Shown here: positions 1 through 64,000 of the stretch, piece after piece
Position numbering within the stretch: position 1 is the stretch's first letter
Layout: each line of letters begins with the position of its first letter
Source: Pseudomonas cichorii
GTDB lineage: Bacteria > Pseudomonadota > Gammaproteobacteria > Pseudomonadales > Pseudomonadaceae
Assembly: GCF_015471405.1 (NCBI RefSeq)
Contig: NZ_BLVZ01000006.1
Location: 186,001 to 250,000 of the forward strand
Length of the DNA stretch: 64,000 bases
Reading direction: 5' to 3'
The notes under the pieces: model-generated
The model's input: the letters and a program-made list of their open reading frames with translations, nothing else
The model's database searches: none
What the model was told of the DNA's origin: nothing
Program-made: the position numbers and the translations under genes

Positions 1-903
1 GCTGTCGATCAAGGGTTGAATCAGGCCTCGATCAACCAGTGCAGCCAGACGCTCCAGGATGTCGCCATGATGTTTTCTGTCTTCGTCATGAATGATGGAG
101 ATGGCCATGAATACAAAGTCGAGTCGCAGAGCCTTGAAATGCATGTCGGTAAGGTCGTGAGTGTCGTAACCAATGATCGATACGACATGCCCTTTGCGTT
201 TTGCTGCTTTCAGCGAGTGTTGTAAGACTTCGCCTCCCAGGGTGTCGAAGACCGTATCAAAACCTTTGCCCCGGGTAATTCGCTGACTGTATTCCAGCGG
301 TTTCTCGCTGCGATAGAAAATTACTTCATCGGCACCCAGACGGCGGGCTACTTCGGCTTTTTCAGGCGTCGAAACCGTTGTTGATACCCGCGCACCCATG
401 ACCTTCGCCAACTGAATGGCGATATGACCGACCCCGCCGGTACCGCCGTGCACCAGAACATTATCGTTGGGTTTGATCGAGGCTCTGTCGATTAGCGCTT
501 CCCATGCGGTAATGGCCACCAGTGGCAAGCTCGCGGCCTCTCCAAAGGACAACGATTCAGGTTTGAGGGCGAGCATGTTTGCGTCTGCCTCCATCTGATC
601 GGCCAAGGCACCTGGAATGCCGACGATACCGCCGAAGCACCCGTAGACTTCATCGCCAGGTTTGAAGCGGGTCACCCCGTCACCGACTGAACTGATCACT
701 CCGGAAACATCGATGTGGAGAATGGCAGGGAACGTGAGGCCATCCGTGCCCTCGCTGCCTCGGCGAATTTTCGTATCCACTGGATTCACGCTGGTCGCGC
801 GAATATCAATGATGACGTGACCGGGACGGGCGACGGGGTCAGTGGTGTCTATTTCAATAAAGACATGGCAGTCACCATGCTGATTGATCGCGATAGCTTT
901 CAA
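1..903 (-). CDS. MDR-family NADPH:quinone reductase / zinc-independent alcohol dehydrogenase (3' end outside window)
   Basis: An open frame runs on the minus strand from a TTG at 903 to the window edge without a stop (301 codons seen). The product starts (M)KAIAINQHGD and has the GroES-like N-terminal half with the family signature NPVDTKIRRG, then the Rossmann nucleotide loop VHGGTGGVGHIAIQLAK near residue 150. This is the quinone reductase branch of the medium-chain dehydrogenases, which reduces quinones or enals with NADPH in the cytoplasm; no zinc-ligand cysteine cluster is seen. The start is TTG because GAGG lies seven bases upstream and no ATG fits; family proteins begin MKAI, which matches. 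The C-terminus is missing only because of the window edge. Confidence 0.85.
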   Translation of the reverse strand, partial: MKAIAINQHGDCHVFIEIDTTDPVARPGHVIIDIRATSVNPVDTKIRRGSEGTDGLTFPAILHIDVSGVISSVGDGVTRFKPGDEVYGCFGGIVGIPGALADQMEADANMLALKPESLSFGEAASLPLVAITAWEALIDRASIKPNDNVLVHGGTGGVGHIAIQLAKVMGARVSTTVSTPEKAEVARRLGADEVIFYRSEKPLEYSQRITRGKGFDTVFDTLGGEVLQHSLKAAKRKGHVVSIIGYDTHDLTDMHFKALRLDFVFMAISIIHDEDRKHHGDILERLAALVDRGLIQPLIDS

Positions 904-986
904 AAGTAAACCTCATAGAATTCGAGAACCCGATGCTTGGGCATTTCGTTACGATTCAGCGCCTGTCGTGGTTATAGCGTGAGATA

Positions 987-1640
987 TCAATACTTTTTCT
1001 CCAGGAGGTTCTGAACAGAATCAAGCAGTTCGGCTCGGCTCATTTGCCAGAAAAACCGACCACGCCTGATGAACTCCTGATAAAGGAGGTGACCGCCACG
1101 CGATTCAATCAGTTGTGAAAACTTATCGATTTCTTCCGACTTGAATCGGCTGTTGCCGGTCATGATCAACACCACTTCCTTTCCAGAAAGATCTCTATCC
1201 CTGACAAAAGTCCACAGCGGTGGTGCAGGACGGAACATCCAGGTAGGCGACACCAGATAAATGCGTTTTGCAGACTGAATATCAACCGCTTCAACTTCGA
1301 TTTCAGGAAAAGCCTCAGCCTCGGCGTCTGCTATCGCTTTGCGTTGTCCCTGAAAGCTCAATGGGTAATTCGCGTTGATCCTGGCGATTGGCGTATTGAG
1401 CCGCGTTGCCACTTCGTGCGCGACGGCTTCCGAATGCCCGGAACGGGAGTAGTACACAACAACATACTCATGGGGTACGTCGGCAGTGGCCTTGAATCCA
1501 GGGCTTCCCACATAGGTTTGATCCTTCACCGCCATAGCGGTGAAAGCACTCAGGCTCACGACAACTGCGACTAATGCCAGAGCAATCACGTAGCGATGAC
1601 TGAGGCTTTTTTTCGCAGGATCACCTGGTTTCCCGGCCAC
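987..1640 (-). CDS. Membrane-anchored flavodoxin-like protein
   Basis: 217 residues. A hydrophobic segment at about residues 17-37 follows a lysine/arginine-rich start, so the protein is probably held in the inner membrane or exported. The remainder is a flavodoxin fold: the FMN phosphate loop reads YYSRSGHSE near residue 66, followed by a strand LVSPTWMFRPAPP and a later LIMTGNS. Such proteins bind FMN and move electrons or reduce quinones. It starts at GTG 1640, which shares one base with the TAG stop of the upstream SDR, so the two are translated together. The substrate is unknown. A membrane-anchored flavodoxin is less common than the soluble form; the anchor is read from sequence, the partner is not. 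Confidence 0.7.
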   Translation of the reverse strand: MAGKPGDPAKKSLSHRYVIALALVAVVVSLSAFTAMAVKDQTYVGSPGFKATADVPHEYVVVYYSRSGHSEAVAHEVATRLNTPIARINANYPLSFQGQRKAIADAEAEAFPEIEVEAVDIQSAKRIYLVSPTWMFRPAPPLWTFVRDRDLSGKEVVLIMTGNSRFKSEEIDKFSQLIESRGGHLLYQEFIRRGRFFWQMSRAELLDSVQNLLEKKY

Positions 1641-2479
1641 TAATCGTCATGCGCCAGAGAGGATGACAGCGTACGATGTGCATTGGCCTGTTCGAGCATG
1701 AGTCTGGCTTTGGCCTCAAAAGCTTCCAATGCATCTGTACCGCCCACGAAACGAGAAGGTGGGGTTGCACTGCCGGCAAGGGTGACAATAGCCAGCGCGA
1801 GTTTTGCTGGATCTCCCACTTGCTTACCGCTCATGCCACTCAACACAGTGACCGTTTCACGTGTTTTTTCCGCATAGTCCTCAATAGTGGGCTCGACAAA
1901 TGTCGTCGAGTCTCTGGTCAGTAGTTCTGTCCGGAAAAAACCAGGCTCCACGAGCATTGTCTTGATCCCAAACGGCTCAACTTCGGGTGCCAGAGATTCC
2001 ATCCATCCCTCCACGGCGAACTTACCGGCGGCATAGGCACTGCAGAACGTCCCCCCGACAATTCCGGCGGTTGAAGAAATAGTCACGACGGTGCCAGAGC
2101 GTTGTTTACGCAGTACAGGGAGGACCGCGCGAGTAACGTTCATCGGTCCGAACAACAATGTTTCGATCTGACTGCGAACGTGCTCTTGGGTAAGCTCCTC
2201 GAAAAATCCAGCGTAAAAGTTACCCGCGTTATTGATGAGTACATCGATCTTGCCGAACTTTTCAATGGCCAGCGCGACGGCTGCTTGTGCATCTTCAGGT
2301 TGGGTGATATCCAGTTTCACCGTGAGCAAATCCGGGTGGCTTCCCACTGCAGTTTCTACCTTTTCAGCGTCACGCCCGGTAGCAACCACCGCGTATCCTG
2401 CCGCCAATGCAAACTTGGCCAGGTGAACGCCCAGGCCTCTGCTGGCACCGGTGATGAGCCATACACTTTTCTGCGTCAT
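1640..2479 (-). CDS. Short-chain dehydrogenase/reductase
   Basis: 279 residues of a classical SDR. The NAD(P) loop TGASRGLG is at residues 9-16, NNAG follows near 86, and the catalytic Ser-Tyr-Lys set is visible as TISS and YAAGK. The long C-terminal tail after residue 200 (EPGFFRTELL then an EDYAEKTRE helix) is typical of SDRs that oxidise or reduce alcohols of unknown identity. It is the first gene of a two-gene unit with the flavodoxin-like gene. Reaction: NAD(P)-linked alcohol/ketone interconversion; substrate not predictable from sequence. Confidence 0.88.
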   Translation of the reverse strand: MTQKSVWLITGASRGLGVHLAKFALAAGYAVVATGRDAEKVETAVGSHPDLLTVKLDITQPEDAQAAVALAIEKFGKIDVLINNAGNFYAGFFEELTQEHVRSQIETLLFGPMNVTRAVLPVLRKQRSGTVVTISSTAGIVGGTFCSAYAAGKFAVEGWMESLAPEVEPFGIKTMLVEPGFFRTELLTRDSTTFVEPTIEDYAEKTRETVTVLSGMSGKQVGDPAKLALAIVTLAGSATPPSRFVGGTDALEAFEAKARLMLEQANAHRTLSSSLAHDD

Positions 2480-2796
2480 TTGATTTTCCTCGCCTTCAGG
2501 GTAAGGGAGCGCCAGGCTTCAGGTCTGAGACATCCCCTCGTTTCATACTTATTCTCTCGCCAAGGCAGCGTTGAGGGGTTGCAGACTTCGTTTGAAATAT
2601 TGCCTAAAACGACGAATAGCAGAGTGATGCAGGAAAACTTCGCGTATTGCATACGTTGTAACTAATTGTAAGTAATTGGAACGAGCAAGTATTGCCGCGA
2701 AATGGGCAACAGTGTGATCAGGCAGCTCATACATACTCCGCCAAACGTCAATCAAGGTGTTTGGACGCTTTATCGCGTCGTCGGGCGAGTAAATGT
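2480..2796. other. Intergenic region between divergent SDR and YkgJ genes
   Basis: 317 bases between divergent starts. The open frames crossing it have no family resemblance or ribosome site and are treated as chance. It should hold both promoters, but I see no operator palindrome or RNA gene that stands out. Confidence 0.5.
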
Positions 2797-3543
2797 ATGG
2801 GGAATAATGAAGTACGCTTTGCCTGCAATACATGTGGCGTGTGTTGCAAGGGCCGTCTGGTTCCTCTCACGCTGGGTGAGGCCAGGCGCTGGCTGGAAAG
2901 AGGGCATGAGGTCGCGGTGCTACTGGAGGCTTTTGACGAGTTTCACTGGCCTGGTGAGTCCGACAGATTCAACCATAATGCGGGTCGTTCAGTTCCGGTT
3001 GAAAGCGGTAGTCATCAGATTAATGTGACCCCGATTTTTGCAGGTAATGCACTCACTCAATGCCCTAATCTGGATGACCAGAATCGTTGCGGTATTTACG
3101 AAGAGCGCCCGTTGGTTTGCCGAATTTATCCGTTGGAAATATCACCCTTTATTGCCTTGGATCCCGCCAAGAAGATTTGCCCCCCCGAGGTATGGGAAAC
3201 CGGAGAAGTCATTTTCTCTGATCGCGTTACTGATCCTGTGGTGCTCGATCAGATCAATGAGTCCAGGCGCTCTGACAGGAATGATGTCGGGGCCAAAGTG
3301 GCTATTTGCGAATCGATGGGAATGACCGTTGCTGCCTGGAAGGAAGACGCGCTGGCGGTTTATCTGCCTCTCGGGGATGAGTTGAAGACTGCTATTGAGC
3401 GATTTGACCTGGGGCAGAGCAAGCCGGGCGAAGTGCATTGGCGGGTGCATATTGAGAACGAGAATTTGCGAGAAACACTTATCAAGCGTGGGGCTCACGT
3501 CGATAGTGGAGATTCGCCCGACTATATTTTTTATAAGTTGTAG
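2797..3543 (+). CDS. YkgJ-family cysteine cluster protein
   Basis: 248 residues from ATG 2797 (MGNNEVRFAC). The start is placed here because the family motif begins immediately: CNTCGVCCKGR, followed by a second group CPNLDDQNRCGIYEERPLVCRIYPLE. This eight-cysteine layout is the YkgJ/CxxCxxCC family (PF03692), thought to bind zinc or an Fe-S cluster; its biochemical role is unknown. The upstream in-frame extension to 2692 adds residues not found in the family and is rejected. About 75 residues after the cluster, rich in charged groups, are not recognised. Confidence 0.8.
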   Translation: MGNNEVRFACNTCGVCCKGRLVPLTLGEARRWLERGHEVAVLLEAFDEFHWPGESDRFNHNAGRSVPVESGSHQINVTPIFAGNALTQCPNLDDQNRCGIYEERPLVCRIYPLEISPFIALDPAKKICPPEVWETGEVIFSDRVTDPVVLDQINESRRSDRNDVGAKVAICESMGMTVAAWKEDALAVYLPLGDELKTAIERFDLGQSKPGEVHWRVHIENENLRETLIKRGAHVDSGDSPDYIFYKL

Positions 3544-3723
3544 CGCGGGAATAGATGCTCGAGGTGTGCATTTAAAACCCGGCTGATATACGCCAAGAGG
3601 CAGAGGAGTATTGCCCATCTGAAAGCGCATCATTTTGTGCAGTCTTTCGCTTCTATCAGGCAAATAATGAATACACCTTCATGGCCATAATTTGCTCATT
3701 CTGATCAATAAGCGGATTAACTC

Positions 3724-4815
3724 ATGAGCTCGTTATTTTCACCTTATACATTGAAGGACGTCACACTACGCAACCGCATCGTGGCATCACCCATGTGTCA
3801 GTACCAGGCCGTAGAAGGGGCGTTGAATGGCTGGCACAGGACCCACTACGAGGCATTGGCAAAAGGCGGAGCCGGTCTGGTCGTGGTTGAAGCGACTTCA
3901 GTCAATCCTGAGGGCCGTATCACACCGGGCGATGCGGGGATCTGGAGTGACGATCACGTTACCGGTTTTGCGGAAGTTGCCTTGTTAATCAAGAACGCCG
4001 GAGCAGTGCCCGGTATTCAACTGGGTCACGCAGGGCGCAAGGCTGGATGTACGCCACCCTGGGTGGGAGGGCATCCACTTGAAGCGTCAGACCCGCAGCA
4101 CTGGCAGCCTGTGTCATCGAGTGCTCTTCCTTACGTCCCTGACTCCTCTTACCTCCCTGACGAGCTGACGGTCGAAGGAATTCAAAGCATACAAGAAGAT
4201 TTTGCGTCCGCCGCTGCGCGTGCTCACCGTGCCGGTTTCGAGTGGCTGGAATTGCACTTTGCACACGGTTTTCTCGGCCAAAGCTTCCTGTCTCCCAAGA
4301 CAAATGTTCGCACTGACGAATACGGCGGATCGTTGCCCGATCGAGCGCGTTTCCTGCTCGAAATTGTCGCGGCGGTCAAGCAGGTCTGGCCATCAAATCT
4401 TCCGCTGACGGTCCGTTTCGGAACGGTCGACTTTGGGGAAGACCTCGAAGCATCAATGGCAGAGTCGATTCAGGTTCTCCAATGGCTGCAGGAAGGCGGC
4501 GTGGATTTTGTGGACTGCTCGCTTTCCCTGGCTGTGCCTGGCGAGCCAGTGCCATGGGGTCCCAACTTCATGGTGCCGTTTGCCGAGCGTGTGCGTGCCG
4601 AGACGGACCTGCCCGTCGGTACGAGCTGGATGATTACCGACGCCCATGAGGCGGATGGATTCATTCGTTCCGGCTCCCTGGATCTTGTGTTCTTTGCACG
4701 GACGCTGTTGGCAAATCCTCACTGGCCATTCCAGGCAGCACGTGCGTTGGGTATTCCTGATCCGGCTTCAGTGTTGCCGACACCCTACGCTTACTGGCTG
4801 CAGAACTGGGGCTGA
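3724..4815 (+). CDS. Old Yellow Enzyme-type ene-reductase, XenA/YqjM class
   Basis: 363 residues of an FMN TIM barrel that reduces activated C=C bonds, nitro groups or similar electrophiles with NAD(P)H. It aligns without gaps through the active site with P. putida XenA as I remember it: Cys25 in PMCQY, Tyr27, the GHAGRKAG loop near 101-108, and His178/His181 in ELHFAHG. Residue 183, a tyrosine acting as proton donor in XenA, is phenylalanine here (TTT codon). The rest of the barrel, including RTDEYGG and the final YAYWLQ dimer tail, is intact, so this is not a decayed gene. It stands alone with its own upstream gap. Substrate unknown. Confidence 0.9.
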   Translation: MSSLFSPYTLKDVTLRNRIVASPMCQYQAVEGALNGWHRTHYEALAKGGAGLVVVEATSVNPEGRITPGDAGIWSDDHVTGFAEVALLIKNAGAVPGIQLGHAGRKAGCTPPWVGGHPLEASDPQHWQPVSSSALPYVPDSSYLPDELTVEGIQSIQEDFASAAARAHRAGFEWLELHFAHGFLGQSFLSPKTNVRTDEYGGSLPDRARFLLEIVAAVKQVWPSNLPLTVRFGTVDFGEDLEASMAESIQVLQWLQEGGVDFVDCSLSLAVPGEPVPWGPNFMVPFAERVRAETDLPVGTSWMITDAHEADGFIRSGSLDLVFFARTLLANPHWPFQAARALGIPDPASVLPTPYAYWLQNWG

Positions 4816-4928
4816 ATGATTCTGCCGAGCGCTCCTGCCTGAATGAATGGGCAGGACGCTCTCGATAAATGAGTCATTTGTCTTGTGCCTGATTTATAGG
4901 CTGTATCTCAAACCCGGAGAATCATTAG

Positions 4929-5450
4929 ATGAGCAAGTCTGTTTCATACATCAAAGAAGCCAGCGCCTCATTACTCATTGCGGGTGCGCTTGTATTTTCC
5001 AGTCTGAGCGTTGCCGATGGTGCTGCGGTTGTATCGGCTCCGGCTGCACCGGACAAAGCTGCGACGTCCTACTTGAGCGTTTGGCGTGGCGACGATCTCA
5101 ATCGCATCATCAAGGCAGATGACCTCAAGATTTCTCCGTTTCGCGAGGATGGCGTGACTTACGGAACGCCCACCTGGATATGGTGCGTGGAAGTGGATGG
5201 CAACCTCTATGTGCGTGCGTACCACGGCAAGGCATCTTCCTGGTACAAGGCTGCCATTCGTGAAAAGGCCGGGCGCATCATCGCGGCTGGAATGACCCGC
5301 GATGTAAGTTTTGAAGGCGTTGACGGTGCTATCAATGAGCGAATTGATCAGGCCTATCGCGCCAAATACAGCAGCAGCCCTTATCTCGCGGACATGATCA
5401 GCGATCAAGCGAAAGGCGCAACGGTAAAAATCTCTCCCAAGGCATCCTGA
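4929..5450 (+). CDS. Secreted DUF2255-family protein
   Basis: 173 residues. Residues 1-30 look like a Sec signal peptide (SLLIAGALVFSSLSVADG). The mature part carries the DUF2255 pattern: WRGDDLNRIIKADDLKIS, then a strand with TPTWIWCVEVDGNLYVRAYHG and WYKAA. DUF2255 is a small beta-rich family of unknown function, usually cytoplasmic, so an exported copy is slightly unusual. Start ATG 4929 has GGAG about ten bases before it. It lies alone between the ene-reductase and the molybdenum operon; no functional link is evident. Confidence 0.7.
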   Translation: MSKSVSYIKEASASLLIAGALVFSSLSVADGAAVVSAPAAPDKAATSYLSVWRGDDLNRIIKADDLKISPFREDGVTYGTPTWIWCVEVDGNLYVRAYHGKASSWYKAAIREKAGRIIAAGMTRDVSFEGVDGAINERIDQAYRAKYSSSPYLADMISDQAKGATVKISPKAS

Positions 5451-5675
5451 TGTCTTCTAAGGCGCTACTTCTAAATGCTGAACCCATCATTTCGGGCAGT
5501 CATTTTTCTTGAAATGTATTGTTACGAGCAGCCTGGGTCTCTAGCAATTAATTGGATTGGGCAATAAACGCATTTTTTCCGGCAAATCTGCCTGGGGCTG
5601 GCCAACCATACTTGATCGCAGAATGGCGCCTGATGAGTGGGTGCAGCGCTTTCGGATATTATTGGAGAGGCCATC

Positions 5676-6164
5676 ATGGCAGACCGCAACAGACTTCAGC
5701 TCACCATCAACGGTGCACCTCAAGCCTTTGAGCTTGATCCGCGCACGACGTTGCTGGATGCGCTTCGCGAGCATGCATTTCTTCCCGGTACCAAGAAAGG
5801 TTGCGACCAGGGTCAGTGCGGTGCTTGCACGGTTCATGTCGAGGGTGAGCGGGTTTTGAGCTGTCTGATGCTTGCGGCTCAGGTCGCAGGTCGTGATGTG
5901 ACGACCATTGAAGGCTTGGTCAAGGCGGACGGCACGCTGCATGCCGTGCAGGCTGCTTTCGTTGAGTTTGATGCGTTTCAGTGTGGCTACTGCACGCCGG
6001 GACAGATCATGTCCGCAGTGGCCTGCATCCGCGAGGGGCATACAGGGTCTGATGACGAGATCCGCGAATACATGAGCGGCAACATCTGCCGGTGCGGTGC
6101 CTACCCACATATCGTCACGGCAGTACGCACTGCGGCGACACGCTTGCAGGGGGAAAAGGCATGA
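5676..6164 (+). CDS. Aldehyde oxidoreductase 2Fe-2S subunit (PaoA/YagT-like)
   Basis: 162 residues from ATG 5676, preceded by GGAGAGG. It has the two-cluster layout of xanthine-oxidase family small subunits: a plant-ferredoxin cluster CDQGQCGAC with a distant Cys, and a second cluster from CGYCTPGQ and CRCGAYPH. It passes electrons from molybdenum to FAD. E. coli PaoA has a Tat leader; this protein begins directly with MADRNRLQLTING and has none. First gene of a four-gene operon joined by ATGA overlaps. Confidence 0.92.
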   Translation: MADRNRLQLTINGAPQAFELDPRTTLLDALREHAFLPGTKKGCDQGQCGACTVHVEGERVLSCLMLAAQVAGRDVTTIEGLVKADGTLHAVQAAFVEFDAFQCGYCTPGQIMSAVACIREGHTGSDDEIREYMSGNICRCGAYPHIVTAVRTAATRLQGEKA

Positions 6165-7153
6165 GAGCGTTTGACTATATTCGTGCCAGTGATGTCGCCC
6201 ATGCGAGGCAAGAAGTCGTCTTGCCGGAAACCCGTTTTCTGGCCGGTGGGACAACACTCCTTGATCTGATGAAATGCGGCGTGGAGCGTCCTGCCCGGCT
6301 GGTCGATATCGGCCAACTGGACGGCCTGAATGCTATCAGTGTCAGTGCCCGCAAGATCAATATCGGGGCTTTGGCGAAGATGAGTCATGTTGCCGCCAAT
6401 CCTCACATTCAGGCTCAGGCACCTGTACTCAGCGAGGCTCTCTGGCGCGCTGCGTCTCCCCAACTGCGGAACATGGCCACGATTGGCGGCAATCTGATGC
6501 AGCGCACGCGATGCACTTATTTTCGTGACCCCAGTGCTTATCCTGAATGCAATAAACGTAATCCAGGTTCTGGATGCGCGGCGCTGAACGGGTTCAATCG
6601 CAACCATGCCGTGCTGGGAGCAAGTGATGGATGTATTGCCATCTATCCTGGCGACTTTGCAGTGGCGTTGGTTGCATTTGATGCCAAGGTTTTGATTCGG
6701 GGTGCAAGCGACCGTCAGGTGCTTGCCGAAGACTTCTACCGGTTACCTGGCGCACGCCCGGATATTGAGCACGATCTTTCAGGCGGCGAGATGATTATCG
6801 GCATTGAGGTGCCTGTGGTCGCCGCCCTCAAACGCTCCCATTACCTGAAAGTGCGTGATCGCGCCTCCTATGAGTTCGCTGCTGCAAGCGCTGCTGTCGG
6901 GGTCGAGTTCGAGGACGATGGCAAAACCATCAAGGATGTCCGCATTGCTATGGGCGGGGTCGGTACCAAGCCTTGGCGTTCACGTGCTGTAGAGCAGGCT
7001 TTGGTGGGTAAATCATTCACCGAAAAAGTGATTCGTGAGGCCGTCCGACACTCCGTCAACGGCGCTCAGGCCCGTGAGCACAATGGCTTCAAGATAGTTC
7101 TGGCACCTCGCGTCGTTGCGCGAGCACTGATGACCGTTGGAGGTCTGGTATGA
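6161..7153 (+). CDS. Aldehyde oxidoreductase FAD subunit (PaoB/YagS-like)
   Basis: 330 residues, starting in an ATGA overlap with the previous gene. The FAD-binding PCMH domain is shown by LAGGTTLLDLMK near residue 27 and by ATIGGNLMQRTRC. The insert after it, CTYFRDPSAYPEC...GSGCAALNG, has the extra cysteines that hold a 4Fe-4S cluster in PaoB; this cluster is not present in ordinary xanthine dehydrogenases, so it places the complex in the PaoABC group. C-terminal CO-dehydrogenase flavoprotein domain from about residue 220. The upstream in-frame extension to 6092 lies inside the first gene and is not used. Confidence 0.92.
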   Translation: MRAFDYIRASDVAHARQEVVLPETRFLAGGTTLLDLMKCGVERPARLVDIGQLDGLNAISVSARKINIGALAKMSHVAANPHIQAQAPVLSEALWRAASPQLRNMATIGGNLMQRTRCTYFRDPSAYPECNKRNPGSGCAALNGFNRNHAVLGASDGCIAIYPGDFAVALVAFDAKVLIRGASDRQVLAEDFYRLPGARPDIEHDLSGGEMIIGIEVPVVAALKRSHYLKVRDRASYEFAAASAAVGVEFEDDGKTIKDVRIAMGGVGTKPWRSRAVEQALVGKSFTEKVIREAVRHSVNGAQAREHNGFKIVLAPRVVARALMTVGGLV

Positions 7154-9540
7154 GCGATCTCTTCAACCCCAGGGTTTATCGCCGGACACTGCTCAAGACC
7201 GCTGCTGCGGGCTCAGCTGTCGCGTATACCGGCCTTGCGCTCAACCCTCTGACGGGGGAGGCAGCGCCGCTGATGGAGAAGGAGCGAAATGGTTCGCTGG
7301 GTGAGCGTGCATCTCGGCAAGACGGCGGCCTCAAGGTAAGAGGGGAGGCCCGTTATGCCATTGAACAGGCCATCGAAGGAATGCTTTACGGCGTTGCAGT
7401 GCAATCGACCATTCCCGCAGGCCGCATCACTGCAATTGATGTCAGCAGGGCTGAAAATGCGCCGGGGGTGATTGCCATTTATACGCATCTAAACCCGCTC
7501 GCCATTCAGCCAGCCACCCCATTCATCAAGGGTGGCTCTGCCACTGAAAATTTCACGCCCCTGCAGGATGATCTGGTGCGCTGGAATGGCCAGCATATTG
7601 CTCTGGTAGTGGCGCAAACGTTCGAGCAGGCGACTGAAGCTGCGAATCTGGTCAAGGTCACTTACGAGCAAACGACAGCCATCATCGACCCGGATGATGC
7701 GCGTGCGAAACCCCAGCCTGTCGATGACCTGCAGGCAAAGTGGGGAGACGCGCCTGCTGCCCTCGCAGCGGCAGCGGTCAAGATCGAGGGTATCTACACC
7801 ACACCACGTGAGTACAACGTTCCGATGGAACCCCATGCCTGCATCGCTCACTGGGACGCCGATAAACTCACGGTCTATGAGTCGAGCCAGTGGGTAGGTG
7901 GTGCGCGTAATGTCATTGCCCAGTGGATGGGGCTTGAGATGGCCAAGGTGCGAGTCGTTTCACCTTTTGTGGGGGGAGGGTTCGGTTGCAAGGTTGCGCC
8001 CCATCCTCATGTCGCCATGGCCTGTGCCGCGTCAAAGGTATTAGGTCGCCCCCTGAAAGTTTCGTTGACGCGCCCTCAAACGTTTACAAGCTTTGGTGGC
8101 CGGCCCCGGACAAGTCAAAAGCTGGCGTTGGGAGCAACCCCGCAAGGCACGCTGGTTTCGGTCGTGCATGAAGGCTGGAATGAGACCGCCATTGATGACA
8201 CGCACCTGGAACCCAGCACATCGGTGACCGCACTGATGTATGCGACTCCCAATATGCTCGCCCGGCACAGCATCATCCCTGTAAACACTGTCAATCCTGG
8301 CTGGATGCGTGCACCTGGCGAAAACATCAGCACCTATGCGCTTGAAACTGCCATGGATGAGCTGGCCGTTGAGCTGGGTCTTGATCCGATCGAACTGAGG
8401 CTGCGTAACTGGGCGTCCCAAGACCCGAAAGCCAATGTTCCCTGGACGACACGGCGTCTTAGAGAAGGATACGCAGCCGGTGCAAACGCATTCGGTTGGG
8501 CCAACCGTAACCCGAAGCCACGCTCGATGCGTGAAGGTCGCGAGCTGATTGGCTGGGGCATGGCCGCAGGAACCTACCCTGTGTGGCGAACGCCTGGGGA
8601 AGCGAAGATCATCATCCATCGCGATGGCCGGATAGAGGTCCTGAGCGGCGGTACCGATCTGGGGACGGGCACCTACACGATTCTGGCGCAAACAGCCGCC
8701 GAAGTACTCGATGTACCGACCAGCGCGGTCAAGGTCAGCCTCGGCGATACTGATTTGCCACGGGCTTCGGTCGCGGGTGGTTCGCAGCTTGCCAATAACC
8801 TGACAGGCGCTGTTTACAAAGCGGCGAAAGTCGCTCGTAGCGAGATGCTGCGAGTCGCTACAACTGACCCGAAATCGCCTCTGCACGGGATGGATATCTC
8901 AAACCTGGTATTCAAGAACGGGCGCATCAAACCTTCACAGAGACCAGGCGACGGTATCGCGTTGGGTGACCTGCTGAAAGCGATTGGCAAAGAGCGATTC
9001 GAGATATCAACCGACACCTTCAAGGCAGGTGCCACCGAGGCCGATCGTGATGCTGCCGCCCACGGTTTCAGCCAAATGCTGCCTGCGACTCATGGCGGGG
9101 TGTCCGCTCACAGCTGGGGTGTCCATTTCGTCGAGGTTCGAGTGGACGAAGACTTCGGTACGGTCAAGGTCAAGCGCATGGTGGCAGCGTTCGACAGTGG
9201 CAGGGTGTACAACCCTAAGCTGGCGGAGAGTCAGTGGATGGGCGGGATGATCATGGGAATCGGGCAGGCCCTTTTTGAAGAGGGCCACATTGATCGCCGA
9301 GACGGCCGCATTGTCAACGCAAGCCTTGCTGACTACGTTGTTCCCGTGAATGCCGACATGCCTGAAATCATCACTATCGATGTCGGCATACCTGATCTGC
9401 AGGCAAGTGCCCTGGGCGGCAAGGCCGTGGGTGAGCTTGGGATCGTGGGAGTAGCTGCTGCCATTGGCAACGCGGTGTATCACGCAACCGGAAAGCGCAT
9501 TCGTGATCTCCCTTTTACCCTTGATAAGCTGCTCGCCTGA
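7150..9540 (+). CDS. Aldehyde oxidoreductase molybdopterin subunit (PaoC/YagR-like) with N-terminal Tat-like leader
   Basis: 796 residues, starting in an ATGA overlap. It binds molybdopterin cytosine dinucleotide and oxidises aldehydes to acids. Family landmarks: GEARYAIEQ near 68, PHACIA near 232, FVGGGFGCK near 275, RAPGE near 393, and the C-terminal catalytic Glu in KAVGELG (about residue 762). Unlike E. coli PaoC it carries a 35-40 residue extension with YRRTLLKTAAAG followed by a hydrophobic stretch, a good twin-arginine signal. The whole complex may therefore be exported through the large subunit rather than the small one. Substrate range not readable; aromatic aldehydes are typical for this group. 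Confidence 0.92.
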   Translation: MSDLFNPRVYRRTLLKTAAAGSAVAYTGLALNPLTGEAAPLMEKERNGSLGERASRQDGGLKVRGEARYAIEQAIEGMLYGVAVQSTIPAGRITAIDVSRAENAPGVIAIYTHLNPLAIQPATPFIKGGSATENFTPLQDDLVRWNGQHIALVVAQTFEQATEAANLVKVTYEQTTAIIDPDDARAKPQPVDDLQAKWGDAPAALAAAAVKIEGIYTTPREYNVPMEPHACIAHWDADKLTVYESSQWVGGARNVIAQWMGLEMAKVRVVSPFVGGGFGCKVAPHPHVAMACAASKVLGRPLKVSLTRPQTFTSFGGRPRTSQKLALGATPQGTLVSVVHEGWNETAIDDTHLEPSTSVTALMYATPNMLARHSIIPVNTVNPGWMRAPGENISTYALETAMDELAVELGLDPIELRLRNWASQDPKANVPWTTRRLREGYAAGANAFGWANRNPKPRSMREGRELIGWGMAAGTYPVWRTPGEAKIIIHRDGRIEVLSGGTDLGTGTYTILAQTAAEVLDVPTSAVKVSLGDTDLPRASVAGGSQLANNLTGAVYKAAKVARSEMLRVATTDPKSPLHGMDISNLVFKNGRIKPSQRPGDGIALGDLLKAIGKERFEISTDTFKAGATEADRDAAAHGFSQMLPATHGGVSAHSWGVHFVEVRVDEDFGTVKVKRMVAAFDSGRVYNPKLAESQWMGGMIMGIGQALFEEGHIDRRDGRIVNASLADYVVPVNADMPEIITIDVGIPDLQASALGGKAVGELGIVGVAAAIGNAVYHATGKRIRDLPFTLDKLLA

Positions 9541-9543
9541 TCC

Positions 9544-10512
9544 ATGAACAGTCTAGATCTTCAGGTTGTTCAACAGGCATCGACTTGGCTGGAACAAGGC
9601 CAGGGTGTGTGGCTGTGTACTGTCCTCTCAACGTTTGGGTCTGCGCCTCGTGGGCCGGGCGCCATGCTTGTGGCGCTGGCGCAAGGAGGGTCCTGCGGTT
9701 CACTGTCAGGCGGGTGTGTGGAGGAAGACTTTCTGGAGCGACTGGGTCGCCACGAGTTCGAGCCTCACAGCCAGATCATTCGATACGGGGAGGGCGGGTT
9801 TACTCCAAACCTGCAGTTGCCGTGTGGCGGCGTGCTTGATGTTCTCGTTGAGTATTTCGAGGCTGACTGCTCCAGGCGTGAGTATTTCGCGAGGCTTGAA
9901 CAGGCTCTGCATGGACGTCAGTTAATCGTGCGTCGTGTCATTCTGGGGACGCGCGATGCCTACATGGAAAACGCTGACATGGAGTGCGCGCCGGTCACCG
10001 TTGAGCCTGGGCAAGTGCGGTTGAGGGTCGGGGCCGTTCGACGGCTTTTGATCGCAGGTTTGTCACCCGTGGCTGAGTTTTGTGCCAGTTTCGCGGTTGC
10101 GTTGGGCTACGAGGTCATCGTGTGTGATCCGCGTGCCGAAGTGATATCGACTTTCCGGATGCCAGGTGTCGCACTGTTTGAAATGCTGCCAGCGACCTAC
10201 ATCGCTCAAGGCGGCTGTCACGCATCAACGGCTGTCGTCGCGTTGACCCACGATCCTCGTCTGGATGACCTGACGCTGATGGAGGCAGTAAGGACGCCTG
10301 CATTTTACATCGGGGCAATGGGTTCGCGGCGAACCAGCGAAAAACGTCTTGAGCGCGTGAGGCGCATTGGAGGGCTGGACGATGAGGGTATCAACCGCAT
10401 CCATGCACCCATCGGGTTGAATCTGGGCAGCAAGACACCTGCCGAGATCGCGCTGGCGGTCATGTCCGATATCGTTCGGGTGAGTAATGGGATCAGCAAA
10501 AACGTACTCTAG
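9544..10512 (+). CDS. XdhC-family molybdenum cofactor maturation protein (PaoD-like)
   Basis: 322 residues, three bases after the large-subunit stop, so the last gene of the operon. N-terminal XdhC/CoxI domain with STFGSAPRGPGAMLV and a Cys-containing GGSCGSLSGGCVE; C-terminal Rossmann domain with VIVCDPRAE, VALTHDPRLDD and YIGAMGSRRTSEKR. Such proteins bind and sulfurate the molybdenum cofactor and insert it into the catalytic subunit, and are needed for activity but are not part of the enzyme. Complete in length for the family. Confidence 0.9.
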   Translation: MNSLDLQVVQQASTWLEQGQGVWLCTVLSTFGSAPRGPGAMLVALAQGGSCGSLSGGCVEEDFLERLGRHEFEPHSQIIRYGEGGFTPNLQLPCGGVLDVLVEYFEADCSRREYFARLEQALHGRQLIVRRVILGTRDAYMENADMECAPVTVEPGQVRLRVGAVRRLLIAGLSPVAEFCASFAVALGYEVIVCDPRAEVISTFRMPGVALFEMLPATYIAQGGCHASTAVVALTHDPRLDDLTLMEAVRTPAFYIGAMGSRRTSEKRLERVRRIGGLDDEGINRIHAPIGLNLGSKTPAEIALAVMSDIVRVSNGISKNVL

Positions 10513-10550
10513 TGGCGCATCGGGGAAAATCATGAATTCAGCTTTCAAAG

Positions 10551-10919
10551 ATGTTTGCACTGTCACTGGTAGTGCACGCCTGGCTGGACGATCCGTGTTT
10601 GATAAACGCTCTCGCGCCGCTCATTGTCGAGGAAATAGTCGTGCGTCTGTTGAACGGGCCCCATAGCCTTCAATTGCTGCATATCGTAAGTGCCGGCTCA
10701 CCCAGTCACCTTCGGGCGGCTACGGGCATGAGCCCATTGCAGTATCAGAAGCAGCTCAGGCTCCAGGCGGCGCGGCAAATGATGTTGAGCCAGAATGTGG
10801 ATGCCAGCAGCGCCGGTGGACTTGTCGGCTATGAAAGCTCCTCTCAATTCAGTCGTGAGTACAGTCGCCTGTTTGGTGAACCTCCTCAGCGTGATATCAA
10901 ACGTATGCGGTTGCAGTAG
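10551..10919 (+). pseudogene. Remnant of AraC-family regulator (N-terminus and first helix-turn-helix lost)
   Basis: 122 residues from ATG 10551. The C-terminal part [17 protein letters not shown]...[25 protein letters not shown] is the second helix-turn-helix of AraC regulators with an AraC_N sensing domain. The part before it, [17 protein letters not shown], is the end of that sensing domain. About 130 residues are missing in front and roughly 35 residues between the two blocks, which would have contained the first helix-turn-helix. The junction is in frame. I infer a dead regulator; homologous AraC genes usually sit beside oxidoreductases, so it may once have controlled the aldehyde oxidoreductase operon. 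Confidence 0.75.
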
Positions 10920-10956
10920 AGCAGATCTACCACTTTAGACGCAGGACTCGGAGTTT

Positions 10957-11454
10957 ATGGACAGTGAGCAACAGGAAGACCTGCGACGTATCGTCATTCA
11001 GGAACAACGTCTCCGGCTTAAAGCCTTCGACAAAGCGGCTGCATGGGAGCTTGGCCTCAGATTGAAGACCCTGTGCGAAGAAGCAGGGGTAAGCACTACG
11101 ATTGAAATCAGACTCGCTCGCGAGACCGTGTTTTTTTACTCGATGCCCGGAACGGCTTCGAGCAATGCTGACTGGGCTCGCCGTAAACGCAATGTGGTGG
11201 AATTGATGGGGCAGAGTTCTTATCGGGTGGGCCTGTCATTTGAAGACGGTCATTCGCTGGAGGCTTCCATGGGGCTTCCACCCGCCGATTATGCATGCCA
11301 CGGTGGCAGCTTTCCCCTGCACGTCGAGGGTGTTGGATTCATTGGCGTCGTGACAGTGTCAGGCCTGCCTCAGAGGCAAGACCATGCGTTAGTCGTCAGG
11401 GCGCTTGCCGAGATGTGTGGTGTTGAGCTTGCGGACGTGGCACTGACACCGTGA
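10957..11454 (+). CDS. UPF0303 / HbpS-like heme-degrading domain protein
   Basis: 165 residues. The fold of the UPF0303 (GlcG/HbpS-like) family is recognisable from FDKAAAWELGLRL, the strand TIEIRLARETVFFYSMPGT, and ADYACHGGSFPLHV near residues 108-121. Related proteins bind heme or act as small cytoplasmic sensors; no enzyme activity is established for this branch. It has its own gap of 37 bases after the AraC remnant and could be cotranscribed with it. Ends at a TGA at 11454. Confidence 0.75.
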   Translation: MDSEQQEDLRRIVIQEQRLRLKAFDKAAAWELGLRLKTLCEEAGVSTTIEIRLARETVFFYSMPGTASSNADWARRKRNVVELMGQSSYRVGLSFEDGHSLEASMGLPPADYACHGGSFPLHVEGVGFIGVVTVSGLPQRQDHALVVRALAEMCGVELADVALTP

Positions 11455-11540
11455 TCGGAAATGTTGCGCTCAAGCAGCACAGCACCAGGACGGGTGGCTG
11501 GTTTAATGCCGATCAGTTCAGGCACAAACAAAACGTGTGG

Positions 11541-11567
11541 GAAGTCGCCAGCAAGCTGCCTCCCACA
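11541..11567 (+). repeat. REP-like element, GTGGGAGGCAGCTTGCTGGC family
   Basis: 27 bases identical to 19424-19450. It contains TCGCCAGCAAGCTGCCTCCC, the reverse complement of a unit at 17241-17264. The flanking bases also match those at 17211-17245 (AATGCCGATCAGT and CAAAACGTGTGGGA), so a longer unit was once copied. It lies in the 280-base gap before the iron operon. Confidence 0.75.
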
Positions 11568-11686
11568 AAGTGACACATTCATCAGTGACTCACATGGAGT
11601 CGTCAATAAATCCCATCTGCTCAGCGTATGTCGAGCGCTTGCTCCTGAAGGCCGGTCTGGATAAACGCTCCGGCCTTGCATTGATA

Positions 11687-11701
11687 TGAGAATCATTATC
11701 A
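11687..11701 (+). promoter_or_regulatory. Fur box upstream of the ECF sigma operon
   Basis: TGAGAATCATTATCA matches the 7-1-7 Fur motif TGATAATNATTATCA at all but one position. It lies 34 bases before the sigma factor start, where Fur-Fe2+ would block the promoter. The function of the operon (iron uptake) fits. Confidence 0.85.
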
Positions 11702-11734
11702 ATTATTATCGCCGCTTCTTTCGGGAGGCAAGTC

Positions 11735-12241
11735 GTGGGCGAGGATCGTATAGGGCTTCTCTATGCAGAGCACAATAACTGGCTGACGGGCTGGCTTTAT
11801 CGTCGTCTGGGTTGCACCAGCCAGGCGGCGGATCTGGCGCAGGATACTTTCCTGCGCATCCTCACTTCACAGCGTAGAACCGGCGAAACCCTGACCCTGG
11901 ACCGCCCACGGGCCTATCTGGCGACGGTGGGGCAGCGGCTGGTTTGCGACTATTTCCGTCGCCAGTCCCTGGAGCGGGCCTATCTCGACATGCTCGCCAC
12001 AATGCCCGAGGCTTTTGCCCTGTCGCCTGAAGAGCAATGGCAGATGCGCGAAACCCTGTTCCAGCTCGATGCCTTGCTCGACCGTTTGAAGCCCGTCGTG
12101 CGTGCGGTATTTCTACTGGCACAGATCGATGGCCTGACCTATGTGCAGATCGCCCGGCAGTTGGGCATTGGTGAGCGCACAGTCAAGCGCCATATGGCCA
12201 CTGCCTTTGAAGCCTGCATCCTGAGCGATGTAGCGTTTTAA
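11735..12241 (+). CDS. FecI-like ECF sigma factor
   Basis: 168 residues from GTG 11735, preceded by GGGAGG at 8 bases. Region 2: QAADLAQDTFLRIL near residue 30-44; region 4: YVQIARQLGIGERTVKRHMA near 137-156. The FecI/PvdS type of iron-starvation sigma factor, which directs RNA polymerase to the promoter of its cognate receptor gene after a surface signal. Its stop TAA overlaps the ATG of the anti-sigma gene by one base, and a Fur box precedes it. No chromosomal siderophore biosynthesis genes lie nearby, so the ligand is probably a siderophore made by others. Confidence 0.92.
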   Translation: MGEDRIGLLYAEHNNWLTGWLYRRLGCTSQAADLAQDTFLRILTSQRRTGETLTLDRPRAYLATVGQRLVCDYFRRQSLERAYLDMLATMPEAFALSPEEQWQMRETLFQLDALLDRLKPVVRAVFLLAQIDGLTYVQIARQLGIGERTVKRHMATAFEACILSDVAF

Positions 12242-13179
12242 TGTCCGCGCAGGCCCCGATCAGTCGTGACGTCGCACGTCAGGCCGCCCATTGGCTTGTG
12301 CTGATGCATGAGCAGCCACTGAGCCTGGCTCAACAGCAAGCTTGCGCGCGATGGCGCGCTATCGATCCCGAGCATGAGCGCGCCTGGCAGCGCGTGCAGC
12401 ATGTGCAACAACAGCTCGGTGGCCTTCCGCCCGCGCTTGCCATGGGCACCCTCAATCGCGAACGACGTCAGGCCTTGAAGACGCTGCTGGTATTGGCTGC
12501 CATCGCACCCGCTGGCTACCTCGGCTACCGCTTTGGCACCGAGCAGGGCTGGATGGCTGACTATCGCACCCGCGTAGGCGAACGGCGGCAACTGACACTC
12601 GCGGACGGAAGTGTGGTCGACCTCAACACCGACAGTGCCATCGACGTGCAATTCGATGCCGGGCAGCGGCTGATCCGACTGGTGCGTGGGGAGATATTGA
12701 TCAGCACCGGCATTGACGCTGCTCGACGTCCTTTGCGAGTGGCCAGTGAACAAGGGCTCATGGAGCCTTTGGGGACGCGCTTCAGTGTGCGCCAGCTCAG
12801 TGGCACTACACAGCTGGCGGTTTTGCAAGGCCGGGTTCGGGCAACGCCTGCGCACACCGCGTCACAGGTTGTAGAGGCCGGCGAGCAAGTGTCTTTCAGC
12901 GCAGATGCCTTCGGCCCTTTACGTCCTGCCAGCGAGCTGGCTACACGCTGGACGCAAGGCGAACTGGTGGCCGATAACTTGCCGCTGCGCGATTTCCTTC
13001 AGGAACTGAGCCGCTATCGCCCCGGTCGGCTGCACTGTGACGAAAGCGCATCAGCCTTGCGTATCAGCGGTGGTTTCCAGCTCGACAACAGCGACGCCAT
13101 CCTCTCCGCGCTGCCGATCACCCTTCCGGTTACGGTGAGTTATCGAACCCGTTATTGGGTGACGGTGAGCAAAGCGTGA
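12241..13179 (+). CDS. FecR-like transmembrane anti-sigma factor
   Basis: 312 residues. N-terminal sigma-binding domain (QAAHWLVLMHEQPLSLAQQQACARW, residues about 11-36), one membrane segment at about 80-99 (TLLVLAAIAPAGYLGY), then the periplasmic FecR domain starting RRQLTLADGSVVDLNTDSAI and containing REILIS-like strands and GTRFSVRQ. It passes the signal from the receptor's N-terminal domain to the sigma factor. Overlaps the sigma gene by one base and is followed by the receptor gene after 72 bases. Confidence 0.92.
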   Translation: MSAQAPISRDVARQAAHWLVLMHEQPLSLAQQQACARWRAIDPEHERAWQRVQHVQQQLGGLPPALAMGTLNRERRQALKTLLVLAAIAPAGYLGYRFGTEQGWMADYRTRVGERRQLTLADGSVVDLNTDSAIDVQFDAGQRLIRLVRGEILISTGIDAARRPLRVASEQGLMEPLGTRFSVRQLSGTTQLAVLQGRVRATPAHTASQVVEAGEQVSFSADAFGPLRPASELATRWTQGELVADNLPLRDFLQELSRYRPGRLHCDESASALRISGGFQLDNSDAILSALPITLPVTVSYRTRYWVTVSKA

Positions 13180-13251
13180 TTTTTTGGCCCGTTTTTTTGC
13201 GGCGTCCGTCCTTAGTAGTGAATCTGTAATCACCAAAGGACATTTTGCTCC

Positions 13252-15666
13252 ATGACCCATTCTCGTATCCTGCGCGCGGCCACACGCAACACGCTCGCAC
13301 TGTCATTGCTGACCTTTGCTTTGGCCGCTCAGCCGCTGCGTGCCCAGGCAGACGGAGAGACCCGGCATTACAGCGTTCAGGCCGCGAGTCTGTCCCAGGC
13401 GCTGGCCGGTTTCAGTTCGCAGGCGAAAATTACCGTGCAATTCGCCCCGGAGCTGGCTCAGGGCTTGAGTTCACCGGGATTGGAGGGCGATTACAGCGCA
13501 GAGCAGGGCCTCGCCAAACTGCTGGCGGGTTCCGGGCTTGGGGCTGTGCAACTGGGCGATCGGGTTTATGGATTGGTTAAAGTCAGTACCGAGGCCGGCA
13601 CGCTGACGATGCCCAATGTCGATATCAACGCCCGCACCACGGTCGAGGGTTCTGAAGCCGCAGGCTATGTGAGTGAAAACATCAGTAATGTCGGCGCTCT
13701 GGGCGGCATGAAACTGCAGGACACGCCTTACTCCATGAGCGTGACTTCCCAGGCGCTGCTCAAGAACATGCAGGCCACCTCGACCGACGACGTATTCAAA
13801 CGTAATCCCTTCGCCCAGCTTTACTCCCCGAAAACCGCCGGCTACGCCAGTGCTATCACCATTCGGGGTTTCGGCGGTTCTTCAAGCCTGAACATCGCCA
13901 ACGACGGCCTGCGTTTCAGCACACTGGCCGATGGCGGCAACTTCATCGAAGACACCGAGCAACTGGAAGTGGTCACCGGCCTCACCGGTTTCCTGTATGG
14001 CCCGGCGTCTCCCGGCGGGTTGGCCAACTACGTGCTCAAACGGCCGACCTATGAGCGCTACAACAGCGTCACACTCGGCAATGCGGGTGGCGAAAACTAC
14101 TACCTGCACGGCGACTTCGGTGGCCCGATCGATAGCGAAGGCAAATTCGCGTACAGACTCAACGTCCTGACTCAGGATGGCGAAACCGCAATCGACCTTC
14201 AAAAGCGTCGTCGGCAGATGGTCAGCCTGGCACTGGACTGGAACGTCAGCGACGACCTGCAGATCCAGTTCGACGCCTCTCACAAGGAAAGCCAGACTCG
14301 CGGCCTGACCAGCTATTGGTTCTTCGCCAACGAAGCGTATCGCCCAAGCGCTTCATCACTGGATACCGACAAGCTGTACAGCCAGAAATGGGCCTTCTCC
14401 GACAACCAGACCGACAAAGCAGGCGTGCGGGCCAAATGGCGCCTGAACGACACGTTCAGCCTGCGTGCAGCTTTTGCCGCACAGCAATACACCCAGGAAT
14501 ACACTTACACCGGCCCGCAGATCGATGCGCCAGGCGTGTATACACAGCCGCTGTATGCTTTTGCCCCTCTGGAAACCCGCGAGTACTCAGGCTATCTGTT
14601 TCTCGACTCGTTGTTTGCAACCGGCCCGCTGGACCACAAGTTGACGCTGGGTTATCAGGGCAATACCGCGCGCACCCTGATGTACACCGACCATACCCCG
14701 AGCCAGCAACAGAGTTCGGTGACCGGCACCGCCGTATCGCTCAGCCAGCAGCCGCAGGTGAGCAAGCCGGGTTATTCGATTGGTCATGGTGCCCAGCACC
14801 TCTCCAGTACCAGCGACACCCACAACCTGTTGATCGGCGACATCATCACATTCAACGAACAGTGGTCGACCATCCTCGGTGCAACCCACACCCAGATCAT
14901 TGCCTACACCAACAACTTCGCCACTACGACCACCACGCCGCGCAAGACCGAATATGACAAGAGCCTGACCTCACCCAGTGTGTCGCTGATCTACAAGCCA
15001 GTGCCCTGGCTGACCACCTATGCCACCTACATTGAAGGTTTGCAAAGTGGCAGCGTCGCACCCGCCAACGCAATCAACGCCGGGACCGCCCTGGCGCCGC
15101 AGATCAGCGAACAATACGAAATCGGAGCCAAGGCCAGCCTCGGCGACACGCTGGTGACGCTGGCGCTGTTCAACATCGAAAAGCCCAACGCCTTCCGCAA
15201 CACGGCTCGTCTTTACGTTGCAGATGGCCTTCAGGAGAACAATGGCCTGGAGTTCAGCGTGACCGGCAAGGTTACCCCGCAACTGACGCTTGTCAGCGGC
15301 CTTACCCTGCTTGACCCCGAAGTGAAAAAGAGCTCCACCTCGGCAAACGACGGCAACTCGCCCATCAACGTGGCCAAACAACTGGCCAAGGTCTATGCCG
15401 AATACGACATTGCCTCCCTACCAGGCTTTGCCGTGACCGGCGGCGCGTTCTACACCGGCAAGCAATACGCCGACGAGGCCAACAACTACACCTTGCCAGC
15501 CTTCACCACATTCGACGCCGGAGCCCGCTACCGCCTGCCGCTGGGCGACAACAGCCTGACCCTGCGAGCGAACGTGAGCAACCTGACGGACAAGAAGTAT
15601 TGGCTCAATACCAGCTATCTGGGGGATCCGCGGACTGTGGCTTTTTCGGCGCAGTTGGAGTTTTGA
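13252..15666 (+). CDS. TonB-dependent siderophore receptor with STN signalling domain
   Basis: 804 residues. Signal peptide about 1-31 (ALSLLTFALAAQPLRA). STN signalling domain about 37-108 (HYSVQAASLSQALAGFSSQA). Plug from about 150 (LQDTPYSMSV, then TIRGFG and GFLYGPASPGGLANYVLKRP), then the 22-strand barrel with ATYIEGLQSG and QISEQYEIGAKA, ending in aromatic Phe as outer-membrane proteins require. It imports a ferric siderophore and signals through the FecR/FecI pair upstream. The ligand cannot be named from sequence. Confidence 0.94.
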   Translation: MTHSRILRAATRNTLALSLLTFALAAQPLRAQADGETRHYSVQAASLSQALAGFSSQAKITVQFAPELAQGLSSPGLEGDYSAEQGLAKLLAGSGLGAVQLGDRVYGLVKVSTEAGTLTMPNVDINARTTVEGSEAAGYVSENISNVGALGGMKLQDTPYSMSVTSQALLKNMQATSTDDVFKRNPFAQLYSPKTAGYASAITIRGFGGSSSLNIANDGLRFSTLADGGNFIEDTEQLEVVTGLTGFLYGPASPGGLANYVLKRPTYERYNSVTLGNAGGENYYLHGDFGGPIDSEGKFAYRLNVLTQDGETAIDLQKRRRQMVSLALDWNVSDDLQIQFDASHKESQTRGLTSYWFFANEAYRPSASSLDTDKLYSQKWAFSDNQTDKAGVRAKWRLNDTFSLRAAFAAQQYTQEYTYTGPQIDAPGVYTQPLYAFAPLETREYSGYLFLDSLFATGPLDHKLTLGYQGNTARTLMYTDHTPSQQQSSVTGTAVSLSQQPQVSKPGYSIGHGAQHLSSTSDTHNLLIGDIITFNEQWSTILGATHTQIIAYTNNFATTTTTPRKTEYDKSLTSPSVSLIYKPVPWLTTYATYIEGLQSGSVAPANAINAGTALAPQISEQYEIGAKASLGDTLVTLALFNIEKPNAFRNTARLYVADGLQENNGLEFSVTGKVTPQLTLVSGLTLLDPEVKKSSTSANDGNSPINVAKQLAKVYAEYDIASLPGFAVTGGAFYTGKQYADEANNYTLPAFTTFDAGARYRLPLGDNSLTLRANVSNLTDKKYWLNTSYLGDPRTVAFSAQLEF

Positions 15667-15740
15667 TAACCCTGCAATCACAGGTACATGACGCTGGCAG
15701 TGGTAGCTTCAAAGTATACGGCTGAGGCTACCTTGCTATG

Positions 15741-16085
15741 TCAATGCAGATCGCAACATATTGGAGGTTCTTTCCATCCATCAGGGAGTGGTGTGAGTAT
15801 GCACCTGCCCAGTACCTGGCTTTTCGAGACAAGAATCTTGCTACCCAGCGGATAGGTTGAAGGTGCGTCAGAACTAACCTCGCACGTGCCGATATCTCCA
15901 CCAGAGTAAGGAATGAGAAATACAACTTTGCCGTCCTGGAATGTTCGCGGCACGACATTTTCGACGCTGTACTCGTCGGGCGGCAGCAGGGCGTCAAGCA
16001 AAAAAACCAGTCCACTGGATGCTCCGAAAAATAGCAGCGCATACGATGCCCACTTTCTTGCAATGGATAGAAAAGCCACACGCAT
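15741..16085 (-). CDS. Small membrane-anchored protein of unknown function
   Basis: 114 residues. An N-terminal hydrophobic helix at about 12-31 (WASYALLFFGASSGLVFLL) follows a basic start, so the protein is probably anchored with the rest in the periplasm. The periplasmic part has four cysteines (GTCEVS, GRCILT, ICCDLH) and short beta-type segments. No family recognised. The Shine-Dalgarno fit at ATG 16085 is poor (AGGAC too close), so the start may differ. It points towards the receptor gene and may be unrelated to it. Confidence 0.45.
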   Translation of the reverse strand: MRVAFLSIARKWASYALLFFGASSGLVFLLDALLPPDEYSVENVVPRTFQDGKVVFLIPYSGGDIGTCEVSSDAPSTYPLGSKILVSKSQVLGRCILTPLPDGWKEPPICCDLH

Positions 16086-16282
16086 GTCCTGTAGGAAAAT
16101 AACCGTCGCAAGAAGCCGACTGCCTGAAGTTTGAAGCTACCGGATGCCGGTATATATACCAATACGAGAACGCTGTGTGCTCGTGAAACGCAGGTGTAAA
16201 AAATTTCAAAAAGTTTGAGCACTTCGGGTAAAGTGGCGCCGCCCGAAAATTGGATTCGGGTTATATATCATGGGGAAACATC

Positions 16283-16618
16283 GTGAAGTCCTTTAGTAAA
16301 GTCATCGCTGCTGCAGCATGTGGTCTGGTTCTGGCGGGTTGCACCGGCACAGCTATGAAGACTCAGCAATACGATAGCAACCAGTACACCGTCGTCGGTC
16401 ACAGTGAAGCCAGTGCTACAGGCCTGATGCTTTTCGGCCTGATCCCTATTCGTCAGAACGATCGTTTTGTTCGCGCTCAAAACTCTGCAATTCAGGCGAA
16501 AGGTGGCGATGCACTGATCAATACCCAAGTGCAGGAAAAGTGGTTCTGGGCCTGGGTCCTGAACGGCTACACCACTACCGTATCCGGCGATGTTATCAAG
16601 CTGAAAACTGCTAAATAA
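16283..16618 (+). CDS. Small lipoprotein of unknown function
   Basis: 111 residues from GTG 16283, with GGGGA six bases ahead; this start gives a proper lipoprotein signal MKSFSKVIAAAACGLVLAGC, with Cys20 as lipidated residue. The mature part of about 90 residues contains GLMLFGLIPIRQNDRFVRAQNSAIQ and WFWAWVLNGYTTTVSGDVIK, reminiscent of small Gram-negative outer-membrane lipoproteins with an alpha-beta fold and a conserved GGDALI-type turn. A strong terminator follows directly, so it is a single-gene unit. Confidence 0.75.
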   Translation: MKSFSKVIAAAACGLVLAGCTGTAMKTQQYDSNQYTVVGHSEASATGLMLFGLIPIRQNDRFVRAQNSAIQAKGGDALINTQVQEKWFWAWVLNGYTTTVSGDVIKLKTAK

Positions 16619-16635
16619 TCAGCACTCGGTTTTAG

Positions 16636-16660
16636 AAAGCCCGGTTCGCCGGGCTTTTTT
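16636..16660 (+). terminator. Rho-independent terminator after the lipoprotein gene
   Basis: AAAGCCCGG-TTCG-CCGGGC hairpin with a UUCG loop followed by six T. It ends 42 bases after the lipoprotein stop codon. Confidence 0.93.
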
Positions 16661-16773
16661 GTTTCTGGTGATTGGGGAGGGGGCTACGCTTCGATTACAC
16701 GAATCGGCGCAGTAATTTCCAGGCGGCTTCTGCTAGTCTGCCGGGCCAGTCAGCTAACAAGACGGCCCAATCA

Positions 16774-17208
16774 ATGTTCAATATACGTGTCATGACCATG
16801 GACGATTACGACGCGGTCATCGACCTCATGAGGCGTACTCCAGGCATCTCCTTGCGTGATGCTGATTCTCGTGAATCGACCTCCAGGTATTTAGAACGAA
16901 ATCCCGGGATGAGCTTTGTTGCGGAAGTCGGAACCGTTCTTTGCGCTTGCATCATGTGTGGACACGATGGCCGCAGAGGATATTTGCAGCATCTGGTTGT
17001 TCTTCCTCAGTATCGGCGGCAAGGCATAGCAAATGCCTTGGTAGAGCGCTGTCTTTCGAGTCTTGAGAAACACGGAATACTTAAATGTCACCTCGACGTT
17101 TTCAAGACCAATTCAACGGCTGCCAACTATTGGCACAGCCAGGGTTGGCAGCTCAGGTCTGATATCGATCGGTATTCGTTTACCCGATCGGATAATGAGA
17201 ACGTATGA
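16774..17208 (+). CDS. GNAT-family N-acetyltransferase
   Basis: 144 residues from ATG 16774 (MFNIRVMTMDDYDAV). Acetyl-CoA loop QYRRQGIANALVERCL near residue 80-95; later motif NSTAANYWHSQGWQ shows the typical end of a GNAT fold. It transfers an acetyl group to an amine; substrate unknown. The in-frame region upstream of 16774 has no family resemblance and is left out. Confidence 0.82.
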   Translation: MFNIRVMTMDDYDAVIDLMRRTPGISLRDADSRESTSRYLERNPGMSFVAEVGTVLCACIMCGHDGRRGYLQHLVVLPQYRRQGIANALVERCLSSLEKHGILKCHLDVFKTNSTAANYWHSQGWQLRSDIDRYSFTRSDNENV

Positions 17209-17240
17209 CTAATGCCGATCAGTCAAGGCACACACAAAAC

Positions 17241-17331
17241 GTGTGGGAGGCAGCTTGCTGGCGAAAAGGCCTCAAAACCGGCAGATATTCTGCGCCTGTA
17301 CACTGAAGTCGCCAGCAAGCAGCCACCCATA
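17241..17331 (+). repeat. REP-like inverted repeat pair
   Basis: GTGTGGGAGGCAGCTTGCTG at 17241 is answered by an inverted, slightly degenerate copy at 17309-17330 (TCGCCAGCAAGCAGCCACCC). Between them lies the first copy of the 56-bp direct repeat. A transcript would fold into a long hairpin after the GNAT gene, perhaps ending transcription from both sides. Confidence 0.8.
17265..17320 (+). repeat. 56-bp direct repeat, copy 1
   Basis: Differs from 19384-19439 at three of 56 positions, same orientation. The two copies enclose the DUF6124 gene and three unrecognised small genes. Confidence 0.85.
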
Positions 17332-17339
17332 TCCTGATT

Positions 17340-17579
17340 TCAGCGCACTTCAATCCCGTTCAGAGAACGATCAACCACGGTCTTGGCCATTTCCACCAGA
17401 TGCATAACGGAAAGTGCCAGATGTCGTTGCGTTCCACTCAAATGGTCACTGCTTTCATAGGCTGTGGCGGCAGCGCAACTGAGCAGTTCCGAGGCATAGC
17501 TCAGGGATTGTTCAAGGGTGGTGTTCGGGCTGGAAAGGGAAGGTGGGTCAAGGGGTAACGCGGGTTCGGCATTGAGCAT
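17340..17579 (-). CDS. DUF6124-family small protein
   Basis: 79 residues. LEQSLSYASELLSCAAATAYESSDHLSGTQRHLALSVMHL...VDRSLNG is the pattern of a Pseudomonas family of short, mostly helical proteins (DUF6124, close to DUF3077) that occur in many copies per genome and whose role is unknown. The start ATG 17579 has GGAG-like AGGAAT a few bases before. Its 5' side carries an extended foldable region (see 17580-17800). Confidence 0.7.
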   Translation of the reverse strand: MLNAEPALPLDPPSLSSPNTTLEQSLSYASELLSCAAATAYESSDHLSGTQRHLALSVMHLVEMAKTVVDRSLNGIEVR

Positions 17580-17800
17580 GTTGGAGATTCCTAACGCTAT
17601 GGGGGATGCCGCCAGTTCTCGCTACTAAACGATAAAGGCGGCGGCTGTGCGAAGGTTAGTAGACCGGGCGTTAGGATCCGGCGCATCCGAAGATGCCCTA
17701 CGCACAGCCACCATCAAGTGCAGTGAAATATTTCACTGACGGTAGGGTGACACCATGCGGACCAACGACCCGGGCTACTAAACCCGATCACTGCGATGCA
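17580..17800 (-). promoter_or_regulatory. Structured leader region of the DUF6124 gene (candidate cis-regulatory RNA)
   Basis: Read on the minus strand, GGCTGTGCG (17709-17701) pairs perfectly with CGCACAGCC (17651-17643), enclosing a second hairpin GCATC-TTCG-GATGC (17696-17683). GTTTAGTAG occurs twice (around 17784-17776 and 17630-17622) and its complement CTACTAAC once (17662-17655), so the two copies compete for one partner. The upstream pairing extends through CCCGGG at 17774-17769 with CCCGG at 17668-17664. An 18-base perfect palindrome sits at 17721-17738. I see structure; a regulatory role is inference. Confidence 0.5.
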
Positions 17801-17996
17801 GCGACCGGCGCACATTAGTGACCTGAATGGGGAGGCGCAAGGGGGTGGGATTTTCTAGGAAATTTCGTTCGAGAGAAAGGGAAAAGTCGTGTGTCAACGC
17901 CGCATAGCTTGAATTGGTAAGCACTTGATGAGAGCTTTCGGCCAAAAGCGGTCAATCGGATTAGACTGCACCGAAGTCCTGTCAGAGATTTCTTAC
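17801..17996. other. Non-coding stretch before the zinc-ribbon gene
   Basis: Together with the structured leader this makes 417 bases without a gene. Beyond the leader I see no clear promoter or repeat; the in-frame extension of the next gene into this area (to 17925) has no supporting ribosome site. Confidence 0.4.
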
Positions 17997-18203
17997 ATGC
18001 TGATTGAGTGCCAAAGGTGCGGTCAAGGTTACGTTCGAGCAATGCGGGTTCGCTCTACAAAAAATTTGCTGTGGGTGTGCGAAGAATGCGAAGCGACGTG
18101 GACGAGTCAGGCTGAAGTAAATGTCTGTAAATTTAAAGATTACGGAACGTTAATGGCTGGCATTGGCCGCAGTTGTTTATGGTCAGACTTGGAGCCACAG
18201 TGA
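17997..18203 (+). CDS. Small zinc-ribbon protein of unknown function
   Basis: 68 residues from ATG 17997. Cys5-x2-Cys8 and Cys28-x2-Cys31 (ECQRCG and VCEECEATW) form a treble-clef or ribbon zinc site, and the tail FKDYGTLMAGIGRSCLWSDLEP ends in the WxDLE pattern I associate with a family of small proteins often found in variable, toxin/immunity-rich neighbourhoods. That association is from memory and not tested. The protein is too small to be an enzyme; binding of nucleic acid or a partner protein is likely. Neighbouring genes are also small and unrecognised. Confidence 0.55.
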   Translation: MLIECQRCGQGYVRAMRVRSTKNLLWVCEECEATWTSQAEVNVCKFKDYGTLMAGIGRSCLWSDLEPQ

Positions 18204-18432
18204 AAAGTTAGTTATCGAGTACTTACTGTCAAATGCCCGCTTTGAGTCGATTGCTGCCCTTCAGGAGTTTTTATATTGCCCGTCACGAGGCTTGCTTGGG
18301 CCTAGCTTGAGGCGTCCATGCCCGGACAGGCCGCTTGCGATCCTAAGCTGACCGTCATGGGCTATTTGGCCAGCGCTGGTCGACCTGATGCTCCTCGTAA
18401 CGTCAGTCTTGAGACGGTACTGTATGCGACGG

Positions 18433-18984
18433 ATGAATTCAGAGAATCGGACACCCATGCGGACAAAGACCATAACTGTAGGCCAACTGATTATTGAAGG
18501 TCTCGGAGATACAGATAATGCGTATGAGTATGTCTACGAGTTGATGCCTCTAATCGGAGAGGTTGTCCTCTGGTTTAATACACTTGAGGCGGACATCGAT
18601 AATATCTTATGCGGATTTATTTCTGACCGAACAGATCAAAAAGGTCTCTTGGTCGTGGGTAATATGATGTATGCCACTAAGCTGGATTTGTTCGAGCGAT
18701 TCACTTCTGATTTTTTCCGTAACAGAGGCGATCAGCCTGCCTGGTTCTCACAGCTCCTGTCAGATCTTCGGGAATGTGGCAGCCTTCGCAACAAGGTTGT
18801 TCATGCGAATTGGATGCACACCAATGAGGATGGGTACACCCAAGTCAAAATTAAATTTAGCAAGAGGGGGCTTGAGCATGAACTTGTCCAATTTTCCAAA
18901 CACTCGCTCGAACTCATCATCGGTAAAATTGAGGCTGCGAGAAACCAATTGGATGACCTCAGTATTGAATTTTTACCCTGCTGA
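18433..18984 (+). CDS. Helical protein with HEPN-like RX4H motif
   Basis: 183 residues from ATG 18433; ATG 18457 is an alternative and neither has a strong ribosome site. Predicted to be mostly helical: EVVLWFNTLEADIDNILCGF, then LLVVGNMMYATKLDLFERF, then LRECGSLRNKVVHANW. The last contains R119-N-K-V-V-H124, the RX4-6H motif with Asn next to Arg that forms the catalytic site of HEPN ribonucleases. N-terminal W..LE..ID helix is also common in HEPN-like proteins of unknown role. No nucleotidyltransferase partner (MNT) is next to it. So RNase activity is possible, not shown. The family is otherwise unnamed. Confidence 0.55.
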   Translation: MNSENRTPMRTKTITVGQLIIEGLGDTDNAYEYVYELMPLIGEVVLWFNTLEADIDNILCGFISDRTDQKGLLVVGNMMYATKLDLFERFTSDFFRNRGDQPAWFSQLLSDLRECGSLRNKVVHANWMHTNEDGYTQVKIKFSKRGLEHELVQFSKHSLELIIGKIEAARNQLDDLSIEFLPC

Positions 18985-19003
18985 TGTGTAAAAAAGGAGC
19001 TCA

Positions 19004-19324
19004 ATGATGGGGGCGGAGCGCTATCGTATTCGCTTAATGTTTGAATGGGGCGGCGGTTGCCTTTGGTGTGGAAACGATACTGCCCTTGATAAATTTTCTG
19101 TAGGGCCTATTGAAGAGATGCTGCCACTCAGTGACGAAGTCCAAGCACTGCTTAACAAGCTTTCACAGTGGCATGACACCTCGCTGAACTGGGATTACCC
19201 ACCTGATCCCGGCCCTTGGAATACAGACGATTACGCAAGATTTGAAGAGGCTGCCACCAAATTACTGAGATCTATCCAAGAGGAATTGGGTGAAGAATTC
19301 GAGGTGGTGTACGAAAAACTGTAG
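19004..19324 (+). CDS. Small acidic protein of unknown function
   Basis: 106 residues from ATG 19004, which has a very good AAGGAG. It starts MMGAERYRIRLMFEWGGGCLW, has LPLSDEVQALLNKLSQWHD and ends RSIQEELGEEFEVVYEKL; strongly acidic overall. I recognise a widespread unnamed family of about 100-residue proteins with RIRLMFxW at the start and LxxELGxxxxVxY at the end, but know no function. The gap of 19 bases after the HEPN-like gene suggests a two-gene unit; a small acidic partner next to a possible RNase would fit an antitoxin or immunity role, which is inference. Confidence 0.6.
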   Translation: MMGAERYRIRLMFEWGGGCLWCGNDTALDKFSVGPIEEMLPLSDEVQALLNKLSQWHDTSLNWDYPPDPGPWNTDDYARFEEAATKLLRSIQEELGEEFEVVYEKL

Positions 19325-19383
19325 CTTGTCCGTGTGAGCCTTCGGCCAACTCTGATAACGAAAGGATGTAGCTATAGATCGGT

Positions 19384-19439
19384 AAAGGCCTTGAAACCGG
19401 CAGATATTTTGCGCCTGTACACTGAAGTCGCCAGCAAGC
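19384..19439 (+). repeat. 56-bp direct repeat, copy 2 (with adjoining REP half)
   Basis: Three mismatches to 17265-17320. It runs on through GAAGTCGCCAGCAAGCTGCC into a REP half ending at 19451, which equals 11541-11567 over 27 bases. Confidence 0.85.
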
Positions 19440-19577
19440 TGCCTCCCACACAGTCCCTGATCGCCATTACTTGGTAGAACAGCCTTCCGACAGTCGAGAG
19501 GTTGCCGGAAGACCAGTCGTTGGCAGCAAGACGCGACCCGACGATTACTGGCACTGCCACCCATACCCATACACAGA

Positions 19578-22187
19578 TCAGGGCGCCACGACCCTGGCCT
19601 CAGCATCATCGTCCGGGAACTCGCCGCGGAGTGGGGAAAGGCTTGCCGCTAGCTCGCTCTTGCGAAACGGCTTGGTGAGCCGCGGCAGGTCTGGGTCAAG
19701 GCCCTCACGTTCCGCATAGCCGGAGACGAGCAGGATTGCGGTCTCGGGCCTGGAGCGCTGAACCACTCTGGCCAGATCGGTGCCATTGATGCCCGGCATG
19801 AGATGGTCGGTGACGAGCAGATCAAATGGCTCCCCGTGGGCCATCAACTGCATGGCTTCTTCGCCTGACGCGGCCTCGATCACGCTGTAGCCCAGCTCGG
19901 CCAGCATGTACGAGGTGCTGGCGCGTACCAGTTCTTCATCATCGACCAACAGCGCGATCCCGCGCGTCAATCGCGGTTCCGACGCCTCGACAATGCGCAA
20001 GGCCACTGCCGGCTCGGTCGTACTGCGCGGCAACCACAGCTCGACATTCGTCCCGAAACCCGGCGAGCTCTGAATCGTGAGTGCTCCGTTCAACTGTGAT
20101 GCCAGCCCATGCACCATCGAAAGACCGAGACCAGTCCCTTTGCCGACACCCTTGGTGGAAAAGAATGGCTCCACTGCGCGGGAGAGGGTTGCGGCGTCCA
20201 TGCCAATGCCAGTGTCCACGACAGACAGACACAGGTACTCGCCTGGCGGAAGCTTTGACCGGTGCCCATTGCCGACCAGCGACGTGCTGGCAGATATGCG
20301 CATCGTTCCTCCCTGAAGCATTGCGTCACGTGCGTTTACGGAGAGATTGAGAAGGGCCATCTCGAGCTGGTTCTGATCTGCGATGGCAGCGGGCAGATTC
20401 TGCGGAGCATCGATGACCACCTTGATTTGCGGCCCTGTCGTGCTGGCAACCAGATCGCCCATATCGTTCACCAGTCTGGCCACATCGACCGGCACCGTCT
20501 GAAGTGGCTGACGGCGAGCGAAGGCAAGCAGTCTCTGCACGAGTGTCTTGGCACGTTCTGCCGATTGCATCGCGCCTGAGATGAGCCGTTGCTCTCGTTC
20601 GCCACCTACGCCTCGTCGCTGGAGCAGGTCGAGCGTGCCAACGATCGGGGTGAGCAGGTTATTGAAGTCATGGGCGACGCCGCCGGTAAGCTGCCCCATC
20701 GCTTCCATCTTCTGGCTCTGGCGCAGCGCCTTCTGGACTTCTTCCCGTTCGGTGATGGCCTGAGCAATTCGCCCTTCAAGGGTGTCATTGAGCTCCCTCA
20801 ATTCCTCCTCGGCCGCCTTGCGGGCGGTGATTTCGATTGCGGTGCCGGTCACGCGCAAACAGATACCGGCCTTATCGAACACGCCCCGACCCTTGGCCGC
20901 AACCCAGCGGACGATGCCGTCCTCCCGTCCAATCGTGCGGTAGTCGACTTCGTAGAGCGCACGACGCTCTGGGTCTGCTGCCGCCATGAAGGCTGCGATC
21001 GTCGCTTCACGATCTTCGGGGTGCAGCCCCTCATAGAAGTCTTGCAGCGTGACCGGCACGTCAGCCGAGATGCCGAACATCGCTTTGGTCTGTGACGGCC
21101 AAACCAGCTTGTCATTAACGAAATCCACGTCCCAGAAACCCACATCGGCGTGGTCAACGGCAAGGCGCAATCTCGACTCGCTGATACGGATCGCGGAATC
21201 CGCTCGTGTGCGATGAACGATCAGCCCGATCGTATGAGCCACGAAGTCGATGATTTCTACATCCGCTGGCAACGGCTCGCGCAGCTCATGGTGGTAAAGA
21301 ACGAAAGCGCCGAGCGGGGTTGCTTGCGCCGAGCGGATCGGGATTGACCAGCAGACGTGCAGACCTTGCCCGACGGCCATATCCCGGAAGTCAGCCCAGC
21401 CTGGGTCGTTCGTGATGTCAGCTACTGCCGTTACAGCGCTCGGCTCGACGGCAATGCCTTCGACAGCATCATTGTAGGCGTAGGGCAGGCTTGGCCCCGA
21501 GCAATGCTCCAGGTGATTCCCGTCCTCATTCAGGAGCAAGATGCTTCCCAGGAAACCTGACATGGATAGCGTTTCCACCTCGCGGACGATCGCATCCAGC
21601 GTGACGTTCAGGGCTCTTTCTTTTACTGCCAGCTCCAGGATACGGTTCTGCGTAGCCCCCAGTGCTGCCCCGCGATTGCGAGCTTGGGTCAGGCGCGCAT
21701 TCTCAATAGCGATCGTTGCCAGTCGCGCCAGACTTTCCAGTCGTTTGATCGTCTCAGGGTCGTGATCCCGAACCTCTGACCAGTAAGCGCCAAGCGCCGA
21801 GATCGGAACAGGTCTACCGATGGGCACCATCACGAGGCTGCGGACAAAGGTCGGCGCGTAAGCGTCCTGCGGGATGCGCGGGTCGAGCCGAACGTCACTG
21901 ATCGCAACCGTCTCGCGGTGGCGCATCGCCCAGCCTGAAATACAGTGGTCGATCGGGAAGCTCTGGCCTTGCCAAAGGGGAGAGACCGCATCTTCAGCCA
22001 CATAAGAACAGCGGCCTTCATTTTCAATGACCACCGCAACGCCCTCAGCGCCTACCGTGGCGCGCGCCGTGTCCCTCAAAACGGCGACGACCTCGTCCAC
22101 CGATGCTGCACTGGCCAGCCGCTCACTGGCATTGAGCACATGAGATAAGCGGTCATCACCGATTGGATCCTTGGGAACAGTAAGCAA
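19578..22187 (-). CDS. Soluble hybrid histidine kinase (GAF-GAF-PAS-HisKA-HATPase-REC)
   Basis: 869 residues, no membrane segment. GAF 1 about 20-165 with ISGWAMRHRETVAISDVRLDPR; GAF 2 about 185-325 with a Cys279 in HVCWSIPI; PAS about 335-455; HisKA with phospho-acceptor His506 in GGVAHDFNNLL; HATPase with NARDAM, DTGIGM and GTGLGLSM; C-terminal receiver with DDEE at about 745, Asp794 (VTDHLMPG) and Lys839. It should sense a cytoplasmic or diffusible signal and pass phosphate internally. No output regulator lies next to it. Faces away from the accessory module, with 250 bases of repeat-containing sequence between them. Confidence 0.92.
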   Translation of the reverse strand: MLTVPKDPIGDDRLSHVLNASERLASAASVDEVVAVLRDTARATVGAEGVAVVIENEGRCSYVAEDAVSPLWQGQSFPIDHCISGWAMRHRETVAISDVRLDPRIPQDAYAPTFVRSLVMVPIGRPVPISALGAYWSEVRDHDPETIKRLESLARLATIAIENARLTQARNRGAALGATQNRILELAVKERALNVTLDAIVREVETLSMSGFLGSILLLNEDGNHLEHCSGPSLPYAYNDAVEGIAVEPSAVTAVADITNDPGWADFRDMAVGQGLHVCWSIPIRSAQATPLGAFVLYHHELREPLPADVEIIDFVAHTIGLIVHRTRADSAIRISESRLRLAVDHADVGFWDVDFVNDKLVWPSQTKAMFGISADVPVTLQDFYEGLHPEDREATIAAFMAAADPERRALYEVDYRTIGREDGIVRWVAAKGRGVFDKAGICLRVTGTAIEITARKAAEEELRELNDTLEGRIAQAITEREEVQKALRQSQKMEAMGQLTGGVAHDFNNLLTPIVGTLDLLQRRGVGGEREQRLISGAMQSAERAKTLVQRLLAFARRQPLQTVPVDVARLVNDMGDLVASTTGPQIKVVIDAPQNLPAAIADQNQLEMALLNLSVNARDAMLQGGTMRISASTSLVGNGHRSKLPPGEYLCLSVVDTGIGMDAATLSRAVEPFFSTKGVGKGTGLGLSMVHGLASQLNGALTIQSSPGFGTNVELWLPRSTTEPAVALRIVEASEPRLTRGIALLVDDEELVRASTSYMLAELGYSVIEAASGEEAMQLMAHGEPFDLLVTDHLMPGINGTDLARVVQRSRPETAILLVSGYAEREGLDPDLPRLTKPFRKSELAASLSPLRGEFPDDDAEARVVAP

Positions 22188-22586
22188 ACGAAACTCCCAA
22201 CGGCCACAGAGTCTTCTTCCGCGGTCTGGTTCAAATTGATGGTGGCGAAAGAGAGGGTGTGGCGCGACTCTCTCTTTTCGGCATGGGCGGATTTCAGTCT
22301 CTCAGAAAAGCGACTATCAAGCATCATCAGGGCGGTATTGTTTGACCGACAGCAATGGGTCGATTCTGTTGGAAAAGGCAGTTCTCTCAAGCTGCTCAAG
22401 GGCTGGCCGATGAAAAGACTTCTTTAGCATGCTGCTACGTGAGCGCTGAGCCCGATCCTCCGCGACAATTCAAGATTTCAATCTCAGGCACGTACTGTTT
22501 GCGGATCAAAACCGAGATCGACTGCTTTCAACAGAGTCGCCCCAGCCGGCTTTGTAAAAACAGCTTTGTTATACAAAACCCATGGC
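22188..22586. other. Gene-free stretch upstream of the first hybrid kinase
   Basis: About 400 bases, moderately AT-rich, between the start of the kinase and the end of the DUF6966 gene. Open frames here are short and unlike known families. No repeat or operator noted. Confidence 0.4.
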
Positions 22587-22898
22587 TTACACCCAATCAA
22601 TCTCACCCAAAAGCCGAGCAACATCATCCCGCAACCTGTAAAACCTCTGATTCAACTCCCCATACCCCGACTTCCAGCACAAAACGCCATTGCGATAACT
22701 CTGCCCCAACATGAGATCGTTGAACGAACCCATGCCGCCGTAGGCCGAGCGCAGTTTCGTTATTCCTGACAGATCAGAGTCAGCCAACCGGGCGCGGGCA
22801 TCGCGCATCCATTGGCTCCAATGCTCTTCACCGTCGCTTTCCAGCAGGGCAATGAGTTCGTCCAGAACACTGATCAGCTCTTCGGTTTTTGTGCTCAT
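22587..22898 (-). CDS. DUF6966-like small protein
   Basis: 103 residues. LISVLDELIALLESDGEEHWSQWMRDARARL followed by AYGGMGSFNDL and LNQRFYRLRDDVARLLGE matches a family of about 100-residue proteins (DUF6966) common in pseudomonads, function unknown. ATG 22898 is the natural start. It is divergent from the DUF6434 gene, sharing a 105-base gap. Confidence 0.65.
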   Translation of the reverse strand: MSTKTEELISVLDELIALLESDGEEHWSQWMRDARARLADSDLSGITKLRSAYGGMGSFNDLMLGQSYRNGVLCWKSGYGELNQRFYRLRDDVARLLGEIDWV

Positions 22899-23003
22899 TT
22901 TGAGTCTCGCTTGAACCTGTTGTGTTCATGGAATACCGCGACGATTATGTCTCACTCATTACCCTCGAACACAACGCCCCATCATCCATACAGGCCAGCC
23001 CCC

Positions 23004-23222
23004 ATGCCCTTCAACTGGCACTCCGACCCCATTACCCAATCCACTCCCGTCACCGCCACTTACAAAAATACCCAGAACGTCCGCCGCTTCATGACCGAGC
23101 ATTGCGGTCCTGATTTCAAATTCGACCGACCCTTCATGGCCTGGATCATCGATGGAACCACGAAGACCATGGGCGACCTGGTAGATGAATGGTTGCGCAG
23201 GCATCAGGGGTTACCTCGTTAG
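23004..23222 (+). CDS. DUF6434-family protein
   Basis: 72 residues from ATG 23004 (MPFNWHSDPIT). The sequence FNWHSDPITQSTPVT...YKNTQNVRRFM...CGPDFKFDRPFMAWIIDGTTKTMGDLVDEW is the complete DUF6434 domain with its conserved Cys-Gly and FMAW. The upstream in-frame extension to 22812 runs over the divergent gene and is rejected. Function unknown; such domains often occur alone or attached to SAP-like DNA-binding parts. Confidence 0.75.
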   Translation: MPFNWHSDPITQSTPVTATYKNTQNVRRFMTEHCGPDFKFDRPFMAWIIDGTTKTMGDLVDEWLRRHQGLPR

Positions 23223-23432
23223 GATATTCTTTTGCCTTTCGTACACCTGTTTGGATATTTTTGTCATCTGGCGCTCTTTTAGCCGGTTACGATGGAATTT
23301 GCTGAGGTCTCAGTGCTCTAATGATTTCAAAGCGCCACTAATTTTTGGCAGCAGCCGTTTTTTCTCGTAGCGTGTGCATGCATTTCTGCGGAATGTGAAA
23401 CAGCGTAATCAATACCTCCAGGTACAGCAGCA

Positions 23433-25526
23433 TTGACTCCGACCGATATTGAAAGCCTGAAAAGCCAGTTGAAGGCGCTTGAACAGGAAAACCTGAGCCT
23501 TAAAGATCAGCTGTGCACCAACAGGCAGAAAGCCGAGCTGGAGTTGGCGTCTTCTCAGGAGCGCTACCGTTTCCTGTTCAATGCCATGGATGAAGGTTTC
23601 TGCATCATTGAGTTTTTCGATGGTCCGCACGGGCCTTTGAGTGACTACATCCATATCGAGGCCAACCCGGCCTATGCCTTTCATGCCGGTATTCCCAATG
23701 TCGTCGGGCAGAAGCTTCGTGAAATGGTTCACGAAGAGGCCGATGGCTGGGTCGAGTTCTATGGCAAGGTGCTGCGCACCGGTGAGCCGATCCGCTTTGA
23801 GCGGGAGCTGGTGGCGACCGGGCGTTATCTGGCGCTGACGGCCTTTCGTATCGAGCCGGCCAGTCGTAACCAGGTGGCGGTGCTATTTCAGGACATTACC
23901 GAGCGCAAGCGTGCCGAAGAGGCCTTGCGGCAACTGAACGAGACGCTGGAAGCTCGCATCATCGAGGCGGTTACCGAGCGTAAGGTGCTCTCGGATGTGG
24001 TCAACGGGACCAATGCGTTCATTCATGTCATCGGTCCCGATTACCGCTGGCTGGCGATCAACGCTTCTGCCGAGCGAGAGTTTCAGCGTCTGTTCGGTGT
24101 CACGCCCAAGGTTGGCGACAACATGCTTGAGTTGCTCAAGCATCGGCCTGACAGCCAGGCGGTCATTCGCGGTTTCTGGGATCGGGCGCTGGCAGGGGAG
24201 GAGTTTGTCGAGGTCACCAGTTTTTGCGATTCTGCGGACGATACCCGGCACTATGAAATTCGCTACAGCAACCTGCTTAATGTCGATGGCGAGCGGATCG
24301 GTGCCTATCTGTTTGCCTATGACGTGAGTGAGCGTCTTCAGGAGCAGGCTCGTCTGAGTCAGGCCGAAGAAGCCTTGCGGCAGTCGCAGAAGATGGAGGC
24401 TGTCGGTCAGCTTACGGGTGGCATCGCTCACGATTTCAATAATCTGCTGACGGGCATTACCGGTTCGCTGGAGTTGCTTAAAGCGCGCTTGAGTCAGGGG
24501 CGTTATAACGAGATTGATCGCTATGTTGCCGCTGCACGGGATGCTTCCAAACGTGCCGCTTCGCTGACTCATCGCTTGCTGGCCTTTTCGCGACGTCAGA
24601 CCCTTGATCCCAAGCCTGTCGATATCAATCGGTTGGTGATTGGTATGGAAGAGCTGATTCGTCGCTCCGTCGGGCCGCACATCACGGTGGAAGTCGTGAC
24701 GTCAGTCGGGTTGTGGTCGACATTCATCGATGCGCCCCAACTGGAAAATGCGCTGCTGAACCTGTGCATCAATGCGCGCGATGCCATGCCTGAAGGCGGG
24801 CGCATTACCATTGAAACAGCCAACAAATGGATCGACGAGCGTGCCTCTCTGGCGCGTGACCTGCCGCCAGGGCAATACCTTTCACTGTGCGTGAGCGACA
24901 CCGGGACCGGGATGTCGCCGGAAGTCATCAATCGCGCCTTCGATCCGTTTTTCACCACCAAGCCATTGGGGCAGGGCACGGGGCTTGGGCTTTCGATGGT
25001 GTATGGCTTTGTGCGCCAGTCCGGTGGCCAGGTGCGGATCTACTCGGAAAAGGATCAGGGCACGACCATGTGCCTCTATCTGCCTCGGCATTACCTCGGC
25101 ACGCCGCAGGATTTGCCTGATGCGGAGCCAGCGGAGATCCTCCGTGCCGAGTGTACGCAGACGGTCATGATCGTTGACGATGAACCCACCATTCGCATGC
25201 TGGTCAGCGAAGTCATCGAGGATCATGGCTATATTTCCATCGAAGCCGGGGAAGGGGCCACGGCCCTGGAACTGCTGAGCACCGATATGCGTGTGGACCT
25301 GCTGGTCACTGATGTCGGCTTGCCCGGTGGCATGAATGGCCGTCAACTGGCCGACGCGGCACGCATCATCCGGCCTGACCTGAAGGTGATGTTCATCACC
25401 GGTTATGCCGAGAACGCGATTATCGGCAACGGCCATCTTGAGCCGGGCATGTGGGTGCTGACCAAACCGTTCACCATGGAAGCCTTTGCCAGCCGCATCC
25501 ATGAAATGCTGAACATGGATGACTGA
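23433..25526 (+). CDS. Soluble hybrid histidine kinase with N-terminal coiled coil (PAS-PAS-HisKA-HATPase-REC)
   Basis: 697 residues, TTG start at 23433. Residues 5-38 are a coiled coil (LKSQLKALEQENLSLKDQL). PAS 1 about 43-155 ending in LFQDITERKRAEEALRQLNE; PAS 2 about 185-300; HisKA with His333 in GGIAHDFNNLL; HATPase with NARDAM, DTGTGM and GTGLGLSM; receiver with Asp627 (VTDVGLPGGMNG). No membrane segment. It resembles the kinase at 19.6 kb in its catalytic and receiver parts and differs in the sensing half, so the two are paralogues with different inputs. It ends in a terminator-like hairpin. Confidence 0.9.
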   Translation: MTPTDIESLKSQLKALEQENLSLKDQLCTNRQKAELELASSQERYRFLFNAMDEGFCIIEFFDGPHGPLSDYIHIEANPAYAFHAGIPNVVGQKLREMVHEEADGWVEFYGKVLRTGEPIRFERELVATGRYLALTAFRIEPASRNQVAVLFQDITERKRAEEALRQLNETLEARIIEAVTERKVLSDVVNGTNAFIHVIGPDYRWLAINASAEREFQRLFGVTPKVGDNMLELLKHRPDSQAVIRGFWDRALAGEEFVEVTSFCDSADDTRHYEIRYSNLLNVDGERIGAYLFAYDVSERLQEQARLSQAEEALRQSQKMEAVGQLTGGIAHDFNNLLTGITGSLELLKARLSQGRYNEIDRYVAAARDASKRAASLTHRLLAFSRRQTLDPKPVDINRLVIGMEELIRRSVGPHITVEVVTSVGLWSTFIDAPQLENALLNLCINARDAMPEGGRITIETANKWIDERASLARDLPPGQYLSLCVSDTGTGMSPEVINRAFDPFFTTKPLGQGTGLGLSMVYGFVRQSGGQVRIYSEKDQGTTMCLYLPRHYLGTPQDLPDAEPAEILRAECTQTVMIVDDEPTIRMLVSEVIEDHGYISIEAGEGATALELLSTDMRVDLLVTDVGLPGGMNGRQLADAARIIRPDLKVMFITGYAENAIIGNGHLEPGMWVLTKPFTMEAFASRIHEMLNMDD

Positions 25527-25532
25527 TCTTTC

Positions 25533-25563
25533 TGGCGACCCCGGAGGTCGCCAATGCTTTTTT
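25533..25563 (+). terminator. Terminator after the hybrid kinase
   Basis: TGGCGACC-CCGGA-GGTCGCCA hairpin followed within four bases by CTTTTTTC. Confidence 0.8.
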
Positions 25564-25695
25564 CTGCATTAAGAATATTTATGGAGTAATAACTCCAGAT
25601 TCAATTGTGCCCATAGCCTGGGTGGGAGTAGATTGCGTTTGTTGATAGCCATTGGCTATCCGATTTGCCAACTTTCACTCTCGCTGGGGTGCGTC

Positions 25696-27339
25696 ATGAG
25701 TAAACCCGTTTCATTGGCCAAGCGCATCGGATTGGGCTTTGCGTCTGTGTTGTCCTTGTTGGTGCTGGTGACCGCTGTGGGTATCCAGCGGGTGGGTTTC
25801 ATTGACGATACCTTGAAGTATGTCAGCGACAATTCGGCGCTGATCCAGCGTTATGCAATCAACTTTCGTGGCAGTGTGCACAACCGCGCCATTTCCGTGC
25901 GCGATGCCGTGCTGGTCAACAACGACCAGGACCTCAATCGGCACCTGAACGAGATCGTGCGTCTGCGTAAGGAATATGACGTTTCCGCCGAGCCGATGGA
26001 CCGTCTGTTCGCCGAGAAGAAAAACGTCTCCAGCGAAGAGAAGCGTCTGTTGCAGGACATCAAGGATATCGAGCGCAAGGCGCTGGCTTCTACGGACAAA
26101 GTCATCGAGCTGCGCCGCAACAAGGACGTGGCGGGTGCGCAAGCCATGTTGCTGGCCCAGACGTCTGCCGATTACAGCGAATGGCTCAAGCGCATCAATG
26201 CGCTGATCGATCATGAAGAAGCGCAGATCAAGGGGCTGCTCGATAACGTGCAGGCTGCTGCGGGCGGCTTCATGTTGTTGATGGTGATTGCGACTGCGGT
26301 GGCGCTTTTGCTCAGCATCGGGGTGTCTGCGACGATCATTCGTTCTGTGAAGTCCACGTTGGGTGCCGAGCCGGCAGAGGTTGCCGAGGTCATTCGTCGT
26401 CTGGCCCGTGGCGATTTGAATCAGAAGATTGAATCGGCTTACCCCGACAGCGTCATGGGTACCCTGAAAACCACCTTGGGGAACCTGGCCCAGACCATCA
26501 ATGAAGTGCGGGCTGCGGCTGCCCACGTAACCGATTCGTCAGCGCGTCTGCTGTCCACTTCGGCCAGCAATAATCGCCAGATCAGCCTGCAAACCAATGA
26601 AGCCCAGCATATTGCTACTGCCATCAACCAGATGGCGGGTTCGGTCAGTCAGGTGTCGGGCTATGCCTCTCAGGCTTCCGAGGCGACCAAGGTTGCAGAT
26701 GGTCAGGTTGAAAGTGGCCACCGCATGGTGGGCGAAGCCGCCACGACCATTCAGAAACTGGCAACCATTCTGGAGCAGGCCACGCAGACGGTGGGTCAGG
26801 TTTCCAAAGACAGCGAAAACATCGAGAGCGTGATCGAGGTGATCAACTCCATTGCGGCGCAAACCAACCTGCTGGCGCTCAATGCCGCCATCGAGGCTGC
26901 CCGGGCCGGTGAGTATGGCCGAGGCTTTGCGGTGGTGGCTGATGAAGTGCGCTCGCTGGCGACGCGCACCCAGGAGTCCACCCAGGAAATTCGCGAGATG
27001 ATCAGCAAGCTTCAGGGCGGCACGCACGGTGCGACTCAGATCATGCAGCAGAGCTGTGAGCTGGCCCGCACGACCGTCGAGCAGACCCGGGATGCGCAGG
27101 CAGCACTCAGCAGGATTCGTGAAGAGGTCGGGGCCATCAACGACATGAACGCCCAGATCGCCAGTGCCTCGATTCAGCAGAATGCCGTGGCGGATGATGT
27201 CGCACAGAATATCAACCGTATCCACAGCTCCACCCTTGAGTCGGCAGCCGGGTCGCGTGAAGTGGCGAGCTCCAGCGAAGAACTGGCGGAACTGGCTGAT
27301 CGGTTGACCGGGAAGGTGGCGTTTTTCAAGGTGGCGTAA
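25696..27339 (+). CDS. Methyl-accepting chemotaxis protein
   Basis: 547 residues from ATG 25696 ([12 protein letters not shown]). Two membrane segments, about 12-33 and 190-213, enclose a four-helix-bundle periplasmic sensor with [17 protein letters not shown] follows ([25 protein letters not shown]), then the signalling hairpin with its tip [26 protein letters not shown] and [15 protein letters not shown]. It controls CheA in the array in response to an unknown ligand. The start further upstream at 25633 adds a non-family extension and is rejected. Confidence 0.93.
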
Positions 27340-27347
27340 GCCCGCTT

Positions 27348-27435
27348 GGCAGGAGCGAATACATTCGCGAGGCAGTGTTGAAGGCAATACATTTTCTTTG
27401 GATGTACGGGCCTCTCGCGAATGAATTCGCTCCTA
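27348..27435. repeat. REP element, GTAGGAGCGAATTCATTCGCGA family (paired, complete)
   Basis: Left arm at 27348-27371 and inverted right arm at 27413-27435, separated by 41 bases. The right arm and its neighbour TACGGGCCTCTCGCGAATG are identical to 52143-52174 over about 32 bases, so the two copies derive from the same unit. It lies between the chemoreceptor and ankB, which end facing each other. Confidence 0.9.
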
Positions 27436-27500
27436 CGCGCAGTGGTATTTCTGGCGATAAATCTCTTGGAACATATCGGCCCCCTCCCACAGGTTTGGTT

Positions 27501-28034
27501 CTACTGCACGGGCGGTGCCTGAAACTCGCCTCTGGACAGGTTGTTCACGTCATTCCCCATACTGTCGCGAAGGCTCAGGTCGGCGCCTTTGGCGGCCAGG
27601 GCTTGCAGAATTTCGGTTCGCTGGAACAGGGCGGCATACATGGATGCTGTCTGACCGGCGTTATTGCGTTGGTCGGGCGCGCAATGGGCTTCGACCAGGC
27701 GTTTGGCGATACTCAGTTCGCCTTTGAATATGGCGCCCATCAAGGCGGTATTGCCTCGTTTGTCTTCGGCGCAGGGGTCCGCACCGGCATTGATCAATTG
27801 AGTAACGAGTTGTTCGTGGCCGTGATAGGCCGCCAGAATCAACCCCGTATAGCCTTTCTCGTCCTGGATGTTCAGGTCGTAGTGAGCGTCGATGAAGGTT
27901 GCCATCATCTCGCTGTTTCCCTCTCGGGAAGCGTCGAAAAACAGGGTGCGTAGCTGGTTGGTTGTCTGGTCCGAAGGTGTTTCTGCCTGAGCGACTGCGG
28001 CAAACAGCACCAACCCGTAAAGTAAGGTTCGCAT
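27501..28034 (-). CDS. ankB: Periplasmic ankyrin-repeat protein AnkB
   Basis: 177 residues with a signal peptide of about 17 residues (LLYGLVLFAAVAQA). Four ankyrin repeats follow: ATFIDAHYDLNIQDEKGYTGLILAAYHGHEQLVTQLINAGAD and NTALMGAIFKGELSIAKRLVEAHC are clear. The gene directly follows katB on the same strand, the classical katB-ankB order of Pseudomonas. In P. aeruginosa AnkB is needed for full KatB activity, possibly by carrying heme. A hairpin separates the two genes. Confidence 0.92.
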   Translation of the reverse strand: MRTLLYGLVLFAAVAQAETPSDQTTNQLRTLFFDASREGNSEMMATFIDAHYDLNIQDEKGYTGLILAAYHGHEQLVTQLINAGADPCAEDKRGNTALMGAIFKGELSIAKRLVEAHCAPDQRNNAGQTASMYAALFQRTEILQALAAKGADLSLRDSMGNDVNNLSRGEFQAPPVQ

Positions 28035-28052
28035 GGGCGTTCTCCTGAAAAC

Positions 28053-28076
28053 AGCCAGCCCCTTGCGGGGCCGGCT
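28053..28076 (-). terminator. Hairpin between katB and ankB (possible partial terminator)
   Basis: AGCCGGCCCC-GCAA-GGGGCTGGCT with two mismatches, 10 bases after the katB stop on the minus strand, followed by only four T. It could reduce ankB expression relative to katB. Confidence 0.6.
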
Positions 28077-28085
28077 ATCGACTTG

Positions 28086-29618
28086 TCAGTCTTTGAGGTT
28101 CGCAGCCAGGGACTTGACCTTGGCCAGATCACCCTTGGCCACTTCGGTTACCCGAGTGCCGTAGTCTGGATCAGCCTTGTAGAGGAACGAGAGCACGATG
28201 TTCTTGCTTTCGGTGTCGGTGTCAGCCAGCGACTCGCCAAAGCTCTGGACCAGATCGCTCTTTTCCTTGGTGTTGTAGGAACGATACAGATCGCCTGCTT
28301 GCTTGAAGTTCTGCTCGCGGGTGATCTTCGCCTGCTGGGTAGTGCCGCTTACTGGCGACTGGCTGTAGCGTGCCTGAGTATCGGACGGACGCGGGCTCAG
28401 ACGGCTTGGCTCGTAGTTGACGCCACTGGTGGTGTGGCCAGTGTTCATTGCGCCATCCTGGTTGCCGTTGTTGACCGGGACTTTCGGCTGGTTGACCGGC
28501 AGGCTCAGGCCATTGGCGCCCAGACGATACATCTGCGTGTCGGCATAGGAGAACACACGGCCTTGCAGCAGGCGGTCTTCGGAAGGTTCGATACCCGGTA
28601 CCAAGTTGGCCGGAGCCATGGCGACCTGCTCGGTCTCCTGGAAGAAGTTATCGACGTTCTTGTTCAGGACCATCTGACCGATCTTGCGCTCGGGTACGTC
28701 AGGCCAGATCTTGGTGGCGTCGAGCGGGTCGAACTCGAATTTTGCGAGATCGGCAGGTTTGAGCACCTGAATGTAGAGATCCCATTTCGGGAAGTCGCCT
28801 TTTTTGATCGCGCTGACCAGATCGTTGGTCAGGTGGCTGAAGTCCTTGGACTGCACTTGAGCCGCTTGTGCCGGATCGAGGTTCTTGATGCCTTGCAGTG
28901 ATTTCCAGTGGAACTTCACGTAATGGACTTCGCCCTTGGCATTCACCAGTTTGTAGGCGTGTACGCCATTGCCGTCCATGAAGCGATAACCGGCTGGCGT
29001 CCCTTCATTGGAGTACAGCAATGTCAAAGTGCGAGTCGCTTCCGGGACGTGGGAAAAAAAGTCGAAGCGGCGGGAGTCATTACCCAGATTGGTTCTAGGG
29101 TCAGGCTTGAAGGCATGAACCATATCGGGAAACTTGATGGCGTCGCGAATAAAGAAGGTCGGAAAGTTATTACCCACCAGGTCCCAGTTACCATCGGCGG
29201 TATAAAACTTGGTGGCGAAGCCATGGGGGTCGCGCAATGTTTCAGGTGAATGGTTGCCATGCACTACGGAGGAGAAGCGCACGAAAACCGGAGTCGCCTC
29301 ACCCGACTTGAACACCTTTGCCTTGCTCAGATCGCTGATATCGGCCGACGCGGTAAATTCACCGCGAACCCCTGTACCACGGGCGTGAACCACGCGCTCA
29401 GGAATACGCTCGCGATCAAAACGCTGGAGCTTTTGCAGCAACTGCACATCCTGCAACAGCGTAGGCCCTTGAGGGCCGGCAGTCTGTGAGTTCTGGTTGT
29501 CGCCCACCGGCGCACCATTGTCGCGGGTTAATGTATCTGCTGCATAAGCGGTCGGAATAACCATTAAGCCGACAGCAGTTAAACGCAGCATCTGTCCAGA
29601 CCAGTTTAAAAACGGCAT
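28086..29618 (-). CDS. katB: Catalase KatB, exported
   Basis: 510 residues, heme catalase of the small-subunit type: 2 H2O2 to 2 H2O and O2. Signal peptide 1-26 (VGLMVIPTAYA). Distal His78 in ERVVHARG; Asn in DLVGNNFPTFFIRDA (about 150); proximal heme-ligand Tyr in FSYADTQMYRLG. The leader puts it in the periplasm, as known for Pseudomonas KatB. Typical length. Promoter side faces a 420-base gap before a GNAT gene. Peroxide induction through OxyR is known for the family; a convincing OxyR site was not found by eye. Confidence 0.94.
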   Translation of the reverse strand: MPFLNWSGQMLRLTAVGLMVIPTAYAADTLTRDNGAPVGDNQNSQTAGPQGPTLLQDVQLLQKLQRFDRERIPERVVHARGTGVRGEFTASADISDLSKAKVFKSGEATPVFVRFSSVVHGNHSPETLRDPHGFATKFYTADGNWDLVGNNFPTFFIRDAIKFPDMVHAFKPDPRTNLGNDSRRFDFFSHVPEATRTLTLLYSNEGTPAGYRFMDGNGVHAYKLVNAKGEVHYVKFHWKSLQGIKNLDPAQAAQVQSKDFSHLTNDLVSAIKKGDFPKWDLYIQVLKPADLAKFEFDPLDATKIWPDVPERKIGQMVLNKNVDNFFQETEQVAMAPANLVPGIEPSEDRLLQGRVFSYADTQMYRLGANGLSLPVNQPKVPVNNGNQDGAMNTGHTTSGVNYEPSRLSPRPSDTQARYSQSPVSGTTQQAKITREQNFKQAGDLYRSYNTKEKSDLVQSFGESLADTDTESKNIVLSFLYKADPDYGTRVTEVAKGDLAKVKSLAANLKD

Positions 29619-30037
29619 TTTTTGAATCCCTCATATTTTTGTATTCAGCGCACTTATCCTAGGCGGATGAATATTTATCTGTAATCGTAAAAATTTATCG
29701 GGGCGATTGAGATAAATGTGTGTGACGTACATATGGGGGACACGGGTGAGTGTAGATGAGAATCGTTATTTGTATGTTGGCTTTAATATGTTTCTGAAGG
29801 TTTCATATGTGGGTGATATTAAATTAATGGCTCAGAGAATGTCGGGCAAGTGTCCTTGTCGGGAGTTTTCGTGTTTCTGTTGGCAATAATGAGTTATCTC
29901 CCTTAAAACAGCGCGATTCAATTCGGGAGGGCCTTGCTTTTGTGGCGGTCATTTTTATTGCTTCCGTGCTTGCGGCCAATGCGCGTTATGATGGCGCGGC
30001 CAGATTGTCATGAGTAAGCCCCGGAGCCCCTCGTTTG
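29619..30037. other. Divergent katB/GNAT intergenic region
   Basis: About 420 bases, AT-rich in the middle. It must hold the katB promoter. A Fur-like sequence is at 29755-29770. No gene or repeat was seen. Confidence 0.5.
29755..29770. promoter_or_regulatory. Possible Fur-like site upstream of katB
   Basis: GATGAGAATCGTTATT shares ATGAGAATCNTTAT with the good Fur box before the ECF sigma operon, with three or four mismatches to the 7-1-7 motif. It lies about 140 bases before katB. Confidence 0.3.
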
Positions 30038-30763
30038 ATGTCCATTGTCACCCTGCTTGAAGCCACGCCTCCAGAAGCCATCAAAAGCCAGATTCTGCAG
30101 ATGGTCGTCGATTACGTCACCGACATCAGCATGGTCGCCATTGCCCCGAGCAATCCGCTTTACAACCTCTATCAATATGGCATTGGCTACGAGGTTCATC
30201 TTTATCTGGATGCAATGAATGGCTCCAAAGGCATTCCGGTCGAACTGATCGTGGCGCTGGATGAACAGGACCCCTCCATCGTGACCGGCTTCGTTCTGTA
30301 CCTGCCGGTCAAGGATGATCCTGAAGCCTGTGCCGTGGCGTATATGGCCGTGCGGGAAAGCCACCGTCGCCGTGGTATCGCACGCGGGATGCTGCAGAAA
30401 ATGCTTGGCCGTTACCCTCACACCGAACTTTCCTGCGTCGTCGGCAAGGTGCCGTGCTTTGAATCTCTGGGCTTTCAGGTCATTGGCGCACGCGGCCCAC
30501 AGGTCATCATGAACACCCGCGATCACGGCACGGAGGGGCTGTTGGCAGTGCTGGATGTCGCGCCGATCTATCGCTCAGTGGAGGTGCGGCAGATTCATGC
30601 GTACCTGCTCAAGCAGCACGGGAAAAGAGCCATGGTGGACGCCGAGAAAAAGCGTGACCGGCACCTGGACGAGATGACACGTCACGCCACGGCGTTTGTG
30701 ATCGAGCGGTTGGGCGAGGGCGCCTTGCGCAATGGCGGGCGCGGGCCGGTGTTAGTGGGCTGA
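30038..30763 (+). CDS. GNAT-fold acetyltransferase with extended C-terminus
   Basis: 241 residues from ATG 30038; GGAG ten bases upstream. The acetyl-CoA loop is AVRESHRRRGIARGMLQKML near residue 107-126, followed by CFESLGFQVI. The last 80 residues, rich in Lys/Arg/His (HGKRAMVDAEKKRDRHLDEM), are not part of GNAT and are unrecognised. The family member known in pseudomonads has no known substrate. Confidence 0.75.
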   Translation: MSIVTLLEATPPEAIKSQILQMVVDYVTDISMVAIAPSNPLYNLYQYGIGYEVHLYLDAMNGSKGIPVELIVALDEQDPSIVTGFVLYLPVKDDPEACAVAYMAVRESHRRRGIARGMLQKMLGRYPHTELSCVVGKVPCFESLGFQVIGARGPQVIMNTRDHGTEGLLAVLDVAPIYRSVEVRQIHAYLLKQHGKRAMVDAEKKRDRHLDEMTRHATAFVIERLGEGALRNGGRGPVLVG

Positions 30764-30773
30764 GTGAAGTCGC

Positions 30774-31331
30774 CTAGTCCTGCCCGAGTATCTGCGCTCT
30801 GCAAGCCTCGATGATCTCATCCGCCAGCGGCGAGTCATCCGGGCAGGAGCGTGACAATACAATTGCGCCGACCGCATGGGCCAGCATGCTGATCATTCTT
30901 GCCCGCTGTTGATCCGCCTCGTCCGTGTCGGGGCTTGCAGAGTCAATCTGTTCAAGCATTTTTGTGATCCCTTCTGCAAACGTCGCCTTGACCTCCTGCG
31001 ATTGACGCGCAGCATCCCCGCAGAGTGCGGCCATTGTGCAACCGACGTTCCGGCCATCGCGGTGCTTGCGGGACAGGTAGTGATTGATGAACTCGGCGAC
31101 GCTGAGGTTTTCGCTATTGGCCAGGCTCTTGGCAAAACTGCTTGCAGCGGCTTCGGCCATCAGGTCGGCTTTGGAGCCGAAGTGCTTGTAGAACCCGCCA
31201 TGGGTAAAACCGGCAGCCGCCATCAGGTCGGCGACGCCCACGCCGTCATAACCCCGCTCACGAAACAGCTCTGAAGCCGTATCGACGATGTGCGCTCGAT
31301 TCGCCTGCGCCTGCGCTTTGCTGACTCTCAT
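30774..31331 (-). CDS. TetR-family repressor (NemR-like position)
   Basis: 185 residues. N-terminal helix-turn-helix ANRAHIVDTASELFRERGYDGVGVADLMAAAGFTHGGFYKHFGSKADLM; the C-terminal ligand domain has a Cys in NVGCTMAALCGDAARQS (around residue 96-112), perhaps a redox or electrophile sensor, which would match NemR. It is divergent from nemA with a 181-base gap that contains a 22-base inverted repeat at 31411-31432, the likely operator. Confidence 0.85.
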   Translation of the reverse strand: MRVSKAQAQANRAHIVDTASELFRERGYDGVGVADLMAAAGFTHGGFYKHFGSKADLMAEAAASSFAKSLANSENLSVAEFINHYLSRKHRDGRNVGCTMAALCGDAARQSQEVKATFAEGITKMLEQIDSASPDTDEADQQRARMISMLAHAVGAIVLSRSCPDDSPLADEIIEACRAQILGQD

Positions 31332-31410
31332 ATCGACATGCCTTTTGTGCTTACGCTCAAGTCGTCACTATACATTGATGTCGCTCATCATCAAAACTGT
31401 TGACGTCTAA

Positions 31411-31432
31411 GATTATGATCATCATCATAATC
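31411..31432. promoter_or_regulatory. Candidate TetR operator between the regulator and nemA
   Basis: GATTATGAT and ATCATAATC are perfect inverted arms of nine bases with a four-base spacer CATC. It sits midway between the regulator and the ene-reductase start. Confidence 0.65.
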
Positions 31433-31512
31433 GTCAAGCCTGCCTCGGGAGCCGACGCATGGCGATGTGCTCCTTTGGCAACGACCTTCAATTGATGTGG
31501 AAGCAAGACGAC

Positions 31513-32607
31513 ATGACCGAGAAAACCTTGTTCGAGCCTTACACCCTTGGCTCCCTGACACTCTCCAACCGGATCGTTCTAGCGCCGTTGACGCGCAATC
31601 GCGCGGGTGCCGGTTTCGTGCCAAGTGAGTTCGCCGCGACTTACTACAGCCAGCGGGCGTCGGCGGGTTTGCTGATTTCAGAAGCTACGCAAATCTCGCA
31701 GCAGGGGCAGGGCTATCAGGACACGCCTGGCATTTACACGCAGGCGCAGATCGACGGCTGGCTCAAGGTTACCGATGCTGTCCATGCGCAAGGCGGGCGA
31801 ATCTTCCTGCAGATGTGGCACGTCGGACGTGTTTCGCATGTCGACCTGCAGAAGAATGGCGCTGCTCCGGTTGCTCCCTCTGCGATCCGCGCCGAGACCA
31901 AGACGTTCGTCAACAACAGCTTTGTGGATGTTTCCGAGCCTCGGGCGCTGGAGCTCAATGAACTGCCAGGCATCGTCAAGGATTTCCGTCAGGCCGCGGC
32001 AAACGCCATCGCCGCAGGTTTCGATGGCGTCGAGATTCACGGTGCCAATGGCTATCTGCTGGATCAGTTCATCAAGGACAGCGCCAACGTACGCACCGAT
32101 GCCTACGGCGGCTCCATCGAGAATCGTGCGCGTCTGCTGCTGGAAGTGACAGCGGCTGTGGTCGAGGAGATCGGCGCTGAGCGTACAGGCATTCGTATTT
32201 CGCCGGTTTCGCCAGCCAATGGGGTTTCAAGCAGTGATCCGCAGGCCCAGTTCGATTACATCGTCGATCAGCTCGACGCCCTGGGCATTGCCTACCTGCA
32301 TGTTGTCGAGGGTGCGACCGGCGGGCCGCGTGACGTTGCGCCGTTCGATTTCGACTCCCTGCGCCGACGCTTCAAGAACACCTACATCGCCAATAACGGC
32401 TATGACCTGGACCTCGCTACCTCCCGGCTGAACCAGGACAAGGCCGACCTGTTTGCTTTCGGGCGTCCGTTTATTGCCAACCCGGATCTGGTTGAGCGAT
32501 TGAGCAGCGGCGCGCCTCTGGCAGCGCTCGATCCGACCACGATTTATGGCGGCGGCGCAGCGGGATATATCGACTATCCGACCTTCGCAGATTCTCAAGC
32601 GCAGTAA
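31513..32607 (+). CDS. nemA: N-ethylmaleimide reductase-type ene-reductase
   Basis: 364 residues from ATG 31513 (MTEKTLFEPYTLG). An FMN TIM barrel of the classical OYE class: LAPLTRNRAG, ATQISQQGQG, IFLQMWHVGRVSH, and the active site VEIHGANGYLLDQF with His, Asn and Tyr all present, then RTDAYGGSIENR. It reduces electrophilic alkenes, quinones, nitro compounds and methylglyoxal with NADPH. Unlike the XenA-like gene at 3.7 kb its proton donor Tyr is intact. Two SDR genes follow, so the four may act together on aldehydes and enones. The in-frame upstream extension to 31459 is not supported. Confidence 0.92.
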   Translation: MTEKTLFEPYTLGSLTLSNRIVLAPLTRNRAGAGFVPSEFAATYYSQRASAGLLISEATQISQQGQGYQDTPGIYTQAQIDGWLKVTDAVHAQGGRIFLQMWHVGRVSHVDLQKNGAAPVAPSAIRAETKTFVNNSFVDVSEPRALELNELPGIVKDFRQAAANAIAAGFDGVEIHGANGYLLDQFIKDSANVRTDAYGGSIENRARLLLEVTAAVVEEIGAERTGIRISPVSPANGVSSSDPQAQFDYIVDQLDALGIAYLHVVEGATGGPRDVAPFDFDSLRRRFKNTYIANNGYDLDLATSRLNQDKADLFAFGRPFIANPDLVERLSSGAPLAALDPTTIYGGGAAGYIDYPTFADSQAQ

Positions 32608-32682
32608 AACCCGCAGAGCCACGGATTGATGTGGCTTCGCACCTATCCCGACATGCGTTCACCTAATCAAGAGAGCCATTTC

Positions 32683-33471
32683 ATGACCAGCCTTTCGACA
32701 GTCCTCATCACCGGTGCTTCTTCTGGCATTGGAGCTACCTACGCCGAGCGTTTTGCGAGTCGTGGCCACAATCTCGTACTGGTTGCCCGCGACAAGGGGC
32801 GACTGGAAACTCTCGCTGCGCGGCTGCGCAAAGAGCACGAGGTCGCCGTCGACGTTCTGCAGGCCGATCTCACTCGTGCCGACGATTTGGTTAGCGTGGA
32901 GACGCGCCTGCGCGATGACGCGCAAATCGGAATTCTCATCAACAATGCCGGGATAGCCCAGTCTGGTGGCTTCCTCGACCAGACCTCCGAAGATGTCACC
33001 CGGATGGTCGGATTGAATACGGTGGCCTTGGTCCGGCTCGCCAATGCCATCGCCCCGCGTCTTGTTCAGGCTGGAGAAGGCTCCATCGTCAATATCGGTT
33101 CGGTGGTTGGCCTGGCCCCGGAGTTCGGCATGTCGGTTTATGGTGCGACCAAAGCTTTCGTGTTGTTCCTTTCCCAAGGCCTGAATCTGGAACTCGGCCC
33201 CAAAGGCATTTACATACAGGCCGTTCTTCCGGCTGAAACCCGCACCGAGATCTGGGAGCGTGCCGGTATCGACATCAATACGCTGTCCGAAGTGATGGAC
33301 GTGGGCGAGCTGGTTGATGCCGCTCTTGTCGGTTTTGATAAGCGTGAGCTTGTCACCATTCCTCCATTGCACGACGCCGCTCGTTGGGATGCGCTGGATG
33401 CTGCTCGACAAGGCCTGCTGTCGGATATCAGGCAGGCGCATGCTGCCGAGCGCTATCAAACCGCTTCGTAA
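32683..33471 (+). CDS. Short-chain dehydrogenase (first of two tandem SDRs)
   Basis: 262 residues from ATG 32683. TGASSGIGATYAERFASRGHNLVLVAR, INNAGIAQSG and the active site IGSVVGLAPEFGMSVYGATKAF are typical. Similar to SDRs of the DltE/YqjQ type. It starts 75 bases after nemA and is 18 bases before the next SDR, so the three appear to be one transcript. Substrate unknown. Confidence 0.88.
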   Translation: MTSLSTVLITGASSGIGATYAERFASRGHNLVLVARDKGRLETLAARLRKEHEVAVDVLQADLTRADDLVSVETRLRDDAQIGILINNAGIAQSGGFLDQTSEDVTRMVGLNTVALVRLANAIAPRLVQAGEGSIVNIGSVVGLAPEFGMSVYGATKAFVLFLSQGLNLELGPKGIYIQAVLPAETRTEIWERAGIDINTLSEVMDVGELVDAALVGFDKRELVTIPPLHDAARWDALDAARQGLLSDIRQAHAAERYQTAS

Positions 33472-33489
33472 CCCGCTGAAGAGGTCTTC

Positions 33490-34305
33490 ATGAAAACCAA
33501 TAAACCAGTTGCGCTCGTTACGGGCGCTTCTTCAGGCATAGGCGAAGCCACGGCCCATAAACTCCTGGCGGCGGGTTACACGGTCTATGGCACGAGTCGA
33601 CGTGGTGATCTCGCCGGTCAGCGGCGTTTTCCATTACTGGCTCTTGACGTCACTGACGACGAATCCGTCGATGCTGCGGTCAACGAGTTGCTCAAGCGGG
33701 AAGGGCGCATTGATCTGTTGGTCAATAACGCGGGCTTCGGGATTGCTCCGGGGGCCGCGCAAGAAAGTTCTATCGAACAGGCCAAGGCTCTCTTCGATAC
33801 GAACTTTCTGGGTATCGTGCGCATGACCCGTGCAATTGTGCCGCACATGCTTGAGCGTGGTAGCGGACGGATCATCAATATCGGCTCGATTCTCGGCGCT
33901 GTTTCGGTGCCTTATGTCGCGCTTTACTGCGCCAGCAAGCATGCAGTGGCGGGTTACTCGCAAGCGCTGGATCATGAATTGCGTACCCGTGGGGTTCGAG
34001 TCTCGGTCATCGAGCCTGCCTATACCAGGACGCAGTTCGAGGCTAATAACATTGAGCCGGATGCAAAGCTCAACGAGTATGAGTCGATTCGTGCGCATGT
34101 TACGAAAGTGGTCAAACAAGCCATGGCGAACGCCGACGAACCCTCCATCGTCGCCGACGTCGTGTTGCAGGCGGCGAGTGCCGAGCGGCCGAAGCTTCGT
34201 TACACCGCGGGCAAGGCTGCAAGGCAGTTGCAGTTCTTGCGTCGATTCGCACCGGCGAGCGTGCTGGATGCGGGTATTCGCAAGAACCTGCAACTTGATA
34301 CCTGA
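33490..34305 (+). CDS. Short-chain dehydrogenase (second of two tandem SDRs)
   Basis: 271 residues. TGASSGIGEATAHKLLAAGYTVYGTSRRGD, VNNAGFGIAPGA and the active site INIGSILGAVSVPYVALYCASKHAVAG are present; PAYTRTQFEANN and the C-terminal region resemble SDRs that act on larger hydrophobic or ketosteroid-like substrates. End of the nemA unit. The C-terminus faces the DoxX gene. Confidence 0.88.
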   Translation: MKTNKPVALVTGASSGIGEATAHKLLAAGYTVYGTSRRGDLAGQRRFPLLALDVTDDESVDAAVNELLKREGRIDLLVNNAGFGIAPGAAQESSIEQAKALFDTNFLGIVRMTRAIVPHMLERGSGRIINIGSILGAVSVPYVALYCASKHAVAGYSQALDHELRTRGVRVSVIEPAYTRTQFEANNIEPDAKLNEYESIRAHVTKVVKQAMANADEPSIVADVVLQAASAERPKLRYTAGKAARQLQFLRRFAPASVLDAGIRKNLQLDT

Positions 34306-34336
34306 GCTTCCTTTGTCGTCAGGCACGCCGTCTGGA

Positions 34337-34741
34337 CTACTGACTTTCCTGTGAGAAAGCCATGACCTGACCATAGGGTGATGGCACTTCACGGGCGGCA
34401 TTCTGGGTGTAGAAAGAGGTTGTCAGCAGTACCAGACACACCACTGCTGGCAATGCTCCACCGGGCTTGCGCACACCGATATAGGCCAGTGCGGAAAGTA
34501 GCAGGTGATAGAAGACGCCGGCGTAGGCGAGGTCGCTAAGCCCTACGTTGAAGCGCGAGACAATGACGACCACTGCCAGAATTTTCGTGACAATAAGCAG
34601 AGGCACGAGATATCCGGGATAACCCAGTTCCCCCAGCGTTTCACGCACCCATTCACTTTTGCGAATGTACATGGCTGCGGAAACCAGATAGAGCGCAGAC
34701 AGCAACAGTGTGCTGATCCAGTAGGCGTAGTTTTCAATCAT
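34337..34741 (-). CDS. DoxX-like membrane protein
   Basis: 134 residues with four membrane helices (about 8-27, 47-66, 72-92, 98-116). The fold and the GxxxxxVPLLIVTKI motif fit DoxX-like small membrane proteins, thought to take part in quinone/redox or sulfur metabolism. Divergent from an HxlR regulator that presumably controls it, as in many HxlR pairs. Confidence 0.78.
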   Translation of the reverse strand: MIENYAYWISTLLLSALYLVSAAMYIRKSEWVRETLGELGYPGYLVPLLIVTKILAVVVIVSRFNVGLSDLAYAGVFYHLLLSALAYIGVRKPGGALPAVVCLVLLTTSFYTQNAAREVPSPYGQVMAFSQESQ

Positions 34742-34824
34742 GGAAGTGTCCTGTACGGGTTGTAATGCATCGACTCGCGGCGAGAGTGTCGTCTAATATG
34801 AAAAGCCGCAAGTAGGATGAAAAA

Positions 34825-35217
34825 GTGATACTTAGTATGGAAAACCAGACTAACGACGACGAAAAGATCAATATGCACGAGGAAATGCGCCGGGCATTCT
34901 CGTTGCTGTCGGGCAAATGGAAGCTGGAAATAATGTGGTTGCTCAACCAGAGGATCTATCGCTTCGGAGAACTGCGCAAGGCAATTCCAGGCATTACCCA
35001 GCACATGCTGACGGCGCAACTTCGCGAGCTTGAAAACGATGGCCTGGTGTCGCGCACCGTGTTTGCGCAAGTGCCGCCTCGTGTCGAATATGAAATCACG
35101 ACCAAGGCGCGCGGGCTTGGGCCAACCATGGAAGCGCTTATGGTCTGGTGGAACGAGTACGGGAATAGCGTGCCGGCAAAACCGGGTACACGCGGTCGCA
35201 AGGCAAAAAACAGTTAA
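34825..35217 (+). CDS. HxlR-family transcriptional regulator
   Basis: 130 residues. Winged-helix DNA-binding part ALLSGKWKLEIMWLLN... RFGELRKAIPGITQHMLTAQLRELENDGLV is diagnostic (about 25-75). The start is taken as GTG 34825 with AGGA seven bases before; ATG 34837 is an alternative. Such regulators often sense reactive electrophiles or quinones by cysteine; this one has none near the N-terminus, so that mode is doubtful. A sequence ATACT-T-AGTAT overlaps the start. Confidence 0.85.
   Translation: MILSMENQTNDDEKINMHEEMRRAFSLLSGKWKLEIMWLLNQRIYRFGELRKAIPGITQHMLTAQLRELENDGLVSRTVFAQVPPRVEYEITTKARGLGPTMEALMVWWNEYGNSVPAKPGTRGRKAKNS
34828..34838. promoter_or_regulatory. Candidate HxlR operator overlapping the regulator start
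   Basis: ATACT-T-AGTAT is a perfect inverted repeat of the size of known HxlR-type half sites. It lies inside the first codons of the longer GTG start but just before the ATG 34837 start, which favours the shorter protein with an operator in front. Confidence 0.4.
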
Positions 35218-35312
35218 CGTTATTCAGGATGATTCAGACCCCACCCGCAGAGTGCAATTTGCCACGTAAATCACGCATCATGTGCGGGTCCGGTCTAAAG
35301 GTAGGCTCCTTC

Positions 35313-36164
35313 ATGCGCGTCATGTCATCCGCTTTGCGTCTTGCTGTGCTGTCATTGGGAATGGTGTTTTCCGTTGCTGCGCTGGCAACCGAAGAAACGC
35401 AACTGGCAGAGTCCATCAATCTCTATCGCAGCCAGGTTCAACGCTGTGCCGGGCAGGTTTCCATGGAGCTGCCGCCGCTGGTCAGTGATTCACGTCTGGT
35501 GTTGCCGGCTACCGGGTCAGGTGATTTGCAGCAATCGCTGGCACGTGCTTCCTATCCGATGGTTACTGTGCAGGCTATCAGCCTGTCGGGGCCGCGGGAT
35601 GCGCAATCGGCCATGAAAGCGGTGCAGGAAAGTTTTTGCCAGGTAGTGCTGGACCCGCAATTCGTCGACATCGGTGTGAGCCGGGAAGGGCGCGAATGGC
35701 GCATTGTACTGGCGCGCTCTCTGCTGGCTGCGCGGCTGGGAGAGTGGCAGGCTGAAGGGCAAAAGCTGCTTGAGCTGATCAACACAGCACGCACGCAGCC
35801 ACGTCAGTGCGGTACTCAGGCCTTTAATGCCACGACCCCGCTGGCCTGGAATGCCACGCTGGCAACGGCGGCTGAAGGGCATACCCGGTCCATGGCCAAT
35901 AACAGCTTCTTCGATCACAAAGGGCGCGATGGCAGTACGCCGGGGGATCGGGCCGAGTTGGCCGGTTACATCGCCCAGCAGATCGGTGAGAACATCGCCG
36001 CTGGCCAGGACTCGGTGCGCAAGGTGGTCGATGGCTGGCTAGCCAGCCCCGGCCACTGCGCCAATCTGATGAATCCGGGCTTTCGCGAGTTGGGCGCAGC
36101 CTATGCGATCGACCCCAAGAGCGATGCAGGAATCTACTGGACGGCCATGTTCGGTTCGCAGTGA
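35313..36164 (+). CDS. Secreted CAP/SCP-domain protein
   Basis: 283 residues from ATG 35313. Signal peptide about 1-25 (LRLAVLSLGMVFSVAALA). Residues 26-140 are unrecognised; the CAP domain starts about 145 with LLELINTARTQPRQCG, then HTRSMANNSFFDHKGRDGSTPGDRAELAGY, ENIAAGQDS and VDGWLASPGHCANLMNP. CAP proteins are extracytoplasmic and often bind lipids; their bacterial role is unclear. Two Cys-Cys pairs fit disulfides. Not linked to the HxlR gene. Confidence 0.85.
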   Translation: MRVMSSALRLAVLSLGMVFSVAALATEETQLAESINLYRSQVQRCAGQVSMELPPLVSDSRLVLPATGSGDLQQSLARASYPMVTVQAISLSGPRDAQSAMKAVQESFCQVVLDPQFVDIGVSREGREWRIVLARSLLAARLGEWQAEGQKLLELINTARTQPRQCGTQAFNATTPLAWNATLATAAEGHTRSMANNSFFDHKGRDGSTPGDRAELAGYIAQQIGENIAAGQDSVRKVVDGWLASPGHCANLMNPGFRELGAAYAIDPKSDAGIYWTAMFGSQ

Positions 36165-36189
36165 GAACTGGCCGTCCGCATTGCCTGAA

Positions 36190-36618
36190 TCAGAAACGGA
36201 ACGCTTGTCTGCCAATCAATAGCCATTGGCCGTTCTGTTTCTGCCAGATCTGAAAGTTTTCGATCTCGGTCGGCACTACCTTGCCGCTGTTCACTGCCTG
36301 GGCCGAAAAGTGATTGCGCACCAGGGCGACATCGCCGGAAAGGGTGATTTTCTGGTTGAGCATTTTCAACTCGTTGAAAGCACTTTTCCCGGTTTCGATA
36401 TCAGCAATGAATGCCTGCTTGTCCTGAATGTTACCGCTGGAGTGGCCGTAGGTAAGATTGTCTGCGGTCAGCTTTTTCAGTTGCCCGATATCCTTGTGCA
36501 GCATGGCCTGGGTCAGCTTGTCCACGGCAGCGGCAACATCGTTCTCATCGGAAGAGGCGGCGTATACAAACCCGGTGAAGAGACACAGAAAACCCACAAG
36601 CAGTTTGAGCTTTTTCAT
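36190..36618 (-). CDS. Secreted NTF2-like (SnoaL/DUF4440) protein
   Basis: 142 residues. Signal peptide about 1-20 (LLVGFLCLFTGFVYA). The remaining domain VAAAVDKLTQAMLHKDIGQLKKLTADNLTYGHSSG ... FQIWQKQNGQWLLIGRQAF is the cone-shaped NTF2 fold. It is exported and probably binds a small ligand; no catalytic residues can be asserted. Ends facing the CAP gene. Confidence 0.8.
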   Translation of the reverse strand: MKKLKLLVGFLCLFTGFVYAASSDENDVAAAVDKLTQAMLHKDIGQLKKLTADNLTYGHSSGNIQDKQAFIADIETGKSAFNELKMLNQKITLSGDVALVRNHFSAQAVNSGKVVPTEIENFQIWQKQNGQWLLIGRQAFRF

Positions 36619-36912
36619 GAACAGGTCCTTTTTTTGTAGTTAGATTAAGACGGACAGACGGTCTGGATAGTGAGTTCCTAGCATTCATCTGTCATCGTAC
36701 AACTTAGCCGATTTTGTCGGGATGGCAAGGATTTGTTGCTCTGGTCGTTAATGTGACCCCCATCATATTAAGTGAACTGGCGGGTACAATTATCTTGACA
36801 ACCAAACTGGGATGAGCCGAAACTTGATGCACTTTGAATAGTGCTATTACTATAAAAATGTAATGCCAATGTGCGCAGATGTTCGCACATGGATCGAGCG
36901 AGAGGGCTTGAT

Positions 36913-37440
36913 ATGAATGTCATTGATTTTACCGACTCTCGCAAGAGAACCGAACGTGCTGTAAGTACCACAACAAAGACCCCTTTGTTGGAAAACGTTC
37001 TCACTATCACATTACGTACCGATGCTCCGGCGTTTCTGGGTATATGCAGCGACGGTCTTCGCAGTAATACCTCGATTGTCGGCGGGGAGTTCCATGGCCC
37101 GCAATTTCAGGGCGTAGTACTGCCAGGTGGTTCCGATTTCTTTATCGAGAACTCAGGTGATGTTGCGCACTTGAATGCACGCTTTACCTTGCGCACTGAC
37201 CTGGGCGAACTGATCAACGTCATCAACAAGGGCGTGCTTATCCTGGATGAAACGGCTCAGCAGGAAATTCAGGACGGCGTATGGCCGGTGACGGCAGGTC
37301 ATTATGAATGCACCTGCACTCCACGTTTTCAGGTCGCGATGGGCCCTAATGACTGGCTGGAGCGCAGCGCCTTTATCGGCAAGATTGAATATATATATGC
37401 CAATGAAACCCTGTTGAATATTTATCGTATCAAGTACTGA
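36913..37440 (+). CDS. DUF3237-family protein
   Basis: 175 residues from ATG 36913, with AGAGG eight bases upstream. FLGICSDGLRSNTSIVGGEFHGPQFQGVVLPGGSDF and the end WLERSAFIGKIEYIYANETLLNIYRI match DUF3237 (UPF0311), a small beta barrel of unknown function. Alternative starts at 36871 and 36889 lack family support. Stands alone; upstream 290 bases hold an inverted CAGAC-G-GTCTG (about 36655), possibly an operator. Confidence 0.75.
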   Translation: MNVIDFTDSRKRTERAVSTTTKTPLLENVLTITLRTDAPAFLGICSDGLRSNTSIVGGEFHGPQFQGVVLPGGSDFFIENSGDVAHLNARFTLRTDLGELINVINKGVLILDETAQQEIQDGVWPVTAGHYECTCTPRFQVAMGPNDWLERSAFIGKIEYIYANETLLNIYRIKY

Positions 37441-37692
37441 AACTCATAACTTTCGCTCCAGGGTGGGAGCGTGAGCATTGCCCGGTAAAACCTCTTCCCT
37501 GCGCCTCCAAGCCTTTTCCTCCCTCGCCACATCAATTAATTAGCACGCCTGATACAGAGTGGTTACAATCGCCGCCCTCGATGGCATTCGGCCATCGTTT
37601 GCGTGCCACGGACGGGCGATAGCCTGTGGTATGCCCTCACTCTCTACAGGTCAGATGGCGCTTTGCGGTGACATCTCAAGGATGTGCGTTAA

Positions 37693-38301
37693 ATGAATAA
37701 GTTGCAGTACGCCGCGATCGGCTTCATGGGGCTGATGTTGACCGGGTGTGTTTCCTTCACGCCTGCAGGCCCGATTGCCCCTCCTATCGAAATTGCGGAA
37801 CACACCTTGCCTATAGAGGCCTCGGTCAAGGACGTGCAGGTTTCGGATGAGAGCATCAAGGCCGATGTGCGTCGTAATATCGGCGTTCAGTTGACCAGCC
37901 AGATCAATACGTACATTGAGCGAGGCGAGTTCTTCCAGAAAATGATCGTGTTCCCGGCCAAGCTGGGTGAGAAGGATGTCGATCTGACGTTCAACTTCAC
38001 GTCTCTCAAGGGCAAGCGTACGCCGCACCCTGGCTATTTTCCTGGCGCCTTGCTGACATTGACGGTCTGGATCTGGGTCAATGGCCCGATTTATGTCGAT
38101 GCATATGATCTTTCGGGTGAGCTGAGCATCACCGATCGCACAGGCAAGCAACTGGCCCTGTCACGGCAGGTGCTCAAGCGCGACCAGAACACGGGTTTGT
38201 GGGACAACGACTATTACAACATGACCCTGGGTTCTCATCAGTTGACCGAGCTGGTTAATGTCCTGCTCAAAGACGCCACTCAACAACTTCCCAAAGAATA
38301 A
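37693..38301 (+). CDS. Lipoprotein of unknown function (first of a pair)
   Basis: 202 residues. Lipoprotein signal with lipobox MLTGC (Cys19). The mature part has VQVSDESIKADVRRNIGVQLTSQINTYIERGEFF, which resembles the LptE/DUF799-like outer-membrane lipoproteins of stress complexes, but no family is recognised with certainty. The neighbouring gene 10 bases on is also a lipoprotein of similar size and topology; they probably form a pair acting in the envelope. Confidence 0.7.
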   Translation: MNKLQYAAIGFMGLMLTGCVSFTPAGPIAPPIEIAEHTLPIEASVKDVQVSDESIKADVRRNIGVQLTSQINTYIERGEFFQKMIVFPAKLGEKDVDLTFNFTSLKGKRTPHPGYFPGALLTLTVWIWVNGPIYVDAYDLSGELSITDRTGKQLALSRQVLKRDQNTGLWDNDYYNMTLGSHQLTELVNVLLKDATQQLPKE

Positions 38302-38311
38302 GGCTATTTCC

Positions 38312-38890
38312 GTGAACAAGTTTTTTGCGTTGCTTGTCGTTGTTTTTTCCCTCAGCCTGCAAGGCTGCATGACGTACTCCCATCATGAGTTGACGCCTGT
38401 CGGGCAGTGGCCGCTTGCTCAGACCAAGCAGGATAAACCTGTCGTCTACCTCAAAGTGCTCGCCGAGTATGCTCATAACGACAATGCGATGAACACTAAT
38501 ACCAATATCGCAGGTCTGGAAAAGCAGTTGGTTCAGGAGTTTCAGGACAGTCAGCGTTTTGCCAGGGTTACCACCGAGCAGCAATCATCCGACGTGTATG
38601 TCACTGCGACACTGCGTAATCATGAAGAAGGCAATCTGGCTGGCGCTTTTCTGACAGGGTTTACCTTTTTCCTGATCCCCAACACGTTTGATAACACCTT
38701 GTCGCTTGAGTTGACCTTCCGTGACAAGGACGGCAAGAAGCTGGGCCAGGTGCGTAAACAAGAGAAACTGACAACCTGGATGCAGTTGTTCCTGGTTTTT
38801 GCTGTTCCCTTCAACGAGTCCTCGGACGTGCTGATCAAGCAACTGGCACGCAGTACGCTTGAAGAGGCCGCCAACAAGGGCCTGATCTGA
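38312..38890 (+). CDS. Lipoprotein of unknown function (second of a pair)
   Basis: 192 residues from GTG 38312; the AGG of the preceding gene's end serves as ribosome site. Signal peptide with lipobox SLQGC (Cys19). The mature part has VYLKVLAEYAHNDNAMNTNTNIAGLEKQLVQEFQDSQRF and repeated LTF/LELTF strands, with a short hydrophobic stretch LAGAFLTGFTFFLIPN. Related in style to the first lipoprotein, not homologous at a level I can see. A bidirectional hairpin follows. Confidence 0.7.
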   Translation: MNKFFALLVVVFSLSLQGCMTYSHHELTPVGQWPLAQTKQDKPVVYLKVLAEYAHNDNAMNTNTNIAGLEKQLVQEFQDSQRFARVTTEQQSSDVYVTATLRNHEEGNLAGAFLTGFTFFLIPNTFDNTLSLELTFRDKDGKKLGQVRKQEKLTTWMQLFLVFAVPFNESSDVLIKQLARSTLEEAANKGLI

Positions 38891-38901
38891 CCTGATCGAT
38901 G

Positions 38902-38926
38902 CCGTGCCGAAATATTTTCGGCACGG
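38902..38926. terminator. Bidirectional hairpin between convergent genes
   Basis: CCGTGCCGAAA-TAT-TTTCGGCACGG, 11-base perfect stem with a 3-base loop, between the lipoprotein pair and the hydrolase, both ending here. No long T run follows, so it may stall rather than end transcription. Confidence 0.75.
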
Positions 38927-38932
38927 TAGCAG

Positions 38933-39877
38933 TCATCCCGCCTGTTTCTGCCTGTTCTCCTCTTTCTTTGCATGTTCCGGTGACGCCGTAGCCTTCAACA
39001 AGGCTTGAATCGCCTGGCTATAAGCCTGCCTGCCCAGACGCATGCTGTTGTTGTGAGTACCGCCCGGCACCAGCAACAGATTCTTGGGCTCCTGTGCGGC
39101 CTCGAACAATTCCTCGCTGAAGCGTGCCGGTACATAGCGGTCGTCGGTGCCATGTACGATCAGCACCGGCATGTGAATGTCCGCGATCTTGTCCAGTGAG
39201 TCGAATTTCTGTGAAAGCAGCCAGCGCACGGGTAGCGATGTATTGGCAATGGCCGTGGCGACATCGGCCAGGTTGGTGAAGGTGGATTCGATGATCAGGC
39301 CGCGAGCCTGTGCCGGCGTGTCTTCTTTCTTGGCTTCGCGCCCCAGTTCGGCAGCCAGGTCCACCGCCACGGCACCCCCCAGGGAGTGGCCGTAGATCAG
39401 CCTGCGTTGCGGGTCTGGTTGCAGTTGCTTGAGACGATCCCAGGCAATCCGGGCGTCCTCATAAACGGTGGTTTCAGACGGCAGTTGCCCCATGCTCTGA
39501 CCAAAGCCCCGGTAGTCGATGGCAAGAATCGAGAAGCCCAGTGCCCGCAGTTGTTCGATACGAAACAACTGGCCGGTCAGGTTCCAGCGTGAGCCGTGCA
39601 GGTACAGAACCGCTGGAGCATCCTTGCGCGTTGCAGGCCACCACCAGGCATGGATATTCTGCGAGGTGCCGAATGCCGGCGTGTTGAGTTCCAGCTCCTG
39701 CACGTCGGCGGGCAGGCCGCTGTACCAGCTGGCATTGCCGGGTTCGATGCGAAAGACCAGCTCTCGCTCCTTGTGTTCCAGCACCGCACAGCCCACAGGC
39801 AAGCCAATAATGATGGCCGCCATGCATGCCCAGGTAAATCGGCGTGCCTTGAGGCGAGCAAGAGAGAATATCGGCAT
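38933..39877 (-). CDS. Alpha/beta hydrolase lipoprotein
   Basis: 314 residues from ATG 39877 (MPIFSLARLKARRF). A lipoprotein-type signal ends in LPVGC (about residue 30), so the enzyme is probably attached to a membrane. Alpha/beta hydrolase core: HGSRWNLTGQ oxyanion region, nucleophile Ser in GHSLGGAVA (about 168), Asp in HGTDDRYVP and His in PGGTHNNSM, all in the correct order. Relative of BEM46/YqkD-type esterases. The in-frame upstream start 40012 is outside the family. Substrate unknown. Confidence 0.85.
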   Translation of the reverse strand: MPIFSLARLKARRFTWACMAAIIIGLPVGCAVLEHKERELVFRIEPGNASWYSGLPADVQELELNTPAFGTSQNIHAWWWPATRKDAPAVLYLHGSRWNLTGQLFRIEQLRALGFSILAIDYRGFGQSMGQLPSETTVYEDARIAWDRLKQLQPDPQRRLIYGHSLGGAVAVDLAAELGREAKKEDTPAQARGLIIESTFTNLADVATAIANTSLPVRWLLSQKFDSLDKIADIHMPVLIVHGTDDRYVPARFSEELFEAAQEPKNLLLVPGGTHNNSMRLGRQAYSQAIQALLKATASPEHAKKEENRQKQAG

Positions 39878-40112
39878 GAGGGTGGTGTTCCGGTAAACAA
39901 AATGAAATAAATGCCGCTTCTGTATCCGCGTTGCAAGGCGGTGTGTAGAAAATCGGTTACAGAATATTGCGTCGGCGGCAGGCCCTGAATCCGCAGGGAT
40001 AGCGTCAGGCAATATTTCATGTCGTGATTCTGTCGTGCGGCAGTGCGGAATCTGTCGGGTCGCATATAGTCCTATCGCTTGTTATTCAAACCCTTCAAGA
40101 GGTTACTGTTCA

Positions 40113-40595
40113 ATGTTCCATCACCGTCCAATGGAAGAGAAAGACATCCCCATCGTGTGCGAGCTGCCTCAGAATGCCGACGAGCTGTTTTACATGTTCC
40201 CCAGAGCGGTCTATCCACTGACACCGCCTCAACTCAAGGAGGCCATGGAGACTCGTTTCGACTCGACCGTGATTGAAATGAATGGCGAAGTGGTCGGATT
40301 TGCCAATTTTTCCCGTTCTGATTTCCGTGGTCGCTGCTCGCTGGGCAATGTGATCATTGCACCCAAGGCCCGCTCCAAGGGCGTGGGGCGTTACATGATC
40401 AGTTGCATGATGAATATCGCGTTCGACAAGCATGAAGCCACCGAATTGACCGCTTCTTGCTTCAATCACAATGTTCCAGGCCTGTTGTTTTATCCCCGCA
40501 TGGGGTTTCGGCCGTTTGCCATTGAAGAGCGGCGGGACAAACACGGTGCCCGTGTGGCCTTGATACATCTGCGTCTGCCTCGTTCACCGGAATAA
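40113..40595 (+). CDS. GNAT-family N-acetyltransferase
   Basis: 160 residues from ATG 40113. The acetyl-CoA loop is NVIIAPKARSKGVGRYMISCMM (near residue 81-101), and ASCFNHNVPGLLFYPRMGF is the typical C-terminal segment. The N-terminus FHHRPMEEKDIPIVCELPQN resembles amino-acid-type GNATs. Ends at a strong terminator; single-gene unit with RBS AGAGG. Confidence 0.83.
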   Translation: MFHHRPMEEKDIPIVCELPQNADELFYMFPRAVYPLTPPQLKEAMETRFDSTVIEMNGEVVGFANFSRSDFRGRCSLGNVIIAPKARSKGVGRYMISCMMNIAFDKHEATELTASCFNHNVPGLLFYPRMGFRPFAIEERRDKHGARVALIHLRLPRSPE

Positions 40596-40611
40596 TAATG
40601 TGTCGTTGTGT

Positions 40612-40667
40612 GCGGTATTTTCAGGCTCTTTTAACGGAGCGCAGGGCCTGAAAGTGCCGCTGTTTTT
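40612..40667 (+). terminator. Terminator after the GNAT gene
   Basis: GCGGTATTTTCAGGC pairs with GCCTGAAAGTGCCGC (G-U pairs allowed), then TGTTTTT, 17 bases after the stop. Confidence 0.8.
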
Positions 40668-40986
40668 CGTCGCTTCATGGACCGTTTGTCTGCCTTCTGA
40701 GTGAGCACGTGCAATGCTTTTTGGCCAAAGTATCGGACAAAAGGGCTGATAGTCCCTGATGAAACGTTTTTTCTGGTCGTTATCATAAATAATTCTGAAG
40801 AAGTGCTATATTAATAGCCGGGCAAGAAGTTTGCCTGATGTGAAGGATGAGCGTATAAACAGGTTTATATGCAGTTATTGATGGTAATTAGTTGGCGGGC
40901 AATGGAATGTCTTGCTTGGGCGGGAAACTAAAAAAGCATTGGCAAACTGCTGATCCCTGCAGCGTTTGATAAAAAGGAGATGGCAA
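40668..40986. other. Gene-free upstream region of the DUF1652 gene
   Basis: About 320 bases with an AT-rich middle around 40780-40870. I see no gene. It presumably contains the promoter. Confidence 0.4.
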
Positions 40987-41268
40987 ATGATCGCTTCTGG
41001 ACTGTCTACACTGGAATTGCGAAATATAATAGAAGTTGCTTTTTTACCATTGAGTTGTACCTGTACTGTCGTGCCGGGCCTTACGCCTGAAAGAACAACC
41101 ATGTCCGTGCAGATAGCCGATCCATCCACGGGTCGTGTAGAGCTTTCAGTCACTGGAATCTCCCTGGACAGGCTCAAGACCAGCCGGGACATTTCCGATC
41201 TGGTAGCGGAGTTGCGCGATGAGCGGGCTCATCACGGCCAGCTTCAACCTCACTATCACACGGCCTGA
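40987..41268 (+). CDS. DUF1652-family small protein
   Basis: 93 residues from ATG 40987, with a perfect AAGGAG. STLELRNIIEVAFLPLSCTCTVVPG, MSVQIADPSTGRVELSVTGI and ISDLVAELRDE are the DUF1652 pattern, a Pseudomonas-typical small family of unknown function, usually monocistronic. A strong terminator follows. Confidence 0.85.
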   Translation: MIASGLSTLELRNIIEVAFLPLSCTCTVVPGLTPERTTMSVQIADPSTGRVELSVTGISLDRLKTSRDISDLVAELRDERAHHGQLQPHYHTA

Positions 41269-41320
41269 CGCACGTCAGATTCTATTCGCATAACCTGTAC
41301 CCATAACGCCTGACTCCATA

Positions 41321-41350
41321 ACGCCCCGGTCATTCATGGCCGGGGCGTTT
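41321..41350 (+). terminator. Terminator after the DUF1652 gene
   Basis: ACGCCCCGG-TCATTCATGG-CCGGGGCGTTT, eight- to nine-base GC-rich stem, short T run. Confidence 0.85.
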
Positions 41351-41930
41351 GCGTGTGTATCGGTTTTGAGTCAGTCACGATTTCTGGGGTGCTTGCGAAC
41401 AGGTTTGTCAATTTGCTGGCGCTGGCCTTTTGCGGGTTTTTCCCTGGGCGATGTAAAAATAAAAAGTCATCGAATGCTTTGAAAGTGGGCGGGATAAGCT
41501 AGTTTTAGAGCAGTAGAGTTATTATTTTCATAAGGATCATGTGGTTGCGGCGGTGAGCAGATTTTGTTCAGGTTGTTTGAAGGTTATTTGACACTTTGCG
41601 TGTTCTTTGCAAGTATTCATTCAGTCCTTTCTCTTCTGTCCGGCGCTGGCTGGATATATCGGGTTTCATGCAGGTGTCGTCCGCGTCTGTTTAATTAACG
41701 GGCTGGCGGTAGCTTTATGTTCAGTCTTGTTGAATATGAAAATGTTTATGCCGTATCAAGAGGCTTTTGCAAAAGCCCATGTGCATCAAGGCCTGGTGCA
41801 CCTCTCATAAAATAAAGATAACGGGAAGTTTCTCTGCTCAAGAGCCTTGTTCTTGGGCGCCTTGCCTTGCGCATAACTTCCAGAACTTCTGGATCGCACC
41901 AACGTATTTATATGACGATGGAGCCTCATC
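41351..41930. other. Long gene-free, AT-rich stretch before the FAD protein
   Basis: With the terminator it makes 662 bases without a supported gene. AT content rises in 41450-41800. The only longer frames begin at TTG and have no ribosome site or family resemblance. It could hide a small RNA or distant promoter; I see no clear sign. Confidence 0.4.
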
Positions 41931-43367
41931 ATGTTTGAAGAACATTTGGAAACAACATGTGGATGTGTTGTAGGAGGCGCCGGGCTCGCGGGTATGGGGT
42001 TTTTATTCAACGCGCTGAAAAGCGGTACGTTGGCCGATATTGCACGCAACGGCTTGATAGTGGTTGATGCCAGTGACAATCCCGGAACCGGGGTGTTGGG
42101 GCAGTACCGCATCACGGCCAACTCGGTTGGAGATGTGTTTATTGATTGCTTGCGCGATCCGGCGTTGAGTGAGGTGTTCGAGCCGCTGGAGTCTTCACCT
42201 GCTTACTGGCGTATCAGAGGTCAGGCCCAGAGCGCTCCGCAATTGTCTGATGTCGGGCAGTTGATGGCCGAGGCGTCCAGGCTGTTGCTGAACTATATCG
42301 TCCATCACCATGGCGTGAAGATCTGGCGCTGTACGACCATTACCGAGGTGATCTGCGACGATGACACGTTCTGCCTGAAGGTTGAAACCGAAGGCTGCAT
42401 GCGTCTGATCCATTGCCGGACGCTGGTACTCAATCTGGGAGGGCGCCAGGACCCTCAGCATCTGATCCGTGGTCTGGCAGATCAAGGCCTGGCAGTGCCT
42501 GCTTCGATGAATATCCAGAGCTCCGACATGCTGCTGCGCATGAATGCCGTACAACTGCGTGAAGTCTTTGCGCCTGCTCTGGCCAGTGGAAGACGAATAA
42601 CCGTGGTCGGAGGCTCTCACAGTGCATTTTCGGTTCTGGAAAATCTGGCCGATGCCCTGGAGTTTGCAGGTTTGCAGGAAGTGACGCTGGTCCACCGCAC
42701 GCGAATCCGCCTGTTCTATGAAAGTGTCGAGCAGGCTGTGGCGGCCGGTTATGAGTTTGACCCTCAATCCGACATCTGTCCGATATCGGGGCGTATCAAC
42801 CGTTCCGGTGGCTTGCGCTACAGGGCGCTGGATATCGGTTGCGAAGCGCTCAAGAGCGGTCGGATCGGCAAGACAGGCGTGCGTGTGCAGTTACTGCAGA
42901 CCAGCGGTGGCCAGCCCGCAGATTATGAAAAGGCAGGGCAGGCCTTGGCCGAGTCCAGTGTCGTGGTGCAATGCACGGGTTATCAGCCTCGCTTGCCGTC
43001 CCTGACTTACCCCGATGGTCGCCCGGTGCGTCTTTGTGAAACCAAGGGAGGCCTGGACTCCGATGCTTCGGGTTGCCCGCAGGATCAGTTCGGTCGCCGT
43101 TTGCATGGCCTGCATCTGTTTGGAATCGGAGCCGGGCTCAAGGCCGACCCTCAACTGGGCAGCGAGCCCTCATTCGATGGGCGGATATATGGCGTCTGGC
43201 AGTTTCATCATGATGCCAGCCGGGCAGTGATCGATGCCGTTCTGGCAAGGTTGCAGGACAAGGTCCTACCGCTCGAACCTTCACGTCACAGCCAGATGCA
43301 GCCCCTGGAAGAGCGTGCTCCTGTATGGGCGCCCCAGACGTCGCTTGTTCTGAACTTTCAAGGCTGA
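41931..43367 (+). CDS. FAD/NAD(P)-binding oxidoreductase of unknown substrate
   Basis: 478 residues from ATG 41931, GGAG eight bases ahead. An N-terminal FAD loop GGAGLAGMGFLF (15-26) and a second nucleotide loop VVGGSHSAFSVLENL (about 225) mark a two-dinucleotide fold, like N-hydroxylating or Baeyer-Villiger flavoproteins; the C-terminal part has QCTGYQPRLPSLTYPDG and GIGAGLKAD, where FAD is usually closed. The GGSHSAFS signature is similar to lysine/ornithine N-monooxygenases (PvdA-type), but no other siderophore gene lies nearby. No partner gene; single transcription unit. Reaction unknown. Confidence 0.8.
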   Translation: MFEEHLETTCGCVVGGAGLAGMGFLFNALKSGTLADIARNGLIVVDASDNPGTGVLGQYRITANSVGDVFIDCLRDPALSEVFEPLESSPAYWRIRGQAQSAPQLSDVGQLMAEASRLLLNYIVHHHGVKIWRCTTITEVICDDDTFCLKVETEGCMRLIHCRTLVLNLGGRQDPQHLIRGLADQGLAVPASMNIQSSDMLLRMNAVQLREVFAPALASGRRITVVGGSHSAFSVLENLADALEFAGLQEVTLVHRTRIRLFYESVEQAVAAGYEFDPQSDICPISGRINRSGGLRYRALDIGCEALKSGRIGKTGVRVQLLQTSGGQPADYEKAGQALAESSVVVQCTGYQPRLPSLTYPDGRPVRLCETKGGLDSDASGCPQDQFGRRLHGLHLFGIGAGLKADPQLGSEPSFDGRIYGVWQFHHDASRAVIDAVLARLQDKVLPLEPSRHSQMQPLEERAPVWAPQTSLVLNFQG

Positions 43368-43442
43368 GGCCTGACTGTATCAGTAAGCCAGGCCTCACCT
43401 GCCGGGCTCATGGTTCAGCAGTTCTACAGGAGATGATTATCC

Positions 43443-43679
43443 ATGCCAGTCAAACATGATCTATTCGCAGATTTGCAACTGACCCGGGAAGAAGTCGTCC
43501 AGCGCAGCAAGAGCGATGCGAAGTTGCAGCAATTGCTCGCGGATTATGACGATACGGATACTCAGGTGATCCATGCCGAAAAGGGACTGGCCGGAGGGAT
43601 TGGTGATGATGAACTCAAGAAGCTCAAGGAGCGACGCCTTCAGGTAAAGGACCGGATCGTGCATTGCCTTCTGAGATGA
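43443..43679 (+). CDS. DUF465 / YdcH-like small protein
   Basis: 78 residues. FADLQLTREEVVQRSKSDAKLQQLLADYDDTDTQV...DDELKKLKERRLQVKDRIVHCL is a helical hairpin typical of DUF465 (YdcH/SlyX-like), small cytoplasmic helical proteins of unknown function. It follows the FAD gene by 75 bases. Confidence 0.85.
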   Translation: MPVKHDLFADLQLTREEVVQRSKSDAKLQQLLADYDDTDTQVIHAEKGLAGGIGDDELKKLKERRLQVKDRIVHCLLR

Positions 43680-43704
43680 ATGCGATCAGGCCATGACAAG
43701 GGTG

Positions 43705-43730
43705 AACGGCCCTGCCTGAGCGGGGCCGTT
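43705..43730. terminator. Hairpin between convergent genes
   Basis: AACGGCCC and GGGGCCGTT arms with a nine-base loop, 26 bases after the DUF465 stop; the opposite-strand gene ends nine bases further on. Confidence 0.7.
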
Positions 43731-43738
43731 TGCCTGAC

Positions 43739-44542
43739 TCAACCCAGGCCGGGCGACGTTCCCGACGAAGTTCCCGGCAGTGGTTCGGAACGGCCCGCAA
43801 GGCTGTCATGCTTTTCTGGCAACGGTGATCTGTCAGGAGGCAAGCCAGTGCCTGTCGACGAAAACTGCTCAGGGCCATTGTGCTGTGCAGGCGTATTGAT
43901 CAGCTTGTCGCGTGCCTGGCCGATCAACCGTTTCTCACGCTCGCTGGCCGGCAAGGCTGCGCCGATGAGCGCTCCCAGAGCAACACCGATGGCGGCGACA
44001 GCCAAGGGCTGCTCGCTTAACAAGGTGTTGGCGCTGAGGCGTTTTTCCTGAAACGCCAGGCCTGTGTCGTGACCCGAGTGCGACGAGAGTTTATCTCCGA
44101 TACTGTCCGTCAACTGGCTGCCCTTGTCTTTCATGCGGGCAGCAGTTTCCTGCACCCTGGCCTTGGCACTGCTCAGGCTGTCGCCGACACTTTCCGCCAT
44201 ATCGCTGACTTTCCTGCCGACGCTGTCGATCGCCGAAGGGCCGGAGGAGGGCGTGCGGCTGCCCAGCATCAGCCAGATTATGCTCACCGATGCCAGTACG
44301 GCAGGCACCGGATTGGCCTTGACGTTATTGCCCAGATTGCCAACAAACTCGCCGCCGTTTTCCCGGGCGTAGGCCAGGGCCTGATCGACCCATTGGCCGG
44401 GTGATATCTTTTTTTCGAGCGCATCGACAATGTTGCCGATGCTGGAGCGTTGTGCATCGATTTCCTGTTCCAGGGTTTCCGGGCTCTTTTGCGGTGGCGC
44501 CTCGAAGTCTTCCGGGGTGCCGAAGCTGCTGTCTATGCTCAT
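43739..44542 (-). CDS. DUF3618-family membrane protein
   Basis: 267 residues. SPETLEQEIDAQRSSIGNIVDALEKKISPGQWVDQAL at the start is the DUF3618 helix pair; membrane segment about 80-97 (NPVPAVLASVSIIWLMLG), a long helical linker with repeated KDKGSQLTDSIGDKL, and a second hydrophobic segment about 180-200 (PLAVAAIGVALGALIGAALP). Third gene of a three-gene unit linked by overlaps. Such proteins are linked to envelope stress and nutrient limitation; no biochemistry known. Confidence 0.8.
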   Translation of the reverse strand: MSIDSSFGTPEDFEAPPQKSPETLEQEIDAQRSSIGNIVDALEKKISPGQWVDQALAYARENGGEFVGNLGNNVKANPVPAVLASVSIIWLMLGSRTPSSGPSAIDSVGRKVSDMAESVGDSLSSAKARVQETAARMKDKGSQLTDSIGDKLSSHSGHDTGLAFQEKRLSANTLLSEQPLAVAAIGVALGALIGAALPASEREKRLIGQARDKLINTPAQHNGPEQFSSTGTGLPPDRSPLPEKHDSLAGRSEPLPGTSSGTSPGLG

Positions 44543-44955
44543 GAGACTTTCCTCTGGATAGCTTCCTTGTCTTTCTGCAAGGTGCTGGCGGTGCGTTCAG
44601 GTGCAAGACTGGCGGGGTCGAGCTTCTTGTTGCCAGCCATGATCATGAGATACCCCACGATCATGGCGACCACTGCAACAATCAATGCCGCCAGCCATGA
44701 GGCCATGAAGTGGGTCAGCACATAGACCGCTGCCTGCAACAATATGATGAAGCCGCCCAGAACCATGATCGCGCCAATGCCGATCGTCATGATTGCTTGT
44801 CTGGAGGTCTGGATCGATTCCCGCAGCTCGGCCTTGGCCAGCGCTATTTCCTTGTTGATCAGGGCTGGAACCTCATGCGCCAGTTGCTTGATCAAGCCCA
44901 GTACCGAGGTTTCGTTTTCAGGCGATCTCTCTGGAATGTCGGGTGTTGTCTTCAT
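44539..44955 (-). CDS. Phage holin-like (YqjE/Phage_holin_3_6) membrane protein
   Basis: 138 residues. N-terminal amphipathic helix LGLIKQLAHEVPALINKEIALAKAELRES, then two membrane segments about 57-80 and 84-104 (IMTIGIGAIMVLGGFIILLQAAVYVL and LAALIVAVVAMIVGYLMI). Common chromosomal family; not part of a phage here. It overlaps the downstream gene by ATGA and the upstream gene by one base. Confidence 0.85.
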   Translation of the reverse strand: MKTTPDIPERSPENETSVLGLIKQLAHEVPALINKEIALAKAELRESIQTSRQAIMTIGIGAIMVLGGFIILLQAAVYVLTHFMASWLAALIVAVVAMIVGYLMIMAGNKKLDPASLAPERTASTLQKDKEAIQRKVS

Positions 44956-45494
44956 TACACATCTCCTCTGGACAGGCCATCCCTGTTCAAGCCATCCCGG
45001 TAGAGTTCATCGACAGGGTCATCGGCAAACCCGGGGGCGTCTGTCGTCGAAGAGGGGGCGTCTGTTGCGGGCATCGATGCCTTGAGTACCCGTGACAGCC
45101 CAAGCCCCAGCGCAACACTGCCGCAGAGAAACAGCAGGGGGTTGTCACGCGCCAGTCTGCCCGCATCCTGCAACAACTCATCGGTGTTCTTGCCTCGCAG
45201 CTTTTCTGCCAGATCGTTCATGCCCTGTGCGATATCAGAGACGTATCGGGAAAGCCCCAGCGTGTCGTTATCCGATATCTCTTTTGCAACTGACTGAGCC
45301 GTCTGTGCCAGGTTGTCGATCTGATCTGCAGCCGTGTCGCGGTACTGCTCGAATGGCGCGTTGAGTTGTTCTTTCGTGTCCTCAAGGGGATGTTGGGTAT
45401 CGTCCTGCAATCCTGGCAGAGGGTCCTGGCCTGTCGGCCTGCCAGCGTGTGCGTTGCCACTGACTGTGGGTTCATTCGTCGTAGCCATCGTCAT
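44955..45494 (-). CDS. Membrane-associated stress protein, YqjD/nutrient-deprivation type
   Basis: 179 residues. Long helical region with EQYRDTAADQIDNLAQTAQSVAKEISDND and LAEKLRGKNTDELLQDAGRLARDN, then a membrane segment about 126-143 (PLLFLCGSVALGLGLSRVL) near the end. This matches stationary-phase membrane proteins like YqjD/ElaB or proteins called nutrient-deprivation-induced. First gene of the unit. ATG 45488 is an alternative start. Confidence 0.75.
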   Translation of the reverse strand: MTMATTNEPTVSGNAHAGRPTGQDPLPGLQDDTQHPLEDTKEQLNAPFEQYRDTAADQIDNLAQTAQSVAKEISDNDTLGLSRYVSDIAQGMNDLAEKLRGKNTDELLQDAGRLARDNPLLFLCGSVALGLGLSRVLKASMPATDAPSSTTDAPGFADDPVDELYRDGLNRDGLSRGDV

Positions 45495-45662
45495 TCACCG
45501 TATTCGGGTCATCAGGTAAAAGAGAATGCCCGGCTCACTACGCACAACGGGCTGGCATTGATCTGAGTGCTTGCTTGGGGTGGACTTGTGGGGTTCGAGC
45601 GATGTTCCGGGTGAATGACAAGTGGTCACTGCCGCGAGGGAGGGAAGATTGGGGGGCGGGAA

Positions 45663-45690
45663 TAAAAAACGGCGCCTTTCACGGCGCCGT
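45663..45690 (-). terminator. Terminator of csrA
   Basis: On the minus strand CGGCGCC...GGCGCCG with a 6-base loop and TTTTTTATT after it. A second stem, GCTGATCTGCC / GGCAGATCAGC (45723-45694, loop 8), lies between it and the csrA stop. Two tandem hairpins. Confidence 0.88.
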
Positions 45691-45746
45691 ATGGCTGATC
45701 TGCCAATGGGGTGGCAGATCAGCTGAATAGAGGGGTGTAGCGGGTG

Positions 45747-45935
45747 TTATTGTGGGTCCTGGTTTGGAGCCAGTTCTGCCTGGATACGCTTGTAGATCTC
45801 TTCGCGATGCACTGAGACATTCTTCGGTGCGTTGATACCTAGCCGGACTTGCAGTCCTTGAACGCCAAGAATCGTCACGGTGATTTCGTCACCGATGTTT
45901 ATGCTTTCGCCTACTTTGCGAGTGAGTATCAACAT
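45747..45935 (-). CDS. csrA: CsrA/RsmA-family post-transcriptional regulator (RsmE type)
   Basis: 62 residues from ATG 45935. [52 protein letters not shown] is a complete CsrA; Arg44-type RNA-binding residues in the VHREEIY helix region are present. The [16 protein letters not shown] start is closer to RsmE than to RsmA. It binds GGA motifs in mRNA leaders and controls secondary metabolism and motility. Its own ribosome site AAGGAAAAG contains AAGGA, a possible CsrA site, so autoregulation is plausible. The in-frame extension to 46028 is chance. Confidence 0.93.
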
Positions 45936-46526
45936 AATCTTTTCCTTGATGGCCTCTTGAAACGCCTCTATCAAGAGGCTGGCGTTTGCCTTTGCGTGGT
46001 GATTGTTGCCGAGTACATCCAAATGCATCCATCGTATGACGTTGCAGCGTTGAAATTAATTCCCTCGGGTCATTTTCTTGTCATCGAGATTTGCATCAAC
46101 GATACGACGAGTACGCCAATTCTGCCCGTTTTGGCACGAAAATGCCCGTAATTACTGGCGGAAAGTAAAAAGTAACGTAAGTCGCAGCATACCTCGCCAT
46201 TGCCGCCGACTTTCAGGAGGGCGTTGAGAGGGTCAACTCCCTGACATATGTAAGCGTAGGCATTAGTTTGAAACATTGCCTGAGCTTTCTGATATTTCAA
46301 AATGAAAGTGCGTAGTGGAGCGTAGGAAATCGGATTTGAGAGTGATTTACAGCATCATGCAGGCTGTCGCAGAGCCGCAGGGCCGGGCGTTGGCCGTGTC
46401 TTTGGGGCGGATGCTCAAGTGGCGTGCTCGTATAAATGAATGCATCTAAGCGATGGCGTGCCGGGGCGGGGGGAACAGTCTCGCGGGCATGAACTGCCCG
46501 CGAAACTTCATTGCATCGTGCGTCTG
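45936..46526. other. csrA leader and upstream gene-free region
   Basis: About 590 bases. The part next to csrA has a nine-base perfect hairpin GCCTCTTGA...TCAAGAGGC at 45952-45979 and an overlapping alternative AAACGCC...GGCGTTT. The rest (46000-46526) has no supported gene or repeat. Confidence 0.55.
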
Positions 46527-47879
46527 TTAAACGACCATCGACAACAGCAGGACAAAGATCAGGCCGACCACCGAAAGGATGGTTTCCATGACCGTCCAGG
46601 TCTTGAATGTTTCTGATACGGTCATGTTGAAGTACTGCTTCACCAGCCAGAAACCAGCGTCGTTCACATGGGACAGGATCAGCGAGCCTGCACCCGTGGC
46701 CAATACCAGCAGCTCACGGTTGACGCCGGGAATCAGTCCGACCACTGGCGCAACAATGCCTGCGCCGGTAATGGTTGCCACAGTCGCCGAGCCTGTCGCG
46801 ATACGAATCACCGCAGCCACCAGCCACGCCAGAAGGAGCGGGTTGACCTGTGCCTGCACCGCCATGTTACCGATGACATCACCCACGCCACTGGCCACCA
46901 GCATTTGCTTGAAGCCGCCGCCAGCGCCGACGATCAGCACGATGGCCGCGACAGGCGCAAGACTCTGGTCCAGCAGCTTCATGATCTTGGTACGGTCAAA
47001 GCCACGTGCCGAACCGAAGGTGTAGAACGCCAGCAACAGGGCTGCCAGCAGGGCACTGATCGGGTGACCGATCAGGTCCATCCAGATACGGAACATGTTT
47101 TCCGGCGGGAATACCACGTCGGCAAACGTCTTGAGCAGCATCAGGAACACTGGCAGCAGGATGGTCACCAGCGTGATGCCGAAGCCGGGCAGGTTTTGCG
47201 TGCTCGACTCCTTGGCGATCTGATCCATCAGTTCCTGGGAAGGTGTGCCGGGAATGTACTTGGAAATCCATTTGCCATAGATCGGGCCTGCAATGACGGC
47301 AGTCGGCAGTGCGATGATCAGGCCGTAGAAAATGGTCTTGCCGATGTCAGCACCGAAAATACCGATGGCCAGCAGCGGACCCGGGTGCGGCGGTACCAGC
47401 CCGTGAACGGCCGACAGACCGGCCAGCAGCGGGATACCGATCTTGACGATCGACACACCGGTACGACGCGCCACAATGAATACCAGCGGGATCAGCAGCA
47501 CGAAGCCGATCTCGAAGAACAGCGGGATCCCGACCAGAAACGCGGACAGCATCATCGCCCAATGCACTTTCTGCTTGCCGAATGTGCGGATCAGAGTTTG
47601 CGCGATCTGATCGGCACCGCCCGAGTCAGCCATCAGCTTGCCGAGCATGGTGCCCAGACCAAGGATGATACCGACGAAGCCCAGTACGCCACCGAAACCG
47701 TCCTGGAACGATTTCATGACCTTTTCCACCGGCATGCCGGAGGTCAGGCCCAGGAAGCCCGCTGCAATGGTCAGTGCAACGAAGGGGTGAACTTTGAATT
47801 TGGTAATCAGCAGCACAAGGCCGACGACGGTTACCAACGCATCTATCAGCAGGTACGTCTCATGGGTCATACCGAACAT
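46527..47879 (-). CDS. gntT: Gluconate:H+ symporter, GntP family
   Basis: 450 residues, about 12-14 hydrophobic helices. Characteristic GntP stretches: LIPLVFIVARRTG, GLVPPHPGPLLAIG, GSATVATITGAGIVAP and HVNDAGFW near the C-terminus (His/Asn/Asp in SHVNDAGFWLVKQY). It imports gluconate with protons. Followed in transcription order by nothing; its upstream neighbour is gntK, with an AGACAGCGCTGTCT palindrome in the gap. Complete length. Confidence 0.93.
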   Translation of the reverse strand: MFGMTHETYLLIDALVTVVGLVLLITKFKVHPFVALTIAAGFLGLTSGMPVEKVMKSFQDGFGGVLGFVGIILGLGTMLGKLMADSGGADQIAQTLIRTFGKQKVHWAMMLSAFLVGIPLFFEIGFVLLIPLVFIVARRTGVSIVKIGIPLLAGLSAVHGLVPPHPGPLLAIGIFGADIGKTIFYGLIIALPTAVIAGPIYGKWISKYIPGTPSQELMDQIAKESSTQNLPGFGITLVTILLPVFLMLLKTFADVVFPPENMFRIWMDLIGHPISALLAALLLAFYTFGSARGFDRTKIMKLLDQSLAPVAAIVLIVGAGGGFKQMLVASGVGDVIGNMAVQAQVNPLLLAWLVAAVIRIATGSATVATITGAGIVAPVVGLIPGVNRELLVLATGAGSLILSHVNDAGFWLVKQYFNMTVSETFKTWTVMETILSVVGLIFVLLLSMVV

Positions 47880-47998
47880 GGGAGTTCTCTCCGGTTGTCT
47901 TTGTTTTATAGGAGCAATTCAAAAGCGTGATCGTTCCTGGTGAGTCTGTGTGCGTCGAGAATGATCACGCCCTACCATTTGGCGCTGTCCTGTTTTCA

Positions 47999-48012
47999 AG
48001 ACAGCGCTGTCT
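47999..48012. promoter_or_regulatory. GntR operator candidate upstream of gntT
   Basis: AGACAGCGCTGTCT, perfect 14-base palindrome, 120 bases before gntT. An extra half site GCGCTGTC is at 47982. Confidence 0.75.
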
Positions 48013-48027
48013 TTCGCACTCACGCCT

Positions 48028-48558
48028 TTAGCCGCCTAGCGAGTCTTTCCACCAGGCCGAGGCTTGCTTGCCAATGGTGTCCACAGACTGAGTCGCATCG
48101 ACGACCAGAGTCCTGGGTTCGCCATGAGGCGGTTCAAGGGTTGCGAACTGGCTGTCCACCAGACTGGCCGGCATGAAATGCCCCGGTCGATGTGCGCAGC
48201 GGTCGGTCGCGACTTCCTTGCTCAACTCCAGAAAGACAAATCCCAGGCCCGGCACGGCTTCGCGCAGACGTTCGCGGTAGCGAAGCTTGAGGGCGGAGCA
48301 GGTCAGGACCGGACGTTCGCCATTTTTCACGGCAGCAGCCATTTCCTCGCCAAGACGAGTCAGCCAGCCGGCACGGTCTTCGTCAGTGAGGGGAGTGCCA
48401 GCGCTCATCTTTTCGATATTGGCGGTGGGGTGAAAGGCATCGCCTTCGATCAGGCGACCGCCACTGTTGAGGGCAATTTCTGCGCCGGCCACACTCTTGC
48501 CGCAGCCGGAAACACCCATCACCACAAGGGCGGAAATAGCAGTATTCGCAGTTGTCAC
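48028..48558 (-). CDS. gntK: Gluconokinase
   Basis: 176 residues from GTG 48558, GAGG ten bases upstream. The P-loop VMGVSGCGKS is at residues 13-22; EGDAFHP at 37 and CSALKLRYR follow. It makes 6-phosphogluconate from gluconate and ATP. The long upstream in-frame extension (to 48708) is rejected because it would run through the operator at 48577 and the family starts shortly before the P-loop. Precedes gntT. Confidence 0.92.
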   Translation of the reverse strand: MTTANTAISALVVMGVSGCGKSVAGAEIALNSGGRLIEGDAFHPTANIEKMSAGTPLTDEDRAGWLTRLGEEMAAAVKNGERPVLTCSALKLRYRERLREAVPGLGFVFLELSKEVATDRCAHRPGHFMPASLVDSQFATLEPPHGEPRTLVVDATQSVDTIGKQASAWWKDSLGG

Positions 48559-48576
48559 ATTAGATACCTCATCTGG

Positions 48577-48590
48577 AGACAGCGCTGTCT
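48577..48590. promoter_or_regulatory. GntR operator candidate upstream of gntK
   Basis: AGACAGCGCTGTCT, perfect palindrome, 19 bases before the gntK start; this argues for the GTG start. Confidence 0.8.
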
Positions 48591-48716
48591 TTGTCCGGTG
48601 GAAGCAAAGTTCAGTCTGGGCTGTTCCAGTTCTTGTCGTTGTTTTAGGTGTAGCCATATCATTGCAGGCTGTTCTGCGCAGTGAGCGCCCGCGAGAAAGC
48701 ATTGTCACGATCCATG

Positions 48717-48730
48717 AGACAGCGCTACCT
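48717..48730. promoter_or_regulatory. GntR operator candidate upstream of gntR
   Basis: AGACAGCGCTACCT: the same motif with two mismatches in the right arm, 49 bases before gntR. Suggests weaker autoregulation. Confidence 0.65.
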
Positions 48731-48778
48731 TAGGGGGCATTGAATACATTTGGCAACCCCTATGTTAGTTGGCAATAG

Positions 48779-49795
48779 ATGACCCGCATTGGTTCCCGCT
48801 CCACAGGCCGTCCGACCCTCAATGAAGTTGCGCAGCTTGCCGCCGTTTCGCCTATCACGGCTTCCCGTGCATTGCGTGGTGTTGCCACCGTTGCTCCGGA
48901 GCTGGTGGAAAAGGTCCGCGCAGCGGCGCAAAGCCTGGGCTATGTCGCCAATCCTGCGGCCCGCGCCCTGGCGTCATCCTGTAGCCAGACCGTAGTGGTG
49001 CTGGTGCCTTCGCTCTCCAACCAGTTATTCATCGATACCCTGGAAGCCATTCAGGGCGTGCTGCGCACTCGCGGTCTGGAAGTGATGATCGGTAACTATC
49101 ACTACTCGCCCGACGAGGAAGAAAAGCTGCTGCGCAACCACTTGGTCAATCGGCCCAGAGGCATCCTGCTGACCGGTTTCGACCACACGCCCGCGTCGCG
49201 TCAGATGCTGGAGGCCAGCGGTATTCCCTGTGTCCATATGATGGAGCTGGATATCGAGCGCGAGGCTTATTGCGTGGGGTTTTCCCAGGAAGATGCCGGA
49301 GCGCAGGCGGCGCGCCATCTGCTGGGGCGCGGTCGCAAGCGTCTGGTCTATATGGCGGCCCAGCTCGACCCGCGGGTATTGAGACGTGGCGTGGGTTTTC
49401 GTCAGGTGCTGGAGGAGGCGGGGTTATACGACCCTGAGCTGCAAGTCTCGACGCCGCAACCGTCTTCCATCGGCCTTGGCAGCGAATTGTTCGCGCAATT
49501 GCTGGAGCGGCATCCTGATGTGGATGGCATCTTCTTCTGCAACGACGACCTTGCACAGGGCGCGTCCCTTGAGGCCTTGCGCCGTGGGATTGCGATACCG
49601 GAGCAGGTTTCCCTGGTGGGGTTCAACGATTTGCCCGGCTCGGCCCACATGTTCCCGCGTCTGACTTCGATCCGCACACCGCGCCAGGAAGTCGGGCAAC
49701 GCGCTGCACAAGTACTGCTGGGCCTGCTTGAAGGGCTGGCCCAGCCACCTCATGTGGACCTGGGTTTTGAGCTGGTGGTACGCGAAAGCTCCTGA
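48779..49795 (+). CDS. gntR: LacI-family gluconate repressor GntR
   Basis: 338 residues. LacI helix-turn-helix at 13-35 (PTLNEVAQLAAVSPITASRALRG), hinge NPAARALASS, then the periplasmic-binding-like effector domain with VLVPSLSNQLFIDTLEAIQ, HHTPASRQML-type turn and FCNDDLAQG. Divergent from gntK-gntT. It represses them in the absence of gluconate or a derivative; three copies of its likely operator are in this locus. Confidence 0.92.
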   Translation: MTRIGSRSTGRPTLNEVAQLAAVSPITASRALRGVATVAPELVEKVRAAAQSLGYVANPAARALASSCSQTVVVLVPSLSNQLFIDTLEAIQGVLRTRGLEVMIGNYHYSPDEEEKLLRNHLVNRPRGILLTGFDHTPASRQMLEASGIPCVHMMELDIEREAYCVGFSQEDAGAQAARHLLGRGRKRLVYMAAQLDPRVLRRGVGFRQVLEEAGLYDPELQVSTPQPSSIGLGSELFAQLLERHPDVDGIFFCNDDLAQGASLEALRRGIAIPEQVSLVGFNDLPGSAHMFPRLTSIRTPRQEVGQRAAQVLLGLLEGLAQPPHVDLGFELVVRESS

Positions 49796-49802
49796 CACCC
49801 CC

Positions 49803-49874
49803 GTAGGAGCGAATTTATTCGCGAAAAAAATGACTTTGCGAATGAATGACCTTCGCGAATGAATTCACTCCTAC
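49803..49874. repeat. REP element (paired) overlapping the glcB stop codon
   Basis: GTAGGAGCGAATTTATTCGC at 49803 and an inverted copy ending at 49874. The last four bases contain the CTA that is the reverse of the glcB TAG stop (49871-49873). An extra half, TTGCGAATGAATGAC, lies in the loop. Confidence 0.88.
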
Positions 49875-52042
49875 TTTTTGAACCCCAACCGGAACTTATG
49901 CAGCAACGGTTCGGTATAACCGCTGGGTTGTTCGGTGCCCTTGAGCACCAGCGCGCAGGCCGCCTGGAAGGCGACGGATTTCTTGAAGTCCGCCGCCATG
50001 GGCCGATAGCGCGAGTCCCCGGCGTTCTGTTTGTCGACCACCCTGGCCATGCGCTCCAGAATGCCCAGCACGAACTCCTGATCGATCACGTCATGGTACA
50101 GCCAGTTGGCCATGTGCTGGCTCGAGATGCGCAGCGTTGCCCGGTCCTCCATCAGGCCTACGTTGTGAATGTCCGGCACCTTGGAGCAACCGACGCCCTG
50201 CTCGACCCAGCGCACCACATAACCGAGCAAGCCCTGGGCATTGTTCTCGACTTCTGCACGAATCTGCTCCACAGACCAGTCCGTCTTGTTGGCAACCGGG
50301 ATGCTCAGCAGGTCATCCAGCAACTGTTCGCTGATATCGGCCAGCTTGATCTGTTGCAGCTCTTCCTGGACTTTGGTCACATCGACCTTGTGATAGTGCA
50401 GCGCATGCAAGGTCGCGGCGGTTGGTGAGGGCACCCAGGCCGTGCTGGCTCCGGATTGCGGGTGGATGATTTTCTGCTCCAGCATGTCGGCCATGCGATC
50501 GGGCATCGCCCACATGCCTTTGCCGATCTGCGCCCGTCCGCGCAGGCCGCAGGTCAGGCCGACCAGCACGTTGTTACGCTCGTAAGCCTTGATCCAGGGC
50601 GTGTTTTTCATGTCGCCTTTGCGCAATACCGGGCCGGCCTGCATGGCGCTGTGGATTTCATCGCCGGTACGGTCCAGAAAGCCGGTGTTGATAAAGGCAA
50701 CCCGCGTCGAGGCCGCATCGATGCAGGCCTTGAGGTTGACGCTGGTGCGGCGTTCTTCATCCATGATGCCCATTTTCAGGGTGTTTCGCGGCAGTTTGAG
50801 CAGGTCCTCGATATGGCTGAACAGTTGACCGGCGAATGCCACTTCCTGAGGGCCATGCATCTTGGGTTTGACGATATAGATACTGCCTGCACGGGAATTG
50901 CCACGACGTTTCAGGTCATGCAGGCCGATCAGGCTGGTTATCACGCCATCGAGGATGCCTTCGGGAATTTCATGTTCCTGGCGGTCCAGAATGGCGGGGC
51001 TGGTCATCAGATGGCCTACGTTGCGGATCAGCAACAGAGAGCGCCCCGGCAGTTTCAGTTCACCACCATTGGCGGCCTTGTAGGCACGGTCTGCATTGAG
51101 ACGACGGGTGATGGTCTTGCCGCCCTTGACCAGCTCTTCGCTCAGGTCGCCCTTCATCAGGCCCAGCCAGTTGCGATAGACCGACACCTTGTCGTCGGCA
51201 TCCACGGCGGTGACCGAGTCTTCGCAGTCGATGATGGTTGAAAGCGCCGATTCGATCAGCAGATCCTTGATCCCGGCGATATCGTTGCTGCCGATGGCGT
51301 GTTTGTGGTCGATCTGGATTTCCACATGCAAGCCATTGTTCTTCAGTAGCACGGCGGTCGGATGCTGGGGATCGCCCTGATAGCCGAGGTATTTTTCCGG
51401 CTGTTTCAGACCGGTTTCACTGTCATCTGCCAGCCTGATCTGTAGCTTGCCGTCGATGATCGCGTAATGCCGCGCATCGATGTGCGTGCCTCGGGCGAGG
51501 GGGGCGATTTCGTCCAGCAGTTCACGGGCAAAGACGATGACCTTGGCTCCGCGCAGCGGGTTGTAACCGGCACTGATTTCCGCGCCTTCGCTGGTGGGAA
51601 TCGCATCGGTGCCGTACAGGGCGTCATACAGCGAACCCCAGCGTGCATTGGCCGCATTCAGTGCGTATCGAGCATTGCTGGCAGGGACCACCAATTGCGG
51701 GCCGGCCTGGTCGCTGATTTCCAGATCCACATTGGACGTGGTGGCGCAGACCTGCTCAGGCACCGGATGCAGATAGCCGATGGATTGCAGAAAACTACGG
51801 TAGGCCGGCATATCGCTGATCGGGCCGGGATGCGCCTTGTGCCATTTATCCAGCTCGCCTTGCAGGCGGTCACGTTCTGCCAGCAAGTCGCGGTTCAGGG
51901 GGGCCAGCTCATGTACCAGAGCGTCGAACCCTTCCCAGAATTCTTCGCGATCCAGCCCTGTGCCCGGCAGTACTTCTTCATCGATGAAGCGTTGCAGATT
52001 GACTGCCACTTTCAGACGTTGGCATTTGATGAAATCAGTCAT
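49871..52042 (-). CDS. glcB: Malate synthase G
   Basis: 723 residues, typical for the G isoform. [28 protein letters not shown] at the start; active-site region [16 protein letters not shown] (about 270), [38 protein letters not shown], and [15 protein letters not shown]. It condenses glyoxylate with acetyl-CoA to malate, taking the product of glycolate oxidase. Last gene of glcDEFGB. The stop codon lies in a REP arm. Confidence 0.95.
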
Positions 52043-52087
52043 GGTCAGGCCTCATCCCTGATGGGTTTGTATAAAACAGGGGCAGGT

Positions 52088-52174
52088 AGGAGAGGATTTA
52101 TCCGCGAGACGTCATTGAAGACGATAGATCCTCTTCGGATATACGGGCCTCTCGCGAATGAATTCGCTCCTACG
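52088..52174. repeat. REP element (paired) between glcB and glcG
   Basis: Left arm 52088-52110 (slightly degenerate) and right arm 52152-52174. The right arm and its upstream TACGGGCCTCTCGCGAATG match 27403-27435. It may change the stability of the glcB part of the message. Confidence 0.88.
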
Positions 52175-52205
52175 AAAACTCCACTTAATTCATGATGTGC
52201 GCACA

Positions 52206-52613
52206 TCAATCAGCATTCAGCGCCGCAATCCCGGCCTTCGCTACCTGGGCATCCTGGTCGGCTTTCACACCCGACACGCCCACCGCACCGATGACCTGCC
52301 CATCGATAATCACCGGCACGCCACCTTCCAGCGAGGTCAGCAAAGGCGCGCTGAGAAATGCCGTACGACCGCCGTTGACCATCTCTTCATAACCCTTGGA
52401 CTCGCGACGACCCAGTGCGGAAGTACGGGCTTTTTCCACGCTGATGTAGCTGCTGATCGCGGCTGCGCCGTCCAGACGTTCAAAGGCCAGCAGGTGACCG
52501 CCGTCATCGACCACGGCAATGGACACGGCCCAGTTATTGGCCAGCGCCTCGTCGCGGGCGGCAATCAGCATTTGGCTTACTTCGGTCTGGGTCAGAACGG
52601 CTTTTATTTTCAT
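52206..52613 (-). CDS. glcG: GlcG, DUF336 heme-binding-like protein
   Basis: 135 residues. VLTQTEVSQMLIAARDEALANNWAVSIAVVDDGGHLLAFERLDGA and GGVPVIIDGQVIGAVGVSGVKADQDAQVAKAG are the DUF336 domain. Always found in glc operons; role unknown, perhaps in stability or regulation of the oxidase. 20 bases from the glcF end. Confidence 0.92.
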   Translation of the reverse strand: MKIKAVLTQTEVSQMLIAARDEALANNWAVSIAVVDDGGHLLAFERLDGAAAISSYISVEKARTSALGRRESKGYEEMVNGGRTAFLSAPLLTSLEGGVPVIIDGQVIGAVGVSGVKADQDAQVAKAGIAALNAD

Positions 52614-52633
52614 GGGATTCTCCAGATTGGTTT

Positions 52634-53866
52634 TCAGTGAGATTCAGAAGGGGTGAGGGCCTGATCGATCAATTCGATCCAGTGCCGCACCGGTGTCCGG
52701 TTGGCGCCCGAGAGATGAGTCTGGCAGCCGATATTGGCGGTAGCGATAACGTTTGGCTTTCCACTTTCCAGAGCGTTCATTCTGTTATCGCGTAATTGAC
52801 GCGACAACTCAGGCTGGGTTATGGAGTAGGTGCCTGCCGAGCCACAGCATAGATGCCCGTCGGGGACTGTGGTGAGGTTAAAGCCCAAGCGTGTCAGCAC
52901 CCGCTCGACTTCTCCGCCGAGCTTTTGCGCGTGCTGCAAGGTACAAGGGCAATGGAACGCCAGGCGCAGGTCGCTTTTGATGCCAAGCGCCTGCAACGGT
53001 TCATCGCGCAGCACCTCCACCAGATCCTTGCTCAAGGCGCTGACCCGCGCGGCTTTGCTGGCATATTCAGGGTCATGGCGTAACAGATGACCATAATCCT
53101 TTACGAAGGCACCGCAACCGCTGGCCGTCTGGACGATGGCTTCGGCACCGCTCTCAATGGCGGGCCACCAGGCATCGATATTGTGCCGAGCTCGATCCAG
53201 TCCTGCGTCCTGAGCATTCAAATGGTAGTCCACGGCACCGCAGCAACCGGCCTCACTGATGGGCTGCACGCTGATACCCAGCCTATCCAGCACCCTTGCG
53301 GTCGCCGCATTGGTATTGGGCGACAGACCCGGCTGAACACAGCCTTCCAGCAAAAGTACCTGGCGTTCGTGGCGTTGTGCCGGACGAGCTCCTGCCGGGT
53401 ATATCGAGGCCGGAAGTTTGGTTTTCAGGCTGTCGGGCAGCAAGGGGCGAAAGGTATTGCCCAGTTGCGTCAGGGATTTGAACAGCCCGGCATGGGGAAC
53501 GACATGGCGCAGGCTGTCGCGCAACAGACGCTGGCCCAACGGACGAGGCACGGCGGCATCGACCACGGCACGCCCGATGTCCAGCAGGTTGTGATAATCC
53601 ACGCCCGACGGGCAGGTGGTTTCGCAATTGCGACAGCTCAGGCAGCGGTCCAGATGCAGTTGGGTTTTCTCGGTGACCTCATTGCCTTCCAGGACTTGCT
53701 TGATCAGATAAATGCGCCCGCGAGGACCGTCCAGCTCATCGCCGAGCAACTGATAGGTCGGGCAGGTGGCATTGCAGAAACCGCAATGCACACAACTGCG
53801 CAGGATGCTCTCGGCCTCTTCGGCGCGGGGCAGTTGTCTGGCGTGTTCGCTCAAGGTGGTCTGCAT
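52634..53866 (-). CDS. glcF: Glycolate oxidase iron-sulfur subunit
   Basis: 410 residues from ATG 53866 (MQTTLSEHA). Two 4Fe-4S clusters: CVHCGFCNATCPTYQ (about 24-38) and CLSCRNCETTCPSG (about 75-88); then two CCG domains, EAGCCGAVDYH and HLCCGSAGTY. It passes electrons from GlcD to the quinone pool. The longer frame to 54154 overlaps glcE and is rejected. Two bases from the glcE stop. Confidence 0.94.
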   Translation of the reverse strand: MQTTLSEHARQLPRAEEAESILRSCVHCGFCNATCPTYQLLGDELDGPRGRIYLIKQVLEGNEVTEKTQLHLDRCLSCRNCETTCPSGVDYHNLLDIGRAVVDAAVPRPLGQRLLRDSLRHVVPHAGLFKSLTQLGNTFRPLLPDSLKTKLPASIYPAGARPAQRHERQVLLLEGCVQPGLSPNTNAATARVLDRLGISVQPISEAGCCGAVDYHLNAQDAGLDRARHNIDAWWPAIESGAEAIVQTASGCGAFVKDYGHLLRHDPEYASKAARVSALSKDLVEVLRDEPLQALGIKSDLRLAFHCPCTLQHAQKLGGEVERVLTRLGFNLTTVPDGHLCCGSAGTYSITQPELSRQLRDNRMNALESGKPNVIATANIGCQTHLSGANRTPVRHWIELIDQALTPSESH

Positions 53867-53868
53867 GA

Positions 53869-54930
53869 TCAGAACTCCGCGTACATTCGGCCAGGGTTGA
53901 AGATGCCCTGCGGGTCGAGCCGGGCCTTGAGTTGCTGGTGATAACGCAGCAACGGTGTGGCCAGCGGCTGGAACGGGCTGTCCTCGTGACCCGCGTGATA
54001 GCACGTCGTATGACCGCCGATGGCCGTTACCAGGCTGCGGATCGTTGCGCTGTCCGCGTCGGATTTCAGCCAGCGTTGCGCGCCGCCCCAGTCGAGCAAC
54101 TGGTCGCCGGGCAGATCCAGTACGCCAGCGTTGTTGGGGACAGACAGACGCCACAAGGGGCGGCTGTCGAGGAAAAAGTCCAGACGCTGCTCGTTCAGGT
54201 CTTGCCAGTAATCGGGGTTGATTGTCTGGCCGCCGAGGCTGTCCCGTGCAGCGCTTACCGAGCCTTCGCCACCTTCAAGGCGCAGATGCAGGACGCGGCC
54301 ATCATGGCTGGCGGCGCTGATCGGGATTGGCTGCTGACCCCATTCGGCCAGGCGTTGCAGAGCCTGAGCATTGTTCATTTCCAGGGCGATGCTGCTGCAC
54401 TGGCGGGGTTTTGGCAGGACCTTGAGTGACACTTCGGTCAGCAGCCCAAGACAGCCCAGGCTGCCTGCCATCAGGCGCGAGACGTCGTAACCGGCGACGT
54501 TTTTCATCACTTCGCCGCCAAAGCGCAAGTGTTTGCCCAGTCCGGTAATCACCCGTGTGCCGAGCACGAAATCCCGTACCGAGCCGGACCAGGGTCTGCG
54601 TGGCCCGGACAATCCGGCGGCGACCATGCCGCCAAGTGTGGCTTCGCCAAACCTTGGCGGTTCGCAGGGCAGCATTTGCCCGGCGTCATCGAGAGCTTGC
54701 ATCAACTCGCTCAGTGGCGTGCCGGCGCGAGCGGTAATCACCAGTTCCGTCGGGTCGTAGCTGACGATGCCGCGATGCTCGCGGGTGTCGAGCACTTTGC
54801 CTGTCACGTTACGGCCCAGGAAAGACTTGCTGTTGCTGCCCTGAATCCGTAGCGGTGTTGCATCTAGCAGGGCCTTATTGACCTGATCGAGCAAGGCCTG
54901 GCTGGCATCGTTGTCATGGGTGGTCGCCAT
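53869..54930 (-). CDS. glcE: Glycolate oxidase FAD-binding subunit
   Basis: 353 residues. FAD-binding (FAD_binding_4) region with IVSYDPTELVITARAGTPLSELMQAL and LGGMVAAGLSGPRRPWSGSVRDFVLG; lacks the C-terminal catalytic half of GlcD, as usual. Starts on the last base of the glcD stop. Needed for GlcD activity. Confidence 0.93.
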   Translation of the reverse strand: MATTHDNDASQALLDQVNKALLDATPLRIQGSNSKSFLGRNVTGKVLDTREHRGIVSYDPTELVITARAGTPLSELMQALDDAGQMLPCEPPRFGEATLGGMVAAGLSGPRRPWSGSVRDFVLGTRVITGLGKHLRFGGEVMKNVAGYDVSRLMAGSLGCLGLLTEVSLKVLPKPRQCSSIALEMNNAQALQRLAEWGQQPIPISAASHDGRVLHLRLEGGEGSVSAARDSLGGQTINPDYWQDLNEQRLDFFLDSRPLWRLSVPNNAGVLDLPGDQLLDWGGAQRWLKSDADSATIRSLVTAIGGHTTCYHAGHEDSPFQPLATPLLRYHQQLKARLDPQGIFNPGRMYAEF

Positions 54931-56429
54931 CAGAAACGCTCCAGTTCAGGGAAGGGCAACTGGCCCGCATGGATATGCATGGCGCCGAATTCCGCACAGC
55001 GGTGCAGGGTTGGAATGTTCTTGCCGGGGTTGAGCATGCCACTGGCATCGAAGGCTGCTTTTATCGCGTGGAAAAAGGTCAGCTCATCGCTGTTGAACTG
55101 GGCACACATCTGATTGATCTTTTCCCGTCCGACACCGTGTTCGCCGGTGATGCTGCCGCCCACCGCGACGCACAACTCAAGGATCTTGCCGCCCAGATTT
55201 TCGGCGCGTTCCAGTTCGCCCGGCTGGTTGGCATCGAACAGGATCAGCGGATGCATGTTGCCGTCTCCGGCATGGAACACATTGGCGACTCGCAGGCCGT
55301 ACTCTTCGGACAGTCGGGTAATGCCTTGCAGGACGCCGGGCAGTTCCCGGCGCGGAATGGTGCCGTCCATGCAGTAATAATCCGGCGACAGGCGCCCGAC
55401 CGCCGGGAAGGCATTCTTGCGTCCGGCCCAGAAACGAACGCGCTCGGCTTCGTCCCTGGCCTGACGCAGTTCGGTGGCGCCAGCTCTGGTCAGCACTTCC
55501 CGGACCCGTTCACAGTCATCGTGTACGTCGGCTTCGACGCCGTCGAGTTCGCACAGCAGAATGGCTTCGGCATCGACCGGATAACCGGCGTGAATGAAGT
55601 CCTCGGCGGCGCGAATCGCCAGGTTGTCCATCATTTCCAGCCCGCCGGGGATGATGCCGGCGGCGATGATATCGGCCACGGCCCGCCCGGCTTTTTCCAC
55701 GGAATCAAAGGCCGCCAGCAGCACTTTGGCGACCTGCGGTCTGGGCAACAGTTTGACGGTCACTTCGGTGATGACGCCCAGCATGCCTTCGGAGCCGGTA
55801 AACAGCGCCAGCAGATCGAAGCCCGGAGAATCCAGCGCATCGCTACCCAGCGTCATGGGCTCACCTTCGACGCTGAGTATTTCGACCTTGAGCAGGTTGT
55901 GGACGGTCAGACCGTACTTGAGGCAATGCACACCGCCTGCGTTTTCCGCGACGTTACCGCCGATGGAGCAGGCGATCTGGGAAGAAGGGTCAGGCGCGTA
56001 ATACAGACCGTGAGGCGCCGCAGCCTGGGAAATCGCCAGGTTGCGTACGCCCGGTTGAACCCGTGCCAGACGGGCGGCGGGGTCTATCTCCAGAATCTGA
56101 TTGAAGCGCGCCATCACCAGCAATACACCTTTCTCCAGCGGCAAGGCACCACCGGAAAGACCGGTGCCTGCACCACGCGCTACCACCGGCACATGCCGTT
56201 CATGGCACAGCCTGAGCAAGGTCTGGACTTCTTCGATATGCCGGGGCAATGCCACCAGCATCGGAGTGGTCCGATAGGCAGACAGGCCATCGCACTCATA
56301 GGGCCGCAGCTCTTCGGGGCGATGCAGGATATCCAGATCCGGCAACTGCTGTTGCAGGTCATGCAGCAGTTGCTGCTTGTCGACGGCAGGCAGAGCGCCG
56401 TCGATGCGTTCGTCGTAGAGAATATTCAT
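54930..56429 (-). CDS. glcD: Glycolate oxidase catalytic subunit
   Basis: 499 residues from ATG 56429 (MNILYDERIDG). FAD_binding_4 domain with VARGAGTGLSGGALPL and IGGNVAENAGGVHCLKYG; FAD-oxidase C-terminal domain with NVFHAGDGNMHPLI and TGEHGVGREK (His residues of the active centre). It oxidises glycolate (and D-lactate) to glyoxylate. First gene of the operon. The in-frame extension to 56498 is not supported. Confidence 0.94.
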   Translation of the reverse strand: MNILYDERIDGALPAVDKQQLLHDLQQQLPDLDILHRPEELRPYECDGLSAYRTTPMLVALPRHIEEVQTLLRLCHERHVPVVARGAGTGLSGGALPLEKGVLLVMARFNQILEIDPAARLARVQPGVRNLAISQAAAPHGLYYAPDPSSQIACSIGGNVAENAGGVHCLKYGLTVHNLLKVEILSVEGEPMTLGSDALDSPGFDLLALFTGSEGMLGVITEVTVKLLPRPQVAKVLLAAFDSVEKAGRAVADIIAAGIIPGGLEMMDNLAIRAAEDFIHAGYPVDAEAILLCELDGVEADVHDDCERVREVLTRAGATELRQARDEAERVRFWAGRKNAFPAVGRLSPDYYCMDGTIPRRELPGVLQGITRLSEEYGLRVANVFHAGDGNMHPLILFDANQPGELERAENLGGKILELCVAVGGSITGEHGVGREKINQMCAQFNSDELTFFHAIKAAFDASGMLNPGKNIPTLHRCAEFGAMHIHAGQLPFPELERF

Positions 56430-56535
56430 GGTGCAACCCAATGTTGTTTTTGTAGGGCTTGCGTTTACCGGTTTCAGGCAGCGGTTGGCTTGCATCATTG
56501 GCGTTCCCGGCTTTACTGTCCATGCTTTGCGCAGG

Positions 56536-56546
56536 TGGTCGAACCA
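56536..56546. promoter_or_regulatory. Candidate GlcC operator 1
   Basis: TGGT-CGA-ACCA, the FadR-family (PdhR/LldR/GlcC) TGGT-N3-ACCA palindrome, in the divergent glcD-glcC gap, 107 bases before glcD. Confidence 0.6.
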
Positions 56547-56641
56547 GTTTTTCAGGGATTTACGGCGTTATTTCTTTTAAAACTCCTTGAAAATCATTGT
56601 CTTGTTGTAGATGTGGTTCGCTATCGGTTTATACCTTTGAT

Positions 56642-56654
56642 CTGGTCATACCAG
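56642..56654. promoter_or_regulatory. Candidate GlcC operator 2
   Basis: CTGGT-CAT-ACCAG, a second copy with one more pair per arm, 11 bases before the glcC start, well placed for autoregulation. Confidence 0.65.
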
Positions 56655-56665
56655 TTGGAGTGAGG

Positions 56666-57433
56666 ATGGACGGCTCTGCAAAGCAGCGGGTTCCGCAAGT
56701 GGCGGATGTGGTCTGTGAGCGTATCGAGCGGCTGATCGTCGATGGCGTCCTGAAGGTGGGGCAACTCTTGCCCTCCGAGCGTCGCCTGACCGAAAAGCTT
56801 GGCGTTTCCCGCACCGCCCTGCGTGAAGGGCTGAAGTTGCTGCGGGCTCGGGGGATTATCGAGACCGAGCAGGGCAAGGGCTCGTTTGTCGCGCAAATGA
56901 ACAGCCAGCAGCAAGTCTCACCGCTGATGCACCTGTTCGGCTCGCAACCGCGCACCCTGTATGACCTGTTCGAAGTGCGCAGCCTGCTGGAAGGCGAATC
57001 GGCGCGGCTTGCGGCCTTGCGCGGCACCGATGCGGATTTTGTTCTGATCACACGAAGCTATGACGCCCTGGTTGCGGCCCAGAGCCGGGAGCTTGAAGCC
57101 AGTGAACACGCTCGTCTGGACCACGCCTTCCATCTGGCGATCTGTGAGGCTTCGCATAATCCGGTGTTGGTGCAAACCTTGCGCTCGCTCACCGACCTGC
57201 TGCTCAACACGGTCTATGCCTCGGTCAACAATCTCTATCATCGCGAGCCGCAGAAGCGTCAGATCGACCGCCAGCATGCCCGCCTGTACAACGCCGTGAC
57301 CGGCCGTCTCCCGGAACAGGCTCGCAAGGCCGCCCTCGCACATATTCAGAGCATCTGCGAAAACCTGCGGGAAATCGAAAACGAAGAGCAGCGGCTGGTG
57401 CGTTCGACCTTGCGTCTGCAAGGCTGGACGTGA
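56666..57433 (+). CDS. glcC: GlcC, FadR-family activator of the glycolate operon
   Basis: 255 residues from ATG 56666 with GGAGTGAGG. Winged helix VCERIERLIVDGVLKVGQLLPSERRLTEKLGVSRTALREGLKLL (about 18-60), FCD effector domain with YDLFEVRSLLEGESARLAAL, DHAFHLAICEASHNPVL (metal-binding His/Asp) and AHIQSICENL. In related bacteria GlcC activates glc genes with glycolate. Divergent from glcD; the first 23 in-frame residues from 56597 are rejected. Confidence 0.92.
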   Translation: MDGSAKQRVPQVADVVCERIERLIVDGVLKVGQLLPSERRLTEKLGVSRTALREGLKLLRARGIIETEQGKGSFVAQMNSQQQVSPLMHLFGSQPRTLYDLFEVRSLLEGESARLAALRGTDADFVLITRSYDALVAAQSRELEASEHARLDHAFHLAICEASHNPVLVQTLRSLTDLLLNTVYASVNNLYHREPQKRQIDRQHARLYNAVTGRLPEQARKAALAHIQSICENLREIENEEQRLVRSTLRLQGWT

Positions 57434-57477
57434 GTGTTGGCTTGACAGGCGGCGGGTGATCCCGCAATTTACGCATA

Positions 57478-57494
57478 ACGTAATGTATTTACGA
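57478..57494. promoter_or_regulatory. HmgR-type palindrome upstream of maiA
   Basis: ACGTAA-TGTAT-TTACGA, one mismatch to the TCGTAA-N5-TTACGA site found before hmgA at 60373. It lies 44 bases before the ATG at 57538. Confidence 0.7.
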
Positions 57495-57510
57495 AAATAA
57501 TAACGAGCTT

Positions 57511-57532
57511 TCGCGAATGAATTCGCTCCCAC
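57511..57532. repeat. Single REP half overlapping the maiA start region
   Basis: TCGCGAATGAATTCGCTCCC, the right arm of the GTAGGAGCGAATTC family, without a partner. Its ATG at 57517 would begin a protein with MNSLPRD, which is repeat sequence. Confidence 0.8.
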
Positions 57533-57537
57533 GAGAT

Positions 57538-58182
57538 ATGGCTTGGCCTGGCCTGTTTACCTACTACCGCTCGACGGCCAGTTATCGCGTGCGCATCGCT
57601 CTTGCTCTCAAGGGGCTGGATTACACTGCGATTGCGGTCAATCTGGCCGGTGATGGCGGTGAACACCTCAAGCCGCAATACAAGGCCATCAATCCACAGT
57701 GTCGCGTACCAGCCTTGCAGCTTGAGAGCGGTGAGGTCATCACCCAGTCGCCTGCCATTATCGAATACCTCGAAGAGCGTTACCCGCAGCCACCTCTGCT
57801 TGCATCGGACCTGCTGCTACGTGCCCGGCAGCGGGCGGTGGCCGCCGTGATCGGGTGTGATATTCACCCGCTGCACAATGTCTCTGTGCTCAACCGTTTG
57901 CGTGGCATGGGGCATGACGAGGCAGAGGTCACAGGCTGGATTGGCCATTGGATAGGCGAAGGTCTGAATGCCGTCGAGCAGTTGATTGACGATGCGGCGT
58001 TCTGTTTTGGAGATGTGCCCAGCGTGGCAGATGTGTATCTTTTACCGCAGGTCTATGCGGCGCGGCGCTTCAAGGTCGACCTGGGCGCTTATCCGCGTAT
58101 CGTCCAGGTCGAACGACAGGCGCTGCAATCTCCCGCCTTCCTGAAGGCGCACCCGGATGCACAACCGGACAAGCCGGACTAG
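57538..58182 (+). CDS. maiA: Maleylacetoacetate isomerase
   Basis: 214 residues from ATG 57538. Zeta-class glutathione S-transferase: LFTYYRSTASYRVRIALALKGL (Ser of the SSCS-type motif replaced by S-T-A-S as in bacterial MaiA), SPAIIEYLEERYPQPPLL near residue 70, and the helical C-terminal domain with DVPSVADVYLLPQVYAARRF. It isomerises maleylacetoacetate to fumarylacetoacetate with glutathione. An ATG at 57517 would add seven residues coded by a REP half; neither start has a good ribosome site. Between glcC and hpd, apart from hmgA-fahA. Confidence 0.92.
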   Translation: MAWPGLFTYYRSTASYRVRIALALKGLDYTAIAVNLAGDGGEHLKPQYKAINPQCRVPALQLESGEVITQSPAIIEYLEERYPQPPLLASDLLLRARQRAVAAVIGCDIHPLHNVSVLNRLRGMGHDEAEVTGWIGHWIGEGLNAVEQLIDDAAFCFGDVPSVADVYLLPQVYAARRFKVDLGAYPRIVQVERQALQSPAFLKAHPDAQPDKPD

Positions 58183-58270
58183 GCTGAAACTTATGAAAAC
58201 ATTGGGTTTGCAACTGATTTTTGGTGACTTCCTGGCCCGCAGTGTTCGGGGCGTTCCCTGTGCGCCGCCC

Positions 58271-58314
58271 GCAGAAAAGTGATTTGGGCTGTCCCGCATT
58301 CTCACTTTTCCTGC
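58271..58314 (+). promoter_or_regulatory. Hairpin in the hpd leader
   Basis: GCAG(G)AAAAGTGA-type arms: GCAGAAAAGTGA at 58271-58282 and TCACTTTTCCTGC at 58302-58314 with one bulged base, just before the AAGGAG of hpd. Could be an operator or a translation-controlling stem. Confidence 0.5.
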
Positions 58315-58327
58315 AAGGAGCCAGACC

Positions 58328-59407
58328 ATGGCTGATCTATACGAAAACCCGATGGGCCTGATGGGCTTTGAATTCATCGAATTCGCCTCGCCGACCCCCA
58401 ATGTCCTTGAGCCTGTCTTCGAGATGATGGGCTTTACCAAGGTCGCGACCCATCGCTCCAAGGATGTGGTGCTGTATCGCCAGGGCGCGATCAACCTGAT
58501 TCTCAATAACGAACCTCATAGCCTGGCCTCCTATTTCGCGGCCGAGCACGGGCCGTCGGTGTGCGGCATGGCGTTTCGGGTCAAGGATGCACAAAAGGCC
58601 TATAGCCGAGCCCTTGAGCTGGGGGCGCAACCCGTTGAAATCGCCACCGGGCCTATGGAATTGCGCTTGCCGGCGATCAAGGGGATCGGCGGCGCGCCGC
58701 TGTACCTGATCGACCGTTTTGGCGAAGGCACCTCGATCTATGACATCGACTTCAACTTCATCGAAGGAGTGGACCGGCATCCCGAGGGCGCAGGCCTGAA
58801 GTTCATCGATCACCTGACCCACAACGTCTATCGCGGACGCATGGCGTATTGGGCGAATTTCTATGAAAAGCTGTTCAACTTCCGTGAGATTCGCTACTTC
58901 GACATCAAGGGTGAATACACCGGCCTGACGTCAAAGGCCATGACCGCACCCGATGGCATGATCCGTATTCCCTTGAACGAAGAGTCCTCCAAAGGCGCAG
59001 GCCAGATTGAAGAGTTCCTGATGCAGTTCAATGGCGAAGGCATCCAGCATGTGGCGTTCTTCACCGATGACCTGATCAAGACCTGGGATGCCCTGAAAGC
59101 CATCGGCATGCGCTTCATGACCGCGCCGCCGGAGACCTACTACGAAATGCTCGAAGGCCGCCTGCCTGACCATGGTGAGCCGGAAGCCGAATTGAAATCC
59201 CGAGGCATCCTTTTAGATGGCTCGTCCGACGGTGGTCAGCGTCGTCTGCTGCTGCAGATATTCTCCGAAACCCTGATGGGGCCGGTGTTCTTCGAGTTCA
59301 TCCAGCGCAAGGGCGATGACGGGTTTGGCGAAGGCAATTTCAAGGCGCTGTTCGAGTCGATCGAACGGGATCAGATCCGGCGTGGAGTGTTGATGGCGGA
59401 GGAGTAG
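58328..59407 (+). CDS. hpd: 4-hydroxyphenylpyruvate dioxygenase
   Basis: 359 residues from ATG 58328 with CAAGGAG. Two vicinal-oxygen-chelate domains; Fe(II) ligands His161 in HLTHNVYRG, His240 in [10 protein letters not shown] and Glu322 in [17 protein letters not shown]. It makes homogentisate from 4-hydroxyphenylpyruvate. Stands as a monocistron between maiA and the heptad-repeat hairpin; complete. Confidence 0.95.
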
Positions 59408-59417
59408 GAGGGGGGAG

Positions 59418-59521
59418 GGCTGTAAGCTGCAAGCTGCAAGCTATAAGCTGCAAGAAAGAGCAGATGGGCTTCTAATCTTGCAGCTTGCAGCTTGCAGCTT
59501 ATGGCTTGCAACTTATGACTT
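59418..59521. repeat. Heptad GCAAGCT repeats, inverted, between hpd and hmgR
   Basis: Four or so degenerate 7-base units (GTAAGCT, GCAAGCT, GCAAGCT, ATAAGCT, GCAAG) run into an inverted set (CTTGCAG CTTGCAG CTTGCAG CTTATGG CTTGCAA). The RNA would fold into a long hairpin, and the array touches the hmgR stop. Likely bidirectional terminator. Confidence 0.8.
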
Positions 59522-60304
59522 TCAGCTTTCAGCCCCCATCCGCCCACTGATCGCCTGTGCCGTTGCAAGTAATTGTCTGGCCGCAAGGTCCTGCGCCTTG
59601 CCGGTCAGGAGCGCGCCCGATCCCACCACTGTCACCACGCCTGCCAGTTTGTTGCCCATGGCAAAAACCGGAGAAGATACCGCGTTGACGCCGGGCATCA
59701 GCAGCCCTTGAATCTGATGCACGCCGTTGGCGCGAATCTGTTCGACATGCTGCTCGACGTCCTTGAGTTGCGCTGCGTTCAGGTGAGGGATTTCCTGTTC
59801 CCGTAGGGCGGCTGTTTCCCTGTCCGCCAGAAAGCTGGCGAAGACCAGGCCGGTAGAGGAACTCAGCAGTGGCAATACCGAACCGATCTGCGTCACCAGC
59901 GTGACCGCGCCTGTGGATTGCTCGACATAGACCACGGTTGGCCCTTTGTTGCCCCAGACTGCCAGGAAGCAGGTTTGATTCAGTTCGTCGCGCAAGGTCG
60001 CCAGATGAGGTGCGGCGACTTTCAGCACATCCAGCTTGCCCAGCGAGGCCAGGCCGACTTGTAGCGCTTCGCGACCCAGCCCGTAGTGGTTGGTGGCCCC
60101 GTCCTGTTCGGCAAAACCACTGGCAATAAGTGCCTGTAGATATCGATGAACCTTGCTGGCTGGCATGCCCAGATGCTCGGCCAGTTTCGACAACGACGTC
60201 GAAGGCGTCAGTTCGGCCAGAGCCTTGAGCACTCCCAGGCCGACTTCGGCCGCCTGAACCTTTTGCTGGCGTCCGTTTGCAGGGCTTTCGATTTCATCGG
60301 TCAT
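59522..60304 (-). CDS. hmgR: IclR-family repressor HmgR
   Basis: 260 residues. Helix-turn-helix VGLGVLKALAELTPSTSLSKLAEHLGMPASKVHRYLQALIASGF (about 22-66), then the effector domain with QTCFLAVWGNKGPTVVYVEQSTGAV, PLLSSSTGLVFASFLA and LAARQLLATAQAIS. HmgR of P. putida is an IclR repressor of hmgABC relieved by homogentisate; here it is divergent from hmgA, with a TCGTAA-N5-TTACGA site between. Assignment by family and position. Confidence 0.85.
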   Translation of the reverse strand: MTDEIESPANGRQQKVQAAEVGLGVLKALAELTPSTSLSKLAEHLGMPASKVHRYLQALIASGFAEQDGATNHYGLGREALQVGLASLGKLDVLKVAAPHLATLRDELNQTCFLAVWGNKGPTVVYVEQSTGAVTLVTQIGSVLPLLSSSTGLVFASFLADRETAALREQEIPHLNAAQLKDVEQHVEQIRANGVHQIQGLLMPGVNAVSSPVFAMGNKLAGVVTVVGSGALLTGKAQDLAARQLLATAQAISGRMGAES

Positions 60305-60372
60305 GGGTGGGGCGCCAATCTGGAAAGGCAGCTTTTATAGCTTGACCACACCTCAAACTCAAATTACGTTAT

Positions 60373-60389
60373 TCGTAATCGATTTACGA
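60373..60389. promoter_or_regulatory. HmgR operator upstream of hmgA
   Basis: TCGTAA-TCGAT-TTACGA, perfect six-base arms, as reported for P. putida HmgR (TCGTAA-TCTGA-TTACGA as I recall it). 46 bases before hmgA. Confidence 0.85.
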
Positions 60390-60434
60390 TTTTTGATTCG
60401 CCGCTATGCGACCCAATAAAAACAAGAGGTCCAG

Positions 60435-61739
60435 ATGCCTGTTCATCCCGATCACGAACCACTGGTGTATCAATCCGGCTTCGGCAATCACTTCAGCAGT
60501 GAAGCGCTGCCCGGTGCGTTGCCGGTCGGTCAGAACTCTCCGCAGAAACACACATTGGGGCTTTATGCCGAACTGCTGTCCGGCACGGCTTTCACGGTCC
60601 CGCGCGCCGAGGCCCGGCGTACCTGGCTATACAGAATCAAACCCTCGGCTGCCCATCCTCGATATGAGCGTTTGCTCCGGCAGATCACTGGGCTTGAACA
60701 AGGGCCGATCACACCCAATCGCCTGCGCTGGAATGCCTTCGATATTCCGGCTGAGCCCACGGACTTCATCGATGGCCTGATAGCGCTGGCCAGCACCAGT
60801 GCGGCCGATCAGGCAGAGGGCGTGAGCATTTACGTGTACCGCGCCAATGCCTCGATGCAGCGAGCGTTCTTCAATGCCGATGGCGAGTGGCTGGTGGTGC
60901 CGCAGCAGGGAAGGTTGCGCATCGTCACTGAGCTGGGGCTGCTGGATATCGAGCCGCAGGAAATCGCAGTGCTGCCTCGCGGCATGAAATTCACAGTGCA
61001 ACTGCTGGATGCCACTGCCCGTGGCTATATCTGCGAGAACCACGGCAGTGCATTGCGTCTGCCGGACCTGGGGCCTATCGGCAGCAACGGGCTGGCCAAC
61101 CCGCGAGATTTTCTGGCGCCCACTGCCCGTTTCGAGAGCAGCGACGCACCGGTTGAACTGGTGCAGAAGTTTCTCGGCGAGCTGTGGTCCACGCAACTGG
61201 ATCATTCACCCTTCGACGTGGTGGGCTGGCATGGCAACAACGTGCCGTACAAATATGACCTGCGTCGTTTCAATACCATCGGCACGGTCAGTTTCGATCA
61301 TCCAGACCCTTCGATCTTCACGGTGCTCACGGCTCCGGGCGCGGTTCACGGGCAGGCCAATATCGACTTCGTGATCTTCCCGCCGCGCTGGATGGTGGCG
61401 GAAAACACGTTCCGGCCTCCGTGGTTCCACCGCAACCTGATGAACGAATTCATGGGCCTGATCGAGGGTGTCTACGATGCCAAGGCCGAAGGTTTCATGC
61501 CGGGCGGGGCATCGCTGCACAACTGCATGAGCGCCCACGGCCCTGACAATGCCACCGCAGAAAAAGCCATTGCCGCCGAACTCAAACCCCACAAGATCGA
61601 TAACACCCTGGCCTTCATGTTCGAGACTGGCAAGGTCCTGCGCCCAAGCCGTCATGCGTTGGACTGTGAGCAACTGCAACGCGATTACGACGCTTGCTGG
61701 AGTGACATGGCCAGGATTTTCAATAAGGAATTGCCTTGA
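60435..61739 (+). CDS. hmgA: Homogentisate 1,2-dioxygenase
   Basis: 434 residues. [26 protein letters not shown] at the start is family-specific; the C-terminal cupin has [42 protein letters not shown] (iron-ligand His and Glu) and [10 protein letters not shown]. It opens homogentisate to maleylacetoacetate. Ends on the base that begins fahA (TGATG). Confidence 0.96.
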
Positions 61740-63031
61740 TGAATGTTTCTTCAACCCGCCATAGCTGGATTGCCTCGGCCAATGGTCATCCCGATTTCCC
61801 CTTGCAAAACCTGCCGTTGGGCGTGTTCAGCAATGGCGATACAGGCCCGCGTGGCGGTGTGGCCATCGGCGATCTGGTGTTCGATCTGCAAGCGGCAGTG
61901 CAGGCCGGTTTTTTCGAGGGAGAAGCGCAAAAGGTTGCAGACGTCGCCAGCCGCGATCAGTTGAATGATTTCTTCGCATTGGGTGCTCCGGCGCGACGCA
62001 CCTTGCGCGCTGCCTTGCTGCAACTGTTCGCAGAGGACAGCCCGCAACGCGCCAGCCTGCAGGCCGCCAATCTGCTGCATCCCATCGCTGAATGCCGCCT
62101 GCATGTGCCTGCGCGGGTAGGGGATTACACCGACTTTTATGTGGGCATTCATCACGCGATGAACGTCGGCAAGTTGTTCCGCCCGGACAACCCCTTGCTG
62201 CCCAACTACAAGTACGTGCCCATCGCCTATCACGGTCGGGCCTCAACGCTGTGCATTTCCGATACACCGATCCAGCGCCCCAACGGCCAGACATTGGCGC
62301 CGGGCCAGGAAGTACCGGCATTCGGCCCCTGCAAACGGCTGGATTACGAGCTGGAAATGGGCGTGTGGATCGGGCCGGGCAATGAGCAGGGCACGCCGAT
62401 TGCGATTGATCGGGCGAGCGAGCATATCGCCGGTTTCTGCCTGCTCAACGACTGGTCGGCGCGGGATATCCAGGCCTGGGAATATCAGCCGCTGGGCCCG
62501 TTCCTGTCCAAGAGTTTTGCCACGACGATTTCTGCCTGGGTAGTGACCGCCGAAGCCCTGGCTCCGTTTCGCAGCCCTCAACCGCCACGTCCCGAAGGCG
62601 ACCCGCAGCCGTTGCCGTACCTGTTCGATCCGACGGATCAGGAAAACGGTGCGCTGGATATCGAACTGGAGGTCCTGCTGCTGACCGAGCAGATGAAGGC
62701 TCAGGGTCTGGAGCCCTGTCGTCTGGCCTTGAGCAACAGCCTGAACATGTACTGGACCGTGGCGCAGATGATCACGCACCACAGCGTCAACGGCTGCAAG
62801 TTGCAACCGGGGGATCTGTTCGGTACAGGAACGCTTTCCGGTCCGCAGGCCGGGCAGTTCGGCAGCCTGCTGGAGATGACCGAAGGCGGCAAGCAGGTCG
62901 TCAAACTGCCCAATGGCGAAGAGCGGCGCTTTCTGGAGCCGGGCGACGAAGTGATCCTGCGCGCCCGCTGCCATCGCGAAGGGCAGGTGTCTATCGGGTT
63001 CGGGGAGTGTCGGGGTGTGGTGCTGGGCTAA
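61739..63031 (+). CDS. fahA: Fumarylacetoacetase
   Basis: 430 residues from ATG 61739, overlapping the hmgA stop. VGDYTDFYVGIHHAMNVGKLFRP (active-site Asp and His), YELEMGVWIGPGN, WSARDIQAWEYQPLGPFLSKSF and GTGTLSGP are family motifs. It splits fumarylacetoacetate into fumarate and acetoacetate. Convergent with the AraC gene: the two stop codons overlap by four bases. Confidence 0.95.
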   Translation: MNVSSTRHSWIASANGHPDFPLQNLPLGVFSNGDTGPRGGVAIGDLVFDLQAAVQAGFFEGEAQKVADVASRDQLNDFFALGAPARRTLRAALLQLFAEDSPQRASLQAANLLHPIAECRLHVPARVGDYTDFYVGIHHAMNVGKLFRPDNPLLPNYKYVPIAYHGRASTLCISDTPIQRPNGQTLAPGQEVPAFGPCKRLDYELEMGVWIGPGNEQGTPIAIDRASEHIAGFCLLNDWSARDIQAWEYQPLGPFLSKSFATTISAWVVTAEALAPFRSPQPPRPEGDPQPLPYLFDPTDQENGALDIELEVLLLTEQMKAQGLEPCRLALSNSLNMYWTVAQMITHHSVNGCKLQPGDLFGTGTLSGPQAGQFGSLLEMTEGGKQVVKLPNGEERRFLEPGDEVILRARCHREGQVSIGFGECRGVVLG

Positions 63032-64000
63032 GCCTGGTGCCTGAACCGTTCCCGATAAGCCAGCGGCGTGACCGACATTGCCCTCAGGAAACTGCGGCGC
63101 AGTGTTTCTTCACTGCCAAAGCCGCATTGTGAGGCGATGCGTTTGATTGCCAGAGTGCTTTCACTCAACAGCCGACGCGCAGCTTCCACGCGAAGCTGCT
63201 CGACAGCCTTGGCCGGTGTAGTGCCGGTCTGGGCGCTGTAGTGGCGCACGAAACTGCGTTCGCTCATGCCCACACGAGCGGCGAGGCTGGCGACCGACAA
63301 GTCTGCATCCAGATTCTCCATCAGCCAGCCATGCAGCTCGGCGAAGCGGTTTTCTGTGGGATGACTGGCTTGCTGCATCGACAGCGCGTTGCTGAACTGC
63401 GCCTGCCCGCCGGGGCGCTTGAGAAACACTACCAGATCACGGGCTACCGCCAGCGCCATGGCATGCCCGAGGTCCTGTTCTATCAGGGCCAATGCCAGAT
63501 CTATGCCCGCCGTGACCCCCGCCGAAGTCCAGAAGCGTCCGTCATTGATGAAAATCGGGTCGGGATCGACTTGCAAGCTCGGGAAGCGTTTGGCCAGTCT
63601 CTCGCAACTGTCCCAATGGGTCACTACGCGCCGATTATCCAGCAGCCCGGTCTGCGCCAGGATAAACGCACCAGAGCAGACGGAGGTCACACGCCGTGCT
63701 GTCATGGCCTGCTGCTGTATCCAGTTCACCAGTTCTGCATTTTCCATGGCAGCGCCAATGCCTCGACCACCGGCGATGATCAAGGTGTCGCAAGGTTCGG
63801 CGGCAGGCAGTGGCCATGTCTGCAAGCCCAGCCCAGCTGACGACATGACACTGCCCGGTTCTGCCGCCACGACCTTCATGGCGTAAGGCAGCGGTTTGCC
63901 CAGACCTTCCAGGCGTCGATTGGCCGAGGCAAACACCTGCAAAGGGCCGCAGACATCCAGGACCTGAACATCGGCGAAGGCAACGATATGGACGATTTTC
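63028..64000 (-). CDS. FtrA-like AraC regulator with DJ-1/GATase domain (start at or just past the right edge)
   Basis: Open frame from the right edge to 63028, about 324 codons in view. The edge codons read KIVHIVAFADVQVLDVCGPLQVFASANR, a normal start of this family; the final base at the edge could be the G of an ATG whose first two bases lie outside. N-terminal DJ-1/PfpI-like domain with IIAGGRGIGAAM and SVCSGAFILAQTGLLDNRR; C-terminal AraC DNA-binding part LSVASLAARVGMSERSFVRHYSAQTGTTPAKAVEQLR. Effector unknown; may respond to an amino compound or act on nearby genes. Confidence 0.9.
   Translation of the reverse strand, partial: KIVHIVAFADVQVLDVCGPLQVFASANRRLEGLGKPLPYAMKVVAAEPGSVMSSAGLGLQTWPLPAAEPCDTLIIAGGRGIGAAMENAELVNWIQQQAMTARRVTSVCSGAFILAQTGLLDNRRVVTHWDSCERLAKRFPSLQVDPDPIFINDGRFWTSAGVTAGIDLALALIEQDLGHAMALAVARDLVVFLKRPGGQAQFSNALSMQQASHPTENRFAELHGWLMENLDADLSVASLAARVGMSERSFVRHYSAQTGTTPAKAVEQLRVEAARRLLSESTLAIKRIASQCGFGSEETLRRSFLRAMSVTPLAYRERFRHQA

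Follow-up and report, generated by a model that had tools for sequence, protein, structure and literature searches.

A chromosomal C4 antisense RNA upstream of a DUF6124 gene in Pseudomonas cichorii and its target-matched relatives

The analysed window, a 64-kb stretch (64,000 nucleotides) of Pseudomonas cichorii DNA, carries on its minus strand a small gene coding for a DUF6124 protein, preceded by a structured leader that matches the C4 antisense RNA of Rfam (RF01695) at positions 17634-17718, with 73.7 bits for a gathering score of 45 and an E value of 1.7e-12 in a scan of the whole window. C4 was the sole family above its gathering score in that 64-kb scan, and a riboswitch reading of the leader was dropped on this ground. 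The elements follow one another in the order a1-b1-C4-a2-b2-small ORF, with b2 sitting where ribosomes would bind to translate the ORF, its AGGA being 9 nt from the ATG (17577-17579). The features, listed in the direction of the putative transcript, are as follows.

17849..17879, minus strand: promoter-proximal element CTTTC..TG..GAA.TTTCC.AGAAAATC, a candidate regulator site, from conservation
17812..17840, minus strand: putative promoter, TTGCGC (17835-17840), 17 nt, TAATGT (17812-17817), from conserved position only
17767..17818, minus strand: c4-a1b1-like target element (RF03163), 46.3 bits, E 2.5e-10
17771..17785, minus strand: a1 target GGGTTTAGTAGCCCG, from sequence, with in-step differences in the orthologues L060 and L167
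17762..17769, minus strand: b1 target GTCGTTGG, just after a1, 6-nt pairing with b' including one G-U
17634..17718, minus strand: C4 antisense RNA (RF01695), from the covariance model, above the gathering score
17668..17676, minus strand: b' loop TCCTAACGC, 9-nt complementarity to b2
17654..17663, minus strand: a' segment TCTACTAACC, able to pair with a1 and with a2 given one mismatch or bulge
17622..17630, minus strand: a2 target GTTTAGTAG, from sequence, with C instead of A in L060 and L167
17589..17597, minus strand: b2 target GCGTTAGGA, overlapping the Shine-Dalgarno AGGA at 17589-17592
17340..17579, minus strand: DUF6124 (PF19619) protein of 79 aa, putative target gene, Pfam 59.7 bits for a cut-off of 27

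The first-pass annotation of this stretch had described a foldable leader, in which an outer stem encloses an inner hairpin and a repeated segment competes for a single complement, and had read it as a switch. Both helices are borne out, GGCTGTGCG (5' end at 17709) pairing with CGCACAGCC (17651) around a GCATC-TTCG-GATGC hairpin that starts at 17696. The repeated segment GTTTAGTAG does occur twice, at 17783 and 17630, and the two copies correspond to the C4 targets a1 and a2. Its complement, said to lie inside the structure, holds in part: the exact CTACTAAAC is absent between 17560 and 17850, but a near-complement, CTACTAACC, is present from 17662 and pairs with GTTTAGTAG over 7 running nucleotides, after which a mismatch or bulge is required. 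Beyond these contacts, the leader harbours a b'/b2 pairing of 9 nt that covers the ribosome-binding site, the b1 site and the conserved upstream element at 17849-17879; with a duplex energy of -14.4 kcal/mol at the window locus, b'/b2 is a stronger contact than those noticed earlier.

The window RNA belongs to the C4 family. Folded alone, it reaches -42.4 kcal/mol compared with -26.9 +/- 2.8 for 200 shuffled sequences (z -5.6), none of which was as stable (0/200). Across 75 distinct sequences, 97.7% of the cells in the C4 stems are paired in an alignment fitted to the C4 model, which favours pairing, compared with 31-44% in slid controls, and double-sided changes are seen at 19 of the 25 pairs. 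These counts were drawn from 80 matches at 75 chosen loci, a selection that does not include the own-genome loci L008, L016 and L025. Conservation of the three-stem fold by compensatory changes is strongly supported by these alignments. Conversely, a covariance model built from the 25 C4 RNAs of the own genome retrieves the C4 of phage P1 (56.8 bits, E 2.2e-11).

The likeness to the c4-icd-ant system of phages P1 and P7 is not limited to the covariance model, the three-stem fold and the a' and b' segments, but extends to the flanking sites, a1-b1 before C4 and a2-b2 after it, b2 in both cases lying at the ribosome-binding site. In the P1 record, a1, b1, C4, a2, b2 and icd are annotated in the same order as in the window, and the gap between the last base of the C4 match and the start of the ORF measures 47 nt in P1 and 54 nt in the window. 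Furthermore, a GGU is present at 17712, the position equivalent to the annotated 5' end of P1 C4, and by analogy the mature form would span 17637-17712. In contrast to P1 and P7, the window cassette is chromosomal and belongs to a set of about 25 genome copies with diverged b' loops. Its small ORF codes for DUF6124, which is not detectably related to the Icd protein of the P1 immI operon. Directly behind this ORF lie a dispersed repeat and an acetyltransferase gene in convergent orientation rather than an antirepressor gene. The window locus is a chromosomal, multi-copy, target-matched C4 variant without adjacent antirepressor. With regard to the dispersed repeat, it occupies 17210-17329, directly behind the DUF6124 gene, has the arms GCTTGCTGGCGA/TCGCCAGCAAGC and recurs in several copies, 87-93% identical, both in the own genome and in genome G018; we take it to resemble a REP/REPIN element.

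The survey of the own genome yielded 25 C4 RNAs, 21 c4-a1b1 matches at E <= 0.001, of which 10 are above the curated cut-off and the window's is below, and 15 DUF6124 matches, 14 of which start 71-199 nt after a same-strand C4. With 46.3 bits for a gathering score of 46.7 (permissive settings, 1 kb), the window element falls 0.4 bits short of RF03163 membership, although it shares with c4-a1b1, as described in passages of PMC2864571, a hairpin and the a1 and b1 sites upstream of C4. Four C4s (L003, L006, L009 and L024) precede BRO-N-like ORFs, as judged by eye and, for L009, by a scan of the protein; further ones lie before other small ORFs or remnants. At L004 (C17:104911), the C4 pairing region is followed by a short leader ORF and then by a protein carrying a QslA (LasR antiactivator) domain, 41.2 bits. 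The tandem C4s L008 and L016 (C8:293979-294369) have an identical b' loop, and no separate target gene accompanies the upstream copy.

The pairing between b' and b2 was compared at 86 of 92 loci, L018 being parsed by hand, while L008 (no target) and L067, L068, L073, L083 and L147 (unparsed) were left out, and then at one locus per distinct b'. For these 60 distinct b', the pairing run averages 8.57 nt with the own b2 and 5.87 nt with swapped ones, and the corresponding values for the stretch preceding C4 are 8.50 and 6.83; in neither case did any of 20,000 permutations reach the own pairing. The a'-a2 duplex energy behaves likewise, with a mean of -9.5 for own and -5.5 for swapped pairs among 15 distinct a' (0/20,000). 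When the 86 loci were reduced to one for each of 27 clusters of dissimilar b', the b'-b2 difference persisted (8.52 vs 5.94; 0/20,000), and the b'-b1 pairing was also locus-specific (0/20,000), while a control stretch inside the gene, 47 nt starting 130 nt behind C4, gave 6.00 vs 5.65, with 1216 of 20,000 permutations reaching the own pairing. These matched differences support by covariation that a' and b' fit the flanking target sites locus by locus. Covariation in the leaders is what the first-pass annotation had suggested looking for, and it was found here with tools other than R-scape in a sample of loci.

Orthologues of the window locus add a small example of such matched change. Relative to the window, both L060, from Pseudomonas capsici, and L167, a syntenic locus in genome G018 whose flank beyond the gene is the same as in the window, show G instead of U in a', and in a1 as well as a2 they show C instead of A; these differences may go back to one common event; L061, from P. 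cichorii, agrees with the window at the a', a1 and a2 positions.

How far this matching keeps the copies apart depends on the set of targets considered. Across many genomes, the C4s are selective in part: of the 60 distinct b', 31 have their longest run (ties included) and 25 their best energy with the own b2, and of the 15 distinct a', 4 have their best energy with the own a2. Within the own genome, where 22 of the 25 C4s were compared (L008, L022 and L025, without intact target, were left out), the summed a and b energy ranks the own target best of 22 for 20 C4s (0/20,000 permutations), b alone for 18 and a alone for 5; in the reverse comparison, 17 of the 22 targets are matched best by their own C4. 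Some loci pair weakly, the b2 run being 5 at both L020 and L022, and the C4s of L020 and L024 fit a foreign target better than their own. For the most part, the diverged b' loops would direct each C4 to the target belonging to it. In phages, P1 and P7 C4 are kept apart by a 4-nt difference (Citron and Schuster 1990, in a passage of PMC5320573).

Many cassettes share more than the RNA and its targets. A degenerate pattern of the upstream element, searched with up to 2 mismatches, has 19 matches in the own genome, while the reversed pattern has none. At 17 of these sites a same-strand C4 follows within 300 nt; the two others lie in a promoter stretch without C4 (C17:77257) and, at L018, some 290 nt past the C4. 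Over the 92 C4 loci, the 25-nt core scores at least 16/25 in 83, the other 9 being without a good match. A consensus promoter scan gave no site at threshold. From the element at 17849-17879 and the TTGCGC-17 nt-TAATGT arrangement, we infer that the transcript starts upstream of the whole structure.

Such a transcript would hold all parts of a cis-acting leader switch, in which a' of the uncut mRNA would pair alternately with a1 and a2, never with both, and so set access to the Shine-Dalgarno sequence, perhaps in response to a signal. This reading, close to that of the first-pass annotation, appears quite unlikely to us: the central hairpin belongs to the C4 family, which in P1 is processed and acts on target mRNAs (passages of PMC5320573), and the window is without any other RNA family above cut-off. 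What stands of the earlier interpretation is a regulatory RNA before DUF6124 with repeats competing for one complement; a mere two-fold leader switch is not supported, the hairpin being C4 with covarying contacts to flanking targets, one of them over the Shine-Dalgarno sequence.

The explanation that we consider best, and hold with good confidence, is that C4 represses the translation of DUF6124; the pairing is supported by covariation, and repression would be its consequence. A promoter near 17812-17840 would drive one transcript comprising a1-b1, C4, a2-b2 and the DUF6124 ORF. C4 folds into the three-stem form that covariation strongly supports, and RNase P may then, if the P1 analogy holds, free an RNA of about 76 nt starting with the GGU at 17712. 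The a' and b' segments would pair with a2 and b2, and b', when bound to b2, would cover the Shine-Dalgarno sequence and so stop DUF6124 translation. The upstream a1-b1 copy would give C4 another place to bind, possibly serving as a decoy or in autoregulation. The gene would normally be silent, its product being made once C4 is outrun, titrated or lost. Repression may occur in cis, with C4 still joined to the mRNA, or after excision, as described for P1, the sequence being compatible with both. For P1, literature passages describe processing of C4 by RNase P to about 77 nt and a block of translation.

The DUF6124 protein of the window is under purifying selection, with dN/dS values of about 0.20 and 0.14 relative to two orthologues. 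L105, for which a stop was reported, and L141 are absent from the protein alignment. Its predicted fold is a two-helix hairpin with a mean pLDDT of 85, rising to 94-98 over most of both long helices. Among solved structures, none is similar in fold at E <= 0.001 and none was found by sequence (best E 1.4). DUF6124 is named in none of the 5.39 million open-licence papers searched and DUF3077 in one of them, and a report elsewhere is possible. A defence-family reading was set aside after PADLOC gave no match. Three Pseudomonas plasmids carry partial matches to the window protein at 44%.

Since C4 is known from phages, having first come to light in phage P1, the cassette might be a decaying piece of phage immunity with no present role. 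In this direction point L018, L022 and L025, which are without intact target gene, and 8 viral contigs that carry relatives of the protein, each with a C4, as putative phage genes; L005, a diverged copy of the protein, also matches phrog_6327 weakly (23.2 bits). However, the window protein has no match in 50,697 phage records and none in PHROGs, which rules against its phage origin, and its purifying selection, the maintained matched changes of C4 and target and the upstream element common to cassettes are features opposed to decay. We therefore regard a prophage remnant as highly improbable.

The small gene occupies the position of icd in P1, whose product is reported to block cell division (passages of PMC8201110, where P1 C4 is described as well), and the arrangement of an antisense RNA beside a small protein gene resembles that of type I toxin-antitoxin systems, toxicity being putative here. 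With many copies of a small protein in this position, DUF6124 could inhibit growth when C4 is lost, as does P1 Icd, and C4 would be its RNA antitoxin. Homology to Icd was rejected, since hhalign gave a probability of 0.3% for the DUF6124 alignment against the single P1 Icd sequence, and P1 Icd matches NF033153 while the window protein does not; PADLOC offers no support either. Moreover, at L059 in the own genome and at L137 the cassette promoter is joined directly to the DUF6124 gene, the C4 being missing, and strong toxicity is hard to reconcile with C4-free genes that have retained the promoter. A toxin module is, in our opinion, an unlikely alternative.

C4 RNAs were found in 275 of 298 genomes of the genus and in 97 of 148 genomes of a family sample. 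In 40 genus genomes, the copy numbers of C4 (0-42) and DUF6124 (0-43) are correlated with a Spearman coefficient of 0.85, uncorrected for kinship. Among 80 chromosomal DUF6124 loci collected by protein search, 54 have a C4 according to the own-copy model and 26 do not; about 23 of these 26 are, by eye, longer DUF3077-like genes with different upstream regions, and L074 ends at a contig end. In genome G369, labelled as another genus, the b'-b2 run at the 15 C4s compared (of 25) is 8.40 for own and 5.51 for swapped pairs (0/10,000 permutations), the own b2 having the best energy in 7 of 15. The C4s of this genome (L169-L197, odd numbers) stand before stand-alone ORFs, many BRO-N-like by eye, and the one scanned is BRO-N.

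Genome G309 behaves differently. Over its 15 C4s, all of which were compared, b' pairs strongly with the upstream stretch, the own site being best in 13 of 15, but b'-b2 pairing is weak (361/10,000) and own a'-a2 pairing was not seen (1138/10,000). This result speaks against simply carrying the model over to all genera. At L180, L186, L188 and L196 of this genome, C4 lies directly upstream of VgrG-like ORFs, assigned by scan for L180, whose protein carries Phage_GPD and Phage_base_V, and by eye for the others; the b' loops at these four loci fit the upstream stretch and not the ribosome-binding site.

With regard to earlier work, C4 and c4-a1b1 are catalogued for Proteobacteria and phages in passages of PMC2864571, and the C4 of P1 and P7 is described in passages of PMC12197685. 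Multi-copy chromosomal C4 RNAs are already published for Acinetobacter: passages of PMC5320573 report multi-copy C4-like sRNAs of A. baumannii, seen as processed transcripts, and discuss phage or host targets without settling them. The Group 1 C4-like sRNAs described there resemble the present set in their many chromosomal copies and variable a' and b'; in contrast to their unsettled targets in those passages, most C4s of the window genome have a downstream target supported by covariation.

Taken beyond the single locus, we can tentatively propose, as a possibility falling somewhat short of a probable one, that in Pseudomonas a phage immunity RNA became a genome-wide set of address-coded antisense switches. 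A genome would hold tens of C4 cassettes, every one of them using a private b'/b2 code and many sharing a promoter element; they would be selected against cross-silencing and would control lineage-specific small-protein families (DUF6124/DUF3077, and BRO-N in a related genus). The b'/b2 matching names a likely target for most copies, so that two-sided mutations can test the question. The uncharacterised DUF6124 family gains a clear regulatory setting, and antisense pairs that are for the most part selective can be found side by side within single genomes, as a collection provided by nature.
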